DNA of 64,000 nt from assembly GCF_900112335.1 (NCBI RefSeq), contig NZ_FOLG01000001.1:124001-188000 (forward strand), read 5' to 3'. A program made the translations under genes and the position numbers. Of the stretch, positions 1 through 64,000 are shown piece after piece. The stretch's first letter is position 1. The number at the start of each line of letters is the position of its first letter. The notes under the pieces are model-generated. The model was not told the DNA's origin, ran no database searches, and worked only from the letters and a program-made list of their open reading frames with translations. The DNA comes from Tropicimonas isoalkanivorans. GTDB taxonomy: Bacteria > Pseudomonadota > Alphaproteobacteria > Rhodobacterales > Rhodobacteraceae.

Positions 1-609
1 GACGCCAACCGGCCCATGCTGCTGAGCCTCGCGTCGGCCTGGGGATACGAGCCGGTGGACCTCGGGCATGTGAACGACGACGTCGCGACGATCGAACAGC
101 GGTTCAACGACGGTTGCGCGGACGCGGACGTCATCCTGACCTCGGGAGGGGCCTCGGCGGGCGACGAGGATCACGTCTCCGCCCTATTGGCCGCGCGCGG
201 CACCCTGTCGAGCTGGCGCATTGCGCTGAAACCTGGCCGCCCTCTGGCCCTGGCCATGTGGCGGGGCACGCCGGTTTTTGGTCTGCCGGGCAACCCGGTG
301 GCCGCGCTCGTCTGCTCCCTCATATTCGCGCGTCCGGCTCTGTCGCTGATGGCAGGCGCCGGCTGGGTGGAGCCGCTGGGATTCGACGTGCCGGCGGCCT
401 TCTCGAAATCCAAGAAGCCCGGGCGGCGCGAGTACCTGCGCGCCCGGCTGAACGCCGAGGGCGCCGCTGAAGTGTTCCCGTCAGAAGGGTCGGGCCGGAT
501 CAGCGGGCTGAGTTGGGCCACGGGGCTCGTCGAACTTCCCGACGGCCCACTGGACGTGGAACCGGGGCAACCGGTGCGGTTCCTGCCTTATGCTGGCTTC
601 GGGATCTGA
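1..609 (+). CDS. moeA: Molybdopterin molybdenumtransferase MoeA, C-terminal part
   Basis: MoeA inserts molybdate into adenylylated molybdopterin in the cytoplasm, the last shared step of molybdenum cofactor synthesis. The reading frame is open from base 1, so the N-terminus lies outside the window; about 202 residues remain of a family usually near 400. The MoaB-like fold motif GGASAGDEDH is visible near the start, followed by KPGRPLALA and GLPGNPVAA, and then the C-terminal domain IV. The gene is followed by a TusA-like gene on the opposite strand and by formate dehydrogenase genes. Formate dehydrogenase needs this cofactor, so the neighbourhood makes functional sense. Assignment is firm; only the 5' end is missing. 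Confidence 0.93.
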   Translation, partial: DANRPMLLSLASAWGYEPVDLGHVNDDVATIEQRFNDGCADADVILTSGGASAGDEDHVSALLAARGTLSSWRIALKPGRPLALAMWRGTPVFGLPGNPVAALVCSLIFARPALSLMAGAGWVEPLGFDVPAAFSKSKKPGRREYLRARLNAEGAAEVFPSEGSGRISGLSWATGLVELPDGPLDVEPGQPVRFLPYAGFGI

Positions 610-651
610 CAGGACGGACCAGTCCCCGCGTATTGTGTCAGCGCATCCGGA

Positions 652-879
652 TCAGGTTCGGCGGATCAGGTAAATCAAGACCTCACCTTCCTGATGAGAG
701 TCCTCCAGCATGTTTCCGGATTCGTTGCAGAAATGTGGAACGTCCACGACCGACGCCGGGTCGGTCGATATAAGGCGCAAAACCTCTCCCGGCGCCATCG
801 CCTTCAGCCGCTTTCGCGCCTTGAGCACCGGCAACGGGCACAACAGGCCGCTTGCGTCGAGTTCCTGATCCCACGTCAT
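652..879 (-). CDS. TusA/SirA-like sulfurtransferase
   Basis: A 75-residue cytoplasmic protein of the TusA family, small persulfide carriers that hand sulfur to acceptors such as tRNA-modifying enzymes or the molybdenum cofactor machinery. The family signature is clear: residues LDASGLLCPLPVLKA contain the CPxP motif, with the sulfur-carrying cysteine at about residue 13. I chose the ATG at 879 because the protein then begins MTWDQELDASG like the family; upstream in-frame ATGs at 885 and 909 are possible. It lies between moeA and the formate dehydrogenase genes and is transcribed away from the latter. Its location suggests, by inference only, a role in sulfurating the cofactor of the adjacent enzyme, since no fdhD is visible here. 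Confidence 0.85.
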   Translation of the reverse strand: MTWDQELDASGLLCPLPVLKARKRLKAMAPGEVLRLISTDPASVVDVPHFCNESGNMLEDSHQEGEVLIYLIRRT

Positions 880-1023
880 GTGCATGGAATACGCGCCCCA
901 AACGCCCATGTCGATGCCGTCGAACACCAAACAAAAGCTCGCGCGCGAGACGCATTCGATATTGACCCCGCTCCGGCACAACCGTCACCCTGTGGGCTCG
1001 GGAGAGGTCCGGGGAGGAACTCA

Positions 1024-2715
1024 ATGGGACGTGATGAGCGTAGGGGCGTATGGTCGTCTGGGCGCACCGGCGGGCGCGGGCGAACGACGCCGAAGGGACG
1101 GCAGGTCGAGGATGCCGCGCTGGAGGAGATTTGCGCGCTGCTCGGCCAGCAACCGCGCCGGCGCGACCTGTTGATCGAGTTCCTTCACCTCGTTCAGGAC
1201 ACCTATGGCCACTTGTCAGCCCGCCACCTCCGCGCGCTCGCTGCGGAGATGGATCTCTCCATGGCTGAGGTCTGGGAAGTCGCCACCTTCTACGCCCATT
1301 TCGACCCGGTGCGCGAAGGCGAGGCTCCGCCGCCGGACCTGACGATCCGGGTCTGCAACTCGCTCTCCTGCGAGCTTGCGGGATCGGAGGCGCTCTATCA
1401 GGCGCTGTTAGCGGGCCACGATCCGGCGCAGGTCCGCGTCCTGCGGGCGCCATGCATGGGCCGGTGCGAAACCGCGCCGGTGGTTGAGGTCGGGCATCGC
1501 CACGTGCCGCACGCGACGGAGAACGCGGTGAATCGGGTTATAGGCTCCGGCGATTACCACCCCGAGATGCCGGACTACGAGACCTTCGCGACCTATCGCG
1601 CCGGCGGCGGATACGAGAAACTGGAAGCCCTCCGCGCGACTGGCGACTGGCAGGCGGTGCAGGATATGCTGATGGACGCGGGATTGCGCGGCATGGGCGG
1701 AGCCGGCTTCCCGTCCGGCAAAAAGTGGGGGTTCGTACGCGACGCTGAAGGCCCGAGGTACCTCGCCGTGAATGGAGACGAGGGCGAGCCGGGCACCTTC
1801 AAGGATCGGTATCACCTGGAGCGCACCCCGCACATGATGCTCGAGGGGATGCTGATCGCTGCGTGGGCCGTCGAGGCGGAGACCTGCTTCGTCTATATCC
1901 GGGATGAATACGCCGCCGTTTTGGAAATCCTCCGGCGGGAGATCGCGGAACTGGAGCGCGCGGGGCTCGTGGCGCCTGGATATATCGACCTGCGGCGGGG
2001 TGCAGGCGCGTATATCTGCGGTGAGGAATCCGCGATGATCGAGTCGATCGAGGGAAAACGAGGAATACCGCGCCTGCGCCCGCCTTATGTGGCGCAGAGG
2101 GGGGTGTTTGGGCGCCCGACGCTGGTGCACAACGTTGAAACCCTGCACTTCGTGGCCCGCATCTGCCGCGAGGGACCGGAGATTACCTCCGAGGTCAGCC
2201 GCAACGCGCGTTCGGGCCTGCGGAGCTACTCGGTCTCGGGCCGCGTGGCGAAACCGGGCGTCTACGTGCTTCCCTCTGGCTCCACCATCCTGGACGTGAT
2301 CGACGCCGCGGGGGGCATGGCCGAGGGGCATACGTTGAAGGCGTTCCAGCCCGGCGGCCCCTCCTCCGGGCTGTTGCCGGCGAACCTGGACTACGTGCCG
2401 CTCGACTTCGAGACGCTCACGGCGCAAGGCACGCTAATCGGGTCCGCCGCGGTCGTGATCCTTTCCGACAAGGACAGCGCGCGCGACGCCGCCTTGAACA
2501 TGCTGAAGTTCTTCGAGGCGGAAAGCTGCGGCCAGTGCACGCCGTGCCGCGTCGGCTGTGAAAAGGCGGTGAAGCTGATGCAGCACGACACCTGGGACCG
2601 CGGGCTTCTGGAGGATCTGTGCCTGGTGATGGAGGATGCCTCCATCTGCGGGCTCGGCCAGGCCGCGCCGAACCCGATCCGGCTGGTTCTGAAACATTTT
2701 GCGGATGAGGTCTGA
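1024..2715 (+). CDS. Fused NAD-dependent formate dehydrogenase diaphorase subunit (FdsG-FdsB)
   Basis: The 563-residue protein joins the two electron-transfer subunits of a soluble NAD formate dehydrogenase. Residues 30-170 form a NuoE/FdsG-type thioredoxin-fold [2Fe-2S] domain with ligands C111, C116, C144 and C148. Residues 200-563 are NuoF/FdsB-like: the FMN/NADH motif GGAGFPSGKKW (225-235), NGDEGEPGTFKDR (250-262), and a [4Fe-4S] site at C502, C505, C508 and C542. It passes electrons from FdsA to NAD. The start at 1024 is supported by a GGGGAGGAAC ribosome-binding site; a longer open frame upstream lacks family similarity. FdsG and FdsB are usually separate genes, so the fusion is notable. 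Only one base separates its stop from the fdsA start. Confidence 0.9.
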   Translation: MGRDERRGVWSSGRTGGRGRTTPKGRQVEDAALEEICALLGQQPRRRDLLIEFLHLVQDTYGHLSARHLRALAAEMDLSMAEVWEVATFYAHFDPVREGEAPPPDLTIRVCNSLSCELAGSEALYQALLAGHDPAQVRVLRAPCMGRCETAPVVEVGHRHVPHATENAVNRVIGSGDYHPEMPDYETFATYRAGGGYEKLEALRATGDWQAVQDMLMDAGLRGMGGAGFPSGKKWGFVRDAEGPRYLAVNGDEGEPGTFKDRYHLERTPHMMLEGMLIAAWAVEAETCFVYIRDEYAAVLEILRREIAELERAGLVAPGYIDLRRGAGAYICGEESAMIESIEGKRGIPRLRPPYVAQRGVFGRPTLVHNVETLHFVARICREGPEITSEVSRNARSGLRSYSVSGRVAKPGVYVLPSGSTILDVIDAAGGMAEGHTLKAFQPGGPSSGLLPANLDYVPLDFETLTAQGTLIGSAAVVILSDKDSARDAALNMLKFFEAESCGQCTPCRVGCEKAVKLMQHDTWDRGLLEDLCLVMEDASICGLGQAAPNPIRLVLKHFADEV

Positions 2716-2716
2716 G

Positions 2717-5500
2717 ATGGCGGACGGAACAGGACCCGCGACGACGACCTTCCGGATGGACGGCGAGACCGTCACCGCCTTCGAGGGCGAAACCATCTGG
2801 GACGTGGCCAAACGCGAGGGCAAGACCCTGCCCTATCTCTGCCATGGGGACCGGACGAGCTACCGCCCCGATGGCAACTGCCGCGCCTGCATGGTCGAGA
2901 TCGAGGGGGAACGCGGACTGGCCGCATCCTGCTGGCGACGCCCCTCCGAGGGCATGAAGGTCACGACGGACAGCGCACGGGCGCGCAAGTCCCGCGCGCT
3001 GGTCATGGAGCTGCTGCTTGCCGACCAACCCGACGACGACGACGCCCACGACGCGGGCTCCCATTTTCGGGACACGGCGGAGGCGGCGGGCGTGACGACC
3101 AGCCGGTTCCCGCCGCTGGAGCGGGAGGCCGTTCCGCTGTTGGACGACAGCCATGTCGCCATGCGGGTGAACCTCGACGCTTGCATCCAATGCGGGCTCT
3201 GCGTGCGGGCATGCCGGGAAGTGCAGGTCAACGACGTCATCGGCATGGCGGGTCGCGGACACGGGGCCTATCCGGTCTTCGATTTCGACGACCCGATGGG
3301 CGAAAGCACCTGCGTCGCCTGCGGCGAATGCGTGCAAGCCTGCCCGACCGGCGCACTGATGCCGACGAGCGCCATGGACGAGGCGCAACGCGGCAACAGC
3401 AAGGACGTCGACCGGGAGGTCGCGTCCGTCTGCCCCTTCTGCGGTGTCGGCTGCCAGGTCGCGCTCAAGATCAAGGACGGAAGGGTCAAACAGGTCGACG
3501 GGATCGATGGGCCCGCCAACGAAGGGCGGCTCTGCGTCAAGGGGCGCTTTGGGTATGACTACATCCATCACCCTCACCGCCTAACACGGCCGCTCATTCG
3601 TTTGGACGATGCGCCCAAGGCGCTGGACGTCGACCCGGCTAACCCGTTTACCCACTTCCGCGCGGCAAGCTGGGAAGAGGCGCTGGACGCCGCGGCAGGC
3701 GGACTTGCGCGCCTGCGGGAGGCGCACGGCGGAGAGGCGGTCGCGGGCTTCGGCAGCGCCAAGTGCACAAACGAGGAGGCGTATCTCTTCCAGAAGCTCA
3801 TCCGGCAGGGCTTCGGCCACAACAACGTCGACCATTGCACCCGGCTCTGCCATGCATCCTCCGTGGCGGCACTGATGGAAAACGTCGGCTCTGGCGCCGT
3901 CACGGCGACCTTCAACGAGATCGAACATGCCGATGCGGCGATCGTCATCGGAGCGAACCCGGCGGAGAACCACCCGGTTGCCGCGACGTACTTCAAGCAG
4001 TTCGCGAAGCGGGGTGGCAGGTTGATCGTGATGGACCCGCGCGGCCAGGCGCTCAAGCGTCACGCAACCCACATGCTCCAGTTCCGGCCCGGTGCGGACG
4101 TGGCCCTGTTGAACGCGATCATGTCGGTGATCGTGGAGGAAGGCCTTTACGACCAAGGCTACATCGACCGCTTCACCGAAAACTGGGACGCCGAGAAGCA
4201 GCATTTGGCCGGGTTCTCGCCGGAAGCGATGGAGCCGCTCTGCGGTATCCCGGCCGGAACGATCCGCGAGGTCGCCCGCGACTTTGCCACCGCGCGTGCG
4301 GGCATGATCTTCTGGGGCATGGGGATCAGCCAGCACGTCCACGGCACGGACAATTCGCGCTGCCTGATCAACCTCGCGCTGATGACGGGGAATGTGGGCA
4401 GGTCGGGCACGGGCCTGCATCCTCTTCGTGGCCAGAACAACGTGCAGGGGGCGTCGGATGCAGGCCTCATTCCGATGTTCCTGCCCGACTACCAGTCCGT
4501 CACGGACGCCGCCGCGCGTCAGCGATTTTCCGGCATCTGGGAGTCGGCGGGGTTCAGTGACGCCGCTGGCCTGACGGTGACGGAGATCCTGGACGGCGTC
4601 CACGCCGGGCGCATTCGCGGCATGTACATCCTGGGCGAGAACCCGGCCATGTCGGACCCGGACGTCACTCACGCACGGGCAGCTTTGGCGAAACTGGACC
4701 ACCTTGTTGTGCAGGACATCTTCCTGACCGAAACCGCCAATTTCGCCGACGTGATCCTGCCCGCCGCGGCCTTCTACGAAAAGGACGGCACCGTCACCAA
4801 CACCAACCGGCAGGTGCAGATGGGCCGCGCGGCGGTATCGCCACCCGGCGACGCCCGGCCGGACTGGAAGATCACCGTCGCGCTGGCCCGTCGCCTCGGG
4901 CTGGATTGGGCGTACGACCACCCCAGCCAGGTGTTTGCCGAGATGAAGCAGGGCATGCGCTCGCTGGACAACATCACCTGGGATCGTCTGGAGAAGGAAG
5001 GCGCGATCACCTACCCCTGCCTGTCCGAGACGGACCCGGGACAGGCGGTCGTCTTTGGCGATGGATTTCCCCGACCGGAGGGCCGGGCCCGGTTCGCGCC
5101 GGCCGATATCGTTCCACCCGACGAACTGCCGGACGACGACTATCCCATGATCCTGACCACGGGGCGACAGCTCGAGCATTGGCACACGGGGTCGATGACG
5201 CGGCGGTCCAAGGTGCTGGACGCGATGGAGCCGCAGGCGAACTGTTCCCTGCACCCCTCGACGCTGCGCAAACTCGGCGTGGAGCCCGGGGGGATGGTCC
5301 GCCTGGAAACCCGCCGCGGGACAGTGGACGTGATGGCGCGCACAGATCGGGCCGTTGCACCGGACATGGTGTTCCTGCCCTTTGCCTATGTGGAGGCGGC
5401 GGCAAACATCCTCACCAACCCGGCGCTGGACCCCTTCGGCAAGATCCCGGAGTTCAAGTTCGCGGCGGTTCGGGTGACGGCATCGCCGGAAGTCGCCTGA
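2717..5500 (+). CDS. fdsA: NAD-dependent formate dehydrogenase catalytic subunit FdsA (cysteine type)
   Basis: Molybdenum (or tungsten) bis-MGD enzyme of 927 residues oxidising formate to CO2. N-terminal [2Fe-2S] ferredoxin domain with C42, C55, C58, C72; two [4Fe-4S] motifs at C156/159/162/166 and C199/202/205/209; then the catalytic domain with its own [4Fe-4S] ligands C239, C242, C246 and C273. The metal-ligand position in the motif RLCHASS (C378) is cysteine, not selenocysteine, and there is no in-frame UGA. The molybdopterin-binding region and the C-terminal dinucleotide-binding domain are complete. Translation is probably coupled to the fused diaphorase gene (TGAgATG). No fdsC/fdhD or fdsD follows; the next gene is convergent. 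Confidence 0.94.
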   Translation: MADGTGPATTTFRMDGETVTAFEGETIWDVAKREGKTLPYLCHGDRTSYRPDGNCRACMVEIEGERGLAASCWRRPSEGMKVTTDSARARKSRALVMELLLADQPDDDDAHDAGSHFRDTAEAAGVTTSRFPPLEREAVPLLDDSHVAMRVNLDACIQCGLCVRACREVQVNDVIGMAGRGHGAYPVFDFDDPMGESTCVACGECVQACPTGALMPTSAMDEAQRGNSKDVDREVASVCPFCGVGCQVALKIKDGRVKQVDGIDGPANEGRLCVKGRFGYDYIHHPHRLTRPLIRLDDAPKALDVDPANPFTHFRAASWEEALDAAAGGLARLREAHGGEAVAGFGSAKCTNEEAYLFQKLIRQGFGHNNVDHCTRLCHASSVAALMENVGSGAVTATFNEIEHADAAIVIGANPAENHPVAATYFKQFAKRGGRLIVMDPRGQALKRHATHMLQFRPGADVALLNAIMSVIVEEGLYDQGYIDRFTENWDAEKQHLAGFSPEAMEPLCGIPAGTIREVARDFATARAGMIFWGMGISQHVHGTDNSRCLINLALMTGNVGRSGTGLHPLRGQNNVQGASDAGLIPMFLPDYQSVTDAAARQRFSGIWESAGFSDAAGLTVTEILDGVHAGRIRGMYILGENPAMSDPDVTHARAALAKLDHLVVQDIFLTETANFADVILPAAAFYEKDGTVTNTNRQVQMGRAAVSPPGDARPDWKITVALARRLGLDWAYDHPSQVFAEMKQGMRSLDNITWDRLEKEGAITYPCLSETDPGQAVVFGDGFPRPEGRARFAPADIVPPDELPDDDYPMILTTGRQLEHWHTGSMTRRSKVLDAMEPQANCSLHPSTLRKLGVEPGGMVRLETRRGTVDVMARTDRAVAPDMVFLPFAYVEAAANILTNPALDPFGKIPEFKFAAVRVTASPEVA

Positions 5501-5512
5501 AAAACGATCTGC

Positions 5513-7486
5513 TTACGCGCCGATATCGTCCTGCCGAGCCTCCGCCGCGGGCAGCCAGACCCGGAACTCCGCGCCGCCCTCTGGCCGATTGCGGACGGTA
5601 ATCAGCCCGCCTGCCCGCTGGATCAGCGTCTGCGAGATCGAGAGGCCCAAGCCGGTGCCCTCGGCCTGCTTGGTCGTGAAGAAGGGATCAAAGACCGACG
5701 CCAGCCGGTCCTCCGGTATACCCGGCCCGGTATCGGCAACCACCAGGCAGGCCCCATCACGCCCGTCCCGAGTTTCGGGCAACAGCGCCAGATCGAGTGT
5801 CCCCCCCGGCCCCATCGCCTGCACGGCGTTGACGATCAGGTTCACCACCACCTGCTGCATCTCCCCCGGGTCGACCCGTACATCCGGGACCGGTGCGAAC
5901 GCCTTTCGTACCACGGCCTTGCCCTGCGCAACGACGTGGCTCACGAGCACGAGGCACTCGTCCACGACCCCGCACAACTCGACACTCTCCTCGCTGCCGG
6001 AATAGTCGCCGGGGCGCGCGAACTTCAGCAACTTTCCCACGATGGCCTGAATCCGCGCGACCTGCCGGTCGATCAGCGCAAGCTCAGTGTCTATCGGCTG
6101 CGTGTTCGGTCCAAGAACTTCATAAATGACATCAAGATTGCCCTGTATAACCGCTACAGGATTGTTGATTTCGTGCGCCACACCTGCGGTGATTTCGCCG
6201 ATGGAGGCCAGCTTTTCGCTCATGACCAGTTGCCGGAACGTCGCCTCGAGCTTCTCGTTGGCCTCCCTCAGTTCGGCCGTCCTCTGGTCCACCCGCTGGT
6301 TCAGTTCGTCCGCCCAGGCTCGCAGCCTGCGATCGCGGTCCTGCACCTGGTCCAGCAGGTCGTCGAGGTGGGCGGCCACCTGCCCGATCTCATCCTTCGC
6401 ACCGGCATGGTTGTTGCGGGCGGAGAGGTCTCCGTCGCCCACGCGGCGCATCGTTTCAGTCATGCGCTCCAACGGCGCAAAGATGCCCTCTGCCATCCGC
6501 AGGAAGATCGGCACGAATAGCACCAGAACGGCGGCGAAGGCCAGCATCATCCAGAGCAGCGCGGCGCGTTTGGCGGCGGTGAACGGCGCTTCGAGGAACC
6601 CGACATAGAGCATGCCCACGCGCTCCCCGAAACTGTCGGTCAAAGGCAGGTATCCCGAAATGTACCAGTCGTTCACGACGAAGGCGCGGTCGAGCCATGT
6701 GCGGCCCTCGTCCAACACCGCGCCCCGCACGGCAGCGGACACCCGCGTTCCAAGGGCGCGAACGTCTTCAAACAGCCGCACGTTGGTGGAAACGCGCACG
6801 TCATCGAGGAAGAGCGTGGCCGTCCCCTGCCGCTCGCCGCCCGTGACGGCGTTGAGATAAACCAGCGCATTGATCGTATCGATGAAATCGAGGTTCCGGT
6901 TCAACAGGATGCCACCGACCAGCACCCCTGGCTGCCCCCCGAACCTCACGGGCGCGGCCGCGTGAACGACCATTCCCCGTTCCTCCTCCGTCCGCGTGGT
7001 CGGCACGGCGGCCTCGGTGTCGATCAAGGGAATCCGGGCACGCTCCGCCAACTCGGTCGAGACCGCCTCCAGATCCTCCGGTTGGAAGAGGTCGATGCTG
7101 GTTTCCGCCCGCCCCGCAAGGCCGGACGCAATCACGGGCCAGCGTTGCGCCGCCGGTTCCGCCTGAGTCACGGGCAGGAAATAAAGAAAGTCGAACCCGA
7201 GAACCTCTCTTTTCCGGTCCAGGAACGCCGCCCGTGCCGGCTTCTCTGCGCCCAGGACCACGGCCAACTGTGCCGACTCCGCGATCCCCTGCAGGTCCTC
7301 CCCGGTCCCGGCCATGAGGCGGGACAGATATTGCTCCGCAATCCGCAGATCGCTCTCGACGTTCGCAATCAGAAGCCGGTCGTAATCCGCCGTCCAGCGC
7401 GTCATCGCAATCAGCAACAGGGCCGGCATCAGCAGGACGAGCGGGGCAAGCGCCAGGACCAGCAGCCGTACGCGGACGGACGTCAT
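5513..7486 (-). CDS. Membrane sensor histidine kinase (orphan)
   Basis: A 657-residue two-component sensor kinase in the inner membrane. Membrane segments at about 6-28 and 307-330 enclose a roughly 280-residue periplasmic sensor region of the double-Cache kind. A HAMP linker follows (about 330-385), then a coiled coil, a HisKA domain with the phosphorylated H438 in GVAHEINNP, and an ATPase domain with N-box (NLIVNAVQAM), G1 (DTGPGIP) and G2 (GTGLGLS) motifs. No response regulator gene is adjacent, so the partner is unknown. It ends 12 bases from fdsA, convergently, and may be co-transcribed behind the phospholipase-D-like gene (81-base gap). A signal related to formate or respiration would be a guess from position only. 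Confidence 0.9.
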   Translation of the reverse strand: MTSVRVRLLVLALAPLVLLMPALLLIAMTRWTADYDRLLIANVESDLRIAEQYLSRLMAGTGEDLQGIAESAQLAVVLGAEKPARAAFLDRKREVLGFDFLYFLPVTQAEPAAQRWPVIASGLAGRAETSIDLFQPEDLEAVSTELAERARIPLIDTEAAVPTTRTEEERGMVVHAAAPVRFGGQPGVLVGGILLNRNLDFIDTINALVYLNAVTGGERQGTATLFLDDVRVSTNVRLFEDVRALGTRVSAAVRGAVLDEGRTWLDRAFVVNDWYISGYLPLTDSFGERVGMLYVGFLEAPFTAAKRAALLWMMLAFAAVLVLFVPIFLRMAEGIFAPLERMTETMRRVGDGDLSARNNHAGAKDEIGQVAAHLDDLLDQVQDRDRRLRAWADELNQRVDQRTAELREANEKLEATFRQLVMSEKLASIGEITAGVAHEINNPVAVIQGNLDVIYEVLGPNTQPIDTELALIDRQVARIQAIVGKLLKFARPGDYSGSEESVELCGVVDECLVLVSHVVAQGKAVVRKAFAPVPDVRVDPGEMQQVVVNLIVNAVQAMGPGGTLDLALLPETRDGRDGACLVVADTGPGIPEDRLASVFDPFFTTKQAEGTGLGLSISQTLIQRAGGLITVRNRPEGGAEFRVWLPAAEARQDDIGA

Positions 7487-7567
7487 GAGAGCAATCCTGC
7501 AAGTTTCGGTGCGGCCACGATAAACGGGCGGCCGCCTGCCGCAACCGGTGAAGCCAAGGGGGCACGC

Positions 7568-9178
7568 CTAGAGCTGGCTGCCAATCGGCAGAACGCCATA
7601 GACACGGCTCATGAAGACACGCCATGACGACCTCGCCGGTTCCTGCTTGTGCAGGACGACGGTCCCATCCTCGCGGCGAGAAATCCAGTCGAGTCCGCCC
7701 TCGGGGTCCAGGCGCACCTCGTAGGCATTGGCGCGGATGTTGTTCCGGAACGCCTCGACTGCCTGCGTCGCCAGCTGGTCCGACTCGATCAGCACACCCA
7801 TTTCGTTGTTGATCCAGACCGACCGCGGATCCCAATTGAAGGACCCCACAAAGAGATAGTGACGGTCTATCGCGAAGGCCTTGGTATGGAGAGACGATTG
7901 CGACAGGCCGAGGCCGAGGCTCTCCCGATCCATGCGGGCGCTGTCCGGGCGCAACTCCCACAGGGCGATCCCCGCGTCCAGCATCGCTTCGCGGGATCGC
8001 GCGTAGTGACCATAGACGGGAACCACGTCGGTCGAATCCAGCGAGTTCGTCAGGACCGTCACGTCCACCCCGCGTTCGCTGATCCCGGAGAGGAGCGTCA
8101 CGCCACGCTTGCGCGGCACGAAATAGGCCGAGGACACGTAGAGATCCGACGTCGCCGCGTTCAGATAGGGCAACATCTGCGCAGCGACGAATTCCTCCGG
8201 GTTTGCCTCCCCGGTCGCCTTGTCTGCGGGGTCGGCGATCAGTTTCGCGGGCACCCACGCAAGGTCGAGGTCGCGCTTCGATACCCCGTCGCGGATGGCG
8301 TGGCTCAGGGCGTCGCCATAGGGCGTCTGGCGCGCCTCGGCAGCCAACCGGGCAAGCTGGGCGCGGGCTTCGTCCAGTGTCAGCGCGTCGCCCCGCTTGC
8401 CGACGGCGATCTGTGCCGGGACGGCATATTCGCTGTTCCAGTAGGCATCGAACGTCCGCGAGACCTCCTGCGCGAGTGGGCCGGCGCCGAGCACGTCGAA
8501 ATCGTTGTAGTTGCTGTCCTCGCGGGCCGCGAAATACTCGTCCCCGATGTTCCGCCCCCCGACGATCGTCACCACGTTGTCGAACGTCATGGACTTGTTG
8601 TGCATCCGCCGGTTGACCCGGTCGAAGTCCAAGAGCGCCGCGACGTTCTTTCCCAATCCCCTCCGGAAAGGGTTGTATAGACGGATCTCGATGTTGGGAT
8701 GACGGTCCAGCGCGGCGGTCATCGCGTCGTAGCCGGCGACGTCCATGTCATCCAGCAGCAGGCGAACGCGCACGCCCCGGTCCGCGGCCTGCAGAAGGTT
8801 CCAGGCGAAGAGGTGCCCGGAGGAATCGTTATGCAGCAGATAGTACTGCGCATCTATCGAGCGCTGCGCCTTCTCCGTAAGCACCAGCCGCAGGGCCAGG
8901 GCTTCCGGACCGTCGGATACGAGGCGAATGCCGGACCGCCCGTCATGAGGGTTTCCGAGCGCGTCGGCCCGACGCGCCAGAAAGGTGCCGCCGGTGTCCG
9001 TTTGTGCCCTTGAAACCGTCTTCGTGTAGCCGACGGCACCCACCGCGCAGGAGGCCAGTTGCCAGGCAAGCGCCAGTACCAGTATCCCCCTCAGCGGCGC
9101 CCGCAGGAAGTCCCCACGCCGGCTCAAACCAAACCTTAGCTGCGCCACCCTCGTCCAGATCGCGACCCCGGGTTTCAT
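7568..9178 (-). CDS. Phospholipase D family lipoprotein (cardiolipin synthase ClsC/YmdC-like)
   Basis: A 536-residue protein with two complete HKD motifs: H193-x-K195-x4-D200 followed by GGRN, and H431-x-K433-x4-D438 followed by GSFN. These two halves form the phosphatidyltransferase active site used by cardiolipin synthases of the ClsC/YmdC type and related phospholipase-D enzymes. The N-terminus is basic for about 30 residues and then hydrophobic, with a lipobox LASC ending at C44, suggesting a lipid-anchored periplasmic protein. The length is near that of YmdC (about 470) plus the long leader; a start further downstream is possible. The precise phospholipid reaction cannot be read from sequence. 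Confidence 0.85.
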   Translation of the reverse strand: MKPGVAIWTRVAQLRFGLSRRGDFLRAPLRGILVLALAWQLASCAVGAVGYTKTVSRAQTDTGGTFLARRADALGNPHDGRSGIRLVSDGPEALALRLVLTEKAQRSIDAQYYLLHNDSSGHLFAWNLLQAADRGVRVRLLLDDMDVAGYDAMTAALDRHPNIEIRLYNPFRRGLGKNVAALLDFDRVNRRMHNKSMTFDNVVTIVGGRNIGDEYFAAREDSNYNDFDVLGAGPLAQEVSRTFDAYWNSEYAVPAQIAVGKRGDALTLDEARAQLARLAAEARQTPYGDALSHAIRDGVSKRDLDLAWVPAKLIADPADKATGEANPEEFVAAQMLPYLNAATSDLYVSSAYFVPRKRGVTLLSGISERGVDVTVLTNSLDSTDVVPVYGHYARSREAMLDAGIALWELRPDSARMDRESLGLGLSQSSLHTKAFAIDRHYLFVGSFNWDPRSVWINNEMGVLIESDQLATQAVEAFRNNIRANAYEVRLDPEGGLDWISRREDGTVVLHKQEPARSSWRVFMSRVYGVLPIGSQL

Positions 9179-9388
9179 TCTTCAGCCCCTCCGATCCGTC
9201 GTCCTAAGTGAGTTGTTCGGGCCAAGCATACCTCAAGCGGGCCTTTCCGCAGAGATCGGAGTTCGACCCTCCGAAACGCCTCGCGAACAGGCGACTTGAT
9301 AGCCATTTGCAACACTTGGCAGGGAACCGAACCCCCAGTTCGTGCGTAGTCACCCAAGATAAATGGCTTTTAGAAACAGGAGTATCAG

Positions 9389-9553
9389 ATGCGTTTTCTT
9401 ACGGCGGTGATGGGAATTGCGATCCTCGGTCTTTCGGCGTGCGGTGATACCGCGACCGAACGGGCCGCGACCGGTGGCATCGGCGGCGCGGTCGTGGCCG
9501 GACCCGCTGGCGCAGTTGTGGGCGGCACCTTGGGCGCGGCCACAACTGAATAA
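9389..9553 (+). CDS. Small glycine-zipper lipoprotein (54 residues)
   Basis: A short gene supported by an AGGAG ribosome-binding site 6 bases before the ATG. The product starts with a lipoprotein signal (MRFLTAVMGIAILGLSAC, lipobox cysteine C18), then a short polar stretch, then a GGIGGAVVAGPAGAVVGG segment typical of glycine-zipper or entericidin-like small envelope lipoproteins. A GC-rich hairpin ending in GTTT follows 12 bases after the stop. The mature protein would be only 37 residues. Such proteins are commonly stress-induced, but no function can be assigned here. Confidence 0.72.
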   Translation: MRFLTAVMGIAILGLSACGDTATERAATGGIGGAVVAGPAGAVVGGTLGAATTE

Positions 9554-9564
9554 CGGATCAATTG

Positions 9565-9604
9565 GCGCGCCGCGGCATTCCTTTGAGGTCCACGGCGCGC
9601 GTTT
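9565..9604 (+). terminator. Terminator-like hairpin after the small lipoprotein gene
   Basis: Arms GCGCGCCG (9565-9572) and CGGCGCGC (9593-9600) form an 8-bp GC stem with a 20-base loop, followed by GTTTAATA. It starts 12 bases past the stop codon. The loop is long and the T run short, so termination may be weak. Confidence 0.45.
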
Positions 9605-9656
9605 AATACCAACAGAGCGTCTAAGGTGGGGGTCGTGCTTACCGCAACACCGGTTT

Positions 9657-9672
9657 GCAGACGTACGTCTGC
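9657..9672. repeat. Perfect 16-base palindrome
   Basis: GCAGACGTACGTCTGC reads identically on both strands with no spacer. It lies in non-coding DNA between the small lipoprotein gene and the end of the leftward operon. A symmetric dimeric protein site is possible; no function is known. Confidence 0.5.
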
Positions 9673-9713
9673 CCTTGCCGTACTACCGCATTGTTCGGAA
9701 AGTCGGAGACCGC

Positions 9714-9761
9714 GGTAAAAATAGAATGGTCCCGACCACCGCGGAGGGTGTGGCCGGGACC
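9714..9761 (-). terminator. Rho-independent terminator for the leftward regulator operon
   Basis: Arms GGTCCCG (9728-9734) and CGGGACC (9755-9761) form a 7-bp stem, extended by an inner CAC/GTG pairing. On the minus strand the stem is followed by ATTCTATTTTT, a proper U-rich tail. It lies about 135 bases beyond the stop of the unknown gene that ends at 9896. Confidence 0.55.
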
Positions 9762-9895
9762 GGAACTCAATACACTTTATGCAATCGCTTCTAAAACCGT
9801 TTGAACTCGTACTTATGTGCGTATGCTGCGAATAATCAGACCTTAGTCTTGGACGCGTGAGCACTGCGTGAGTTGGCTGCAAGGTCACAACCCAT

Positions 9896-10342
9896 TCAAT
9901 CCACCCCGAGAAATTGCGACCGAACCTCCCAGAGGCCCGGCTCCTCCATACGCCGCAAAATTAATGCGCCGGCGGGACAGGCTGCACGCGGTCCCATTCC
10001 GAGACCGATTGTCAGGAACGCCGCGACAGTGGAGCAGACCTCCTCCTTCGGGATGTTCAAGAAGTCTTCGGACGTGCTGATACCGCCCCGCTGCTTCCGG
10101 AAATGCTCAATCAACGCGCCCTCGATCCTGCCGCTCACCTGCCGTCCGAGGCTCTTCGGATCGACATTCGGTTGGGCGGCCCTGACCAGCCCCTCGATCG
10201 GCCCTTCGCTGATAGCGCTGGCCAGAATCTCCAGGCCCAGCCGTTCCTCCAGCCAGGCGTCTCCCGTCGCTTTCGATTCCCCCTGGTCGAGGGCAATCGA
10301 TTCCGCCAGCAAAGCCAGCGTCTGATTTTCCAGTGATGGCAT
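9896..10342 (-). CDS. Unknown 148-residue helical protein
   Basis: No family recognised. The product (MPSLENQTLALL...) is rich in leucine, alanine and glutamate and looks mainly alpha-helical and soluble, with no signal peptide; C-terminal stretch FLTIGLGMGPRAACPAG is more hydrophobic and could be a buried helix. The ATG at 10342 has a GGGAG ribosome-binding site seven bases upstream, which favours it over an in-frame ATG at 10375. It lies 71 bases downstream of the SARP-like regulator on the same strand and is followed by a terminator, so the two probably form one transcript. A partner or effector of the regulator is possible, by position only. Confidence 0.65.
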   Translation of the reverse strand: MPSLENQTLALLAESIALDQGESKATGDAWLEERLGLEILASAISEGPIEGLVRAAQPNVDPKSLGRQVSGRIEGALIEHFRKQRGGISTSEDFLNIPKEEVCSTVAAFLTIGLGMGPRAACPAGALILRRMEEPGLWEVRSQFLGVD

Positions 10343-10413
10343 TCCAGTCTCCCTGCGATCGCAAAGAGCACTCAATCAGGCCTAGCGTTAGTGCAGCGTG
10401 ATGCGGAGCCGCC

Positions 10414-12027
10414 TCAATCGAGGCCACGCAGGAAGTCGGTATCGACAAGGCCAGCCGTACGCATCATCGAAACGGGATATTTCCCGTCGTCGACAAGGCG
10501 GCGCACGGTGAAGTCGGGTTCGACCTTGCGGAGCAGGTCGATGGAACGACGGGTCGCCACTTCGTCCCGGGCCAGAGAATAGAGGCCGATGAGATACCGC
10601 AGCGGCGGACGGAATTCCGGATTGAGCGACCGGGATGTCTCGAGGTGTGCGGTCGCCTCTCCCATCCTGCCTGTAACGGCGGCGGCCAGAGCGAGTTGGA
10701 ACTCCGACCAGAAGCGGAAGGACGCATTGTGCGACAGCATCTGCGCCGTCTTCGCCGCAGAATACGCCGTTTTCGTCTCGCCGGTATAGAGAAGCGCAGT
10801 GGACCATGCCCACCAGGCTAGCGGGTTCGAAGGATTGGCCGTCACCGCGATCTTGGACAGCTCCCGGCTGGCATTTCCATCGTTCTCCAGCGCCAGCCGC
10901 GCATTCGCCACGGAGCAGAGGACGTTGGAATTCGTCGGCTCCCCCGCCAGGGCGTCCGCACACAATTGCCGGACCGCCTCCGCCGTCTCTTCCTTGTCGC
11001 GGTCGCAGAATTCGACGTAGCGGATCACTTCGAGCTGCGCCAGCCAGGCGTCGAACAGGCCACGCGCCTCGATCTCGCGGGCCTTCAGGAAAAGCATCCT
11101 GGCCTCGTCGAGGTCCCTGCGCCGCATCGTGAACATCTTCCGCAGGGCAGTGCTGGCAAGCGCGTCCGCGTCGAGATCGTGGCGGCGATTGCGCGCCGGT
11201 CGGCTCATCATTCCCATGACAGCAACCACCGCCCGATGGCTCAGCGCCATGTGCGCAATTCCGATTACGGCCTGGGACGCCGGTTGCGGAGCGATCACGC
11301 TATCAGTCCATACGGTCCGTTGCGTGCCGCTTTCGTTGATCGACACGCGTAGACCGATCTCGTCGCCGGAGCCGAACGCCTCCACCTCTGCGATCAGCAG
11401 GCCCGGTTCGGCCGTGAGAGGCGCCGCGAGATGCGCGTCGATGTCGAAGGTTTCCCGGAGGGACTTCGCCAGATGGTCGCAGAACTGCTTTTCCACCATG
11501 CCGAGTGGAGAGCGCGCCGGGCTCACGAGCGTCAGAACGATCTGACGCTGTGCGCGTTGCAGGGACCGGGCGGCGGCCCGCGGGGCGGAGATCGGGAGGG
11601 CACCGGTTTCGTGTGCGGGGCGCTGACGCCGACTCCGCATCGTCGTCAGCCAGTCGTTGAACTCCGGGCTGTCCACGTCCAGGCCTTCGAGAAAGTCCGC
11701 GTCCGACTCCTCGGCATCGCGCACCACAACGCGGCTGGAGTCCAAGCCGATGTTCACGCGATCGGAGACGATCACCGCATCGAGGCTGTCCGAGGACCTG
11801 CGGATCGTCCGAAGGGTTTGCCGCAGATTGGCCTGGCTGGACTTGGAATCCCCATCCCACAGCTTGTCCTGAAGCCAGGTTCTGGTGCGGGTGAAGTTCG
11901 GCTCCGTGGCCAACAAGGCAAGTAGACCTTGGGCCTTTCGGCCGACGGGCGTGACCTCCGCGCCCGTCCGGGTGTCGATGCGGAAACGGCCGTTCAGATG
12001 GATCGTCAGTTCCGGTTCCGTGGTCAT
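10414..12027 (-). CDS. SARP-type transcriptional regulator with TPR region
   Basis: A 537-residue protein. Residues 1-100 resemble the AfsR/SARP winged-helix DNA-binding domain (RKAQGLLALLAT, LWDGDSKSSQANLRQTLRTIRRS), followed by a linker, a mixed alpha/beta region (about 165-260) and a helical C-terminal half with TPR-like repeats that usually mediates protein contacts or signal sensing. No transmembrane segment is seen. It is divergent from the haloperoxidase-fold/subtilase/M14-like gene set, with a 159-base intergenic region containing a GTGAATCAC dyad, so it is the likely local regulator. The ligand or stimulus is unknown. Confidence 0.8.
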   Translation of the reverse strand: MTTEPELTIHLNGRFRIDTRTGAEVTPVGRKAQGLLALLATEPNFTRTRTWLQDKLWDGDSKSSQANLRQTLRTIRRSSDSLDAVIVSDRVNIGLDSSRVVVRDAEESDADFLEGLDVDSPEFNDWLTTMRSRRQRPAHETGALPISAPRAAARSLQRAQRQIVLTLVSPARSPLGMVEKQFCDHLAKSLRETFDIDAHLAAPLTAEPGLLIAEVEAFGSGDEIGLRVSINESGTQRTVWTDSVIAPQPASQAVIGIAHMALSHRAVVAVMGMMSRPARNRRHDLDADALASTALRKMFTMRRRDLDEARMLFLKAREIEARGLFDAWLAQLEVIRYVEFCDRDKEETAEAVRQLCADALAGEPTNSNVLCSVANARLALENDGNASRELSKIAVTANPSNPLAWWAWSTALLYTGETKTAYSAAKTAQMLSHNASFRFWSEFQLALAAAVTGRMGEATAHLETSRSLNPEFRPPLRYLIGLYSLARDEVATRRSIDLLRKVEPDFTVRRLVDDGKYPVSMMRTAGLVDTDFLRGLD

Positions 12028-12102
12028 TGCAAATCCGATCGACCGTGCGCAGTCAGCGTGCCTTTGCCAAGGTTAATCAATTCGCGCCGTCCCGTGAACC
12101 CA

Positions 12103-12113
12103 GCGTGAATCAC
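12103..12113. promoter_or_regulatory. Candidate operator dyad GCGTGAATCAC
   Basis: GTGA-A-TCAC dyad in the divergent region between the SARP-like regulator and the haloperoxidase-fold gene. A closely matching element (GCGTGAGTCACGC) lies in the divergent region of the other regulator-like TPR gene at 41911-41923. Binding is inferred, not shown. Confidence 0.35.
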
Positions 12114-12186
12114 CCGCAAAGCGCTTTGTGCAACGGGCGATATGGGCCAAAGTGTTAACATTTCATAGAAGGGAGAGGGATTTGCA

Positions 12187-13269
12187 ATGGCACATGGACT
12201 GGCAGCCGGCGGAGGGTTCGGCGGCGGATTTGGTGGCGGTTTCGGCGGCGGGTTCGGTGGTGGTTTCGGTGGAGGGTTTGGAGGCGGCTTCGGGGGTGCG
12301 GCCGGAGCGGCGTCGCCGCTGCTCGCCTCCGCGTTGATGACCTCCCACGACGCCCTCGCCGGCTACTGGAACGACGACGCAGCTCTCGCCACGCCCCCGC
12401 GCAGCGGCGTTGGCGACGATCTCGGGTACCTCTCTGCCGGGCGCCGGGCGGAGGTGCTGCTTGGCCAGATGCTCGGCGGGCTGTCGGTTCGTAGTGACGG
12501 AGATGGCCGCGCCACGCTCCGCGTTGGCGGCGCCGATGTGTGCGAAATTCGGAGGCCGGACGAGGCTGACTTCGAGAAACAGATGCTCTTCCTGCGCAAT
12601 TACGCCGACCTCCGCGTGGACCGTATTCCCGAAATCGTTGCACAGACGGCGACAATCATCCCCTTTTTCGGCGCATTGACGCACCTCAACGACACATGCC
12701 GCAAATCGACATTGGAACTTCTGACGCTAACCCAATCCGTTGCCATCGCCCTGGAAATGCAAGTGAAGCACTTCTGTTGGGCCGCCCGCCCCGCGGAGCG
12801 GAGCGACAAGGTGCAGCCGATCATCCAAACCCCGGATCACTCCAGCTTTCCGTCCGGTCATGCCACGGAAGCCTTCGCCGTCGCCACCGTCCTCCATCAT
12901 CTTCAAACCGGCGAAACCGGCCCAGCGGAGGCGCACATGGCCTACCTGGTCGCGCACCGGATCGCCGTAAACCGGACCGTCGCCGGCGTGCATTACCCTG
13001 TGGACTCGGCTGCGGGAGCGGTTCTGGGGTGCACGATCGGCGAGATCGTCCTGGCTGCGGCGAGCGGCGAGGCCGTCCGACAACGCGGGTACGGGGGCGA
13101 CAGCGAAGGGTCGTGCAAGCTCAAAGCAACCGCCGACTTCGATTTGCACTGGCTGGCCGAAAGCTTCTCGGAGTTGCAGGGCCATCCATCCTCGACCGAT
13201 GAAACGACGGCGACCGACCCGATCCCCGTGATCGCCGCCCTCGTTCAGGCCGCCAAGGAGGAGTGGTGA
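12187..13269 (+). CDS. PAP2/vanadium-haloperoxidase-fold protein with GGGF-repeat N-terminus
   Basis: A 360-residue protein. The PAP2 superfamily active-site set is intact: K194-x6-R201-P202, P222-S223-G224-H225, and R263-x5-H269. In this superfamily these residues bind phosphate (phosphatases) or vanadate (haloperoxidases), so either activity is possible; the soluble, signal-less layout favours the haloperoxidase-like branch. Residues 8-38 are a run of seven GGGF units, unlike anything in the rest of the window. No signal peptide or membrane helix is apparent. The ATG follows AGGGAGAGGG. The subtilase gene begins three bases after its stop, so the two are almost certainly co-expressed. Confidence 0.82.
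   Translation: MAHGLAAGGGFGGGFGGGFGGGFGGGFGGGFGGGFGGAAGAASPLLASALMTSHDALAGYWNDDAALATPPRSGVGDDLGYLSAGRRAEVLLGQMLGGLSVRSDGDGRATLRVGGADVCEIRRPDEADFEKQMLFLRNYADLRVDRIPEIVAQTATIIPFFGALTHLNDTCRKSTLELLTLTQSVAIALEMQVKHFCWAARPAERSDKVQPIIQTPDHSSFPSGHATEAFAVATVLHHLQTGETGPAEAHMAYLVAHRIAVNRTVAGVHYPVDSAAGAVLGCTIGEIVLAAASGEAVRQRGYGGDSEGSCKLKATADFDLHWLAESFSELQGHPSSTDETTATDPIPVIAALVQAAKEEW
12208..12300 (+). repeat. In-frame 12-base tandem repeat encoding GGGF units
   Basis: Seven consecutive 12-base units encode Gly-Gly-Gly-Phe within the haloperoxidase-fold gene. Units vary at synonymous positions, so the array is not a fresh slippage product and the amino-acid pattern appears to have been kept. Such arrays form flexible, self-associating low-complexity segments. 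Confidence 0.85.
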
Positions 13270-13272
13270 GCC

Positions 13273-15312
13273 ATGGTACCATGGTCGGATTGGGCCCCTT
13301 TGGAGGACCCTGAAGCATCGCCTTACGCAGATTGGTGGCACAGGATGGAAGCGCTGGACGGCCATGCGAAGCCCCACGGCCTGATGCGGGACGTCGTCCC
13401 GCTCCGCGCTATCGACCCCGAATTGCCGGACCATGGCACGGCGCCTAAACCCCGCCTCCGGCTGGGGGATGACCTGACAGCGCCGGAAATGCCAATGACT
13501 TGGAGATCGAAATTTGAGCATCACTTGAAGGCACAAGGCGATTGGCTCCCCCCGCTCTCCACCCTGCCCGACCTGCCGGACGGCTCGGTGATCGTCGGCG
13601 TGATCGACGCCGACATTCCACTGGGCCATTCCCGGTTGCGCGATGCGTCGGGCAACTCGCGGATTGCCGCCGCGTGGCAGATGGGGCAACCGACCGGGCC
13701 GGACTATCTGCCCTTCGGCAATGAGCTCTACCAGGCCGACATCGACCGGCATCTGCGAGAGTGCAAAACGGGTTCGGACGGGCGGATCGACCAGTTGGCC
13801 TTCGATCTGCGGACGGGAACGGTGGATATGACCACCCGCTTCGGACGTCGGGCGTTGGCCGGCCGCTCGGCGCATGGCGCACACGTTCTGGACGTTGCGG
13901 CGGGCTGCGAGCGTTCGGCCGCGGCGGATATTGGCAAAACCTGCGTCATCGCCGTCAACCTGCCGCCCCGCGCCGCATTTGGCGCGTCGGGTGAGTTTCT
14001 CGACTACTACATGGTCCATGCGCTACGCCGGATCGTCGATTTGAGCGACGCAATCTGGGTGAAGAACCACCCAGAGCCGACGGACGGCCCCATCGGCTAC
14101 CCGACGATCATCAACCTGTCCTTCGGCCGCCAAGCAGGCGTGAAGGACAGTCGCGGCGTCTTTGCGAGCGCCCTGTCGCAGCTCATCGGTCTCCGGGACG
14201 ACAGCCGCGCGCCTTTGGACATCGTGATGCCGGCGGGAAACGACAACTTGGAGCGGATGTACGCCGTCGCCAATCTCGAGCCGGGAGTGGACGGCCCCGG
14301 GGCGGTGGCGGAGATCGACTGGCGCATACAGCCGGAAGACCAGTCTTCCAACTACGTCGAGATCCTTTTCGAAGCCCCGAGCGAGGCTAGCTCGCCCCAT
14401 GCGCCTATCGAGATCGACCTCAGTCCCCCTGGCGCGGCGCCCTGCCCCCGGCCGATCCCGGTGAATGCCCGATCCGAGCTTGGCAGGTTCGCGGCGATCT
14501 ATTGCAGGATGCTGCCGGCCGACCGCGAAGGTAACACGCAGCTTTACCGGCTCCTCCTGTGCGTGGCCCCCACAAGTCGGCCGGGTGGTCATGGCGCCTG
14601 TGCGCCGTCCGGCGCCTGGAAGATCCGACTGCGCAACGTGAGCGACAGCCCGGTGGAGGTGGACCTCAATATCCAGACCGACCAATCCATCTTGCCCGCA
14701 AGCACCGCCGGCCGGCGGTCCTATCTCGACAGCCCGTTCTATCGCAGGTTCGACTCCGGGGGCCGACCGCTCGACACTTGGGCCTCGGAGCTCGGCAACG
14801 ATACGGTCGCAAGGGGTTCCGAAGCGCGTGGACCGCAAGACCCCGTCTTCGATCCCGAGGCCAACCCGTGTGTCCGGCGACACGGGACCATCAACGCCAC
14901 CGCCTCCAGCGCGCTCGTCGTCTGCGCAGGGGGCTATAGGCGCTCCGATGGCAGGGAAGCGCCCTATTCGTCCACCGGCACCGGCGTGCCGCTCTCCGAT
15001 GACGGCCGGAGCGCGCCCACTGCCGCCTTCCCCACGGATGACGGCTACGCCCACTTCGGCATCCTCGCCGCTGGCGCGGCCGATGGGTCCGTCGTTCCGA
15101 TGCGCGGCACCAGCTTCGCCGCGCCACAGGCCACGCGGCTGATCGCGCTGCGCCGGCTCAGCGGCAACACGACCCGTTCCGGCAATGAGATCTTGTCCGA
15201 TCAGGCCGAGGACGACGAAAGCCACTCGGGATACGCAGGCGAACGGACCATTGCAAAAACGGGCAAGGGACGTGCGCGCCTCCCCCAACCTCGGCGCGTC
15301 GGGCGAATGTAG
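13273..15312 (+). CDS. S8 family serine peptidase (subtilase), no signal peptide
   Basis: A 679-residue subtilisin-fold protease with all catalytic elements: D112 in VGVIDADIP, H201 in SAHGAHVLDVAAG, oxyanion N323 in MPAGNDN and nucleophile S614 in MRGTSFAAPQ. The interval between N323 and S614 is about 290 residues, so a large domain, partly beta-rich, is inserted there. There is no signal peptide and no obvious I9 propeptide; the N-terminal about 100 residues are charged and specific to this protein, so an intracellular or non-classically exported enzyme is likely. It follows the haloperoxidase-fold gene by three bases and precedes two small genes. Substrate unknown; the GGGF protein is an obvious candidate partner. 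Confidence 0.88.
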   Translation: MVPWSDWAPLEDPEASPYADWWHRMEALDGHAKPHGLMRDVVPLRAIDPELPDHGTAPKPRLRLGDDLTAPEMPMTWRSKFEHHLKAQGDWLPPLSTLPDLPDGSVIVGVIDADIPLGHSRLRDASGNSRIAAAWQMGQPTGPDYLPFGNELYQADIDRHLRECKTGSDGRIDQLAFDLRTGTVDMTTRFGRRALAGRSAHGAHVLDVAAGCERSAAADIGKTCVIAVNLPPRAAFGASGEFLDYYMVHALRRIVDLSDAIWVKNHPEPTDGPIGYPTIINLSFGRQAGVKDSRGVFASALSQLIGLRDDSRAPLDIVMPAGNDNLERMYAVANLEPGVDGPGAVAEIDWRIQPEDQSSNYVEILFEAPSEASSPHAPIEIDLSPPGAAPCPRPIPVNARSELGRFAAIYCRMLPADREGNTQLYRLLLCVAPTSRPGGHGACAPSGAWKIRLRNVSDSPVEVDLNIQTDQSILPASTAGRRSYLDSPFYRRFDSGGRPLDTWASELGNDTVARGSEARGPQDPVFDPEANPCVRRHGTINATASSALVVCAGGYRRSDGREAPYSSTGTGVPLSDDGRSAPTAAFPTDDGYAHFGILAAGAADGSVVPMRGTSFAAPQATRLIALRRLSGNTTRSGNEILSDQAEDDESHSGYAGERTIAKTGKGRARLPQPRRVGRM

Positions 15313-15427
15313 CGGCTCGGCAGCTCTGGCACCTTCTCGCCTTCACGGAGGACTCACGCACTTGGCACCATCTTGAACGGCAGGGGCGCTCCGCTCCGAT
15401 TTCAGGAAATCTGCAGGGAGACACAAA

Positions 15428-15730
15428 ATGACGAGACGGGTGAAGGTTTATGCGTCCGATATTTCCGACCTGCAGGACTTCCTGTCGGAAAGCGGTACGG
15501 ATATGGGGCCAGGAGCCATCGTGTTGCCGGACCTTCATGGCGTGGCAACCGTGGTTCTCGCGGAGGAGCCCGTCGTCGAGGCGCTGCGGTCCCGCCGCAC
15601 GGCGCAACGGCGCCTCACGTTCCTCGACATCTTCACCGACCCGCGAGACCGCCTGGACCTCGTAAACCTCGGCAACCGGTTTCACGACGGGACGAGCCCG
15701 ATCGGGCTCGGCGTGAGAACCGCCGTGTAA
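15428..15730 (+). CDS. Unknown 100-residue protein coupled to the M14-like gene
   Basis: No family recognised. The product (MTRRVKVYASDISDLQDF...) is small, soluble and mixed alpha/beta in appearance, without signal or membrane segment. The ATG has a GGGAG site nine bases upstream. Its TAA overlaps the ATG of the next gene by one base (TAATG), indicating translational coupling with the M14-like protein. Being a small protein between a protease and a carboxypeptidase-like protein, it could be an inhibitor, chaperone or substrate, but nothing in its sequence decides this. Confidence 0.65.
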   Translation: MTRRVKVYASDISDLQDFLSESGTDMGPGAIVLPDLHGVATVVLAEEPVVEALRSRRTAQRRLTFLDIFTDPRDRLDLVNLGNRFHDGTSPIGLGVRTAV

Positions 15731-16407
15731 TGTACTACAATCAGGATGAAATTATTACCGCGGTCCATAACCTGGCCCGCCGGCATTCCGATCTCGCACG
15801 CCCGATCCGACTGCCCCACCTGAGCCCGCGAGGCCGCTTCGGCTATGCGCTCCTGATCAGCACGCCGTGCGCGGCCGACGCCCCAACCATGATCGTTTCA
15901 GGCGGCTGGCGGGCGGGTGACTGGCTCGCCTCGGATGGCATCGTCTCCGTTGCGGCCGATCTTCTGGGCGCGGTCTCGGACGGTCACGGGCTGCACTATG
16001 GTTCTTACAGGTGCCCGCGCAGGACCGTCCGGGATACGCTCGACGCTCTGCGACTGGTTCTGGTGCCCTGCATCCATCCGGACATACACGATCTCGATCC
16101 AGTAGCGCGCCACGCGGCAACGGAGACGGTTCCTGGCAGTCGTACGATGCTGTCACCGGGTGCGCAGAACCTATTCTGGCTTCGTGCGCGCTACCCGGCC
16201 ACCAGATGGCGCGTGAATGTGATTGGCCGGGGCCTCAATCATGTGCACACCAAGGCTGACGCTGGCGACATCGAGGTTGCCTGCGACGCGCCGCAAACTG
16301 GAGCGGGCCGGGATCACGGTATCCGCACGGTTTCTGCTGCCATTCTTGCTAAAATCGAAGACGCATCTCGCACGGCAACCCTGACGAAGGTCGTTCAAAC
16401 CCCCTGA
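15730..16407 (+). CDS. M14 carboxypeptidase-like protein lacking zinc ligands
   Basis: A 225-residue protein whose layout follows zinc carboxypeptidases of family M14: the N-terminal YNQDEIITAVHNLA helix, the RFGYALLIS strand, GGWRAGDW (58-65) at the place of the family's GG-x-HAREW motif, and PCIHPDIHD at the place of PxxNPDG. The zinc-binding His and Glu of HxxE are replaced by R61 and D64, so catalytic zinc binding is unlikely. It is also shorter than an active M14 domain (about 300). It may be a binding or regulatory pseudo-peptidase. The start is set by the TAATG overlap with the preceding gene. Family assignment rests on pattern resemblance and is moderate. Confidence 0.6.
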   Translation: MYYNQDEIITAVHNLARRHSDLARPIRLPHLSPRGRFGYALLISTPCAADAPTMIVSGGWRAGDWLASDGIVSVAADLLGAVSDGHGLHYGSYRCPRRTVRDTLDALRLVLVPCIHPDIHDLDPVARHAATETVPGSRTMLSPGAQNLFWLRARYPATRWRVNVIGRGLNHVHTKADAGDIEVACDAPQTGAGRDHGIRTVSAAILAKIEDASRTATLTKVVQTP

Positions 16408-16657
16408 GGCTCTATCGGTCTGCCATTTGCCTAGGCGCGCAGGCAGCCTTATGCCCGGTCGGCGAGTTCCTGACCGGCTGGCGGATATGCGTTTGACCCC
16501 GAGCGCCCGATCGGGTCAGGTCTGACCGACTCGGACCGGGCGGAAGACACATGCGTGTCATGATCGGTCCGCACCAGAACGCTTAGCTCCCGCAGACGCA
16601 CCACTGGCCTTTCGGGCCGGGTGCGGCGGGTGCTCCGACTGCCAGAGGTTTGCACCA

Positions 16658-19600
16658 ATGACACGCGACACGACCGAGACACTGCGCACCGCAACGGAAG
16701 CAGATCTGGACTTGATCCGGATACGCAATGAGGCCGGGATCGAGGTCAGCGTGCTTCCGAACGGCGCGATTTTTGCCCTCGAGCACACGACGGACGGTCG
16801 GCGGATCATGATCAATCAGGTGCTCGGTTCGCGCATTGGCGGCGGACTGGGCCGCCTGGTGCTGCGAGTCGGCGATCCCAATCCGGCAATAGGCATCATT
16901 GCGGGTTCGGGTGCCCGTGGAATGCTCGGTGGCGACCGTGACCGCATCGTCTGGCAGGGCGCAACCGGCGGCGTTGCGCACCGGGTGACACTGTCTCTCC
17001 ATCCGGCCAAACCGCTCTGGTTTTGGCGCATCGAATTGACGAATAATGAGGACATACCAGCGCATTGCGACACCGTATTTATGCAAGACATTGGGCTTGG
17101 CGATCGCGGATTCCTAGCCAACAACGAGGCCTATGCCTGCCAGTACCTCGACCACCACGTTGCACCGCTCCCCGCAGCCGGGCCAGTGATCCTAATGCGC
17201 CAGAACCTAGCCCAGGGAGACGCGCACCCATGGGTCGCGCACGGATGCCTCGACGGGGTTGCCGGCTTTGCCACCGATTTCCGACAGATCCTCGGCCCGC
17301 ATCACCGGGACCGCGCTGGGTTCGACCTGCCCTATGGCGCAAATCTGCGCTCGGAACGGCTTCAAGGCGAGTGCGCGGTTGCCGCGCTTCAGTCCCTTCC
17401 GTGCGAGATTGCACCCGGCCAAACGGTGTCGCGGACATTCTTCGGCTCGTATTCCCCGGATCACCCGGCCGCGTCGGGGGAAGCGGATATGACCTCTCTG
17501 GAGGACGTGCGCCTGGCGAGTCAGGCTTTTGAGCCACGACACGTTGCGCTGAATCCGATCGCCCGGAGCGTGGTGGAAGATGCCCAGCCGCTCGAGGTTC
17601 TGCCGATGAGCGATGCGGACATCGCAGACCGCTACCCGGAACGGACCCATGAAGAACGCGATGGGGAAGAGCTCCTCTCGTTTTTCGTTCCCGCCGCGGT
17701 CGGGAACCGCCACGTGGTCGCCGCGGCCAAGGACCGTAGGGTGGCCCGGAGACACGGAACGATCCTCCTCAGCGGGGAAAGCTGGCTGCCGACGGATGAT
17801 GTACTTTCTCTAACCTGCTGGATGCATGGCGTTTTCGGTGCCCAACTGACGCTCGGAAACACGTCGCTCCACAAGCTATTCTCTGTGGCGCGGGATCCCT
17901 ACAACATCGTGCGGTCGACCGGCCTTCGGATCTTGGTGGACCTTGGCGACGGCTGGCGCCACCTGACCACCCCGACACTTTTTGAAATGGGCCTGCAAGA
18001 CTGTCGATGGATCTACCAGCTCGCGGACCGGACGATCACGGTGTCCACGACGGTCGCCGGCGAGGCCGCGGCGCAGGTTCGGGTGTCCGTCGACGGGCCG
18101 GCGTGCAGGTTTCTTGCCTTTGGCCACCTCGTCATGGGGGAGCGCGAACTGATGCAGGCCGCGCCAGTGGAGATCGACACCGAGAGCCTGCGGGCCACCT
18201 TCCGCCCCGCCGAAGGGCAGATCTGGCACACGCATTACCCACAGGCCGCCTTTCACCTTGTTAGCAGCACGCCCGACAGCATCGACGCCATAGGCTCTGA
18301 CGAGCTGCTTCAGGACGCCCCAGTCGACCGCGCGGGCGAATTTATCGCCGTCCGATCGCATGCCACGACGGATTTCTGCCTGTCCATCGTCGGCTCGCTG
18401 ACCTCCAGGGAGGAGGCGGACGCGTTGGCCGAGCGGTATTCCCGCGGCGTCGGAGACGAAGCCATTCGCGAGGAGACGGCACCGTTTTGGCAGTCGGTCA
18501 CGCCCGAGCTGGCATTCGGGGGCGGCGGCGAGACCGCGGAGGCCATGACAACGCTCCTGCCATGGCTTGTGCACAACGGCAGGGTACACGCGGCGGTGCC
18601 CCACGGGCTGGAGCAATACACCGGGGCCGCTTGGGGAACGCGTGACGTCTGCCAGGGCCCGGTCGAACTGCTCCTGTCGCTGCGAAAGGACGAGACGGTC
18701 CGGGACATCCTTATCGAGGTCCTCAGTCAGCAGGACGAGGTGCGGGGCGACTGGCCGCAATGGTTCATGCTCGAACCCTATTCCTTCATCCGGGACAGCG
18801 GGGCGCATGGCGACGTCATCATTTGGCCGTTGAAGGCGGTCTGCGACTACGTGGAGGAAACGGGCGATTTCGCGTTTCTCGACTCGTCGGTGGGCTGGCG
18901 CCGGGAGGGCGGACTCGCGGCCTCGGACCAAAGCAGCCCGGTCGTCGACCATCTAGAGCGATTGCTGGCGGCGGTGGAGAGCAGATTCCTGCCCGGCACG
19001 GCACTCATTCAATACGGCCACGGCGACTGGAATGACTCGCTCCAGCCGGTCGACCGTGCGAAGCGGGACTGGATGGTAAGCAGCTGGACCGTCGCCCTGC
19101 TCTACCAGCAACTTCGCCGCTACCAGAGGATTCTTGAGAAGGCCGGCCGCGGCACACCCGCAGAGCGGTGCGAAACCCTGGCCACGCAAATGCGAGAGGA
19201 CTTTCATCGCCACCTCGTTCTTGACGGCACCGTTGCAGGCTACGCCGTATTCGACGCGGAGGACGCGGCGCCGGAGGTGCTGCTGCACCCGGCGGATCAA
19301 ACGACAGGGGTCTCCTGCTCCCTGATCTCGATCACGCAGGCCGTGGTGGCGGGGCTTGTCACACCTGAACAGACGGAGCATCACCTGAACGTACTACGCG
19401 ACCACCTGTCCTTCCCGGACGGCGTCCGGCTGATGGACAAACCTGTGGCTTACACTGGTGGGGTCGAAAAGCTGTTCCGGCGCGCGGAATCCGCGGCTTT
19501 CTTCGGGCGCGAGATCGGGCTGATGTACGTCCACGCCCACCTGCGCTACGCGGAGATGCTGTCAGAGTTGGACGACGCGGCCGGTTTCTGGGACGCGCTC

Positions 19601-19885
19601 GCGGTCATCAACCCGATCCTGGTGACGGAACGGCTGGAGCACGCAGCGCTGCGCCAGCGCAATGCGTATTTCAGCAGCAGCGATGCGGCCTTCGCAGATC
19701 GGTACCAAGCCAGCGCGGAATGGGATCGTGTCAAGCGCGGGACGATCCCCGTGGAGGCCGGTTGGAGAATTTATTCAAGTGGACCGGGGCTTTATATCAA
19801 TATGCTGATGCGACACGGACTCGGCGCAAGGCGATCTTTTGGAGACGCCGAGACAGCGCCCCTCGATTTGCCCGAGGGGCGCTGA
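16658..19885 (+). CDS. GH94 glycoside phosphorylase, 1,2-beta-oligoglucan phosphorylase-like
   Basis: A 1075-residue cytoplasmic enzyme of family GH94, which splits beta-glucosides with phosphate to give glucose-1-phosphate. The motif GDWND at 789-793 contains the catalytic acid region; TGAAWGTRDVCQGP and DQTTGVSCSLIS fit the (alpha/alpha)6 barrel. Total length and the N-terminal beta-sandwich plus the segment GNTSLHKLFSVARDPYN match the long 1,2-beta-oligoglucan phosphorylase group rather than cellobiose phosphorylase (about 800) or the C-terminal domain of cyclic glucan synthase. There is no adjacent transporter, so the source of the glucan is unknown. The ribosome-binding site is weak (AGAGGT). 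Confidence 0.8.
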   Translation: MTRDTTETLRTATEADLDLIRIRNEAGIEVSVLPNGAIFALEHTTDGRRIMINQVLGSRIGGGLGRLVLRVGDPNPAIGIIAGSGARGMLGGDRDRIVWQGATGGVAHRVTLSLHPAKPLWFWRIELTNNEDIPAHCDTVFMQDIGLGDRGFLANNEAYACQYLDHHVAPLPAAGPVILMRQNLAQGDAHPWVAHGCLDGVAGFATDFRQILGPHHRDRAGFDLPYGANLRSERLQGECAVAALQSLPCEIAPGQTVSRTFFGSYSPDHPAASGEADMTSLEDVRLASQAFEPRHVALNPIARSVVEDAQPLEVLPMSDADIADRYPERTHEERDGEELLSFFVPAAVGNRHVVAAAKDRRVARRHGTILLSGESWLPTDDVLSLTCWMHGVFGAQLTLGNTSLHKLFSVARDPYNIVRSTGLRILVDLGDGWRHLTTPTLFEMGLQDCRWIYQLADRTITVSTTVAGEAAAQVRVSVDGPACRFLAFGHLVMGERELMQAAPVEIDTESLRATFRPAEGQIWHTHYPQAAFHLVSSTPDSIDAIGSDELLQDAPVDRAGEFIAVRSHATTDFCLSIVGSLTSREEADALAERYSRGVGDEAIREETAPFWQSVTPELAFGGGGETAEAMTTLLPWLVHNGRVHAAVPHGLEQYTGAAWGTRDVCQGPVELLLSLRKDETVRDILIEVLSQQDEVRGDWPQWFMLEPYSFIRDSGAHGDVIIWPLKAVCDYVEETGDFAFLDSSVGWRREGGLAASDQSSPVVDHLERLLAAVESRFLPGTALIQYGHGDWNDSLQPVDRAKRDWMVSSWTVALLYQQLRRYQRILEKAGRGTPAERCETLATQMREDFHRHLVLDGTVAGYAVFDAEDAAPEVLLHPADQTTGVSCSLISITQAVVAGLVTPEQTEHHLNVLRDHLSFPDGVRLMDKPVAYTGGVEKLFRRAESAAFFGREIGLMYVHAHLRYAEMLSELDDAAGFWDALAVINPILVTERLEHAALRQRNAYFSSSDAAFADRYQASAEWDRVKRGTIPVEAGWRIYSSGPGLYINMLMRHGLGARRSFGDAETAPLDLPEGR
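19854..19884. terminator. Bidirectional terminator inside the GH94 3' end
   Basis: Perfect 12-bp arms CAGCGCCCCTCG (19854-19865) and CGAGGGGCGCTG (19873-19884) around a 7-base loop. The right arm overlaps the GH94 stop codon, and tryptophanase ends convergently only 6 bases away. A CTTTTC stretch follows about 10 bases later on the plus strand. The hairpin therefore serves both genes while encoding the last residues of GH94. Confidence 0.6.
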
Positions 19886-19891
19886 TCCAAG

Positions 19892-21262
19892 CTACTTTTC
19901 AATACCTTCGAAGCAACATGTGAAGTGACGCATCAACTCCGGCTGTCGTGTGATGCCGAAGCCCGTCAGGCTGTCCTTCATGCTGGCCACTTCTTCGAAG
20001 ACTTCAAGAACGTAGTCGATGTGGCTCTGGGTGTAGGTGCGCCGGGGGATGGCAAGCCGGACCAGATCCATTGCCGCAGGCTGCTCTGTGCCATCGGGCT
20101 GCATGCCGAACATAACCGTCCCGATCTCACAACTCCGGATCCCGCCGAGTTCGTAGAGTGCCACCGCGAGCGCCTGCCCCGGGTATTCGAGCGGCGGAAT
20201 CTGCGGCAGCCAGCTCCGCGCATCGACAAAGACCGCGTGCCCGCCCGCTGGCTTCACCACCGGCACGCCGAGCCGGTCGAGATGCTCGATGATGTAGCTC
20301 ATGGTCCGGACCCGGTACCGCAGGTAGTCCTCGTCCACGATCTCGCTCAGGCCTTGCGCCAGCGCCTCCAGATCGCGCCCGGCGAGGCCGCCGTACGTGG
20401 GGAACCCCTCCGTGCGGATCAGGTGGTTCCGCGCTCGCTCGGCCAGTGCGTCGTCGTTCAGCGCCAACCAGCCGCCGATGTTGCCGAAGGCGTCCTTCTT
20501 GGCACTCATTGTCATACCGTCGGCCTCGGCAAAGCAATCGCGGACGATGTCGGGGATGGACCGGTCGCCCTGCCCCGATTCGCGTTGCTTGATGAACCAG
20601 GCATTCTCCGCGAACCGGCACCCGTCGATGAAGAACGGCTTGCCGAACCGTCGCGCGAGCGCCGCCGTGCCGCGGATGTTGTCGAGGCTGACCGGCTGCC
20701 CCCCGCCCGCATTGTTGGTGATGGTCAGCATCACGCAAGGCACGGCATCGCCGTGGTTCTCCAGGTAGGCCTCAAGCCTGTCCAGATCCATGTTGCCCTT
20801 GAACGGGTGGTCGCTGGCCGGGTCGCGCCCTTCGGCAATCACGAGATCGTCGCCTCTGGCGCCGGAGGCTTCGATGTTGCCGCGCGTGGTATCGAAGTGC
20901 GTGTTGCTCGGGATATGCCGGCCCGGCCCGCCGAACATGGAGAACAGGATCGCCTCGGCGGCCCGTCCTTGGTGGGTTGGAATGACATGGGTGAAGGGCA
21001 TCAGGTCCTTCACGGCCGCTTCGAACCTGTAGAACGACGGCGAGCCGGCATAGCTCTCGTCGCCGCGCATTACGGCGGCCCACTGGGCGGAACTCATGGC
21101 GCCGGTGCCGGAATCGGTCAGAAGGTCGATCAGCACATCGTCGGAGTGCAACCCGAACAGGTTGAAATGGGCCTTCTCGATCAGCTCCCGACGCTCCTCG
21201 CGCGTCGTCATGCGGATCGGCTCGACCGATTTGATGCGGAAGGGTTCGATGATTGTCTTCAT
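19892..21262 (-). CDS. tnaA: Tryptophanase
   Basis: PLP enzyme of the tryptophanase/tyrosine phenol-lyase family, 456 residues, cleaving L-tryptophan to indole, pyruvate and ammonia. The PLP lysine lies in SAKKD (K256) and the family motif THQGR is present. Three positions that separate the two enzymes all read tryptophanase: D124 in FDTT (Thr in tyrosine phenol-lyase), I380 in CEIG (Arg there) and H446 in RHFT (Phe there). The length, however, equals tyrosine phenol-lyase. The ATG at 21262 has a GAGGAG site, better than an in-frame ATG at 21364. No tnaC leader or tryptophan permease gene is adjacent, and the gene is separated by 188 bases from the sugar operon upstream. Confidence 0.85.
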   Translation of the reverse strand: MKTIIEPFRIKSVEPIRMTTREERRELIEKAHFNLFGLHSDDVLIDLLTDSGTGAMSSAQWAAVMRGDESYAGSPSFYRFEAAVKDLMPFTHVIPTHQGRAAEAILFSMFGGPGRHIPSNTHFDTTRGNIEASGARGDDLVIAEGRDPASDHPFKGNMDLDRLEAYLENHGDAVPCVMLTITNNAGGGQPVSLDNIRGTAALARRFGKPFFIDGCRFAENAWFIKQRESGQGDRSIPDIVRDCFAEADGMTMSAKKDAFGNIGGWLALNDDALAERARNHLIRTEGFPTYGGLAGRDLEALAQGLSEIVDEDYLRYRVRTMSYIIEHLDRLGVPVVKPAGGHAVFVDARSWLPQIPPLEYPGQALAVALYELGGIRSCEIGTVMFGMQPDGTEQPAAMDLVRLAIPRRTYTQSHIDYVLEVFEEVASMKDSLTGFGITRQPELMRHFTCCFEGIEK

Positions 21263-21450
21263 CTCAGGGCTCCTCATGTCGGCCCTGCAGACTCGCGGCA
21301 ACGTCAAACACGAAAGGGGCCGAAGCGCCGCGGTTGCCCGAAGCGGACCGCGCTCAGCGCCCATTCTGTTGCGGCATCCATTAAGCAGACAATTTCAGCC
21401 GGATCAAGCCGCGGGCAGGCGGCCCGCAGGCCAAACGCGGCGGTGGCGGA

Positions 21451-22455
21451 TCACGCCGCCCGGGATCGGCTCCCGTCCGGCTCGAAGAAGTAGGCGCGGT
21501 CCGGGTCGAAGCCCAGCGTCACCCGCTCGTTGGCCCTGATGGGATGCTGGCCGAACAAGCGCAGGGTCACAGCCTCCCCGCCCCCCAGATCGACGATGGC
21601 GTTGGTGTCGCCCCCCAGTTTCTCCACGTGAGTCACCTCGCCCGACAGAGGGCCGGCAGGGTCGATCGTCAGGTGTTCGGGACGGATGCCGAAGGTGCGG
21701 CCACCGTCGCGGCCAACGCGGTCAGCAGGAAGGAAATTCATCGACGGCGCGCCAAGGAACCCGGCGACGAACTGGTTGGCGGGATTGTTGTAGAGATCCA
21801 TCGGGCTGCCGACCTGCTCAATCCGCCCGTCGCGCAGCACGACGATCTTGTCGGCCAGCGTCATCGCCTCCGTCTGGTCGTGGGTGACATAGATCATCGT
21901 GGCGCCGAGCGTCTTGTGAAGGTTCGCAATCTCGATCCGGGTGTTCATGCGAAGCGCGGCGTCGAGGTTCGACAACGGCTCGTCGAACAGGAACAGCTTA
22001 GGCTGGCGCACGATGGCCCGGCCAATGGCGACCCGCTGGCGCTGCCCGCCGGACAGCTCCGCCGGCCGGCGGTCCAGGTAGTCACCCAGATTGAGCATGC
22101 GCGCGGCTTCGGCGACGCGGTCGGCGATCACGTCCTTCGGTTGCCGTTCCTGCTTCAGCGCGAGCGCCATGTTGTCGCGCACGGTCAGGTGCGGATAGAG
22201 CGCGTAGGACTGGAACACCATGGCGATGCCGCGTTTTGCTGGCGGGGTCCGGTTCACGACGTCGCCGGCGATGCGTATCTCGCCGGACGTGGCGTCCTCC
22301 AGCCCGGCAATGACCCGCAGCAGGGTGGACTTGCCGCACCCGGAGGGGCCGACGAAGACGACGAACTCGCCGACGTCGACGTCGAGGCTGATATCCTTAA
22401 GCACTTCGACCTTGCCGAAGGATTTGTACACATGGCTGAGCGTCAGGGCAGTCAT
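21451..22455 (-). CDS. Sugar ABC transporter ATP-binding protein (UgpC/MsmX type)
   Basis: A 334-residue ATPase that powers the sugar importer encoded upstream. Walker A GPSGCGKST, signature LSGGQRQRVA, Walker B LFLFDEPLSNLD and the H-loop VTHDQTEA are all canonical. The C-terminal domain about 240-334 is the MalK/UgpC TOBE-type regulatory domain. It is the last gene of a five-gene transport set (binding protein, two permeases, oxidoreductase, ATPase), and its ATG overlaps the stop of the oxidoreductase gene (ATGA). Neighbouring MurQ and amino-sugar genes point to an amino-sugar or muropeptide-sugar substrate. A short GC inverted repeat at about 21411-21427 may end the transcript. Confidence 0.92.
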   Translation of the reverse strand: MTALTLSHVYKSFGKVEVLKDISLDVDVGEFVVFVGPSGCGKSTLLRVIAGLEDATSGEIRIAGDVVNRTPPAKRGIAMVFQSYALYPHLTVRDNMALALKQERQPKDVIADRVAEAARMLNLGDYLDRRPAELSGGQRQRVAIGRAIVRQPKLFLFDEPLSNLDAALRMNTRIEIANLHKTLGATMIYVTHDQTEAMTLADKIVVLRDGRIEQVGSPMDLYNNPANQFVAGFLGAPSMNFLPADRVGRDGGRTFGIRPEHLTIDPAGPLSGEVTHVEKLGGDTNAIVDLGGGEAVTLRLFGQHPIRANERVTLGFDPDRAYFFEPDGSRSRAA

Positions 22456-23480
22456 CTGGGGTCCTCCCGGAGGTCGATGGCGCGGCCGGTGCGGATGCTT
22501 TCGTCGGCGGCAAGACAGATACGAAGCGACTGGAAGGCGTCGTCCATGTGGCGCGTCAGGTCGATATCCTCGGCGATGGCGCGGAGCATGAAAGATTGTT
22601 CTGCGTCGCAGAGCGCCTGGTGGCCGGGCTCGTCGGCAAGGTCGATCAGGCGGTCGCCCTCAAGCGTATGCACCCGCAGACCGCCCACACGCGTGTGGCC
22701 GTCGATGTCGGAGGACGCGCCCTTCTCGGCATCCACGATGGAGACGGCACCATTGGGGCTCACGATGTCCTTCACGAAGAAGGCCGTCTCCGACATCATC
22801 GGCCCCCAGCCGGCCTCGTACCAGCCTATGGAGCCGTCGGCGAAGGTGACCTGGAGCTGGCCGTAGTTGTACATCTCCGGCGCGATCTCGTCCGACAGCC
22901 GCAGTCCCATGCCGTTCACGCGGACAGGCGCGGCGTCGGTGATCTGGCACATGACGTCGACGTAATGCACACCGCAGTCCACGATCGGCGAGGTGGTCTG
23001 CATCAATGCCTTGTGGGTTTCCCACTCCGCACCGGTGGATTGCTGGTTGAGGTTCAGCCGGAACACGTACGGCCCACCAAGCGCGCGCGCTTCGGCGATC
23101 AGCCGTTGCCAGGACGGGTGGTGGCGCAAAATATACCCGACCACCAGCTTCCGACCCGTCCGCTTCGCCGTTTCGACCACGCGTTCGGCATCGGCTACGG
23201 TCGTCGCCAACGGCTTCTCGACGAAGACGTGGGCCCCCTGCTCCATCGCCCCGCACGCCAGGTCGGCGTGGCTGTCTGAGTAGGTCGCGATGACCACAAG
23301 ATCCGGATTTTCGGCCAAGCCGGCCTCGAAACTTCCCAGCCGCGGATATTCGGAGAGCGCGTCGGGCAGCGCGACATCAGACCGGTTGACCAGCCCTATG
23401 ATCTCAGAGCCGAGGCTGTGGTGGGCCAGCGCATGGGAACGCCCCATGTTGCCGAGTCCTGCGACGAGAACGCGCGTCAT
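22452..23480 (-). CDS. Gfo/Idh/MocA family oxidoreductase
   Basis: A 342-residue NAD(P)-dependent dehydrogenase. The N-terminal Rossmann fold has GLGNMG (about residues 8-13) and the family motif EKPLA; the C-terminal part is the alpha/beta substrate domain with DCGVHYVD, which carries the usual catalytic Asp/His region. It overlaps the permease gene upstream and the ATPase gene downstream by four bases each (ATGA), so it is an integral operon member and probably acts on the imported sugar or a derivative. The substrate cannot be read from sequence. A much longer open frame extends upstream through the permease genes, but that part is an antigenic shadow frame with no family similarity. Confidence 0.88.
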   Translation of the reverse strand: MTRVLVAGLGNMGRSHALAHHSLGSEIIGLVNRSDVALPDALSEYPRLGSFEAGLAENPDLVVIATYSDSHADLACGAMEQGAHVFVEKPLATTVADAERVVETAKRTGRKLVVGYILRHHPSWQRLIAEARALGGPYVFRLNLNQQSTGAEWETHKALMQTTSPIVDCGVHYVDVMCQITDAAPVRVNGMGLRLSDEIAPEMYNYGQLQVTFADGSIGWYEAGWGPMMSETAFFVKDIVSPNGAVSIVDAEKGASSDIDGHTRVGGLRVHTLEGDRLIDLADEPGHQALCDAEQSFMLRAIAEDIDLTRHMDDAFQSLRICLAADESIRTGRAIDLREDPR

Positions 23481-24316
23481 TTCACTGCTCCAGATGTGAT
23501 GCCCCGAATGAGCTGCCGCGAGAAGATCACGTAGAGGATCAACACCGGCAGGATCGCCATGGACAGGGCCGAGAGAACCGCGTTCCAGTCTGTGACGAAC
23601 TGGCCGATGAACACCTGGGAGCCGAGGGTGAGCGTCTTCGTCTCCTCCGCCGGCGCGAGGATCAGCGGAAACCAGAGATCGTTCCAGATCGGGATCATGT
23701 TGAACACCGCCACCGTGGCCATGGCCGGGCGCACCAGCGGCAGGACGAGCCGGAAGAAGATCGTGTATTCCGACAAACCGTCGATGCGGCCGGCGTTCTT
23801 CAGATCGTCGGAGACCTGTCGCATGAACTCGCTGAGGATGAAGACCGCGAGTGGCAGGCCCTGCGCTGTGTAGACGAGGATCAGGGACCACAGAGTGTTC
23901 ACCAGCCCCGCCTGCACCATCATCTCCAGGATGGCCACGGTGCCGATCCGGATGGGGATCATGATCCCAAGCGCCAGATACAGCCCCATGACGGTATTGC
24001 CACGGAAGCGGTACTCGCTCAGCGCGAAGGCGGCCATCGCGCCGAACAGCAGGATCAGGAACAGCGACACGACGGTGACGATCAGGGAGTTCTGGATGTA
24101 GAGGAAGAAATCCCCCTGCCGCAGGACCGTCTGGTAGCCGATCATGCTGAAGGTTTCGGCATCCGGAAGGCTCAGGGGTTCGCGGAAGATGCCCTTTCGC
24201 GTCTTCAGACTGTTGATGAGGATCACGAAGACCGGGAACAGGGCGATGACGGTGTAGAGGATCAGCGCGCCGTGCATCGCGGCCATGTTGAGCGGGTTTC
24301 TGCGGGCCTGGTTCAT
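23477..24316 (-). CDS. Sugar ABC transporter permease (MalG type)
   Basis: A 279-residue inner-membrane permease with six predicted membrane segments, starting with the MHGALILYTVIALFPVFVIL helix. The cytoplasmic EAA loop that contacts the ATPase is recognisable around DDLKNAGRIDGLSEY. It pairs with the MalF-type permease encoded 12 bases upstream. The stop overlaps the start of the oxidoreductase gene (ATGA). Confidence 0.92.
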   Translation of the reverse strand: MNQARRNPLNMAAMHGALILYTVIALFPVFVILINSLKTRKGIFREPLSLPDAETFSMIGYQTVLRQGDFFLYIQNSLIVTVVSLFLILLFGAMAAFALSEYRFRGNTVMGLYLALGIMIPIRIGTVAILEMMVQAGLVNTLWSLILVYTAQGLPLAVFILSEFMRQVSDDLKNAGRIDGLSEYTIFFRLVLPLVRPAMATVAVFNMIPIWNDLWFPLILAPAEETKTLTLGSQVFIGQFVTDWNAVLSALSMAILPVLILYVIFSRQLIRGITSGAVK

Positions 24317-24328
24317 GGTCGAAGCACC

Positions 24329-25243
24329 TCAGAGCTGGTAGCGGCGCATCCGGGTCTGGATGCCGAAGAGGTAGATGCAGACACCGATCAGGATGATCGC
24401 GAACATCGCGCTGGCGATGGCGGAGCCCATGTAGGGATCGCCCAGCTGGAGCTGGAAGCCGAAGAATGTCCGGTAGAGGAACGTGCCGAGGATGTCGGTC
24501 GCGAAGTCCGGGCCGGCCAACGCGCCTTGCGCCGAATAGATCAGGTCGAAGGCGTTGAAATTGCCGACGAAGGTCAGGATGGAAATGATCCCGATGGACG
24601 GCAGGATCAGCGGCAGCTTGATCTTCCAGAAGGCGGACATTCCGGTGATGCCGTCGATTTCTCCCGCTTCCAGTAGTTCTTCGGGGATCGACAGGAGCGC
24701 GGCATAGATCAGCATCATCGGTATGCCCACGAACTGCCAGACGGAGACAAGCGCGAGCGTCGTCAGCGCGTATTCCTCCTTGCCGAGCCAGGGTTGGAAC
24801 AGACCACCCAGGCCCACCGCGTCCAGCAGCGACGGCGCGATGCCCCAGATGGGCGACAGGATCAGCTTCCAAGCAAATCCGACGATGACGAAGGAGAGGA
24901 TGGTCGGCACGAAGATGGCCGTTCGATAGAACGCGGCGAAGCGCAGGCGCGGGTGGCTGAGCAGCGCGGCCAGCGCGATGCCGATGGGGTTCTGGACCAG
25001 CATGTGGATGAGGAAGAACCAGAAGTTGTTGCCGAGCGCATTCCAGAATGCGTCCGACCAGAGGGGATCGAGGAACAGCGTCCGGAAATTGGCCAGCCCG
25101 ACAAACAGGCGCTGATCGTCGACCTCGTTGAAGAGCGCGAGCCGCAGGGTGTTGAACAGCGGATAGATCATGACCGCCGTGTAGACCAGGACGGCCGGCG
25201 CCAGGAAAACGGCGATATGCCAGCGGATGCGGGATTTCTGCAT
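24329..25243 (-). CDS. Sugar ABC transporter permease (MalF/UgpA type)
   Basis: A 304-residue inner-membrane permease with about six membrane helices and an EAA loop at EELLEAGEIDGITGM. It forms the channel together with the MalG-type protein. It is separated from the binding-protein gene by 69 bases that contain a strong hairpin, an arrangement that usually gives the binding protein higher expression than the membrane parts. Confidence 0.92.
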   Translation of the reverse strand: MQKSRIRWHIAVFLAPAVLVYTAVMIYPLFNTLRLALFNEVDDQRLFVGLANFRTLFLDPLWSDAFWNALGNNFWFFLIHMLVQNPIGIALAALLSHPRLRFAAFYRTAIFVPTILSFVIVGFAWKLILSPIWGIAPSLLDAVGLGGLFQPWLGKEEYALTTLALVSVWQFVGIPMMLIYAALLSIPEELLEAGEIDGITGMSAFWKIKLPLILPSIGIISILTFVGNFNAFDLIYSAQGALAGPDFATDILGTFLYRTFFGFQLQLGDPYMGSAIASAMFAIILIGVCIYLFGIQTRMRRYQL

Positions 25244-25262
25244 TGGGCGGTCCTCGCGTGTC

Positions 25263-25288
25263 TCCCGGACGGCAGAGGCCGTCCGGGA
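25263..25288 (-). promoter_or_regulatory. Intercistronic hairpin after the sugar-binding-protein gene
   Basis: Perfect 11-bp stem: TCCCGGACGGC (25263-25273), loop AGAG, GCCGTCCGGGA (25278-25288). It lies between the binding-protein stop and the first permease start and has no U-run, so it fits an mRNA 3' stabiliser or partial terminator rather than a full stop. Confidence 0.65.
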
Positions 25289-25312
25289 CTATGCGCAAAT
25301 TGGGAAGGCCTG

Positions 25313-26566
25313 TTACTTCTGCGGGTCGTACCAGCTCGAAAGACCGTCTTGCAGCTTCTGGGCCAGCTCTTCCGGGGTCGAGGTGCCCTTGATCGCGGCG
25401 GCGGACGCGCCCCAGGTCTCGTTCTCCAGGTTCGGAGTGCCGCGCGACAGGATCTGGTAGGTCGAGCGGATCGTCGAGTTGCAGGACTGACGCCAGCTCA
25501 CGAATTCCTGTGCCAGCGGATCGGACATCTCGACGTCGAAGCTCGCCAGCGAGAAAAACCCGGGCAGCGCGTTGGAATAGATCGTCGCGAACTCTTCCGA
25601 GCCGACCCACTCCAGGAAGGCCTTCGCCTCCTCCGGGTGTTCCGTCGCGGCGTTCATGCCCATCGCGATGTCGGTGTGGTCGGAGATATAGCACTCGTCG
25701 CCTTCTGCCGGAACCGGCGGCGGGAACGCGCCCATCTCGAAGTCGGCCTGCTGGTTGAATCCGGAGATCTCCCAGGACCCGGCCGGATAGATCGCCGCCC
25801 GTCCCAGCGTGAACAGGTTCTGGCTGTCCGGATAGGTCTGCGCCTCGTACCCGTTGCCGAGGTATGGCGCCCACTTGGCCAGTTCACGGAACGGAGCAAC
25901 CCACTGCTCGTCGGTCAGCTTCTGCTCGCCCGCGATCAGGGCCTGCCGCCCCTCCTCGCCCTTCCAGTAGTTCGGGCCGATGTTCTGATAGCCCATCGTG
26001 GCCGCTTCCCACTGGTCGTTGGTGCCCATCGCCATGGGAATATAGCTGCCATCCTCCTGGATCTTGTCGAGCACGGCATAAAACTCGTCCGTGGTCTTCG
26101 GCGGCTCGATCCCCAGTTCGTTGAAGGCGTCCTTGTTGTAGATGAATCCGTGAATGACGCTGGCAATCGGCACGCAGAACGTGGCCGAGCCGTCGTCGGT
26201 CTGCCAGGCGGACTTGGCGACGTCCGCGAAGCTGTCCATCGCGTCGAGGTCCGACAGGTCAGCCAGCTTGTCGCCCTCGTAAAGTGCGAGCGATGCGTCG
26301 AACGGTCGGCAGGTGATGAGGTCGCCCGCCGAACCGGCGTCGAGTTTGGAGTTCAGCACCGCGTTGTACTCCGCCGGGGCGGAGGGCGAAAACTTGATCT
26401 TGATCCCGGGGTGACTGGCTTCGAACGCCGGGATGATCTGGTCCTGCCACAGGGTCAGGTCATCGTTGCGCCAGCTTTCGATGGTCAGCGTGACATCCTG
26501 GGCGAGCGCTCCCTGCGCGAGAAGCGTTGTGGAGAGCAGCGTCGCTGCGGTCAGTGTCTTCTTCAT
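25313..26566 (-). CDS. Sugar ABC transporter substrate-binding protein
   Basis: A 417-residue periplasmic binding protein of the MalE/UgpB class (family 1 extracellular solute-binding). A Sec signal peptide ends at about GALAQ (residue 23), and the mature part starts DVTLTIESWRNDD. The internal layout, including the GRAAIYPAGSWEIS segment, fits sugar-binding proteins. The ATG at 26566 has a GGAGGA site. It lies 44 bases downstream of murQ on the same strand, which ties uptake to MurNAc/GlcNAc catabolism; the actual ligand is inferred from that context. Confidence 0.92.
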   Translation of the reverse strand: MKKTLTAATLLSTTLLAQGALAQDVTLTIESWRNDDLTLWQDQIIPAFEASHPGIKIKFSPSAPAEYNAVLNSKLDAGSAGDLITCRPFDASLALYEGDKLADLSDLDAMDSFADVAKSAWQTDDGSATFCVPIASVIHGFIYNKDAFNELGIEPPKTTDEFYAVLDKIQEDGSYIPMAMGTNDQWEAATMGYQNIGPNYWKGEEGRQALIAGEQKLTDEQWVAPFRELAKWAPYLGNGYEAQTYPDSQNLFTLGRAAIYPAGSWEISGFNQQADFEMGAFPPPVPAEGDECYISDHTDIAMGMNAATEHPEEAKAFLEWVGSEEFATIYSNALPGFFSLASFDVEMSDPLAQEFVSWRQSCNSTIRSTYQILSRGTPNLENETWGASAAAIKGTSTPEELAQKLQDGLSSWYDPQK

Positions 26567-26610
26567 TGTCGTCCTCCTGTTGGAATTCCGGCGATACATT
26601 TTCGTCGCCG

Positions 26611-27495
26611 TCAGATGCGCGCCAGCGCGGCGCGCAGGTTTCCCTGCACTTCGGCAAGTATCTCTTCCGCGGCCTCCAGCGTCACCCCGGAAACCGCGAT
26701 CAGCACGGCGGGCTTCACCCGCCCGCCCGCTGTTTCGAGAGCGGCCTCCGCGCGCTCGGGCGGGCAGTCGGCGATCGTCGCAACCATTCGGGCGGCGCGG
26801 CCGCGCAGCTTCGTGTTGTCGGCCACCAAATTGACCATCATCCCATCGTAGACGTGCCCGAGTTCCACCGCCATCAGCGTCGAAAGCATGTTCAGCGCGA
26901 TTTTCTGGGCGGTGCCGGCTCCCATCCGCGTCGAGCCTGCGATAACCTCGGGCGGGGTGGCGAGCAGGATCGGGTGGTCTGCCATCTCCAAAAGTGGTGT
27001 GCCCGGATTGTTGGCAATGCCGATGAGCGTGGCGCCCATGGACCGGGCAGCCTCGCCCGCCGCGAGGGCATAAGGCGTGGTCCCGCTGGCCGAGAGGGCA
27101 ATCACGCAATCCGCCGCTGTCAGGTCGGCCAAGTCGCCGGACAGGCCGCTCGTGTCGTCCTCGACGTTTCCCGGCATTTCGGAGCCGGTCGGGATGCCGC
27201 CGGCCATCAGGATGCGGACCTGCTGCGGATTGATCGAGAAGGTTCCGCCGAGTTCCAGCGCATCGGCCACCGCCATCAACCCGGACGACCCCGCTGCGGC
27301 GTAGACAAGCCGCCCACCCGCGCCAATTGCCCGCGCCATTGCCCGGGCGCCATCACAGATCGCCTCCGACGCCGCCGCCACGCTCTGGGCGGCCTCGGCC
27401 TGGGCATCGGCCAATACGCGCGCGGCGTTGGAAAGCGGCCCGGAATCGAGCCCGCGAGCGTCGTCGTGCAGCATCTCGGTTTTCGGCAGAATCAT
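26611..27495 (-). CDS. murQ: N-acetylmuramic acid 6-phosphate etherase
   Basis: A 294-residue SIS-domain enzyme that removes the D-lactyl ether from MurNAc-6-phosphate, giving GlcNAc-6-phosphate and lactate. Family motifs seen: AAGSSGLMAVADA near residue 65, TYGT-like region replaced by GTFSINPQQVR, LSASGTTPYA, IANNPGTP, and GSTRMGAGTAQKIALNM, which is the MurQ signature. The ATG at 27495 follows GAGGGG. It is the first gene of the leftward transport operon and is divergent from the kinase gene, with shared operator-like elements between. It is slightly shorter than E. coli MurQ (298), within normal range. Confidence 0.93.
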   Translation of the reverse strand: MILPKTEMLHDDARGLDSGPLSNAARVLADAQAEAAQSVAAASEAICDGARAMARAIGAGGRLVYAAAGSSGLMAVADALELGGTFSINPQQVRILMAGGIPTGSEMPGNVEDDTSGLSGDLADLTAADCVIALSASGTTPYALAAGEAARSMGATLIGIANNPGTPLLEMADHPILLATPPEVIAGSTRMGAGTAQKIALNMLSTLMAVELGHVYDGMMVNLVADNTKLRGRAARMVATIADCPPERAEAALETAGGRVKPAVLIAVSGVTLEAAEEILAEVQGNLRAALARI

Positions 27496-27520
27496 GCGAA
27501 TCCCCTCGGTTCGGATTATC

Positions 27521-27540
27521 ATACCTTTATAATACCATTT
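27521..27540 (-). promoter_or_regulatory. Candidate GntR operator, murQ side
   Basis: On the minus strand this reads AAATGGTATTATAAAGGTAT and matches 18 of 20 bases of the copy at 27638-27657 in opposite orientation. It sits about 25 bases before the murQ start and contains a TATTAT/TATAAA segment that could serve as a -10 region. Confidence 0.55.
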
Positions 27541-27637
27541 GTCTACTGCGGCGCCTATTGGTTCAAAACTTTCCTGAAATTCGCGAGGACACAGCCCTGA
27601 TGGGCCATTTGGAATGACAAAGGTCTTTTAGTTCGCT

Positions 27638-27657
27638 AAATGGTATTATATAGGTTT
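27638..27657 (+). promoter_or_regulatory. Candidate GntR operator, kinase side
   Basis: AAATGGTATTATATAGGTTT, the inverted partner of the element at 27521-27540. It ends four bases before the kinase ATG, so a bound repressor would block initiation. The GntR gene lies two genes downstream in the same transcript, consistent with autoregulation. Confidence 0.55.
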
Positions 27658-27660
27658 CAC

Positions 27661-28542
27661 ATGAGATTTGACCCGGATACTGCCGTGCTGGCCGCCGATG
27701 GCGGTGGAACGACCTGCCGCCTGGCCCTGAAGTCGGGCGATGCCGTGCAAGCGGTCACTCTGGGGTCTGCCAACGTGTCCACCGATATCGCGCGAGCTGC
27801 GGAGACGATCCGAGCGGGCCTCGATCAGCTTGCCCATGAGGCCGGGGTGGACCACGCCACCCTGTGCGCCCTGCCCGCCTATCTCGGCCTCGCCGGCGTG
27901 ATCGGATCGGAAGACGCGGAGGGTCTCGCCCACAGATTGCCGCTCCGCCGGGTCCGGATCGAGGACGACCGCTGCGCGGCCGTTCGGGGTGCGCTCGGTG
28001 CCGGGGACGGCACGATTGCGGGGCTCGGAACCGGCTCGTTCTTCGGCCGGCAGACGGACGGCGCGATCCGGCTCGTCGGCGGCTGGGGCTCGCGGCTGGG
28101 GGACGAAGCGTCGGGCTTCTGGATCGGGCGCGAGGCGCTGGCGCGAACTCTGGACGTGACCGACGGACTGCGCCCACAGACCGGCCTGTCGGATGCCATT
28201 CTCACCCGGTTCGGCGGCACCCCCCGCGGCATCGTCGCTTTCAGCATCGCCGCGACGCCGGGAGACATTGCGGCCCTTGCGCCTCTGGTGGCCGACACCG
28301 CCGCGAACGGCGATCCGCTTGGCATCGAGATCCTCGACGCTGGTGTGGCCTACATCCGGCGCATCCTGAACGCGATCGGCTGGCGCAAGGGCGAGCCGAT
28401 CTGCTTGCTTGGCGGCGCCACCGCGGCCTATCGGGGTCGCCTGCCGGAGGAGATCGTGGCGTCCGTAAAGCCCCCTCGCGGCTCCGCACTGGACGGCGCG
28501 CTGGCCCTGGCAGCGGACTTCCGAGAGGAGGCGCGACCGTGA
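27661..28542 (+). CDS. BadF/BcrA-type kinase for GlcNAc/MurNAc
   Basis: A 293-residue sugar kinase of the ASKHA fold. The phosphate-1 loop ADGGGTTCR lies near residues 12-20, and GLGTGSFFG (phosphate 2) and LLGGATAAY (adenosine) follow. This family includes N-acetylglucosamine kinase and MurK, which phosphorylates both MurNAc and GlcNAc. Since MurQ requires MurNAc-6-phosphate and no PTS gene is visible, a MurK-like double role is likely but inferred. I chose the ATG at 27661; one at 27640 would place the operator inside the gene. The stop overlaps the GTG of the GntR gene. Confidence 0.87.
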   Translation: MRFDPDTAVLAADGGGTTCRLALKSGDAVQAVTLGSANVSTDIARAAETIRAGLDQLAHEAGVDHATLCALPAYLGLAGVIGSEDAEGLAHRLPLRRVRIEDDRCAAVRGALGAGDGTIAGLGTGSFFGRQTDGAIRLVGGWGSRLGDEASGFWIGREALARTLDVTDGLRPQTGLSDAILTRFGGTPRGIVAFSIAATPGDIAALAPLVADTAANGDPLGIEILDAGVAYIRRILNAIGWRKGEPICLLGGATAAYRGRLPEEIVASVKPPRGSALDGALALAADFREEARP

Positions 28543-29312
28543 ACGTCACGGAGTTCCTCAAGCCCGGCGACTGGCTCGGCAAGAGCGCGGGGCCGCGCTA
28601 CGTCCAGCTCCGCCGCCGCATCGAACAGGCGGTGGAACAGGGAATCCTGCAGCCGAACAGCTCCCTGCCCCCGGAACGCGAGATCGCTGAGCTGACGGAC
28701 CTGTCGCGGGTGACCGTGCGGAAGGCGATCCATGATCTCGTGGATTCCGGCATCCTGATCCAGCGGCAAGGCTCGGGCACCTTCGTGCGCGACAAGGTCC
28801 AGCGCGTGGAACAGTCCCTGTCACGGCTGACCTCGTTCTCCGACGACATGAAGCGACGCGGGATGGAAACGACCTCCACCTGGCTGGAGCGCGGCGTCGT
28901 CTTGCCCTCCCCCGAGGAGGTCGTGGCCCTGGGGCTGTCGGCCGGCGACTCCGTCGCGCGTCTTTACCGGCTGCGACAGGCCGAAGGGCAGCCGATGGCC
29001 CTGGAACGCGCGGCCCTGCCGCTGGACATCCTGCCGAACCCCCTGCTGGTCACCTCGTCTCTCTACGAGGTTCTGGAAGCTTCCGGCACTTTGCCGGTAC
29101 GCGCGATCCAGCGGATCACCGCGGTAAATCTCGGGCATCGGGAAGCCGAGTTGCTGGGTGTCGAGCCGGGCGCCGCCGGACTCAGCATTAGGCGCACGTC
29201 GTACCTCGAGAACGACCGCGTCGTCGAATTCACGCAATCCACCTATCGCGGAGACGCCTACGACTTCGTGGCGGAACTGCGTCTGGCCAATGTAGAGGAC
29301 CGCCGGCAATGA
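28539..29312 (+). CDS. GntR family (HutC/NagR type) transcriptional regulator
   Basis: A 257-residue repressor. Residues about 20-90 form the winged helix (LRRRIEQAVEQGILQPNSSLPPERE split motif, SRVTVRKAIHDL recognition helix), and the C-terminal half is the UTRA effector domain, which in NagR-type proteins binds amino-sugar phosphates. It starts with GTG overlapping the kinase stop (GTGA) after a GAGGAGG site and ends overlapping the deaminase start (ATGA). The likely operators are the two inverted 20-base elements at 27521 and 27638. Confidence 0.9.
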   Translation: MNVTEFLKPGDWLGKSAGPRYVQLRRRIEQAVEQGILQPNSSLPPEREIAELTDLSRVTVRKAIHDLVDSGILIQRQGSGTFVRDKVQRVEQSLSRLTSFSDDMKRRGMETTSTWLERGVVLPSPEEVVALGLSAGDSVARLYRLRQAEGQPMALERAALPLDILPNPLLVTSSLYEVLEASGTLPVRAIQRITAVNLGHREAELLGVEPGAAGLSIRRTSYLENDRVVEFTQSTYRGDAYDFVAELRLANVEDRRQ

Positions 29313-30334
29313 CGAGGAAAACGCTGATGCGCGCGGAGGTGGAGGAGATCCCCGCCGCCGTCGACCGCCTGCTCCATGCCGGCGAAGCCACTGTGCGCGA
29401 GATCGCGCAGCAGGCCAATGCGCTCGATCCGGGGGTGCTGGTCACGGTCGCACGCGGCTCGTCCGACCACGCCTGTACGTATCTGAAATACGCCAGTGAG
29501 ATCCTGCTCGGGCTGCCGACGGCCTCAGTCGGCCCGTCAGTCGCGTCGATCTACGGCGCGCGACTGAAGCTGAAGAACGCGCTTTGCCTTGCGGTCTCCC
29601 AGTCCGGCAAGAGCCCCGATATCGTCGAAATGACCCGGTCGGCAAGGGATGGCGGCGCCTTTGCCATCGCGGTGACCAACGACACGGCGTCGCCGCTGGC
29701 TCAGGCCGCGAATGCCACGCTCGATATTCAGGCTGGCCCGGAGCTCAGCGTGGCCGCCACAAAGACTTTCGTGACGTCCGCCGTCGCAGGGCTCTGGCTG
29801 ATTGCCAGCATGAAACGGGACGACGCTCTCCTCGCGGCGATCCGTGCACTGCCCGCCGACCTGGAGCGCGCTGTCGCGACCGACTGGTCGCCCGTGACCG
29901 CTGCAATCGGCGACAGGTCGATCTACACCCTTGGCCGCGGTCCGGGCTGGGCGATGTCCAACGAGGCGGCACTGAAATTCAAGGAAACCTGCCAGCTCCA
30001 TGCCGAAAGCTTCTCCTCGGCCGAGGTGATGCATGGCCCGGTCTCCATCGTCGACCGCGGCTTTCCGGTGATCGCCTTCGCCGCCGCCGACGCCGCAGAA
30101 CAGGCCGTGTCGGAGGTGGCGGATGCCCTCGCCGCCAAGGGGGCAAACGTCTTCGTCACGTCCCACAAGGCGCAGAATGCGACCGTTATCGAACACGTGC
30201 GCACCGGTCATTGGCTGACCGACCCGGTCGCCTTGATCGTGTCGTTCTACGCGATGGTCGAAAAGGTCGCCGAAATGCGGGGGATCAACCCGGACATGCC
30301 GCGACATCTCAACAAGGTCACCGAAACGCTATGA
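29309..30334 (+). CDS. SIS-domain glucosamine-6-phosphate deaminase (NagB-II type)
   Basis: A 341-residue protein with two SIS domains, equal to the isomerase half of glucosamine-fructose-6-phosphate aminotransferase without the glutaminase domain. Motifs ARGSSDHA (about 48-55), VSQSGKSPD, SVAATKTFV and KFKETCQLHAES with EVMHGP are characteristic. NagB-II enzymes convert glucosamine-6-phosphate to fructose-6-phosphate and ammonia, which is the step needed after NagA, encoded by the next gene with an ATGA overlap. A frame of AgaS type is an alternative, but the GlcNAc context favours NagB-II. Confidence 0.88.
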   Translation: MTRKTLMRAEVEEIPAAVDRLLHAGEATVREIAQQANALDPGVLVTVARGSSDHACTYLKYASEILLGLPTASVGPSVASIYGARLKLKNALCLAVSQSGKSPDIVEMTRSARDGGAFAIAVTNDTASPLAQAANATLDIQAGPELSVAATKTFVTSAVAGLWLIASMKRDDALLAAIRALPADLERAVATDWSPVTAAIGDRSIYTLGRGPGWAMSNEAALKFKETCQLHAESFSSAEVMHGPVSIVDRGFPVIAFAAADAAEQAVSEVADALAAKGANVFVTSHKAQNATVIEHVRTGHWLTDPVALIVSFYAMVEKVAEMRGINPDMPRHLNKVTETL

Positions 30335-31479
30335 CAGACGCTCGTACGCTCTACCGCGGCGGTCCGATCTTCGACGGCGACCGGCTGCTCGAGGATTCCG
30401 TGTTGGTTCTGGAGGACGGGCACGTCGCCGATATTCTCCCGGAAGCGGAGGCGCCCGACGGGACGGTTGCGGACCTTGAGGGCGACATCCTCAGCCCCGG
30501 ATACGTGGATCTGCAGGTCAACGGCGGCGGCGGTGTGATGTTCAACGACGACCAGTCGGTGAGCGCCCTGCGACGGATGGCCGAAGCCCATGCCAGCCTC
30601 GGGGCCACGACTATATTTCCGACGCTCATCACGGACACACCCGACCGGACCCTTGCTGCCATTGCGGGCGTGGAGGCCGCAGTCGCCGAGGGTGTGGAGG
30701 GCATCGGGGGCCTGCACCTGGAAGGGCCGCACCTGTCGCTGGCCCGAAAGGGGGCGCATGATCCAAGCCTGATCCGCTCGATGACCGACCGCGACCTTGA
30801 TATCCTGTGCGACGCCGCCCGTCGCCTACCGGCGCTCATGGTCACGGTGGCGCCGGAAAATGCGACCGAAGATCAGGTTCGCACCCTGGCGGAGGCCGGG
30901 GCCATCGTCTCGCTCGGGCATTCCGATACGGACTTCGACACGGCCCGCCGGTACGCGGCGGCAGGCGCGCGTTGTGTCACGCACCTGTTCAATGCGATGA
31001 GCCAATTGGGGCACCGCACGCCGGGTCTTGCCGGCGCAGCCCTGGCGGACGGTGGGCTCGACTGCGGCCTGATCGCAGACGGCATCCACGTCCACCCCGC
31101 GGCGATGCGCACCGCCATAGCGGCAAAGTCCGGACCCGGGCAAATCTTCCTGGTCAGCGACTCCATGGCGCCCGCCGGGACGGACGACCGGAGCTTCACC
31201 CTCAACGGCCGGACGATCGAACGGGCGGATGGGCGACTTTTGCTGGCGGACGGAACGCTCGCAGGCGCCGACCTCGACCTGACCACCGCGGTCAATGTTC
31301 TGGTGGAGAAGGTCGGCCTCGACCTCACGCAGGCGCTTTGCATGGCGACTTCCGTTCCCGCCGGCGTCGGGCGACAGCGCCCTGGTGTGGGAAGGCTCGT
31401 CTCCGGTGCCGCGTGTCCGCTGATCCGGCTCCGGCGGGGTGCCGCCGGCCTCTCCCTTGTCGGCACGCTTCTCCCGTGA
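30331..31479 (+). CDS. nagA: N-acetylglucosamine-6-phosphate deacetylase
   Basis: A 382-residue amidohydrolase that removes acetate from GlcNAc-6-phosphate. The metal-binding set matches E. coli NagA: LHLEGPH (Glu), SLGHSD (His), THLFNAM (His) and the catalytic Asp in LVSDSMAPAG; the first-metal HxH is replaced by QVN in DLQVNGGGG, as is usual in NagA. It is the last gene of the kinase-GntR-deaminase-NagA operon, with an ATGA overlap at its start and a hairpin eight bases after its stop. Confidence 0.93.
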   Translation: MTDARTLYRGGPIFDGDRLLEDSVLVLEDGHVADILPEAEAPDGTVADLEGDILSPGYVDLQVNGGGGVMFNDDQSVSALRRMAEAHASLGATTIFPTLITDTPDRTLAAIAGVEAAVAEGVEGIGGLHLEGPHLSLARKGAHDPSLIRSMTDRDLDILCDAARRLPALMVTVAPENATEDQVRTLAEAGAIVSLGHSDTDFDTARRYAAAGARCVTHLFNAMSQLGHRTPGLAGAALADGGLDCGLIADGIHVHPAAMRTAIAAKSGPGQIFLVSDSMAPAGTDDRSFTLNGRTIERADGRLLLADGTLAGADLDLTTAVNVLVEKVGLDLTQALCMATSVPAGVGRQRPGVGRLVSGAACPLIRLRRGAAGLSLVGTLLP

Positions 31480-31486
31480 TGCGCAT

Positions 31487-31518
31487 GATCGGGCGGCGGT
31501 CTTACCCCCGCCCGATCG
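31487..31518. terminator. Hairpin between convergent nagA and cytochrome c genes
   Basis: Arms GATCGGGCGG (31487-31496) and CCGCCCGATC (31509-31518) form a perfect 10-bp stem with a 12-base loop. It lies between the stops of two convergent genes. There is no U-run on either side, so it may act with Rho. Confidence 0.5.
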
Positions 31519-31527
31519 CGATTGGGA

Positions 31528-31947
31528 TCATTCTTCCTGGATGGTCGACAGGTACTCGATCAGAGCCAGAACCCGCAGCTTCGAGTAGGCGGCGCTGTCC
31601 TCGATGAAGTCGGGATCGCGCTCGGCGCGTTGCCTGTAGCGGAGCCCCCATGCGGGCATGTCCCGCGTTCCGTGCGGTCCGACCTCGGGGCCGCCCTCGA
31701 TGGTCTGGAAGACCTTCGTCACCGGAAAAACGCCCTCATTGTCGGCTTGAAGTTTGGTCAGATCCGGCAGGGCCGTGTTGAGATAGGCCGCGATGGACCC
31801 TTCCCCCTTGCCGTCCGGCCCGTGGCAGGCGGCGCAGCTGTTCACGAACTCGAACCGGCCAAGGCTTTCGGTCATTGTTTCGGCTTGTGCCGAGACCACC
31901 CACACCCCTGCCCCCACGAGCATCATCGTTTGAAGAATGGATTTCAT
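31528..31947 (-). CDS. Small periplasmic cytochrome c
   Basis: A 139-residue class I c-type cytochrome. A signal peptide runs to about residue 22 (VVSAQA), the heme attachment site is C38-A-A-C41-H42, and the likely axial methionine is M97 in RDMPAW. The region GPDGKGEG after the heme motif is typical. It would carry electrons in the periplasm. The ATG at 31947 has a GAGGGGAG site; a longer frame upstream lacks a signal sequence. Partners are not encoded nearby; the peroxiredoxin gene lies 177 bases upstream on the same strand. Confidence 0.85.
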   Translation of the reverse strand: MKSILQTMMLVGAGVWVVSAQAETMTESLGRFEFVNSCAACHGPDGKGEGSIAAYLNTALPDLTKLQADNEGVFPVTKVFQTIEGGPEVGPHGTRDMPAWGLRYRQRAERDPDFIEDSAAYSKLRVLALIEYLSTIQEE

Positions 31948-32124
31948 GGCTTCGTTCTCCCCTCGCAACCCGTGCAAGCCAGCCGCGAAATCCTTCTTGG
32001 TGAGGACGTGCGACCAGCCCCGTCGCCATGCCAATTCCCGGTGACAGTATACACCGAATCCGCGCCCGTGTCGCGGGGCTGGCCGCCGCGGGGCGCGTGC
32101 AAAGCGGCCTTCGCCGCATGGGGA

Positions 32125-32652
32125 TCAGGTGGATTTCAAGTAGTCCAGAATCGTCGGGGCGCCCGACACGTTCACCGGAACGCCGGGCGGGTTGTCACGC
32201 ATCCCGGCCTCGGCGAAAATCTTGCGGATTTTTCGATCCTCCACGACCATGGAATACCGCCAGCTTCGGCTCCCCATCCCTTGATCCGTGCGCGCGACCA
32301 GCATGCCCATGCCGCGCGTGAAGTCGCCATTGCCATCGGGCAACATGGAGACCTTGCCAGCGCCGAGCAGGCGCGCCCATTGGAACATGACAAACGCGTC
32401 GTTGACCGCGAGGCAGATCACCTCGTCCACCCCAAGGGACAGGAATTCACCGTGCAGCGCTTCGTAGCCGGGCAGATGGGTTTCCGAGCACGCCGGTGTA
32501 AAGGCGCCCGGCACAGCGAACAGCACGATGCGCCGGTTGGCGAATATGGTGCCGGAGGACAGGTCCCGCCACTCGAACGGGTTCGCCCCGCCGAGCGCGT
32601 CGTTTCTGACCCGCGTGTGGAAGACCGTTTCGGGAACGTGGGACGGATGCAT
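32125..32652 (-). CDS. Peroxiredoxin, Prx5/hybrid type
   Basis: A 175-residue thiol peroxidase that reduces hydrogen peroxide and organic peroxides. The peroxidatic motif PGAFTPACS places the active cysteine at C55, and the conserved arginine region GMGSRSWRYS is present. No second conserved cysteine in the usual C-terminal place is seen, which fits the 1-Cys/glutaredoxin-dependent members. The ATG at 32652 has a GAGGAAG site. It lies 40 bases downstream of a tiny membrane-protein gene on the same strand. Confidence 0.88.
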   Translation of the reverse strand: MHPSHVPETVFHTRVRNDALGGANPFEWRDLSSGTIFANRRIVLFAVPGAFTPACSETHLPGYEALHGEFLSLGVDEVICLAVNDAFVMFQWARLLGAGKVSMLPDGNGDFTRGMGMLVARTDQGMGSRSWRYSMVVEDRKIRKIFAEAGMRDNPPGVPVNVSGAPTILDYLKST

Positions 32653-32692
32653 GGGGCGTCTCTTCCTCTCGGGCGGCACCAGGGGTCGGCGC

Positions 32693-32854
32693 TCAGTCCC
32701 CCGAGTTGCCGGTGGATGTCAGAAAATCGTAGGCGACCAGCCCGACGGTCAGCAGGGCGACGAGGATCAGGTCGGGACTGGGGATCTTGACGACCAAAAT
32801 CCCGATGAACCCCGCGAGCGTGAGGAAGGCGATCAGGGCAAGCAAGCGTTTCAT
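32693..32854 (-). CDS. 53-residue membrane protein overlapping the amidase stop
   Basis: A very short gene: the product begins MKRLLALIAFLTLAGFIGIL and has two hydrophobic helices (about 4-22 and 29-45) separated by a KIPSPD turn, ending in a polar tail. Its ATG overlaps the amidase TGA (ATGA), with a GGGAG site eight bases upstream, so it is translationally coupled to the amidase and TRAP operon. No family known to me. It could be a small subunit or modulator of the TRAP transporter, by position only. Confidence 0.68.
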   Translation of the reverse strand: MKRLLALIAFLTLAGFIGILVVKIPSPDLILVALLTVGLVAYDFLTSTGNSGD

Positions 32855-34221
32855 GTCATGCTCCCGTCAGGGTCTGAAGGATCGGCCCATCTGAAGAGCC
32901 AGTTCGCGGTCCGCAGAAGCCGCGCGTCCTCTCCACGCGCCGCCACGAGTTGCACTCCCATCGGCAGGCCATTCTCCGCCGTCAGGATCGGAACGGTCAC
33001 GGCCGGCGTGCCGCAGAGCGTCCAGAGGCCGTTGAAGATCGAGTCGCCCGTCGAGCCGAGACCTTCCGGCGCCGGTCCGGGCGCGGCCGGGCATAGGATC
33101 GCGTCGCAGCGCCGGGAGATCTCCTCCAGCCCCGCATTCAGGACGTTCCGCCAATCCAGCGCCGCGAGGTAGTCGCGGGCCGATATGCCGTTGCCCGTCT
33201 CGATGGCGTCCCGCGTTCTGGCGCCAAGCACGTCCGCGCCATCTCTCCCGTAGCGATAGTAGTTCCGGGACATTTCGGCGTGGTTGATCCGGGCCCGCTG
33301 CGGAGCCGCTTCCGCAAAGACGGCCGGCAGGGAGACCTCGAAGACCTGCTCGCCGAGGGCCGCCGCGAGTTCTGCGAAGGCGGCATGCAGTTGCGGGTCC
33401 GCCTCCTCCCATCCCGGCGGCTTGACCAGGGCAAAGACGGGCGCCAGCGGGGGCGCGGCGCGGGTCGTCTCCACCAACCGTGGCGACGGGGCGAGGCTCG
33501 TAGCGGCATCGGCAGGATCGTGGCCGAACAGCACCTCTGCAATCAGCGCGGCACCTTCCGGGTCGCGAGCGAATACACCAACGGTATCGAGGGACTGCGA
33601 TTGCATCAGCACCCCCCGGCGCGGGATGGCGCCGAAGGTGGGTTTGAACCCGGCGATGCCGCAGAAAGACGCCGGGCGGATGACCGAACCGCCGGACTGG
33701 GTGCCGACCGCGAGGGGCACCATCCCGTCCGCAACCGCCGCTGCCGATCCGGACGACGATCCCCCGGGCGTGTGGGCGAGGTTGTGGGGATTACGGGTCC
33801 CTCCGGGGTGCATGAAGGCAAGCTCCGTCGTCACCGTCTTGCCCATGATGATCGCGCCGGCCTGCCGCAGGCGTTCGACCACATACGCATCCTTCAGGGG
33901 CACCCGCCCGGCGTCGAGCCGGCAGCCGTTCTCCGTCGGGATGCGGGCGGTGTCGATGATGTCCTTGATGCCCACGGGCAGACCGTGAAGCGGCCCGATC
34001 GGGCGGCCGGAGGCGCGGTGGGCGTCCAGATGCTTGGCCTGGGCGCGCACGTACTCCGCATCGAGCCAGGCCCAGGCGCCCACGTCGGCCTCCCGCTCCT
34101 CGATCCGGCCGAGGCAGATCTCGGCAAGCTCGGCCGCCTTGAGCGCGCCGGACGCGAGGCGGTCCCGGAGCGCCACGGTGCCGAGGTCTGCCGGCTGGCT
34201 CTCCCGCCGACGGGGTCTCAT
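32851..34221 (-). CDS. Amidase (amidase signature family)
   Basis: A 456-residue hydrolase of the amidase signature family, cleaving carboxylic amides. The Ser-cisSer-Lys triad is visible: K86 in VGIKD, the cis-serine in the glycine/serine-rich TPGGSSSGSA segment (about 155-157), and the nucleophile S179 in GTQSGGSVIRP. The ATG at 34221 follows GGAGG; an alternative at 34236 would overlap the TRAP gene. It lies directly downstream of a TRAP transporter, so it probably acts on an imported amide or is induced by the same substrate. It is not GatA, since gatB/gatC are absent and the length differs. Confidence 0.87.
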   Translation of the reverse strand: MRPRRRESQPADLGTVALRDRLASGALKAAELAEICLGRIEEREADVGAWAWLDAEYVRAQAKHLDAHRASGRPIGPLHGLPVGIKDIIDTARIPTENGCRLDAGRVPLKDAYVVERLRQAGAIIMGKTVTTELAFMHPGGTRNPHNLAHTPGGSSSGSAAAVADGMVPLAVGTQSGGSVIRPASFCGIAGFKPTFGAIPRRGVLMQSQSLDTVGVFARDPEGAALIAEVLFGHDPADAATSLAPSPRLVETTRAAPPLAPVFALVKPPGWEEADPQLHAAFAELAAALGEQVFEVSLPAVFAEAAPQRARINHAEMSRNYYRYGRDGADVLGARTRDAIETGNGISARDYLAALDWRNVLNAGLEEISRRCDAILCPAAPGPAPEGLGSTGDSIFNGLWTLCGTPAVTVPILTAENGLPMGVQLVAARGEDARLLRTANWLFRWADPSDPDGSMT

Positions 34222-34225
34222 GACA

Positions 34226-35644
34226 TCAGCCTCCATAGAACAACTCCGGCAGATAGAAGACGATTTCAGGGAAGACGTACATCAACACCATAGAGACGAT
34301 CACGCAGAACAGGAACGGCATGACGCCGGCAAAGATCTGCGTAAGCCGCACCTCCGGCGGCGCGATCCCCTTGAGATAATAAGCTGACATGGCCATTGGC
34401 GGCGTCAGGAAGCTGGTCTGGAGGTTGAGCGCCACGAGGATGCCGAAGAACAGCGGGTCGATCTCGAAGTACGCCAGCAGCGGCAGGAAGATCGGGACGA
34501 AGATGATGATGATCTCCGACCACTCCAGCGGCCAGCCCAGCAGGAAGATGATGAACTGCGCCATGATCAGGAACTGAATTGGCGTCAGGTTCATGCCCTG
34601 AACGAATTCTGAGATCACATGCTCGCCCCCAAGATAGGAGAACACGGCCGAAAACGTGTAGGAGCCAACGAAGAGCCAGCAGACCATCGCCGTGGTGCGC
34701 ACCGTCAGGTAAACGCTTTCCCGCAGCCGCTGCCATGTCATCGCCCGGTAGAGGAATGCCAGCAGCATCCCTCCCAGGGCTCCGATGGAGGCGGCCTCCG
34801 TCGGGGTTGCGAGACCGAACAGGATGGACCCGAGGACGGACAGGATCAGGAAGGCGAGCGGCAGGAACGACGTCAGGATCATCACCAGCAGCTTGCCAAG
34901 CGGCACGTCGGGAACCTCGTCCGCAGACGGGCGCGGCGCGGACGATGGCTGCAGGATCGCCCGCCCGACCACGTAGACGAGATAGAGCCCGACAAGCGTG
35001 AGCCCCGGCAACAGTGCCCCGGCATAGAGCCGCACGATGGAGACGTTCGACGCCGCCGCGTAGACGATGAGCATGATCGACGGCGGGATCAGGATGCCGA
35101 GCGTCCCGCCCGCGCAGATGATGCCGCTGGCGAAGGACGGCTTGTAGCGCGCCTTCAGCATCGCCGGCAGCGCCAGCAGGCCCATCAGCGTCACCACGGC
35201 GCCGACAATGCCGGTGGCCGTCGCGAACAGCGCGCAGGTGATAAGGGCGGCGACCCCGAGCGAGCCGGGAACGTTCTTCGACGCGATATTCAGCGTCGAG
35301 AACAGTCGGTCGACGATGTTGGCGCGCTCCACGATGTATCCCATGAACAGGAAGAGCGGAACGGCCGTCAGCACCTCGTTCGACATGACCGTGAACGTCT
35401 GGTTCACGAAGAGGTCGAATATTCGGTTGTTGAAAAACCCCTCGAACCAAGTGGACCATTGATCCCACGTCCCGGCGGCCTCATCGAGCCGGTCGAAGTC
35501 CCGCCACATGCGACGCGCGTCGAAATAGGCGTAATAGCCGAATCCGATCCCCATCGCCATGAGCGTGAAGGCGATCGGGAAGCCGAGAAAGACGAAGACA
35601 ATGAAGAGCCCCAGCATCATCAGGGCGACCTGTGGGTCCGTCAT
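34226..35644 (-). CDS. TRAP transporter large permease (DctM type)
   Basis: A 472-residue inner-membrane protein with about 12-13 helices. The family motifs GTLGILIPPSIMLIVYA and GLATPTEAASIGALGG are present. Relative to the usual DctM length (about 425) it carries an insertion near residues 45-90 (RRMWRDFDRLDEAAG region), as in large permeases paired with TakP-like binding proteins. Its ATG overlaps the small-permease stop (ATGA). Confidence 0.93.
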   Translation of the reverse strand: MTDPQVALMMLGLFIVFVFLGFPIAFTLMAMGIGFGYYAYFDARRMWRDFDRLDEAAGTWDQWSTWFEGFFNNRIFDLFVNQTFTVMSNEVLTAVPLFLFMGYIVERANIVDRLFSTLNIASKNVPGSLGVAALITCALFATATGIVGAVVTLMGLLALPAMLKARYKPSFASGIICAGGTLGILIPPSIMLIVYAAASNVSIVRLYAGALLPGLTLVGLYLVYVVGRAILQPSSAPRPSADEVPDVPLGKLLVMILTSFLPLAFLILSVLGSILFGLATPTEAASIGALGGMLLAFLYRAMTWQRLRESVYLTVRTTAMVCWLFVGSYTFSAVFSYLGGEHVISEFVQGMNLTPIQFLIMAQFIIFLLGWPLEWSEIIIIFVPIFLPLLAYFEIDPLFFGILVALNLQTSFLTPPMAMSAYYLKGIAPPEVRLTQIFAGVMPFLFCVIVSMVLMYVFPEIVFYLPELFYGG

Positions 35645-36225
35645 GGGTGGCTGTCCTTTTCGGCCCGGCTGGCCTGTTCCATCAGGAGGTCCTCGGTTTC
35701 GAAGACGTCCTCCTCGGCCTCGATCCATTTGTTCGTGCGAATGGCGATGATGCAGCGCATGACCTGCGCGATCCCCTGGATGAACAGCAGGATGCCGGCG
35801 GCGACGATCACGGTTTTGAACTGATAGATCGGAACGCCCGCCGGGCTGTTCACCGAAACCTCGCCGTATTGCCAGGACCGCGCAGCGTATTTCCACCCGG
35901 CCAGGATCAGCGCCGTCACGCCGGGGAAGAAGAAGATCAGGTAGAGCACGAGGTCTACCTTTGCCTGCGTGCGTGGTTTCCACAGCCGATAGAGAAAGTC
36001 CCCCCGGACATGGCCGCCGCGAGAGAGCGTGTAGGCCCCGCCCATCATGAACAGCGTTCCGTACATGATGAACGAGACGTCCAGCGCCCAGGCAGTTGGC
36101 GAATTCAGGACGTAGCGGACGAAGACCTCGTAGCCGGTGCCGACCGACATGAGGATGATGAGCCACGCGAACGCCTTGCCGAACCACGCCGACAGATTAT
36201 CCGCGAACCGGATGAAACCGATCAT
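35641..36225 (-). CDS. TRAP transporter small permease (DctQ type)
   Basis: A 194-residue protein with four membrane helices, including WALDVSFIMYGTLFMMGGAY and the conserved HVRGDFLY segment of DctQ proteins. It is a partner of the large permease for sodium-driven uptake of organic acids. The ATG at 36225 has a GAAGGAAA site. It is separated from the binding-protein gene by a 70-base spacer with a strong hairpin. Confidence 0.92.
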   Translation of the reverse strand: MIGFIRFADNLSAWFGKAFAWLIILMSVGTGYEVFVRYVLNSPTAWALDVSFIMYGTLFMMGGAYTLSRGGHVRGDFLYRLWKPRTQAKVDLVLYLIFFFPGVTALILAGWKYAARSWQYGEVSVNSPAGVPIYQFKTVIVAAGILLFIQGIAQVMRCIIAIRTNKWIEAEEDVFETEDLLMEQASRAEKDSHP

Positions 36226-36250
36226 GGGATTTCCTTCGAGGATCACGGTG

Positions 36251-36274
36251 CCCCCGGCGCAGGTCCGCCGGGGG
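36251..36274 (-). promoter_or_regulatory. Intercistronic hairpin after the TRAP binding-protein gene
   Basis: Perfect 9-bp stem CCCCCGGCG (36251-36259) and CGCCGGGGG (36266-36274) with a 6-base loop, placed between the dctP-type stop and the dctQ-type start. Same arrangement as the sugar ABC and glycerol ABC operons of this window. Confidence 0.65.
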
Positions 36275-36295
36275 TCATCCGAAGTGGCCTGAACC

Positions 36296-37426
36296 TCAGA
36301 GCTTCAGCTTGCCCGGGAAGAAGTGCTCGTAGGCGAGCGCGTAGTCCGGCGCGTTCATCAGCTCGTAGAACGCGACCTGTTCGGCCCATTCGCGCTGGCT
36401 TGCCACGCAGCGCTTGAAGAAGTCGTCCTCCTCCAGCCCCGGCAGAAGTTCCGACCAGGCGTTGATCTGGGCGTCGAGGATCTCCTTGGGGGTACGACGC
36501 ACGGTGACCCCGGCTTCGTTCTGGAGCCACTGGAGATCCGCGGAGTACCGCCGCATCGCCTTGGACGTGTTTGCCGTGGCCGATGCCTCGACGCCGTACT
36601 TCAGGATCGCCTGAAGATCAGGGTCAAGATCCTCGAAGCTGAAGCGGTTGAACAGGAATTCGAACTGCTCCGCCGCCTGGTGATAGGAGGACAGGTAGTA
36701 GTTCTTGGCCACGTCCTGCGCGCCGAAATCCTTGTCCGACGACGGGTTGTTGAACTCGAAGGCGTCGATCACGCCGCGTTCCATCGCCGGCACGATCTCG
36801 CCGCCGGGGAGCTGCGCCACGGACATGCCCATGGACTGGAACAGGTCCGCCGCGAGGCCCACCGTGCGGTACTTGAAGCCCTCGATGTCGGCGACCGAGT
36901 TGACCTCACCCTTGAACCACCCGAAGGGCTGCGCGAACATCGGGAAGCCGAGGAAGCCGATGACGTCCAGCCCCATGATGTCCTGCGTCAGTTCGCGGTA
37001 AAGCTCGGCCCCGCCGCCCTCGTAGAACCAGCCGAGCATCGCGGTCGACGAGGCCCCGAAGACGGGCCCCGTGCCGAATAGCGACGCGGCCTTGTTTTTG
37101 CCGTACCAGTAGGCCGAAACAGAATGCGCGGCGTCTAGAATACCGTCGTTGACGGCGTCCATCACCTGGAACGCGGCCACGACCGCGCCCGCCGGCAGAA
37201 GGTCGATCTTGAGCCGGCCGCCAGACATTTCCTCGACACGGTTCACGTAGTCCTGCGCGAATTCCTGCCAGATGTTGGAGGCCGACCACGACGTTTGCAT
37301 CTTCAATACGATGGGGGCCTGTGCCAGCACCGCGGGCGCCGCGAGCGCGCTGCCGGCCACTGCGCCGCCGGCGATTGCGGATTTCTTCAAAAACGACCGG
37401 CGGCCGAAAGTCTTGGTGTCCGTCAT
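36296..37426 (-). CDS. TRAP transporter substrate-binding protein (DctP family, TakP-like)
   Basis: A 376-residue periplasmic protein with a Tat-type leader (RRSFLKK at about 9-15, cleavage near VLAQA). The mature part follows the TakP 2-oxoacid-binding pattern: KMQTSWSAS, VVAAFQVMDAVNDGILDAAHS, YWYGKNKA and PGGEIVPAMERGVIDAFE. A 2-oxo or related monocarboxylate ligand is therefore likely, but the adjacent amidase suggests the natural substrate might be an amide-derived acid. The ATG follows GGGAGGA. Upstream is a 561-base gap that must hold the operon promoter. Confidence 0.91.
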   Translation of the reverse strand: MTDTKTFGRRSFLKKSAIAGGAVAGSALAAPAVLAQAPIVLKMQTSWSASNIWQEFAQDYVNRVEEMSGGRLKIDLLPAGAVVAAFQVMDAVNDGILDAAHSVSAYWYGKNKAASLFGTGPVFGASSTAMLGWFYEGGGAELYRELTQDIMGLDVIGFLGFPMFAQPFGWFKGEVNSVADIEGFKYRTVGLAADLFQSMGMSVAQLPGGEIVPAMERGVIDAFEFNNPSSDKDFGAQDVAKNYYLSSYHQAAEQFEFLFNRFSFEDLDPDLQAILKYGVEASATANTSKAMRRYSADLQWLQNEAGVTVRRTPKEILDAQINAWSELLPGLEEDDFFKRCVASQREWAEQVAFYELMNAPDYALAYEHFFPGKLKL

Positions 37427-37987
37427 CTGTTTCCTCCCTGGATGACTTGCCAATTTCCGTTTCTTGGGGGGCTTGATGCCAGGGTTCGGCCGCTTTGAAC
37501 GACGCCGAACCGCTTTTCTTCCGACGGCACGCCCCCATGTCGTGCCTGATCGGAATGCTGTCTCCTATCTGATCAATGTCGGTCTTTTCGCCCGGTGCTG
37601 CGCACAAACACGCACGTACGGTCCTCCCTGTGAACGGTCTCTCGGCCGGAGCTGCGTGCTGCGAATGAGCAACTGCCAAGCGCGCGCGACGTCTGGTGCC
37701 GAAGACGACCTGTGCTCTTTTTATTCTTAGCTGATGCCTCTCACCCGGTTCGCGAGGGCGTCGCCCGTCTGGCCGGTCCGACTTGCCAGTGACCGTCGCG
37801 TGCGCCGAATTCCTCCCAACGCCGCGCCGATGCCCGGGCCCTGGCGCGTTCTCCTCCCTCAATGTCTCCCACGACAGGTTGTCCGGACTCTTGCCCTCGG
37901 GTCAAGAACAACATTTTCGAATATATGGTGTAGATCAGCCGAACCTGGACGGAACGGACAGCGTGGCCCATTCTGCGGTGCGCGCCG
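37427..37987. other. 561-base gap without a recognisable gene
   Basis: Lies between the leftward TRAP operon and the end of the leftward M20 hydrolase gene. Short open frames on both strands lack ribosome-binding sites and family-like sequence. It contains an A/T-rich patch near 37905-37935 and a T-rich stretch near 37715-37728, either of which could be promoter DNA for the TRAP operon. A decayed regulator gene cannot be excluded. Confidence 0.5.
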
Positions 37988-39169
37988 TCAGAACAATTCG
38001 CTGCGCAGGCATCGGATGAAAATACCGGCGCCGGTCGCAATGAGTGCGTCCGGGAAATCGTAGTCGGGACTGTGCAGCGCGGGGCAATCCACGCCCGACC
38101 CAAGCAGCATCATGGCCGCGTTCGCGCCATCCCCGAAGCGGCCGAAATCCTCCGAGGCGCGCATGGGCAGTCCGGCCTTTCCCGTGGGAACCCCTTCCGC
38201 CTCAAGGGCGCGGGCTAGCAGGCGCGTCGCCGCCGGCGCGTTCTCGCAATGGCGGAACACGTCGTGATAGCTGACCTTCCACGTCAGTCCTGCCCCGTCC
38301 GCAGCCTCGGCAACCGCCTGCTCCGCGCGTGCGACAAGTGCGTCCATGCCAGCGTCCCGCTGCGTGCGCAGCGTCGCCCAGATTTCTGCCCTCCCGGGAG
38401 CGACCCCGAAAGCCGGCTCCCCGACCCGCGCGTGCGTCACGGTCACCAGCGAAAAGTCGGGATCGGCTTGCGACCCGCCGGTCCCGAGGTCAGTCAGCAG
38501 CGACATGAGCCGAGCCACGGCGGGCACCGGCGAGCGGCCCGTTTCTGGCTGGGACGCATGCGCGGTCCGCCCGTTCAGCACGATCTTCATCCCACGCGAC
38601 GCGCAATTCATGATGCCTTCGTCCAGCACCGCATGGCCCAGCGGAACACCGGGCATGTTGTGCAGCGCCAGCGCAAAATCCGGCGACAGGGTACGGAAAC
38701 GCGGATCGGCAATCACCCGTTCCGCCCCCGACCCATCCTCCTCGGCCGGTTGAAAGAGCAGGACGACCCGCCCCCTGGCAGGACGGTTCCGACCCAGCCA
38801 TCGACCGACCCCCGCCAGAATGGCCATGTGGCCGTCGTGACCGCATAGATGCGCCTTGCCGGCGACCTTCGAGCGGTGGGCAACCTCGCCAAGCTCCTCA
38901 ATTGGCAGCCCGTCCAACTCGCAACGCAGAAGGATGCAAGGACCATCGGCGCGGCCCTCAAAGACGGCGGCGACTCCGTGGCCGCCCAGTTCCGTGATGA
39001 CCCGGTCCGGTTCCGTGTGGCCCAGCATGTCGGCCACGCGCCGCGCGGTCTCGGCCTCTTCGCCGGACAGGTCGGGGCGGCGATGAAGCGCGCGGCGCCA
39101 CTCCGTCAGGTCGGCAATATCGCGGTCACAGAGGACGTTGGACTCGCGCGGTGTGTCGTTTGCAGTCAT
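37988..39169 (-). CDS. M20 family amidohydrolase (hippurate hydrolase/IAA-amino acid hydrolase type)
   Basis: A 393-residue metallo-amidohydrolase. The M20D metal motifs are present: LCGHDGH (about residues 108-114), QPAEEDGSGA with the catalytic glutamate, ALHNMPG and the C-terminal LHSPDYDFPD. The usual RADMDALP is altered to RCELDGLP here. The dimerisation domain is intact (ASRGMKIVLNGRTAHASQPETG). The family removes N-acyl groups from amino acids. I start it at 39169 (MTANDTP), as upstream sequence is not family-like. It may degrade amide substrates together with the amidase nearby, though a large gap separates them. Confidence 0.87.
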   Translation of the reverse strand: MTANDTPRESNVLCDRDIADLTEWRRALHRRPDLSGEEAETARRVADMLGHTEPDRVITELGGHGVAAVFEGRADGPCILLRCELDGLPIEELGEVAHRSKVAGKAHLCGHDGHMAILAGVGRWLGRNRPARGRVVLLFQPAEEDGSGAERVIADPRFRTLSPDFALALHNMPGVPLGHAVLDEGIMNCASRGMKIVLNGRTAHASQPETGRSPVPAVARLMSLLTDLGTGGSQADPDFSLVTVTHARVGEPAFGVAPGRAEIWATLRTQRDAGMDALVARAEQAVAEAADGAGLTWKVSYHDVFRHCENAPAATRLLARALEAEGVPTGKAGLPMRASEDFGRFGDGANAAMMLLGSGVDCPALHSPDYDFPDALIATGAGIFIRCLRSELF

Positions 39170-39429
39170 GCCGAAACCATAGGACCTTTGCCTGCATCGG
39201 AAACCCCAAACAAAGCGCACAGGGCCTCGCGACATCGTGCCGTTGTATCGGGGGCCGGGAGTCCCGATATCGGGAAGGTCCGGTGACAGGTATTCGCGGG
39301 TAGTCGTGGTAGATCATCTCGCGAGTCGATAGGAACGTCGTCACCACATGCGCCCAACTCCGGATGACGGGGTGGGGGCGCGAGATGGGCTGATTGCCTG
39401 TGCCCCTACAAGCCTAAGGAGGCTTCGCC

Positions 39430-40392
39430 ATGAGCTGGAACCCGACCCTTGCGCCCGACTGCCCCGACAGCGTGGGCCTGGATGCGATCGAAACCACGAT
39501 CATCCCGCGTGCCCGCGATATCGGTGGCTTTGAAGTGCGCCGCGCCCTGCCCTCACCCAGGCGGCAGATGGTGGGGCCGTTCATCTTCTTCGACCAGGTG
39601 GGTCCGGCAGAGTTCATCACCGAGGGCGGCATCGACGTCCGCCCGCATCCGCATATCGGCCTCGGTACGGTGACTTACCTCTACCAGGGCGAGTTCGAAC
39701 ACCGTGACAGCCTCGGCACGCATCAGATGATCTACCCCGGCGAGGTCAACTGGATGCTGGCAGGCAACGGCGTCACCCATTCGGAACGTACGAGTGCCGA
39801 GACCCGGGCAACCCGTCACAAGCTGTTCGGTATTCAGACATGGGTCGCCCTGCCCGAGGACCGGGAGGACATGGCGCCCGACTTCGAGCATCACCGGCAG
39901 GAGGCCCTGCCCCTGCTTTCCGAGAATGGCGCCAGCGCTCGGCTGATCCTGGGGTCGGCGTGGGGCGAGCGGTCGCCCGTCACGATGCAGTCCGAGATCT
40001 TCTACGCCGACGTGACGCTCACACCGGGCGCGCATTTCCCGCTGCCCGACGATCATGAGGACCGCGGGATTTATGTCACCGAGGGTGAGATCGAGATTGC
40101 CGGCGAGACCTTCGAAGCCGGCCGGATGATGGTGTTCCGCCCCGGGGACCGTATCTCCGTTCGCGCGGGGGCACAGGGCGCGCGCCTCATGGCGCTCGGT
40201 GGCGAAACGCTGAACGGACCGCGCTACATCTGGTGGAACTTCGTCTCGTCTTCTCCGGACAGGATCGAGGAGGCGAAGGCCGCCTGGAAGGAGGCGAACT
40301 GGTCCGACGGACCCTTCAAGCTGCCCCCGGGCGACGACTCGGAGTTCATCCCGATCACGCCGGAACTGGAGAGGTTGAAGCTGAAACGCTGA
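39430..40392 (+). CDS. Pirin family protein
   Basis: A 320-residue bicupin. The N-terminal cupin has the metal-binding pattern RPHPHIGLGTVTYLYQGE, with histidines near residues 73-75, and the pirin signature GEVNWMLAGNGVTHSE. Some bacterial pirins have quercetin 2,3-dioxygenase activity; others regulate enzymes, so the role here is open. A strong AAGGAGG site precedes the ATG. It appears to be a single-gene unit, convergent with the TPR protein gene. Confidence 0.9.
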   Translation: MSWNPTLAPDCPDSVGLDAIETTIIPRARDIGGFEVRRALPSPRRQMVGPFIFFDQVGPAEFITEGGIDVRPHPHIGLGTVTYLYQGEFEHRDSLGTHQMIYPGEVNWMLAGNGVTHSERTSAETRATRHKLFGIQTWVALPEDREDMAPDFEHHRQEALPLLSENGASARLILGSAWGERSPVTMQSEIFYADVTLTPGAHFPLPDDHEDRGIYVTEGEIEIAGETFEAGRMMVFRPGDRISVRAGAQGARLMALGGETLNGPRYIWWNFVSSSPDRIEEAKAAWKEANWSDGPFKLPPGDDSEFIPITPELERLKLKR

Positions 40393-40447
40393 CCTTTGCG
40401 GCGCTGTCGCCAATACCGAACGCTGCGTGCCAGGCGTGCCCCGCTGT

Positions 40448-40464
40448 GAGGGAAACGATCCCTC
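40448..40464. terminator. Weak hairpin between convergent pirin and TPR genes
   Basis: GAGGGA (40448-40453) pairs with TCCCTC (40459-40464) across a 5-base loop, with partial extension outward. No U-run; a weak or Rho-assisted terminator at best. Confidence 0.3.
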
Positions 40465-40500
40465 CACTGGTGCGCGCTCCTGGCAGCGCGGCGGCGTGCT

Positions 40501-41862
40501 TCACTGCTCTGCCTGACCCCCGCTCCAACCGAGGCTCCGCAGCCGATCGAGGACCGCATCGGCATTGGCCTTTTCGCTGTGGATTCCATACAGCATCGAC
40601 GCGACCGGCGCATTCGGCCAGGCCCGGTCCAACTCGTTGAGTTTACGGAGCGCTCCCTTGTCATCGCCGAGCGCCGAAAGGCAGGCTGCCTGGTACGCCA
40701 GCGAGGGCGCGCTCAGGGGATCGCCCATCGCTGCCGCTTCGACAAAAGCATCGTAGGCGACCCGATAGTTGCCAAGATGATAGTTCGCCGCCGCGAAGAT
40801 GTTGCGGTTCGCAAAACGCTGATGGCTGCCGACCCGCGCCTGTCCGCCATCCACGGCCTTCAAGGCCTGCTCGAAGTCGCCGGTGAACAGGGCAATGGTA
40901 CCGACGAGATCGAGGATCTGAGCGTTGTCGGAGTCCAGTTGCTCGGCCAGAGCGGCCAGCCTCATGGCTTCGTCGAAATCCCGCGAGGCGAAGGCGGTCC
41001 AAGCCAGTGCGGACTGGGTCCAGGCCTGCGCGGGCGCAAGACGCAAAGCGGTGTCGGCCGCCTCCCGCGACCGCGAGACCAATGCCGCCCGGCTTTCGGG
41101 ATCGGGCGACAGGATCGCGCGGGTGCTGAGAACGTAAGAAAGCCCGGCATAGCCGCCGTAGTAGTCCGGATCGAGTTCTATGACACGCTCGAAGACGGAC
41201 GTGAGCAAGGTCTGCCGGGGAAGGTCGAAGATCGGGAAGATCATGCTCTGCGCTTGCTCGGCGAGGGTCATCGCCTCAAGCGCGGCGGGAGACTTTTCGA
41301 AGATGGCCGAACGTTGGGCCTTCTTGCCGTTGGATGTCGCCTGCCCAGACCCACCGATCATGGCGGGGTCGAGTAACGCCACCTTTTTGGAAGGGTCCGG
41401 AGAAAAGACCAGCATCAGCCCCACGCCGACGAACGTGCCGAGCGCGAAGAGGCCCGCATAGATGGCCGCCCGCGCGGTCGTGCTTCGCAGGGGTGAGGAG
41501 TGCGGCACCGCGTGCGTCTCGAAACGCGGTCGGTAGCTGCCCGGGTCGAGCACAAGCTGGACCGGATCCGATGCACCGATCGTTGCGTAATACTGGTCGA
41601 GTTGCTGACGCAGGCGGCGCGCATCCACGCGGACGATGTTTTCGGGGTCTCCATCGCTCCCAGTGCTCCGGCCATAGACGTCCTGGGCGATGGTCTTTCC
41701 GCGAATGCCACCGCCCCGCCCGGCGAGGTCCTCCTCCACGACATAGGTCAGGAAATCGCGGAGCCTGCCCGCGCTCTGGAATCCGGGCGACGCGAGGATC
41801 CGCTCCAGCGCGGACTTCCTGGCGTCCGGCGGTATCGCCGATTGTGGCCGGTCGTCTTTCAT
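40501..41862 (-). CDS. Membrane-anchored TPR protein with regulator-like N-terminus
   Basis: A 453-residue protein. Residues 15-115 (ALERILASPGFQ, LRDFLTYVVEEDL, GKTIAQDVYGR, NIVRVDARRLRQQLDQYY) form an N-terminal domain found in many alphaproteobacterial TPR and adenylate-cyclase-like proteins and resembling a winged helix. A single membrane helix lies at about 132-154. The C-terminal part holds several TPR-like repeats, presumably in the periplasm if the N-terminus is cytoplasmic. It may sense envelope signals and bind DNA, like membrane-integrated regulators, but this is inference. The divergent region to the MBL gene contains a cluster of GTGA/TCAC dyads. Confidence 0.72.
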   Translation of the reverse strand: MKDDRPQSAIPPDARKSALERILASPGFQSAGRLRDFLTYVVEEDLAGRGGGIRGKTIAQDVYGRSTGSDGDPENIVRVDARRLRQQLDQYYATIGASDPVQLVLDPGSYRPRFETHAVPHSSPLRSTTARAAIYAGLFALGTFVGVGLMLVFSPDPSKKVALLDPAMIGGSGQATSNGKKAQRSAIFEKSPAALEAMTLAEQAQSMIFPIFDLPRQTLLTSVFERVIELDPDYYGGYAGLSYVLSTRAILSPDPESRAALVSRSREAADTALRLAPAQAWTQSALAWTAFASRDFDEAMRLAALAEQLDSDNAQILDLVGTIALFTGDFEQALKAVDGGQARVGSHQRFANRNIFAAANYHLGNYRVAYDAFVEAAAMGDPLSAPSLAYQAACLSALGDDKGALRKLNELDRAWPNAPVASMLYGIHSEKANADAVLDRLRSLGWSGGQAEQ

Positions 41863-41907
41863 CGTCGCCCGCCTCGGCAAAGTTGCCCGCCCATTCTTGC
41901 CTTGTTT

Positions 41908-41942
41908 CACGCGTGAGTCACGCAAGGAGTCACCGTGACTCC
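41908..41942. promoter_or_regulatory. Cluster of GTGA/TCAC dyads
   Basis: Three overlapping or adjacent symmetric elements in 35 bases: CACGCGTG (41908-41915), GCGTGA-G-TCACGC (41911-41923) and GGAGTCAC-C-GTGACTCC (41926-41942). They lie between the divergent TPR-regulator and MBL genes. Such density suggests a multimeric operator; binding is not shown. Confidence 0.5.
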
Positions 41943-42061
41943 GTTACATGCGGCGCATTGATCGGGAACCATTGGGCAAGGCTCATTCCGTTCCGGCCAC
42001 CTGGTGCCGCCACGCCGGCAGCGCGCGGGCCGGAGAGCCAACACCAAGGGAGGACCCTAAG

Positions 42062-43375
42062 ATGGCAGATCGAGACACTGCGATCCGGCGAACGGCCGCT
42101 TTCGTGGCCGGCATTGCATTCGGCGCCTGGATGGCACAGCCGGATACGCCAAGCCTGTCGATTGCGGGCGCGGCTTATGCGCAGGAGGCGGAGGTTTCAC
42201 CCACGATGGTGCGCGACCGCAATCGCGACGCCTACTATCCCAACACCGAGGACCTTGCCCCCGACGAGATGCGCGTGATCGCCTGCGGCACCGGCATGCC
42301 GACGACCCGTGCTGCGCAGGCCGCCGCCTGCTTCCTCGTGGAACTTGGTAACGGCGACAAGTTCCTGTTCGACATCGGCTCAGGTTCGGCGGAGCGGATC
42401 TCGTCACTTCAGATCCCTTACAATTTTCTGGACAAGATCTTCATCGGGCACCTGCACACGGACCATTTCGGCGCGCTTCATGACATTTTCATAGGTGGCG
42501 CCCTGATGGGCCGAAACGTTCCGCTGAAAGTCTGGGGACCGAGCGGCGCGACGCCGGAGCTCGGCACGGCACATGCTCTCGAGGGCATGATGCAGATGCT
42601 CACCTGGGACATGGCAGGGCGCGCTGGAAACGTCGACTTTCGCGGCTACCGCCTTGAGGTGAACGAGTTCGACTACAAACTCGAGAACGAGGTGATCTAC
42701 GAGGAGAATGGCGTCGTCATCCGAACTTTTCCGGCCATTCATTCCATCGATGGTGCCGTCAGCTATGCGCTCGAATGGAACGATCTGAAGTTCGTTTTCA
42801 GTTCAGACACGTATCCCAACAAGTGGTTCATCGAATACGCGAAGGATGCCGACCTCGCGATCCACGAATGCTTCATCGCGGTGCCGGACCTCGTCAACAA
42901 GATGCGGTTCAGCCCGGAATCTGCGCTTCTGGTCGGCACGCAGGTTCACACGGCGCCGGAAGCGTTCGGCAAGGTCATGAGCGACATCCAGCCGCGACTG
43001 GCCGTCGCCTATCACTTCTTCAACGACTTCGACACCGGCACGGCCGTCTACGAACGCATTCGAAAAACCTACGATGGTCCGCTTAGCATGGCGGACGACT
43101 TCATGGCCTGGAACGTTACGAAGGAAGACATCCGCGTGAGAATGGCCGTGACGGAGGAGCGGACATGGGCGCCGCCACTCGGAGCGCCCGCCGAGCCGCC
43201 CACACTGGACGACCGCACCGCCTTCGCGGAACAGGTGGGCATCGACATCGCCGACATTGGTTTCTCGGAGTTCACGAAGAGTGGGTATTGGGACGTCGAC
43301 GACGCTCTACGCCCAATCTTCAAGGAAGCCTCCGAGGCTCTCGGGCGCGACTTCCCGTACCCCGGCGACGAATGA
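42062..43375 (+). CDS. Metallo-beta-lactamase-fold hydrolase, exported
   Basis: A 437-residue MBL-fold protein. The zinc motif H130-L-H132-T-D134-H135 is intact, with further ligands at PAIHSIDG, FSSDT and AYHFF. A hydrophobic leader to about residue 40 (AGAAYAQ) suggests export to the periplasm. Related sequences in public annotation are often given names from guanitoxin gene clusters (GntH), but no other gene of that pathway is here, so I do not adopt it. The fold covers lactonases, arylsulfatases and phosphodiesterases. GGGAGGACC precedes the ATG. A hairpin follows the stop. Confidence 0.84.
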   Translation: MADRDTAIRRTAAFVAGIAFGAWMAQPDTPSLSIAGAAYAQEAEVSPTMVRDRNRDAYYPNTEDLAPDEMRVIACGTGMPTTRAAQAAACFLVELGNGDKFLFDIGSGSAERISSLQIPYNFLDKIFIGHLHTDHFGALHDIFIGGALMGRNVPLKVWGPSGATPELGTAHALEGMMQMLTWDMAGRAGNVDFRGYRLEVNEFDYKLENEVIYEENGVVIRTFPAIHSIDGAVSYALEWNDLKFVFSSDTYPNKWFIEYAKDADLAIHECFIAVPDLVNKMRFSPESALLVGTQVHTAPEAFGKVMSDIQPRLAVAYHFFNDFDTGTAVYERIRKTYDGPLSMADDFMAWNVTKEDIRVRMAVTEERTWAPPLGAPAEPPTLDDRTAFAEQVGIDIADIGFSEFTKSGYWDVDDALRPIFKEASEALGRDFPYPGDE

Positions 43376-43384
43376 CGCCGCTCT

Positions 43385-43410
43385 GCCCCGGCGTTTTCTT
43401 GCGCCGGGGC
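43385..43410 (+). terminator. Hairpin after the MBL-fold gene
   Basis: GCCCCGGCG (43385-43393) pairs perfectly with CGCCGGGGC (43402-43410), loop TTTTCTTG. It starts ten bases past the stop codon and lies before the next gene. No U-run follows, so read-through into the next two genes is possible. Confidence 0.5.
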
Positions 43411-43434
43411 GTCACCCCTGCCCGAGGTCGCGCC

Positions 43435-45150
43435 ATGGTCCTCCCGCTTCGCCTGTTCGTCACCATCCTCGCCACAGCCTCGTGGACGGCCGTCGCGCGG
43501 GCCGATCTGGTTTCACCCTACGGAGGCGAAACGGCACCGGACTTTGCCGAGGTTTCCGTGTTGCCAGACCGGGTACGGGTCGCGCTGGAAATCGATCCGG
43601 CGGACTTTCCCTTCTTCGTGAGGCCCGATGACGGCACCGGCCTGCCCCTCTCCGAACGCACGGGCTTGACGCTGTCCGTCGCGGCCGATGGCCAGCCGCT
43701 CGTGCCGGTGATCCGCACGGTCGACCTGCGCCCACGAAAGCCACGTATCACGGCCGCCACCGCCATCGTGCCGCCGCGACCGCGCAGCGCTGACGTCGTC
43801 TTCGCCGAACTTGAGTTTCCTTTCGACGATCGACCGGAGCGCATTACCCTCACGCCGCCGCTCGATACCACCGGTATGCCGTTGGCGTCACTCGGGCTGC
43901 TGGTGGACCACCTTGGCGTGCCTGTGACGGACTACCGCTATCTGTCCCGCACCGAAACGCTGATGCCGGACTGGGACGACCCCTGGTTCAGCGCTTTCGA
44001 GAACCCCAATCTGACTCGCCACCACAAATCCCCGCTGATGTCGTTTCTGTCGATGGAGCCACGAGAAGTCAGACACGAGATCATCTTGCGCCTGCGGGAT
44101 CTCGAAGGATGGGTCGACCTCGGCCTTGGCGACGCCGCCTCCCTCGGGCCGGCGCAGATGGCCGGGGTCGAGGCGCGGGCGGCGGACTTCCTACGGCACC
44201 GAAATCCGGTAGCGATCGACGGCGAACGGGTGGTGCCGGCCGACATCCGCGTGTCCCGCGTCGCGGTCGGTGCGGAGGGGTTGCGGGTGGTGGAAGAGGC
44301 ACAGCAATCCGATCGTGCGACAACTCTGCTCGGCGTCATCCTGTCTTATCCCCGTGAGAGCCTCGCCCAGGATGTCGAGATGACCTGGGAGCTATTCCCG
44401 GACAGCCTGACCTCCGTGCCTGTCACCCTCACCGATCCGGCGGGCGGTGTTCCGGCACAGGTGCGTGTCGGCAATCCAGTGGTGCGCTGGACCAATTACC
44501 TGAGGGACTGGACCGAGCCGCAGGCCCGCCCCGTCACCGTGTCCACAGCAACCATCATCAGCCTGCCGATACTTGCAGGCGCGTTCGTCATTGGCGCTTT
44601 GGCTGCCGCATGGTCAGCGTTTCGCCAGCGGGGTGGTCGGAGACTCGGCTTGCTGGCAGGTGCGGCAATGGCCCTTTGCGCGGCGGTTGTTGCTGCGCCA
44701 GTAAGCACCCGTATTTCACTGCCAGGACAGCCGGAGCCGACCGCGGAAGCGGCGCAGCAGCTCATGTCCGGTCTGCTGAACAATGCCGGCACCGCGATGC
44801 TGGAGACCCGATCCGATGCCTTTGCCGAAGCGCTGACCCAATTCGTCCCTGCAGAACGCATTACCGAGGTCGGCGCGGAATTGCATCGGGGCCTCGCGGT
44901 CACCCTGCCCTCAGGGGCGATGGCCCGAACTGACGAGATCGTGGACCTGAAGGTGGAGCGCATCGACCCGGCCGAAAACGGCACGGGCAGCCAGATCCTT
45001 GCTACCTGGGCCGCGTCCGTGAGCGGCGGCCACTGGGGCCACCTTCACCGCCGTCAGGTCACGTATCGCGGGCTTGTGGACGTCTCCCGGCAGCAGGATC
45101 GCTGGTACCTCGACGGCCTGACCATTCTGAGTGCGGAGATCAAAACGTGA
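43435..45150 (+). CDS. Unknown exported/membrane protein paired with HupE-type transporter
   Basis: A 571-residue protein without a recognised family name. A signal peptide (MVLPLRLFVTILATASW...ARA) is followed by a periplasmic region of about 340 residues rich in beta-type sequence, two membrane helices at about 370-390 and 400-418, and a C-terminal soluble domain of about 150 residues. The ATG at 43435 has a GAGGT site; an ATG at 43372 overlapping the previous stop is possible but would put the hairpin inside the gene. The stop overlaps the GTG of the HupE/UreJ-type gene, so the two proteins probably work together, perhaps in metal uptake. Confidence 0.7.
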   Translation: MVLPLRLFVTILATASWTAVARADLVSPYGGETAPDFAEVSVLPDRVRVALEIDPADFPFFVRPDDGTGLPLSERTGLTLSVAADGQPLVPVIRTVDLRPRKPRITAATAIVPPRPRSADVVFAELEFPFDDRPERITLTPPLDTTGMPLASLGLLVDHLGVPVTDYRYLSRTETLMPDWDDPWFSAFENPNLTRHHKSPLMSFLSMEPREVRHEIILRLRDLEGWVDLGLGDAASLGPAQMAGVEARAADFLRHRNPVAIDGERVVPADIRVSRVAVGAEGLRVVEEAQQSDRATTLLGVILSYPRESLAQDVEMTWELFPDSLTSVPVTLTDPAGGVPAQVRVGNPVVRWTNYLRDWTEPQARPVTVSTATIISLPILAGAFVIGALAAAWSAFRQRGGRRLGLLAGAAMALCAAVVAAPVSTRISLPGQPEPTAEAAQQLMSGLLNNAGTAMLETRSDAFAEALTQFVPAERITEVGAELHRGLAVTLPSGAMARTDEIVDLKVERIDPAENGTGSQILATWAASVSGGHWGHLHRRQVTYRGLVDVSRQQDRWYLDGLTILSAEIKT

Positions 45151-46418
45151 GGTCATATAGGGAACGTCTCCTGATTCCCGCGCTTGCCCTGCTTTCGTTG
45201 CTCGTGAGCGGCGCGGCGTGGGCACATTTCAAGCTGAACCTGAACGTCCGAGTATTTCACATCGTACACAGCGAGGCCGGGCTCGACGTCTATCTTCGCA
45301 CGCCCATGGCCTATCTGGTGGCGGACAAGCTGGGTCCGATCGGCGCAGATGGCCTTCCCGCCCCGGCGCCCTTCACCACCAACCGCCTCGAAAACGGGGT
45401 GACGATGCACCTTGTCGACCCGAACGCCCTGCGTGCGGACCCGCTCGGGCTGGGCCGGATTTCGGCCAATGGCTTGCGCCTCGAAACAGGTGCGGGCCAG
45501 CTGGCCGCCGAGGTTGTCTCCGTCCGCGTTCACCAGGCCGGCAAGGAGCCGGCATTCGCCACGCGTGCGGAGGCGACGGTTGCCCTCGCCAGCGGTGTCG
45601 GCGTCTGGACCGACGCCGGCGAGACGTATGTCGGCAATGCGGTGGTCGACGTGCACCTCGCCTACCCGACCGGCGCTGTTTCCGAATACACCCTTGCCAC
45701 GCTCTACAATCCCGGGCTTCCCGGAGTGGAGGACACGGCCAACCTGATCCTCGATTATCGCGGCGACGCCACCCGGACCTACCGCACCACCGGGTTGATG
45801 GCCGATCCTGTCACGATTTCCGGCTCCCCCGTTGCGGCAGCCTCGACCTTCGTCCTCGAAGGCGTGCGCCACATTCTCGAGGGCATCGACCACGTCCTCT
45901 TCGTTATATGCATGGTGATCGGCGCTCAGACCCTCGGGGCGCTCTTGGCGCGGGTCAGCGGGTTCACTATCGGCCACACGGTCACGCTCAGCCTGGGATT
46001 TTTCGGAATCGCCCCATCCGCGCCGTGGTTCATACCCGCCGTGGAGACCGCCATCGCGCTCAGCATCATCTGGGCCGCCGCCGATGCCGCTCTCCAACGC
46101 CAGGGCCAGTCCCGGAGCAATCGGGCGGCCGTCGCTATCACCGCCTCAATCGGACTTCTTCACGGGTTCGGATTCTCCTTCATGCTGCGGAACATCCTGC
46201 AGATCGATTCGGACAACGTCTGGCAGAGCCTGCTCGCCTTCAACCTCGGCGTCGAATTCGGCCAGCTTGCGATCGTCGCACTGATCTGGCCCCTCGTCCT
46301 CCTGATCCGCCGAATGCCGACCATGGTCTGGATCCGTACGCGCGGAGCCGTCGCTCTTTCCGTATCCGCGGTGGCAGCAATCTGGGCCGTGGAACGGGCG
46401 AGCTTCCTGATCGGATAG
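45147..46418 (+). CDS. HupE/UreJ family membrane protein with periplasmic N-terminal domain
   Basis: A 423-residue protein. A signal peptide ends near SGAAWA (residue 26); residues 27-230 form an extracytoplasmic domain; the C-terminal about 190 residues carry the HupE/UreJ core with GVRHILEGIDHVLFV, FTIGHTVTLSLG, GLLHGFGFS and FNLGVEFGQL, whose histidines are typical of nickel/cobalt-related transporters of this superfamily. It starts with GTG inside the stop of the preceding gene (GTGA). No hydrogenase or urease genes are visible, so the metal and purpose are unknown. Confidence 0.82.
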   Translation: MRSYRERLLIPALALLSLLVSGAAWAHFKLNLNVRVFHIVHSEAGLDVYLRTPMAYLVADKLGPIGADGLPAPAPFTTNRLENGVTMHLVDPNALRADPLGLGRISANGLRLETGAGQLAAEVVSVRVHQAGKEPAFATRAEATVALASGVGVWTDAGETYVGNAVVDVHLAYPTGAVSEYTLATLYNPGLPGVEDTANLILDYRGDATRTYRTTGLMADPVTISGSPVAAASTFVLEGVRHILEGIDHVLFVICMVIGAQTLGALLARVSGFTIGHTVTLSLGFFGIAPSAPWFIPAVETAIALSIIWAAADAALQRQGQSRSNRAAVAITASIGLLHGFGFSFMLRNILQIDSDNVWQSLLAFNLGVEFGQLAIVALIWPLVLLIRRMPTMVWIRTRGAVALSVSAVAAIWAVERASFLIG

Positions 46419-46440
46419 ATGGGTTACCTGTTGCGCAGCT

Positions 46441-48369
46441 TTAGTCGTTGGCGGGCCGCGTCAGGACTCCGTCGAAGAACCTCGACAGTTCTTCAAATCC
46501 ATCGAGCGGAAGGACGTGCGCGATGTACTGGTCGGGGCGCACCACCACCATGCATCCCCTTGCCCGGTCGATGCCGCGCATATCGAAGATGTCGCCGGCC
46601 CCCTTGTGATCGACGCAAAACACCTTCTCGTGGTCCTGAAGCCCGTACTTGCCCTTCTCCGGCTTCAGCAGCGCAGGGATGTCCTCGTAGTGGAGCGCGT
46701 CGAACGTCTGCTGAAATACTGCGCGCAGGTCGATCAGACCGTCAATGTCCTCGTCCGGCCGGGCATATTTCACCACGGGCGAGGCCGGGTCGTTGGCCAG
46801 CCAATCGGTCAAATTGTGGATGGGCGATCCCGGAGCCGAGCTGTCGTGCCGGCCTGCAAATGCGTAGATGCGCCAACGCCCGTCCGCTTCGGCCACATGC
46901 CCGAGCTGCATCTGCATCGCATCGGACACGCGCACCACCGGCGCCGAGTGGAAGCGGCGCCCGATCTCCTCTCCCGTGGCCAGTTCCTGGTGGGTAGGTG
47001 GGCCGACAAGGCGGGACGGGTCGTATTTGACGGCAAGCCCGCCGGTGAATGGGAGGTTCTCGATGAACTGCTTCTGGAACCGCGGCATGTCGGAGCCGTC
47101 GAGCTCCGACTCCCCTGGCGGGGCCGACATGATCCGCGCCCATGCGTGGTCGGTCTCGATAAGCCGCTTCGCCTCGGTCCAGCGTTCGGCGGAGTAGGTG
47201 TGCAACAGGCTCGCCTCCGCGCGGCCAAGGAGTACATGCGCCAGCTTCCAGCCCAGATTGAAGGTGTCCTGCATCGAGACGTTCATTCCCTGCCCCGCCT
47301 TGGGGCTATGGGTGTGACAAGCATCGCCCGCGGTGAAGACCCGCGGCGTGCGCGTCGCCCGGTCGCTGTCGGGGACGTCGTCGAAGCGGTCGGTCAGGCG
47401 GTGCCCGATCTCGTAGATCGACCACCAGACGACTTCCTTCACGTCAATCGAATAGGGTTTCATGATCCGGTTGGCTGCCGCGATGATGTGGTCCGCGGTC
47501 AGGTTCCGGTTGGAGACGCGCTCGTCCGGGTTCAGCTTGTCGAGTTCAACGTACATCCGAAAGAGATACCCGCCCTCGCGCGGCAGGATCAGGACGTTGC
47601 CCTCCTCCGCCGAGGTGACGAGGCACTTCTGGCGCACGTCGGGAAAGTCCGTGTTGGCGAGGATGTCCATCACGCCCCACGCTTGGTGCGCTGCATCCCC
47701 ATGGAGGTCGCCCCCGATGGCCTTGCGGACGTTCGAGCGGGCCCCGTCGCAGCCGACAACGTAATTGGCCCGCACGACCGTCGTCTCGCCCGCATTGACG
47801 CCTGTGTTTTCCAGCGTCACGGTCACCGGGTGATCGTCGGTGGACGTTTCGATGGTCAGGTCGCGCAGCGCCCAGCCGTAGTCCGGTTCCAGCCTGGCAG
47901 GCGAATTTCTCGCAACGTCGAGGAACAGTTCGTGCACGCGTGCCTGATTGAGGAGGGTGTGCGGCATCTCGGAGGAGTCGTCGGGCACGTCCTGCACCCG
48001 GCCGATCCGTCGGATATGCGCCGGGTTATTCGGGTCCGGCGTCCAGAACGTCGTCTGGTTCACCCAATAGCTTTCGCGTTTGACCGTTTCGGCAAAGCCG
48101 AAGGCCTGAAACATCTCCATCGTGCGGGTGTTGACACCATCCGCCTGCCCCTTCTCGATGGGTCCTGGCTTCCGCTCTATGATCATCGTGTCGATCTCAG
48201 GGAACTGGGATAACTGCGCGGCGAGGCAGAGGCCCGCCGGGCCGCAGCCGACAATCAGCACGTCTACTTTGTCCGGCAGCGGCGCATACGGTGTCCGATC
48301 CCGTCGGCCCGGCGCCGCGTTCATGACGTCGGGGTCCCCGCCACGAAAACCGTTCAGGTAGTATTGCAT
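46441..48369 (-). CDS. FAD-dependent aromatic monooxygenase (3-hydroxybenzoate 4-monooxygenase/phenol hydroxylase type)
   Basis: A 642-residue class A flavoprotein hydroxylase. GCGPAGLCLAAQ (about 42-53) is the FAD-binding fingerprint, GCDGARSNVR the DG motif, and GDACHTHSPKAGQGMNVSMQD the GD motif. The C-terminal about 180 residues match the thioredoxin-like domain of phenol 2-monooxygenase and of 3-hydroxybenzoate 4-monooxygenase, whose overall length it shares. It probably hydroxylates a phenolic acid with NADPH and O2. No ring-cleavage genes are adjacent. It is divergent from a MarR regulator, and the ATG follows GAGGAGG. Confidence 0.87.
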   Translation of the reverse strand: MQYYLNGFRGGDPDVMNAAPGRRDRTPYAPLPDKVDVLIVGCGPAGLCLAAQLSQFPEIDTMIIERKPGPIEKGQADGVNTRTMEMFQAFGFAETVKRESYWVNQTTFWTPDPNNPAHIRRIGRVQDVPDDSSEMPHTLLNQARVHELFLDVARNSPARLEPDYGWALRDLTIETSTDDHPVTVTLENTGVNAGETTVVRANYVVGCDGARSNVRKAIGGDLHGDAAHQAWGVMDILANTDFPDVRQKCLVTSAEEGNVLILPREGGYLFRMYVELDKLNPDERVSNRNLTADHIIAAANRIMKPYSIDVKEVVWWSIYEIGHRLTDRFDDVPDSDRATRTPRVFTAGDACHTHSPKAGQGMNVSMQDTFNLGWKLAHVLLGRAEASLLHTYSAERWTEAKRLIETDHAWARIMSAPPGESELDGSDMPRFQKQFIENLPFTGGLAVKYDPSRLVGPPTHQELATGEEIGRRFHSAPVVRVSDAMQMQLGHVAEADGRWRIYAFAGRHDSSAPGSPIHNLTDWLANDPASPVVKYARPDEDIDGLIDLRAVFQQTFDALHYEDIPALLKPEKGKYGLQDHEKVFCVDHKGAGDIFDMRGIDRARGCMVVVRPDQYIAHVLPLDGFEELSRFFDGVLTRPAND

Positions 48370-48427
48370 GGGTCCCTCCTCGCGCATGGGCCGGCGCCGG
48401 CCGATCTCTCGATATAGTAACCATACT

Positions 48428-48460
48428 TACCAAATTTTGCCAAATAAAAAATATGTATAC
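48428..48460. promoter_or_regulatory. A/T-rich divergent promoter region with repeats
   Basis: Markedly A/T-rich for this window. It holds two adjacent half-sites TACCAAATTT (48428-48437) and TGCCAAATAA (48438-48447) and a TGTATACA dyad near 48453-48460. Position between the monooxygenase and MarR genes suggests promoter plus MarR operator. Confidence 0.4.
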
Positions 48461-48525
48461 AAATCATCACCACCAACATACTGTTCGAACGTCTGATTTT
48501 CTGTTGGCGGCGGAAGAGGTCCAGC

Positions 48526-48978
48526 ATGGAAGCGCAGAACATGGCCGGCCATGCCATTCGGCGGCTGCACCAGATCTCGACCCATGTTTTTACGAAGCGG
48601 ATGCAGGAGGCCGGGTTCGACCTGACCCCGGTCCAGTTCGCGGCGATGGACGCAATCGTCGCCCAGCCCGGCATCGATCAGGCCGGGGTTGCGGCGGGAA
48701 TTGCCTATGACCGGGCGACAATCGGCGGGGTGATCGACCGGCTGGAGCACAAAGGATTCGTGGAACGGCGCGTGAGCCAGCACGACCGAAGAGCACGGGA
48801 AGTTCGCCCGACGGAAAAAGGCTTGCAGGCCTTCGATCAAATCCTGCCGATTGTGCGGTCCATTCAGGTGGACATGCTGGAAGGGCTGGACGAGGCGGAG
48901 CGCGCGACCTTTCTCGAACTCGCAAGGAAGGCCATTGCCGGTTCCCGCGACGCGCAGTCGTCGCAGGACGGCAAGTAG
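48526..48978 (+). CDS. MarR family transcriptional regulator
   Basis: A 150-residue winged-helix protein. The recognition region AGIAYDRATIGGVIDRLEHKGFVERR and the wing with QHDRRAREV are typical; dimerisation helices flank it. MarR members next to aromatic-degradation genes usually repress them and release DNA on binding a phenolic ligand, so control of the divergent monooxygenase is likely. No strong ribosome-binding site precedes the ATG at 48526; another ATG lies at residue 6. Confidence 0.9.
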   Translation: MEAQNMAGHAIRRLHQISTHVFTKRMQEAGFDLTPVQFAAMDAIVAQPGIDQAGVAAGIAYDRATIGGVIDRLEHKGFVERRVSQHDRRAREVRPTEKGLQAFDQILPIVRSIQVDMLEGLDEAERATFLELARKAIAGSRDAQSSQDGK

Positions 48979-49012
48979 CCTTTCGACCTCCAAGCTTGGT
49001 GTCGGAGAGCGC

Positions 49013-50614
49013 CTATGCCCCTCCGCCAGCCGCCTCGCGCACGTAGCGGTCGATATTTTCCATCTGACCTTCGTCGAGACGAAGTCCCAGCCGGGTGCGC
49101 CGCCAGAGGAAATCCTCCCCGGTCCGGACCCACTCCTTGTCGATCGCCCAATCGAGTTCCCGCGCCGTGATGGTCGCGCCGAACTCTTCGCCCAGGTCTT
49201 CCACCGCTTTCGCATCGCCGAGAATATCACGCGCCTCGGTCCCGTAGGTGCGGATCAGGCGGGCGGCCCAGTCCGTGTCGAGGAACGGGAAATCGCGCTT
49301 CAGTTCCTCGACCAGCCGGTCAACCTGGTCGACCGGGAAGTCGCCCCCCGGAAGCGGAACGCCCGCCGTCCACGATTTGGTGGCCGAGGGAAACGTCCCC
49401 GAAAGCTTGTCCATCGCCGCTTCGGCAAGCCGCCGATAAGTGGTGATCTTGCCGCCGAACACGCTCAGCAGCGGCGCTCCGCCCGTATCGTCAAGTGTCA
49501 GAACGTAGTCCCGCGTCGCTGCCGTTGCCGAGCTCGCGCCGTCGTCATAGAGCGGCCGCACGCCCGAGTAGGTCCAGACGATATCGTCCGCCGTCACCGG
49601 CGTGGCGAAGTAGTTGGAGACGAACTTGAGCAGATAATCCCTCTCTTCGTCGGTGCAGACCGGTTTCTGGTCCGCATCGTGGTGTTCCATGTCGGTCGTG
49701 CCGATCAGCGTGAAATCCTGTTCGTAGGGAATCGCAAAGACGATGCGGCCGTCGGAGCCCTGGAAGAAGTAACACTTGTCATGGTCGTAGAGCTTACGCG
49801 TGACGATGTGGCTGCCGCGGACAAGGCGGATGCCGGCGCGGCTGTTGGAGCGCACGATATTGTGCAGGATCTCGTCCACCCAAGGTCCGCCGGCATTGAC
49901 CAACGCGCGGGCTTCGATCGTTTCCGCGCCATCCGGACCCTCGATGGCAACCTGCCACGTTTCGCCCTGTCGTTCGGCCGAGATGACGCGGGTGCGCGTC
50001 ATGATCCGGGCGCCGCGCGCCGCCGCGTCGCGGGCGTTCAGCAGCACGAGTCGTGAATCCTCGACCCAGCAATCGGAATATTCGTAGGCGAACTTGAAGA
50101 CATCCTTGAGCGGCCTGCCTTCCGGCGCCTTTGTGAGGTCCAGCTTTGCCGTGCCCGGAAGGATTTCGCGGCCCCCAAGGGTATCGTACATGAAGAGCCC
50201 CATCCGGATCATCCATGCCGGGCGCCTGCCTTTCGTCCACGGCATGAAGGTCGACAGCAACTTGGAGGCCGGAGTGGCGGTGTCGAACCGCATCCCTTTG
50301 TGGATCGGCAGGACGAAACGCATGGGCCACGAGATATGCGGCATCGCCCGCAGCAGCACTTCGCGTTCGGCCAGGGCCTCCCGGACCAGCCGGATCTCGA
50401 AGTACTCCAGGTAGCGCAATCCACCGTGGAACAGCTTGGTGGAGGCCGATGAGGTGGCAGACGCCAGATCGTTCATTTCTGCCAGGGCGACCGAAAGGCC
50501 GCGCCCGGCAGCATCGCGGGCGATCCCGCTTCCGTTGACGCCGCCACCGATCACGAACAGATCGTAAACCCCGGCGGTGTCAGGCGGAGATGATTTGCTT
50601 GCCATCTTCCTCAT
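49013..50614 (-). CDS. glpD: Aerobic glycerol-3-phosphate dehydrogenase
   Basis: A 533-residue FAD enzyme at the inner membrane that oxidises glycerol-3-phosphate to dihydroxyacetone phosphate and feeds quinone. The FAD motif VIGGGVNGSGIARDAAGRG lies near residues 20-38, followed by SSASTKLFHGGLRYLE, typical of GlpD; SGVRPLYDD and GGKITTYRRLAE are also present. Its 5' end overlaps glpR by 35 bases (26 if the ATG at 50605 is used). It forms the glpR-glpD arm opposite the glycerol ABC importer. Confidence 0.94.
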   Translation of the reverse strand: MRKMASKSSPPDTAGVYDLFVIGGGVNGSGIARDAAGRGLSVALAEMNDLASATSSASTKLFHGGLRYLEYFEIRLVREALAEREVLLRAMPHISWPMRFVLPIHKGMRFDTATPASKLLSTFMPWTKGRRPAWMIRMGLFMYDTLGGREILPGTAKLDLTKAPEGRPLKDVFKFAYEYSDCWVEDSRLVLLNARDAAARGARIMTRTRVISAERQGETWQVAIEGPDGAETIEARALVNAGGPWVDEILHNIVRSNSRAGIRLVRGSHIVTRKLYDHDKCYFFQGSDGRIVFAIPYEQDFTLIGTTDMEHHDADQKPVCTDEERDYLLKFVSNYFATPVTADDIVWTYSGVRPLYDDGASSATAATRDYVLTLDDTGGAPLLSVFGGKITTYRRLAEAAMDKLSGTFPSATKSWTAGVPLPGGDFPVDQVDRLVEELKRDFPFLDTDWAARLIRTYGTEARDILGDAKAVEDLGEEFGATITARELDWAIDKEWVRTGEDFLWRRTRLGLRLDEGQMENIDRYVREAAGGGA

Positions 50615-51377
50615 CCATCATCAGCACCTTTGTATGTCCGCGTTTCGCAGCCGCCAGGAAGTCTTCCGGCGGCGGCCTGTCCGTCACCACGTAATCAAGA
50701 TCCGCCACGTCGCAGATCCGGACCGGTGCCGTCCGGTCGAACTTCGAGGAATCGCAGACCAGGATACGGGTGCGTGAATTCTTCAGGATGGAGCGCGCGA
50801 CGGACACCTCTCGCGCGTCGTAGTCGAGGATCGCGCCGTCGGCATCCAGTGCCGACGCCCCGATCACGGCGAAATCTGCCTTGTAGCGGGATATGAAATC
50901 GACCGCATCGGCGCCGACGATGGCGCCGTCGGTCTGCCGGACTGAGCCGCCCACCAGGATCAGTTCCCGCGCCTTGGACCCGACCAACACATTGATGATG
51001 TTGATATTGTTCGAGAGTACCACCAGGCCCTCGTGGTTCGTCAGGGCGCGCGCGACCTGCTCGGTCGAAGTCCCGATGTTGAGCATCACCGAACAATGGT
51101 TCGGAATGAGTTCGGCGGCCTGCAGACCGATCCATTCCTTTTCCTGTTGCCGGATCCTGCGCCGCTCGGAATAGGCGTAGTTGGACGCCGACCCGGCGCG
51201 GCGCGCGCCGCCGTGGGTGCGCAGGACAAGGCCCCGCTCCGCCAATTCCCGAAGATCGTTGCGGATGGTTTGGGTGGACACCTGGAACCTCTCGGCCAGG
51301 GTCTCGACGTCGACCGAATCCCGACGCCTGAGCAGCGTCATGATTTCGTTTTGTCTTTCGGTCAGAGCATCCGTCAT
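50580..51377 (-). CDS. glpR: DeoR family regulator GlpR
   Basis: A 265-residue repressor. Residues about 1-60 are the DeoR helix-turn-helix (ETLAERFQVSTQTIRNDLREL), and the C-terminal DeoRC sensor domain has the sugar-phosphate-binding GTSTEQVA and INNINIINV-type segments. Co-transcription with glpD and divergence from the glycerol importer indicate control by glycerol-3-phosphate, as for E. coli GlpR; that ligand is inferred. Confidence 0.88.
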   Translation of the reverse strand: MTDALTERQNEIMTLLRRRDSVDVETLAERFQVSTQTIRNDLRELAERGLVLRTHGGARRAGSASNYAYSERRRIRQQEKEWIGLQAAELIPNHCSVMLNIGTSTEQVARALTNHEGLVVLSNNINIINVLVGSKARELILVGGSVRQTDGAIVGADAVDFISRYKADFAVIGASALDADGAILDYDAREVSVARSILKNSRTRILVCDSSKFDRTAPVRICDVADLDYVVTDRPPPEDFLAAAKRGHTKVLMMDEEDGKQIISA

Positions 51378-51455
51378 TTCACACGAGTCCGCTTCGCGAC
51401 GTCGAACCTACTCGATTTGGCAAAGGATGCCAGCATTGTTTGTATTTGACTTTCA

Positions 51456-51472
51456 TTTGAACGTAATTCAAA
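51456..51472. promoter_or_regulatory. Candidate GlpR operator
   Basis: TTTGAA-CGTAA-TTCAAA, a perfect 6-bp dyad in the short A/T-rich region between glpR and the glycerol importer. An overlapping TTGAC at 51446-51450 may be part of a -35 box. DeoR-type proteins often bind such dyads. Confidence 0.45.
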
Positions 51473-51481
51473 AATTTCCCC

Positions 51482-51500
51482 GAGGGGAGGAGGACCCCTC
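51482..51500 (+). promoter_or_regulatory. Leader hairpin upstream of glpV
   Basis: GAGGGG (51482-51487) can pair with CCCCTC (51495-51500) around AGGAGGA. The loop exposes a ribosome-binding-like sequence 30 bases before the real one. A leader stabiliser or decoy is possible. Confidence 0.3.
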
Positions 51501-51525
51501 CGCATAAGCGAACAGGGAGGACCAG

Positions 51526-53262
<1,737 letters not shown>

Positions 53263-53290
53263 CCGCTGCGCGATGAGCCGACGACACTTG

Positions 53291-53313
53291 CCGGGGCGCC
53301 CATTGCGCCCCGG
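53291..53313 (+). promoter_or_regulatory. Intercistronic hairpin after glpV
   Basis: Perfect 9-bp stem CCGGGGCGC (53291-53299) and GCGCCCCGG (53305-53313) with a 5-base loop, 28 bases after the glpV stop. CTCTCTC follows rather than a U-run. It probably lowers ATPase/permease expression relative to GlpV. Confidence 0.65.
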
Positions 53314-53376
53314 CTCTCTCGACGCCTCGAAGGGTCGCGCGGAGCGACCGCCGCCGGTCGATGGTCTGGAAATTGC

Positions 53377-54459
53377 ATGACACTTGAATTGATTGATGTC
53401 TCCCTGCGCGTCGGCGCGGACATGCACCTCTATCCGACGTCCCTGCGGTTGGAGCCGGGTGAGTTCAACATTCTGCTGGGCGCGACGGGCGCCGGCAAGA
53501 GCACCCTGATCCGCCTCGCGGCAGGATTGGAGCGACCGACGGGCGGTCGGATCCTGGTCGACGGGACGGACGTCACGGGCATGAGTCCGCAGAAGCGCAA
53601 CATCTCCCTCGTCCACCAGTTCTTCGTGAATTATCCCCACCTGACCGTCTTCGAGAACATCGCCTCACCGCTTCGGGTGTCGCGCGTTCCGAAATCGGAA
53701 ATCGAGGGCCGGGTCGAGGAAGCCGCGGACATCCTGCAACTCCGCCCCATGCTGCACCGGCGCCCGCAGGAGCTTTCCGGCGGCCAGCAACAGCGCACGG
53801 CCCTGGCACGCGCGATCGTCAAGGAGAGCAAGGCAATCTTTCTCGACGAGCCGCTCGCCAACCTCGACTACAAGCTGCGGGAGGAACTGCGCGAACAGCT
53901 TCCCGAGTTGCTTGCCGGCCGTGGCACAGTGATCGTCTACGCCACGTCGGAGCCGACGGAAGCGCTCTTGCTCGGTGGCCACACCGCGCTCATGCGCGAA
54001 GGCAGGCTGACCCAGTTCGGACCCACCGCCGAAATCTACCACCAACCGCGCGACGTCGCCTCGGCCTCCGTCTTCTCCGACCCGCCGATGAACTTCGCTC
54101 CGGTTGAGAAGCGCGGCCACCGAATGCATCTGGGCTCAGCACTGGACTGGCCCGTTTACGGCGCGGCCGCCGGGCTTCCGGACGGGGCCTACACAGTCGG
54201 GATCCGGCCGCACCACATTTCGCCAGTGGACCCGCCCGATCCATCGATCCCGATCCGGGGAACGGTCAGGATCACCGAACTGAGCGGTTCCGAAAGCGTC
54301 GCCCATTTCGACATCGCCGACCGGGTCTGGGTGTCCCAAAGCGCCGGCGTACAGCAGTTCCAGGTGGGGGAGCCGCACGAGTTCCACATGGTGCCCACGC
54401 ACTGCTTCTACTTCGCCGAGGACGGAAAGCTGGCCGCGAAGGGGATCGCCGATGGCTAA
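53377..54459 (+). CDS. glpS: Glycerol ABC transporter ATPase GlpS (H-loop histidine missing)
   Basis: A 360-residue ATPase of the glycerol importer. Walker A GATGAGKST (35-43), Q81, signature LSGGQ (133-137) and Walker B FLDEP (155-159) are intact. The switch histidine expected in VTHDQ is replaced: the sequence is ATSEPTE, with S191 at the histidine position. The C-terminal TOBE-type domain is present. It overlaps glpT by eight bases. Its partner GlpT has the histidine but a degenerate signature, so in a GlpS/GlpT heterodimer one ATP site would be complete and the other defective. Confidence 0.9.
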   Translation: MTLELIDVSLRVGADMHLYPTSLRLEPGEFNILLGATGAGKSTLIRLAAGLERPTGGRILVDGTDVTGMSPQKRNISLVHQFFVNYPHLTVFENIASPLRVSRVPKSEIEGRVEEAADILQLRPMLHRRPQELSGGQQQRTALARAIVKESKAIFLDEPLANLDYKLREELREQLPELLAGRGTVIVYATSEPTEALLLGGHTALMREGRLTQFGPTAEIYHQPRDVASASVFSDPPMNFAPVEKRGHRMHLGSALDWPVYGAAAGLPDGAYTVGIRPHHISPVDPPDPSIPIRGTVRITELSGSESVAHFDIADRVWVSQSAGVQQFQVGEPHEFHMVPTHCFYFAEDGKLAAKGIADG

Positions 54460-55534
54460 GATCACGCTCGACGGCCTGCGCCACAGCTACGTCCCCGATC
54501 CGCAAAGCGAGGCGGATTACGCGTTGAAGCGGATGGATCTGGAATGGAAGGATGGCGGCGCCTATGCGCTCCTCGGCCCGTCGGGCTGCGGAAAGTCCAC
54601 CCTTCTCAATATCATATCCGGGCTTCTTAATCCGTCGGAGGGCCGGGTCTTGTTCGACGAGCGCGACGTCACGAGAGAGCCGCCGGACCGGCGTAACATC
54701 GCGCAGGTGTTTCAGTTCCCGGTGATCTACGACACGATGACCGTCTACGACAATCTCGCCTTTCCCCTGCGCAATCGCGGGGTGCCTGCGAGCCGCGTGG
54801 ACGCTCGGGTCACCGAGATCGCCGAGATGCTCGAACTCGGCGACCGGCTGCGCACCCGCGCGTCCGGCCTCGGGCCGGACGACAAGCAGAAGATCTCCAT
54901 GGGCCGCGGACTGGTGCGCGACGACGTCAACGTGATCATGTTCGACGAGCCGCTGACCGTGATCGACCCCGCACAGAAATGGAAATTGCGCTCGAAACTC
55001 AAGGAGCTGCACCAGAAGATTGAAGTGACGATGATCTATGTCACCCACGACCAGACGGAGGCGCTGACCTTCGCCGACCAGGTCGTCGTGATGCAGGACG
55101 GCGAAGTCGTGCAGATCGGAACGCCCGTGGACCTGTTCGAATGCCCCCGGCACACCTTCGTGGGCCATTTCATCGGCTCGCCGGGGATGAACATCCTGCC
55201 CTGCGACGTACACGGGCAGCGGGTGGAGTTCCAGGGGATCACCGTCCCGACGGCGGGCTTCCCGGAAGTTCCCGACGGCGCGACAGCAGAGATTGGTGTG
55301 CGGCCCGAGTTCGTCTCGATCACGGAGGACGGCGGGATTCCCGCGGTTGTGCGCAAGGCCGCAGACATTGGCCGACACATCGTCGTGGAGGCGATGGCTG
55401 GCGACGTGCCCGTCAGCGCGGTGATCGACGGGGACGCGCCTGAAGCTGGCAGCGAGGTGCGCCTGCGCTTCGACCCCGCCCACACAAGGGTCTACGCCGA
55501 TGGCTGGCTGGTAACGCGGGAGGGCGCAATATGA
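54452..55534 (+). CDS. glpT: Glycerol ABC transporter ATPase GlpT (degenerate signature)
   Basis: A 360-residue ATPase with canonical Walker A GPSGCGKST (42-50), Q-loop QVFQF, Walker B MFDEP (163-167) and H-loop VTHDQ (H199). The ABC signature LSGGQ is absent: the aligned residues are LGPDD (140-144) within SGLGPDDKQKISMGR. The C-terminal MalK-like domain is complete. It starts inside glpS and its stop overlaps the permease start (ATGA). It probably pairs with GlpS, which supplies the intact signature motif. Confidence 0.9.
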   Translation: MAKITLDGLRHSYVPDPQSEADYALKRMDLEWKDGGAYALLGPSGCGKSTLLNIISGLLNPSEGRVLFDERDVTREPPDRRNIAQVFQFPVIYDTMTVYDNLAFPLRNRGVPASRVDARVTEIAEMLELGDRLRTRASGLGPDDKQKISMGRGLVRDDVNVIMFDEPLTVIDPAQKWKLRSKLKELHQKIEVTMIYVTHDQTEALTFADQVVVMQDGEVVQIGTPVDLFECPRHTFVGHFIGSPGMNILPCDVHGQRVEFQGITVPTAGFPEVPDGATAEIGVRPEFVSITEDGGIPAVVRKAADIGRHIVVEAMAGDVPVSAVIDGDAPEAGSEVRLRFDPAHTRVYADGWLVTREGAI

Positions 55535-56391
55535 GGACGCAAAACCAACGCGCCTGGTTCTTCGTTCTGCCGGTGCTTGTGCTGGTGGCGTTCAACGCAC
55601 TGGTACCGCTGATGACCGTCGTGAACTACTCCGTGCAGGAGACGTTCGGCGACAACCGGTTCTTCTGGCACGGACTGGGGTGGTTTGAGGACGTGCTGCG
55701 CTCCGAGCGCTTCCACGCAGCGCTCGGGCGGCAGGTTCTTTTCACTTTCACAATCCTGATCATCGAAGTGCCACTCGGCGTGGCCATCGCGCTGACCATG
55801 CCGCGCAAGGGATTCTGGGTGCCGGTCTGCCTGGTGCTGATGTCGCTGCCCCTGCTGATCCCCTGGAACGTCGTTGGCGCGATGTGGAACATCTTCACGC
55901 TGCCTGACATCGGCCTGCTGGGGTATTTCCTCAACAACGTGCTCGGCATCGACTACAACATGACCCAGAGCCCGGTTGCCGCCTGGGTCACGGTGATCGT
56001 GATGGATGTCTGGCACTGGACGTCACTCGTCGTGCTCCTGGCCTATGCCGGGCTGATCTCGATCCCGGAGGCTTACTATCAGGCGGCCAAGATCGATGCC
56101 GCGTCCAACTGGGCCATCTTTCGTTACATCCAGCTGCCGAAGATGAAACGCGTGCTGACCATCGCGATCCTGCTTCGCTTCATGGACAGCTTCAATATCT
56201 ATACTGAACCCTTTGTTTTGACAGGGGGCGGACCGGGCAACTCCACGACGTTCCTGTCCATCGACCTCGTTAAGGTCGCGCTCGGCCAGTTCGACCTCGG
56301 CCCGGCGGCGGCGATGTCGCTGATCTACTTCGCCTTCACGCTTCTCGTGTCGTGGCTCTTCTACACCATTATGACAAAGGACGAGCAATGA
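55531..56391 (+). CDS. glpP: Glycerol ABC transporter permease GlpP
   Basis: A 286-residue inner-membrane permease with six helices, beginning RAWFFVLPVLVLVAFNALVP. The EAA-loop segment SIPEAYYQAAKIDAAS contacts the ATPases. Its start overlaps the glpT stop and its stop overlaps the glpQ start (both ATGA), so the subunits are made in step. Confidence 0.9.
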   Translation: MRTQNQRAWFFVLPVLVLVAFNALVPLMTVVNYSVQETFGDNRFFWHGLGWFEDVLRSERFHAALGRQVLFTFTILIIEVPLGVAIALTMPRKGFWVPVCLVLMSLPLLIPWNVVGAMWNIFTLPDIGLLGYFLNNVLGIDYNMTQSPVAAWVTVIVMDVWHWTSLVVLLAYAGLISIPEAYYQAAKIDAASNWAIFRYIQLPKMKRVLTIAILLRFMDSFNIYTEPFVLTGGGPGNSTTFLSIDLVKVALGQFDLGPAAAMSLIYFAFTLLVSWLFYTIMTKDEQ

Positions 56392-57185
56392 GACCCCGCA
56401 GCATCGTTCCCATCCTCTACATCCTGTTCCTGATGCTGCCGATCTACTGGCTGGTGGCGATGAGCTTCAAGACCACGAACGAGATCCTGGGGGGCTTCTC
56501 GCTCTTCCCGCAGGAATGGACGTTCGACAACTACCGGACGATCTTCACGGATCCGACCTGGTACTGGGGGTACTTCAACTCGATCATCTATGTCACGATG
56601 AACACGGTGATTTCTCTGCTCGCGGCCCTTCCGGCGGCCTATGCCTTTTCGCGGTACAGCTTCCTGGGGGACAAGCACCTGTTCTTCTGGTTGCTGACCA
56701 ACCGGATGGCGCCGGTCGCGGTGTTCGCGTTGCCGTTTTTCCAACTCTACTCGGCCGTTGGCCTGTTCGACACCCACCTGGCCGTGGCGCTGGCGCATTG
56801 CCTCTTCAACATCCCCCTCGCTGTCTGGATTCTCGAAGGCTTCATGTCCGGTATCCCGCGCGAGTTGGATGAGAGCGCCTTCGTCGACGGATATTCCTTC
56901 CCGAGGTTCTTCACGACGATTTTTGTACCGACGATCAAGGCGGGGATCGGCGTGACGGCCTTCTTCCTCTTCATGTTCTCCTGGGTTGAGCTGCTTCTCG
57001 CCAAGACGCTCACGGCGGTTCAGGCCAAGCCCATCGCGGCGGTGATGACCCGCACCGCCTCCAGCGCCGGCTACGAACTCGGCCTGCTGGCGGCGGCGGG
57101 CGTGCTGACGATCATCCCGGGCGCCATCGTTATCTACTTCGTCCGCAACTACATCGCGAAGGGCTTCGCCCTTGGGAGGGTGTGA
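56388..57185 (+). CDS. glpQ: Glycerol ABC transporter permease GlpQ
   Basis: A 265-residue inner-membrane permease, the second channel subunit. It has about six helices and the EAA-loop segment GIPRELDESAFVDGYS. Start fixed by the ATGA overlap with glpP; the stop overlaps the next ATG by one base (TGATG). Confidence 0.9.
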   Translation: MRPRSIVPILYILFLMLPIYWLVAMSFKTTNEILGGFSLFPQEWTFDNYRTIFTDPTWYWGYFNSIIYVTMNTVISLLAALPAAYAFSRYSFLGDKHLFFWLLTNRMAPVAVFALPFFQLYSAVGLFDTHLAVALAHCLFNIPLAVWILEGFMSGIPRELDESAFVDGYSFPRFFTTIFVPTIKAGIGVTAFFLFMFSWVELLLAKTLTAVQAKPIAAVMTRTASSAGYELGLLAAAGVLTIIPGAIVIYFVRNYIAKGFALGRV

Positions 57186-57592
57186 TGCGGCTTGCCCTGA
57201 TCCTTCTGCTCCTCCCCGCCGCCGCGTTGGCGCAACAGGCCGGATGGGGCAATGTCGGCAACGAGGAGGCGGAGGTCGCCACCTGGGCCAAATGGTGGAC
57301 GGAGCCGATGTTCTCCGGCTTCTGGATGGCCTGGACCCGCGCCACCCTCGCTTTCTTCATCTTCATCTTCGGCTGCATCGGGATCATGGCGGTGCTGGAA
57401 GTGCGCTGGCCGGGAGGCGCCGAACGTCTCGGCGTACTGGGCCTGACCACGACGCGGGGCGACCGGCTGTTCATCTCGCTGCTCGGCTCGGCCTATATAT
57501 TTCTGGCCTGGCTCGGGTTGGTCGGCCCGCCGATGTGGGTGCCGCTCGGCCTGGCGGTGGCTTGGGCCGTGTTCGCGTTCTGGAAGATCTGA
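57185..57592 (+). CDS. glpU: Small membrane protein GlpU (DUF2160 type)
   Basis: A 135-residue protein that starts with a signal/membrane helix (MRLALILLLLPAAALAQQ), followed by WTEPMFSGFWMAWT and three further hydrophobic segments, AYIFLAWLGLV among them. It matches the small protein of unknown function conserved at the end of glycerol ABC operons. The ATG at 57185 overlaps the glpQ stop; a GTG at 57182 is the alternative. It ends 18 bases from the convergent kinase gene. Confidence 0.82.
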   Translation: MRLALILLLLPAAALAQQAGWGNVGNEEAEVATWAKWWTEPMFSGFWMAWTRATLAFFIFIFGCIGIMAVLEVRWPGGAERLGVLGLTTTRGDRLFISLLGSAYIFLAWLGLVGPPMWVPLGLAVAWAVFAFWKI

Positions 57593-57610
57593 CTGCCGGC
57601 CACTGCGCCC

Positions 57611-59029
57611 TTACGGGGAGGCAAATGACCGGGCACAGCTAACCGCCCGCTGGAAGGTGGCCGCCCACTCCTCCGGTTGCTCTCCGGGTTCGATCAACGT
57701 GAACTCCGCTTTCGGCTCGATCCGCAGACCCACGGCTTCGGCCGCAAGGATTGCGGTGCCGACCGCCGTCAGTTCGGCTTGGCGGGAGATGCGCACCTCG
57801 CGCCCGAGGCAATCGGCGACGAACTGGCAGAACCACGGGTTGCGGGTCATGCCCCCGTCGATGGAAATCCGCTGCCCGATTGGTACAAAAGCGTCCATCG
57901 ACCGGACGACCTCCGCGGTGCGAAAGGCGATCCCCTCCAGCACGGCCTGGACCATGTCCGTCGGCTCGGCATCCAGCCCCATACCCATCCAAGTCCCCTT
58001 GCAGCGTCGGTCCCAATGCGGGCAGGCAAGCCCCGCCAGCGCCGGAACGAAGGCGATCCCGCGCGAGATGGCGGGCGGCCGCGCGAAATCGTCGATCTCC
58101 GACCAGGCGGAAAACAGCCCCAGCCCCCGCGCCCAGTTGACCGCTGCCGCCGCCGCGTGCACCCCGCCCTCCAGCGCATAGACCGGCGGCGCACCATCCT
58201 TCGACCATGCAATCGTGGGCACCGGTCCGCCGCCGGCGGCGGGTGCCTCCGGGCCTGCGACCGCCAGCACGAAGGCGCCAGTGCCGAAGGTGATTTTCGC
58301 GTCCCCCCGCCGGCTGCATCCCTGCCCGCGCAAGGCCGCCTGCTGGTCGACGATGCTCGCCGTCAACGGCAAGCCGCCCTGCGCAATCGCCCCGAATTCT
58401 CCGCAGGTTGGCGTGATCGTGGGCAAGCACTCCATCGGCACGCCGAACAACGCGCAAAGATCGGCATCCCACGCGCAGGTGGCAAGGTTCATCAGGGAGG
58501 TTCGGGAGGCGGTGGCCACGTCCGTCTCGAACCTCCCCGTCAGGCGATGGCGGAAGAACGCGTCGGTCGTGCCGAGGCAGAGCTGCCCGGAGGCGGCCAG
58601 ACGCGCCGCTTCGGGGGCGTTGCGCAGGATCCAACCAAGTTTCGAGGCGGAGAAATAAGGATCGAGATGCAGGCCCGCCCGCTCCAGCGTCAGGGCCTCG
58701 GCGCCCGTGGCGCGCAGGCGGTCGTTGTCACCCTCCGTACGCTCGTCCTGCCAGACGATCACAGGGCTCACCGCCTCGCCGGTCTGACGGTTCCAGGCCA
58801 GACAGCTTTCGCCCTGGTTGTCGATCCCGACGACCGCGAAGTCGTTCCCGGCAGCGGAGATGCACTCCGCGACGTTCCGAAGGAGTTCCTCCGGGTCGTG
58901 TTCCACCCAGCCGGGGTGCGGGTAGCTTTGGCGGTGGTCGCGCGCCGACAGCACTTGCGCCGCACCGCTCTCCTCCACCGCGACCGCGCGGGTGCTTGTC
59001 GTTCCCTGGTCGATGGCCAGAATGCGCAT
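57611..59029 (-). CDS. glpK: FGGY-family kinase, probably glycerol kinase
   Basis: A 472-residue sugar kinase. The first phosphate motif DQGTTSTRAV lies near residues 7-16, IVWQDERT near 90, and TFGTGAFV and DGGMTRNPWFCQ further on. These fit glycerol kinase, though the usual QRE motif reads IDNQGES here and the length is 25-30 residues below normal GlpK, so another polyol kinase is possible. Location opposite the glycerol importer and behind two flavoproteins supports glycerol-3-phosphate formation. The start overlaps the stop of the upstream oxidoreductase by one base (TGATG). Confidence 0.8.
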   Translation of the reverse strand: MRILAIDQGTTSTRAVAVEESGAAQVLSARDHRQSYPHPGWVEHDPEELLRNVAECISAAGNDFAVVGIDNQGESCLAWNRQTGEAVSPVIVWQDERTEGDNDRLRATGAEALTLERAGLHLDPYFSASKLGWILRNAPEAARLAASGQLCLGTTDAFFRHRLTGRFETDVATASRTSLMNLATCAWDADLCALFGVPMECLPTITPTCGEFGAIAQGGLPLTASIVDQQAALRGQGCSRRGDAKITFGTGAFVLAVAGPEAPAAGGGPVPTIAWSKDGAPPVYALEGGVHAAAAAVNWARGLGLFSAWSEIDDFARPPAISRGIAFVPALAGLACPHWDRRCKGTWMGMGLDAEPTDMVQAVLEGIAFRTAEVVRSMDAFVPIGQRISIDGGMTRNPWFCQFVADCLGREVRISRQAELTAVGTAILAAEAVGLRIEPKAEFTLIEPGEQPEEWAATFQRAVSCARSFASP

Positions 59030-60246
59030 CACGTGCCCTCCTCGAACACCACCTGCGCATCGCACCCCTCCGGCGGCAGGGGCAAGAGGATGCGCCGCTC
59101 TGGCAGGGCCGAGATCGCGCGCCCGGACACCTCGCGCCCGTCGACCAGAAGGCTGAGCCGCCCTCGGGCCGGCCGATTCACGCGGAGTTGCAACTTGTCG
59201 AAGGCACGGCGAGCGTCCCCGCTCAGGCGCTGTGGCATCACGTATTTCAGCGGCCCGCCCGCAATGGAGATGGCGCCGCCCCCTCCTCGCGCAGCCGCGT
59301 TCAGATCGGAGGCTATAGCGCGGGCGACTGCGCGCCCTTCCGCCCAGCACCATCCGGCCGTCTCCACGGGGCGCAGGAGGTTTCCCGCGGCATACACCCC
59401 CGGCATGGAGCATCGGCCGCATTCGTCCACCCTCGGCCCTCCGGTACCCGGGTCGATGGCCAGTCCCGCCAACCGCGCCAATGCGGACTCCGGGCGGAAC
59501 TTGCCGGTCACGACAACGCCGTCCGTTTCCAAAGCAACAGGGCCATCCGCCGTTGTCAAAATCGCCCCGTCCACCTGGGCGCTGCCATGGATCTCCGCCA
59601 CGTCGGAAGACAGGTGAAGCGGCACCCTGAGCCCCTTCGGGAGGAGGTCCGCCGGGTGGCGGGCGATGATCCTATCGGACGGTTCCACCATCGCCACCGG
59701 CCGGATCCCCGCATGCAGGCAGGTCAGGATGGCGGAGAAGGACACGAGTTCCGTCCCGAGGATGATGGGCCGGCGGAAGGGGCGCATCCGCGTACCGTAG
59801 ACGAGCGACTGCAACGCGCCCGTCACCATCACGCCGCCAGGCTTGGTGCCACCGATCAGACGCGCCGCACGCGGCGTCTCACGCACGCCCGTAGAAATCA
59901 GAACGGCGCGCGCCCGCACCTCAGACAGGCCGTCGTCTGTCGAGACGGTCAGGCACGGCCCGGAACGCAGCGATGTCACCGTGGCGGAGGTTCGGATGTC
60001 GGCGCCCGCCTGCCGCGCCCTCTGTTCCAGCGCGCGGGCGTAGGACGGACCGAACATCGGCCGCCGGAATTCACGCAGCCCATAGGGGGAATGCCCACAG
60101 AAGCGCGGCACGCCTCCGGCCTCCCGGTCGCGTTCAAGCACCAAAACCGAGCCGATACCGAGCCGTTTCAACTCCGCCGCCGCCGACAGCCCGGCCGGAC
60201 CACCGCCAACGATCACCACATCCACGGACTCCGGCATCCTAGTCAT
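59029..60246 (-). CDS. NAD(P)/FAD-dependent oxidoreductase (GlpB-like partner)
   Basis: A 405-residue flavoprotein. VVIVGGGPAGLSAAAELKR near residues 10-28 is the FAD site; the second dinucleotide region lies around PIILGTELVSFSAIL; GVYAAGNLLRP is the late FAD contact. There is a C-terminal domain of about 80 residues without cysteines. It starts 8 bases inside the GlpA-like gene and is followed by the kinase, so the three act as one unit. By analogy with two-flavoprotein dehydrogenases it could pass electrons from the GlpA-like subunit to NAD(P), but this is inference. Confidence 0.78.
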   Translation of the reverse strand: MTRMPESVDVVIVGGGPAGLSAAAELKRLGIGSVLVLERDREAGGVPRFCGHSPYGLREFRRPMFGPSYARALEQRARQAGADIRTSATVTSLRSGPCLTVSTDDGLSEVRARAVLISTGVRETPRAARLIGGTKPGGVMVTGALQSLVYGTRMRPFRRPIILGTELVSFSAILTCLHAGIRPVAMVEPSDRIIARHPADLLPKGLRVPLHLSSDVAEIHGSAQVDGAILTTADGPVALETDGVVVTGKFRPESALARLAGLAIDPGTGGPRVDECGRCSMPGVYAAGNLLRPVETAGWCWAEGRAVARAIASDLNAAARGGGGAISIAGGPLKYVMPQRLSGDARRAFDKLQLRVNRPARGRLSLLVDGREVSGRAISALPERRILLPLPPEGCDAQVVFEEGT

Positions 60247-61645
60247 GGCCGGTCGCTTCCGCCATGGGCACGGCGAAATGGCCCTCGGTCATCTCCGCCA
60301 GCCGCGCCGTGCAGTGGAACCCCTGGCACCGCCCCATGGTGACCCGTGTCCGCCGCTTGAGGCCGGCAAGGCTGCGCGCAGCCAACGGGCCCTCCAGAGC
60401 CGACTCGATCTCGCGTCGCGTCACCAGTTCGCACTGGCAGACAACGCCCCCATTTCCCGGCCGTTCCCAGTCCCGCTGCTGCGCCTCGCTGATGTTCCGG
60501 ACGGTCGGCCAATGGACGCTCTCGGGCGGGTCGTAGTGAAAGCCGGTCTGCTCGGTCAGACCAAAGACGTAGGACGCGGTTCCGAGAGCGGAGGTGAGCC
60601 CGGTGGACCGGATGCCGCCCACGGTGACATAGTTCTGGTCCGCGTGGTGGCGGATTCGGTAGTCCTTCTCCTCGGTAGCCGGACGCAAGCCGGCATAGAT
60701 CGCCGTAACGTCATGGTCCTTGAGCCCCGGCAGGATCTCCTCTCCCCGCGCGCGCAGCGCGGCCAGCGTGTCGGGCACCAGATCTGCCACATCTTTCTCC
60801 GTCTGGTCCTCCGCCGTCGGGCCGACGAGCAGGTTGCCGTAGGCCGTGGGGCAGACGACGATCCCCTTGGTGATCTTGGTTGGCACGGGCAGCAGGATAT
60901 GCCCCGCCAGCGCCGCAGCGGACTTGTCGAACACCACGAACTGTCCCTTGCGCGGGCGAACGGTGAAGTCCCTCCGGCCGATGAGCGCGAGGTCCACATC
61001 GTCGCCGTACAGTCCGGCGGCGTTGATGACGAGCCCAGCCCGTACGCTGCCGTCGGACAGCTTCAGGTCCCAATGGGTGCCGCCAAAATCCCCGCCGAGA
61101 ACCTTGCAACTGCGCCGCAGCTCCGCCCCGTGCGCCATCGCCTGCCCGAGGTAGGCCAGCGGGGCCGACCACGGGTCGATGATGAACTCCCCGGGCACGC
61201 GGAAACTGGCGCGCAGGGAGGGAGCGAGCCCCGGCTCACGGCGCAACGTGTCCTCCCGCGAGAGCATTTCCACGTCCGTCACACCATTCGCGTGAGCCTG
61301 CGCAATCAGGTCGGGCAGGATCGCCTCCTGCTCTTCTGTCCAGGCAATCACCAGCGCGCCCGTGCGCATCACCGGCAGGCCGAGTTTTTCGCGAATCTCG
61401 AGGTACTCCCGGTAGCCCGCTGTCACGCAGGCGGCCTCCACAGAGCCGGGCGGCGCATCGAATCCGGTGTGAAGGATCGCGGAATTGCCCTTGGATGCGC
61501 CGTCGAGAATATCGGCTGCCTTTTCAAGCATCACCACGCGTGCACCAGCGAGAGCGTACGTGCGCGCGATCGCGCAGCCAACGACGCCAGCGCCGATCAC
61601 CGCGACGTCGAATGTCTCGGCCTTTCCGTTGTCTTGCTGATGCAT
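60239..61645 (-). CDS. GlpA/LhgO-type FAD oxidoreductase with BFD-like [2Fe-2S] domain
   Basis: A 468-residue protein of the DAO/GlpA fold. VAVIGAGVVGCAIART (about 14-29) is the FAD motif, and GASKGNSAILHTGFD resembles GlpA. The C-terminal about 90 residues carry a BFD-like iron-sulfur motif: CQC near residue 406 and, about 35 residues later, CQGFHC. This is the anaerobic-type glycerol-3-phosphate dehydrogenase arrangement (GlpA), different from the GlpD encoded at 49-50.6 kb. The operon is divergent from a DeoR regulator. The substrate may be glycerol-3-phosphate or another 2-hydroxy/polyol phosphate. Confidence 0.82.
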   Translation of the reverse strand: MHQQDNGKAETFDVAVIGAGVVGCAIARTYALAGARVVMLEKAADILDGASKGNSAILHTGFDAPPGSVEAACVTAGYREYLEIREKLGLPVMRTGALVIAWTEEQEAILPDLIAQAHANGVTDVEMLSREDTLRREPGLAPSLRASFRVPGEFIIDPWSAPLAYLGQAMAHGAELRRSCKVLGGDFGGTHWDLKLSDGSVRAGLVINAAGLYGDDVDLALIGRRDFTVRPRKGQFVVFDKSAAALAGHILLPVPTKITKGIVVCPTAYGNLLVGPTAEDQTEKDVADLVPDTLAALRARGEEILPGLKDHDVTAIYAGLRPATEEKDYRIRHHADQNYVTVGGIRSTGLTSALGTASYVFGLTEQTGFHYDPPESVHWPTVRNISEAQQRDWERPGNGGVVCQCELVTRREIESALEGPLAARSLAGLKRRTRVTMGRCQGFHCTARLAEMTEGHFAVPMAEATGHD

Positions 61646-61828
61646 CGGCTCTGCCCTTCGTCATGGCCGGTGGTTGCGTTGTCGCGAACCTGTGTCTGTC
61701 ATGGCAGTTTCCGCCCGTGCGGTCAATTTTTTGCCCGCACGATACGAAACTTCCCACATCTGGAACGGAAAACTGTTGACACAGTCATATGCGCCGGAGT
61801 CTCCTGAACGGGAAAAAATGGGGGCAGC

Positions 61829-62584
61829 GTGAAACCGAAAGACCGCCAGGCCAAAATCCTGGAGATCGTGAGCCGTACCGGCGAGGTCTCGGTCGAGACG
61901 CTGGCCGGGACGTTCGACATCTCGCTGGAAACCGTTCGCCGTGACCTGGAGTCTCTTGCCAGCACCGGCGCGCTCCACAAAGTGCGCGGCGGGGCGCGGC
62001 GGATCAAGCTGATGACCGAGGGCAGCTACCGCGAGCGCATGGTCGAACATGCCGAGGCGAAGGCGGAAATCGGGAGAAAACTCTGCGAGCTCGTCGAGGA
62101 CGGCGACACCATCTTCATGGACACCGGCACGACGACCCTCGCCTGCGCGGACGCCCTGGCCGCCCGTTCCGGGCTCACGGTCATCACAAATTCCCTCCAC
62201 ATCGCGCAGCGGCTGGGCGAGCAACCGGCCGGCCACCGCCTGTTCCTGCTGGGCGGAGCCTATGGGGCGGACAACTCACAGACGGTGGGCTCGCTGACCA
62301 TCGAGCAGGCGGAACGCTACCAGGCCGACCACGCCGTGCTCACTGTCGCGGCACTTGACGCGGAGGCAGGCGCGATGGACGCTGATTTCGACGAGGCACA
62401 GGTTGCCCGCACGATGATCGAACACGCCAGAAACGCTATCGTTTTGGCCAATTCAGGAAAATTCGGCCGCCGCGCCGCCTTCAGGGTCTGTAGGCTCGAC
62501 AGGATCGGTGTGCTTGTGTCCGAAAGACGGCCCGAAGGGCCGCTCGCGGACGCCCTCGGAACGGCGGGGGTGCGGGTGGCGTGA
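61829..62584 (+). CDS. DeoR family transcriptional regulator
   Basis: A 251-residue regulator with an N-terminal DeoR helix-turn-helix (VETLAGTFDISLETVRRDLESL) and the DeoRC sugar-phosphate-sensing domain (FMDTGTTTLACADAL, ITNSLHIAQRL). It begins with GTG at 61829. It is divergent from the GlpA-like/FAD/kinase operon and 29 bases upstream of a TRAP transporter, so it may control either or both. It is distinct from GlpR in the same window. Confidence 0.88.
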   Translation: MKPKDRQAKILEIVSRTGEVSVETLAGTFDISLETVRRDLESLASTGALHKVRGGARRIKLMTEGSYRERMVEHAEAKAEIGRKLCELVEDGDTIFMDTGTTTLACADALAARSGLTVITNSLHIAQRLGEQPAGHRLFLLGGAYGADNSQTVGSLTIEQAERYQADHAVLTVAALDAEAGAMDADFDEAQVARTMIEHARNAIVLANSGKFGRRAAFRVCRLDRIGVLVSERRPEGPLADALGTAGVRVA

Positions 62585-62613
62585 CAGAGGCCAGCACCAA
62601 CAAGGGACAGACA

Positions 62614-63132
62614 ATGCCGAGAGCAATCAAGGCGTACGTGCGGGTGGCGGACCGACTTGCGGACTACACTGGCTATCTCGCGATGTATCTGATCTTCGTC
62701 ATGATCGCAGTGCTGCTGCTCGACGCGGTCACCCGCAACCTGCTGCATATTCCGCTGCACTGGTGCGTCGAGTTCGCGCAATTCACGCTGGCCGCCTACT
62801 ACTTCCTCGGTGGTCCAATGACGCTGAAGAACGACGATCACGTCCGGATGGACCTGTTCTATTCAAGCTTCAGCCGCTGGGGAAAACACCGGATGGACCT
62901 CGCCACCCTGCCCTTCCTGCTGGTGTACCTTGTGGTGATGCTGATCGGGTCGTCGTCCTCCTTGATCTACGCCATCGAGACCAACGAAAAGCGGTTCTCC
63001 ATGTGGAACCCCAGCGTAATCCCGATCAAGGCGCTGATGCTGGTCTGCATTGTGCTGATGATCCTGCAAACGATCTCGCTCATCTTCAAACACGTGGAGG
63101 CGCTGCGCGCGCGGAAGGCGGCAGCCGAATGA
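62614..63132 (+). CDS. TRAP transporter small permease (DctQ type)
   Basis: A 172-residue protein with four membrane helices and the conserved DHVRMDLFY segment. The ATG at 62614 has an AAGGGA site; a GTG at 62581 overlapping the DeoR stop is the alternative. Its stop overlaps the large-permease start (ATGA). The partner binding protein is not upstream and presumably lies beyond the right edge. Confidence 0.88.
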   Translation: MPRAIKAYVRVADRLADYTGYLAMYLIFVMIAVLLLDAVTRNLLHIPLHWCVEFAQFTLAAYYFLGGPMTLKNDDHVRMDLFYSSFSRWGKHRMDLATLPFLLVYLVVMLIGSSSSLIYAIETNEKRFSMWNPSVIPIKALMLVCIVLMILQTISLIFKHVEALRARKAAAE

Positions 63133-64000
63133 GTTACGAGCTGATTGCGATCCTCATGTTCCTGTCGATGGTGCTTTTGCTCTCGACCGGGCAACGCGTC
63201 TTCGGCGCCATAGGCTTCGTCGCTTCGGCGGCGGCGCTCATGCTGTACGGCACCGGCGGGGTGGAAATGCCGTTCAGCCAGGCGTTCAAGCTGTTCAACT
63301 GGTTCCCCATGCTGACGCTGCCGCTGTTCATCTACATGGGCTACGTGCTGTCGGAATCCGGCATCGCCGAAGACCTCTACCGCATGTTCCACGTCTTCTT
63401 CGGGCGCATGTCGGGCGGTCTGGCCATCGGCACGATCTTCCTGATGGTGATCATCTCGGCGATGAACGGGCTGTCGGTCGCCGGCATGGCCATCGGCGCG
63501 ACCATCGCCCTGCCGGAGATGCTCCGGCGCGGCTATGACAAGGTGCTGATCTCCGGCGTCGTGCAGGGCGGCTCCTCGCTCGGAATCCTGATCCCGCCGT
63601 CGGTCGTTCTGGTGCTCTTCGGCATGATCGCCCGGGCACCGGTCAGCCAGCTCTGGCTGGCGGGCGTGTTCCCGGGGCTGATCATGGCGACGATGTTCGT
63701 TCTCTACATCTGGATCCGCTGCAAGCTGAACCCCGCGCTTGCGCCCGTCGTGAGCGACGACGACCTCAACCTGCCATTTCGGGAGAAGCTGAAACTCCTG
63801 CGCGCCGGGGTCATTCCGCTCCTGATCTTCTTCTTCATGACCGGCCTCTTCGTGATGGGCTACACCAGCCTGGTGGAGAGTTCCGCCGTCGGTGCGACCT
63901 GTGCGACGCTCGCCGCGCTCTACAAGCACCGCCTGAGCTGGCAGCTCTTTCACGAGACCGCACGCAGCACACTGGCCGTGTCCTGTATGTTCCTCTGGCT
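63129..64000 (+). CDS. TRAP transporter large permease (DctM type), N-terminal part
   Basis: The first 290 residues of a large permease, cut by the window edge. Motifs LTLPLFIYMGYVLSESGIA and GSSLGILIPPSVVLVLFG are typical, and FVMGYTSLVESSAVGA near residue 235 is the expected transport-pore segment. About 130-150 residues are missing. The ligand is unknown; linkage to a DeoR regulator and polyol-type enzymes hints at a sugar acid or polyol-derived acid. Confidence 0.9.
   Translation, partial: MSYELIAILMFLSMVLLLSTGQRVFGAIGFVASAAALMLYGTGGVEMPFSQAFKLFNWFPMLTLPLFIYMGYVLSESGIAEDLYRMFHVFFGRMSGGLAIGTIFLMVIISAMNGLSVAGMAIGATIALPEMLRRGYDKVLISGVVQGGSSLGILIPPSVVLVLFGMIARAPVSQLWLAGVFPGLIMATMFVLYIWIRCKLNPALAPVVSDDDLNLPFREKLKLLRAGVIPLLIFFFMTGLFVMGYTSLVESSAVGATCATLAALYKHRLSWQLFHETARSTLAVSCMFLW

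Follow-up and report, generated by a model that had tools for sequence, protein, structure and literature searches.

Which of the adjacent genes A to F in a 64,000-nucleotide stretch of Tropicimonas isoalkanivorans DNA (contig NZ_FOLG01000001.1; hereafter the window) belong together, and why does one of the encoded enzymes begin with seven copies of the same four residues? Gene C (12187-13269, forward strand) encodes a PAP2-fold protein (PF01569) whose uniform N-terminal array, GGGF x7, occupies residues 8-35 (12208-12291, forward strand), and it is followed on the same strand by D (13273-15312), which encodes a predicted subtilase of family S8 (PF00082). A SARP-like/TPR regulator, B, is encoded divergently from C on the reverse strand (10414-12027), with A, a 148-residue protein, downstream of it (9896-10342, reverse strand). 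E, a 100-residue protein (15428-15730, forward strand), precedes the M14-like F. The genes and coordinates given by the first-pass annotation were confirmed on the sequence, as were the three-base junction between C and D (TGA GCC ATG, 13267-13275) and the TAATG overlap of E and F (15728-15732).

The conserved unit is, with near certainty, the three genes B, C and D. C was present in all 29 loci fetched by D; among the 80 loci fetched by C, every one carried B and 78 carried D within ~2 kb. A relative of B lay near C in further sets as well, comprising all readable loci of one set (39/39, from 40 loci), 58/58 of another and 20/20 remote loci. Because B, C and D recur together in distant taxa, the association exceeds chance. 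An undescribed set in which PAP2-fold and S8 genes co-occur had been anticipated; that co-occurrence stands (29/29 and 78/80 loci). B belongs to the core too, and F does not. No description of this set of genes was found in the open-licence PMC literature. In some loci (e.g., L054, L055, and L074) D is not co-directional with C; D was not found by BLAST in L286, L293, L295, and L296, nor by sequence search in 19 of the 20 remote loci; in eight of these Pfam reveals a divergent subtilase, and one (L325) is Pfam-negative. In the eight remote loci whose gene directly after C was scanned, that gene was a subtilase in 8/8.

Those remote loci, 20 hand-chosen places with weak PAP2 matches (remote C homologues), had been intended as a negative control and were rejected as such: all 20 had repeats, some of an irregular GL type, and all 20 had B, so that unrelated PAP2 proteins, which a true negative set would need, are not represented. 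Background is therefore limited to the 751 genes called in the neighbourhoods, among which no non-C gene had a real array (two matches were spurious). In a sample of 292 genomes of the order, 67 had D and 104 had C, remote forms included, so that roughly between one quarter and one third of them have the module. C is broken in two same-genus genomes. The module is also carried on plasmids, including conjugative Phaeobacter plasmids, and haem peroxidase or VHPO-like genes, separate from C, recur beside some copies.

C matched the curated PAP2 model (PF01569) at E=2e-13 (50.7 bits, cut-off 27.2). Across 71 sequences, K194, R201, P202, H225, R263, H269, and D273 are invariant and P222, S223, and G224 are at least 90% conserved, which we take to be the PAP2 motif K-x6-RP, PSGH, R-x5-H-x3-D. 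The predicted fold is class A acid phosphatase-like, these enzymes being nearest by structural comparison, and residues 1-36, which span the array, have a pLDDT below 50 in the single-chain AF2 model. C is thus modeled as a protein of PAP2/class A acid phosphatase fold with conserved catalytic residues and an array predicted to be disordered. Oxidative chemistry by C, suggested earlier, becomes less likely because the fold is closest to the acid phosphatases; the separate peroxidase genes beside some copies speak on the other side.

D matched the curated Peptidase_S8 model (PF00082) at E=9.6e-7 (28.8 bits, cut-off 21.8), and its putative catalytic D112, H201, and S614, together with oxyanion N323, are invariant in two alignments of 21 and 63 sequences, so we assign it as a subtilase with a conserved triad. 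Its nearest solved relatives by profile are 9sj6 (7.4e-22) and CspB, 4i0w (5.6e-18). B, judged by its domains, is a TPR regulator with a putative SARP-like N-terminal winged-helix region, a middle region and a C-terminal TPR region. The winged-helix assignment rests on a weak, below-threshold match to Trans_reg_C in the window protein (17.3 bits; cut-off 26.2) and on matches at 0.01 in 3/16 family members; TPR_2 was found in 13/16. The bacterial transcriptional activation domain family was absent from the window's B at E up to 1.

Most C homologues begin with an array of a single unit of two to six residues, and an array was found in 77/80, 38/39, and 55/58 C proteins of three locus sets. The GGGF repeat had been recognized at the outset and is confirmed; it has seven copies, each with a different DNA sequence; what had been missed is that it belongs to a family of uniform arrays whose unit switches between species. 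With duplicate arrays and C proteins lacking a detectable array left out of the counts, 202 distinct arrays used 111 units. Within arrays, 1743 copies were perfect and 11 deviant. The sister species has GGGF x10; close relatives often have a different, equally uniform unit. In 45 pairs with bodies 75-85% identical, many of them of Hydrogenophaga type, the period was common to all and the unit to 13%; in all 11 genomes with two readable arrays, the two units differed. Among Phaeobacter species the copy number is 5-7.

At the DNA level, the picture is the opposite. The difference among units is 0.004 for residues versus 0.625 for synonymous change, a ratio of ~150-fold that is inflated by selecting arrays as perfect runs, and in 62% of within-array comparisons different codons encode the same residue. 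Neighbouring units match in fewer codons than shuffled ones (1495 observed versus 1886+-27), and there is no depletion of neighbouring DNA units that are wholly identical (39/838 versus 39.4+-5.7 after shuffling); some arrays show longer DNA periods. Synonymous change was faster in the arrays of L057/L063 (Fisher 1e-4) and of L189 versus L190/L191 (9e-6, 6e-6). As a general rule this was rejected, being absent in Phaeobacter and in L152/L157, and since it is confined to some pairs it is read as unit turnover. The array is, in short, uniform in protein and non-uniform in codons, and its unit is often swapped wholesale between related species.

Across the family, where an array is charged, the 13 residues directly after it (the cap; 12292-12330, forward strand, in the window) have a net charge that runs counter to it, the GGGF array itself being uncharged. 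Basic arrays were opposed in 33/34 cases, and independent pairs favored opposition 16:1; in later sets the rule was weaker (basic 4/5 and acidic 2/4, and in another set basic 10/14). As no other partner of the array is as strong as its own next 13 residues, a local or self interaction is favored over a distant reader. Opposition by residues 120-200 of the C body (uncorrected rho -0.45) was not upheld, falling to r=-0.19 (p=0.025) for residues 100-200 with contrasts, and V151/A155 of C gave pairs of 3:0 and 6:1, which are not significant.

Columns of the neighbouring proteins were compared with array charge in the same way. In B, independent contrasts linked the charge at W406, in the TPR region, to that of the array (r=-0.38, p=3e-8), and the p-value fell as loci were added (7e-4, 2e-5, 3e-8); Q181 gave 5e-7 and then 2e-6. 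Because only 2 of 18 disjoint pairs are informative for W406 (and two pairs for Q181), we make no claim that the TPR region of B reads the array. In D, A300 (r=-0.34, p=3e-4) was not significant after correction and G605 (p=1e-4, largest set) was borderline; with no corrected link beyond that one, there is no clear fit of D to the unit. A scan of unit features (20575 tests) placed columns such as R477 of B and T469 of D below the Bonferroni level for period and unit volume; these were discounted, as a few six-residue arrays and near-invariant columns seem to account for them.

We tentatively propose that the array is a handle by which C is controlled, cut by D and read by B. D, encoded beside C and apparently cytosolic, would cut in or next to the array, and it probably processes it; the cut would mature or release the phosphatase and set free one short peptide in many copies. 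Of the roles first suggested, maturation of the GGGF protein by D is still plausible. Through its TPR part, B would probably read the array while intact, or else the units once shed, and set transcription of C and D, thereby feeding back the state of the array. The copies would be uniform since a single reader requires each of them to act in the same way; unit switching would then be co-drift with that reader, and codon scrambling may protect copy number from slippage. A wider and more doubtful claim is that this is a widespread proteobacterial form of control in which a uniform, species-switching array on a phosphatase spells out identity, in effect as a barcode made of peptide or a pheromone-like tandem signal in Gram-negative bacteria: the cell's own subtilase and the TPR regulator would act on the array, the array would coevolve with its cap, and selection would keep the protein repeat perfect while scrambling the DNA. 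Should its neighbours read or cut the array, it would represent a novel type of peptide signal or of tag for self-recognition. Its sequence is nearly free between species and almost uniform within a gene, with the reverse true of the DNA; selection of this form is unusual, and over 200 arrays on a constant enzyme fold make up a natural experiment.

A rather unlikely alternative is that the array makes C molecules associate, as a condensate, fibre, or bundle, in which case any uniform unit would work, the oppositely charged cap would limit repulsion, and D would trim or dissolve the assembly. Conservation of uniformity rather than of a given sequence fits this, as do the placement of the opposing cap right beside the array, the low complexity of the units, the Phaeobacter copy number of five to seven, and the differing units in all 11 two-array genomes. 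Low-complexity assembly segments, however, usually tolerate degenerate repeats, and like-charged arrays such as (NR)16 and (GGGR)10 should repel; the disorder predicted by AF2 for a single chain says nothing on association.

It is unlikely that the module is a conflict or stress system. In such a system, attack or damage would lead D to free the phosphatase, an effector that is toxic or halts growth; B would act as the switch and the array as a blocking tail, and units would switch through an arms race against inhibitors or proteases of foreign origin. The patchy distribution (67/292 genomes in the order sample), plasmid carriage, neighbouring peroxidase genes, and broken C genes in two same-genus genomes are consistent with it, but PADLOC families gave zero matches at E up to 1 and an arms race needs no uniformity. 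A nearly neutral, low-complexity tail that arises by tandem duplication and acts only as a spacer is very unlikely. Unit gain and loss in Phaeobacter, together with the longer DNA periods in some arrays, does show duplication turnover, and shuffling leaves the frequency of fully identical neighbouring DNA units unchanged; yet residue differences are far rarer than synonymous ones (even if the perfect-run choice inflates the ratio), neighbouring codons match less than shuffled ones, and nearly all C proteins keep the array.

The proteolytic cascade first proposed, whose effectors would include E and the M14-like F, is largely refuted: same-strand order and the TAATG overlap speak for it, but neither the sister species nor the other neighbourhoods compared gave a match to F, and E recurred in the sister species only. 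F itself matched M14 (PF00246) partially, at 17.2 bits (cut-off 21.6, E=0.0042). Its relatives are rare (two plasmid records and three other genomes of 60), and the three such loci that were read (L306, L307, and L308) are without C or D, two having a weak B-like match. As the sister species, too, keeps A to E with F missing, F is not a component. E and A had zero Pfam families at E up to 1. A relative of E (60% identity over 78 residues) occurs in the sister species (G1489, locus L309), and none of the other neighbourhoods compared gave one at E up to 1e-3; relatives of A lie beside B in L037 and in G1489 (69% in the latter). A and E are local accessories at most.

Each part of the module resembles a known system and departs from it. 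C has the fold of the class A (PhoN/PhoC-type) acid phosphatases of the PAP2 superfamily but, unlike them, carries an N-terminal array, is linked to B and D, and has no obvious secretion signal as judged by eye; vanadium-dependent haloperoxidases also have this fold, with a lower structural score than the acid phosphatases. CspB and other germination-type subtilases, to which D comes nearest by profile among solved structures, are Firmicutes proteases that act in spore germination, whereas D adjoins C and B. The N-terminal region of B resembles the SARP/OmpR winged helix of Streptomyces SARP regulators (through the weak Trans_reg_C match), from which B differs in having a TPR region and no bacterial transcriptional activation domain. 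RRNPPA receptors are TPR proteins, and B likewise has TPRs, while the covariation of W406 with the array was not upheld in disjoint pairs. A further likeness is to the precursors of RRNPPA systems, which carry tandem pheromone copies and are cut by proteases (PMC11343458); unlike these, the repeats described here sit on a 360-residue enzyme, their units are two to six residues long, and the DNA-binding part of the putative reader is SARP-like.

Re-reading of the window upheld the gene boundaries and junctions that the first-pass annotation gave for six genes, in the order A (9896-10342, minus strand; 148 residues), B (10414-12027, minus; a SARP-like/TPR regulator), C (12187-13269, plus), D (13273-15312, plus), E (15428-15730, plus; 100 residues) and F (plus; M14-like). 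In Pfam searches of the window proteins, C matched PAP2 and D Peptidase_S8; the winged-helix match of B was weak, that of F to M14 was sub-threshold, and A and E had no family.

Three of these genes, B, C and D, form a module with conserved active sites. A search of the order (292 genomes, every one displayed as one family) found a D homologue in 67 genomes, and a C homologue stood at 29 of the 29 other-genome loci returned. Among 46 neighbourhoods of 15-20 kb (the window, five plasmid loci and 40 genome regions), D was called by the gene caller in 45, all of which had a B-family gene within the displayed stretch; C was called in 43 of them and annotated in one more (L034). Loci fetched by C only, the best 80 of 585 relatives, had B in 80 and D in 79, at no more than about 2 kb in 78; a second C set had both at 39/39 readable loci (40 fetched), and a third had B at 58/58 and D at 54/58. 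Even 20 weak PAP2 matches, picked as a negative control, had B and a repeat in every case, with D detected by BLAST in one. When 10 neighbouring genes from such remote-type loci were scanned with Pfam, all eight lying directly after C were subtilases; the other two (L295, L325), not directly after C, were not. Arrangement varies between the window's layout (B running away from C-D), all three genes co-directional, and C facing D. In Palleronia, B is annotated as a hypothetical protein, and genes for PAP2, S8, haem peroxidase and C1 peptidase follow in that order.

Individual loci add variants. One contig (L144) carries two full, adjoining B-C-D sets, and two loci of the window's genus (L304, L305) have a second module type in which C is broken and relatives of B and D still adjoin. 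A second subtilase-like gene, recognised by eye from its N-terminus, lies 3' of D at L066 (6043-8130) and L124 (11951-13972). Remote C proteins at L325, L327, L328 and L329 have long GL/GLGLGN repeats and, in the subtilase's place, a gene in convergent orientation that encodes about 920-940 residues; the one scanned (L325) had no Pfam match. Guanylate/adenylate cyclase domains occur in 2 of 16 scanned B-family regulators (L034 3356-5137 is so annotated) and in a gene near C (L295 6872-10060), which suggests a swapped output domain.

F, which the first-pass annotation had counted among the effectors of a candidate system, fell away: its relatives are few (two on plasmids and three in other genomes of the 60 searched), and the three such loci read had no C or D, with a weak B-like match in two. 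The same-genus genome G1489 keeps A, B, C, D and E in place (69%, 76%, 71%, 63% and 60% identity to the window proteins) but lacks F; E and A are therefore local companions of the module. We guess from the pattern of E that it may partner D as a small protein or inhibit it in the manner of a propeptide supplied in trans.

The module recurs in distant taxa. The D profile matched 20 of 398 genomes of a phylum sample (1e-20), and the C profile 104/292 in the order (1e-10, a count that takes in the remote subfamily), 7/385 in the class (1e-50), and 31/250 and 10/248 in families f43 and f8 (both 1e-40). Family f43 is probably Burkholderiales, because its C-profile sequences are closest to Hydrogenophaga loci. 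Hosts by name include Roseovarius, Litoreibacter, Phaeobacter, Paracoccus, Bradyrhizobium, Bosea, Kiloniella, Hydrogenophaga, Variovorax and Paraburkholderia; in the window's genus, C is found in 5/9 genomes (1e-30), the window's own included. In Phaeobacter (L035, L192-L197), rep_cluster_636 plasmids carry the module, and several of these plasmids are conjugative.

An array, i.e., at least three identical units running in the N-terminal part of C (GGGF x7 in the window), is present in 77/80, 38/39 and 55/58 proteins of the three C sets. Pooled and de-duplicated, 202 arrays comprised 111 units (counted up to rotation), with periods of three (141), four (52), five (4), six (3) or two (2); 20 additional remote arrays included (NR)16, (SK)11, (NRG)13 and (LHKG)7. 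Perfect units numbered 1743, against 11 single-residue deviants with perfect units on both sides. Between units, residues differed in 0.4% of comparisons, a figure biased low by detection of arrays as perfect runs; where the residue was identical, its codon differed in 62.5%. For most of the residues compared, arrays had a flatter codon usage than other parts of the gene (0.48 versus 0.26 for Gly GGA+GGT); the effect was slight or absent for Ser, His and Lys. Codon matches of adjacent units fell below within-array shuffles (865/2890 versus 1094±22, 0/2000 shuffles), also in a larger set (1495/4965 versus 1886±27, 0/1000) and the remote set (137/402 versus 157±8, 5/1000); wholly identical adjacent DNA units were not depleted (39/838 versus 39.4). 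The simplest reading is that a perfect protein repeat is selected for and that DNA slippage is countered by selection or survivorship.

The unit itself switches between relatives. At 75-85% identity in the rest of C, period was equal in 100% of 45 pairs and unit in 13%, and at 85-100% unit was equal in 4 of 9, the pairs being non-independent, with many from Hydrogenophaga-type loci. Hydrogenophaga and relatives use SGGV, SGGI, SGGL, SGGA, SGGT, MSGG and MSSG; AGV, SGV and TGV occur at one syntenic locus within one genus, and NSF copy number is 5, 6 or 7 across Phaeobacter species. Units differed in 11/11 genomes with two readable arrays, a twelfth (G259) having one unreadable.

The cap, the 13 residues following the array, has a net charge opposite to it: negative after 33 of 34 basic arrays (zero in one), positive after 10 of 16 acidic arrays (zero 4, negative 2), and negative, zero or positive after 69, 76 and 7 neutral arrays. 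The relationship held under independent contrasts (r=-0.43, p=2e-10, 201 tips) and in 18 phylogenetically disjoint pairs (16 opposed versus 1, one tie; p=2.7e-4), the cap being the sole tested array partner upheld by both. By segment, contrasts were strong solely at residues 1-10 after the array (r=-0.54, p=4e-12) and weak at 40-60 and 100-200 (p 0.04 and 0.03). An opposite-charge cap also followed 10 of the 14 basic arrays among the remote C proteins. This opposition points to a local or self interaction.

The mechanism that we put first, tentatively, has D processing the array and B providing feedback: we infer that C is active, that D would cut its array and release a peptide, and that B would read the intact array or the shed units and feed back on the module. 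Self-assembly of C through the array is a somewhat less likely alternative. That the module is a conflict effector we consider unlikely; a PADLOC search of the window genes returned no match.

Among 126 loci, some being one genome fetched twice, family c18 (L040, L102, L104, L105, L109, L115, L125; about 7 genomes) and VHPO-like family c19 (L045, L046, L054, L072, L074; about 5 genomes) each turn up at eight, no more than four genes away from the module. The VHPO label rests on motifs recognised by eye, the sole scanned member having no Pfam match. Two scanned c18 members match animal-type haem peroxidase (PF03098), and a gene of this type also lies beside the module at L330 (7757-9472); these likenesses to peroxidases and VHPOs hint at oxidant chemistry as an accessory of the module.
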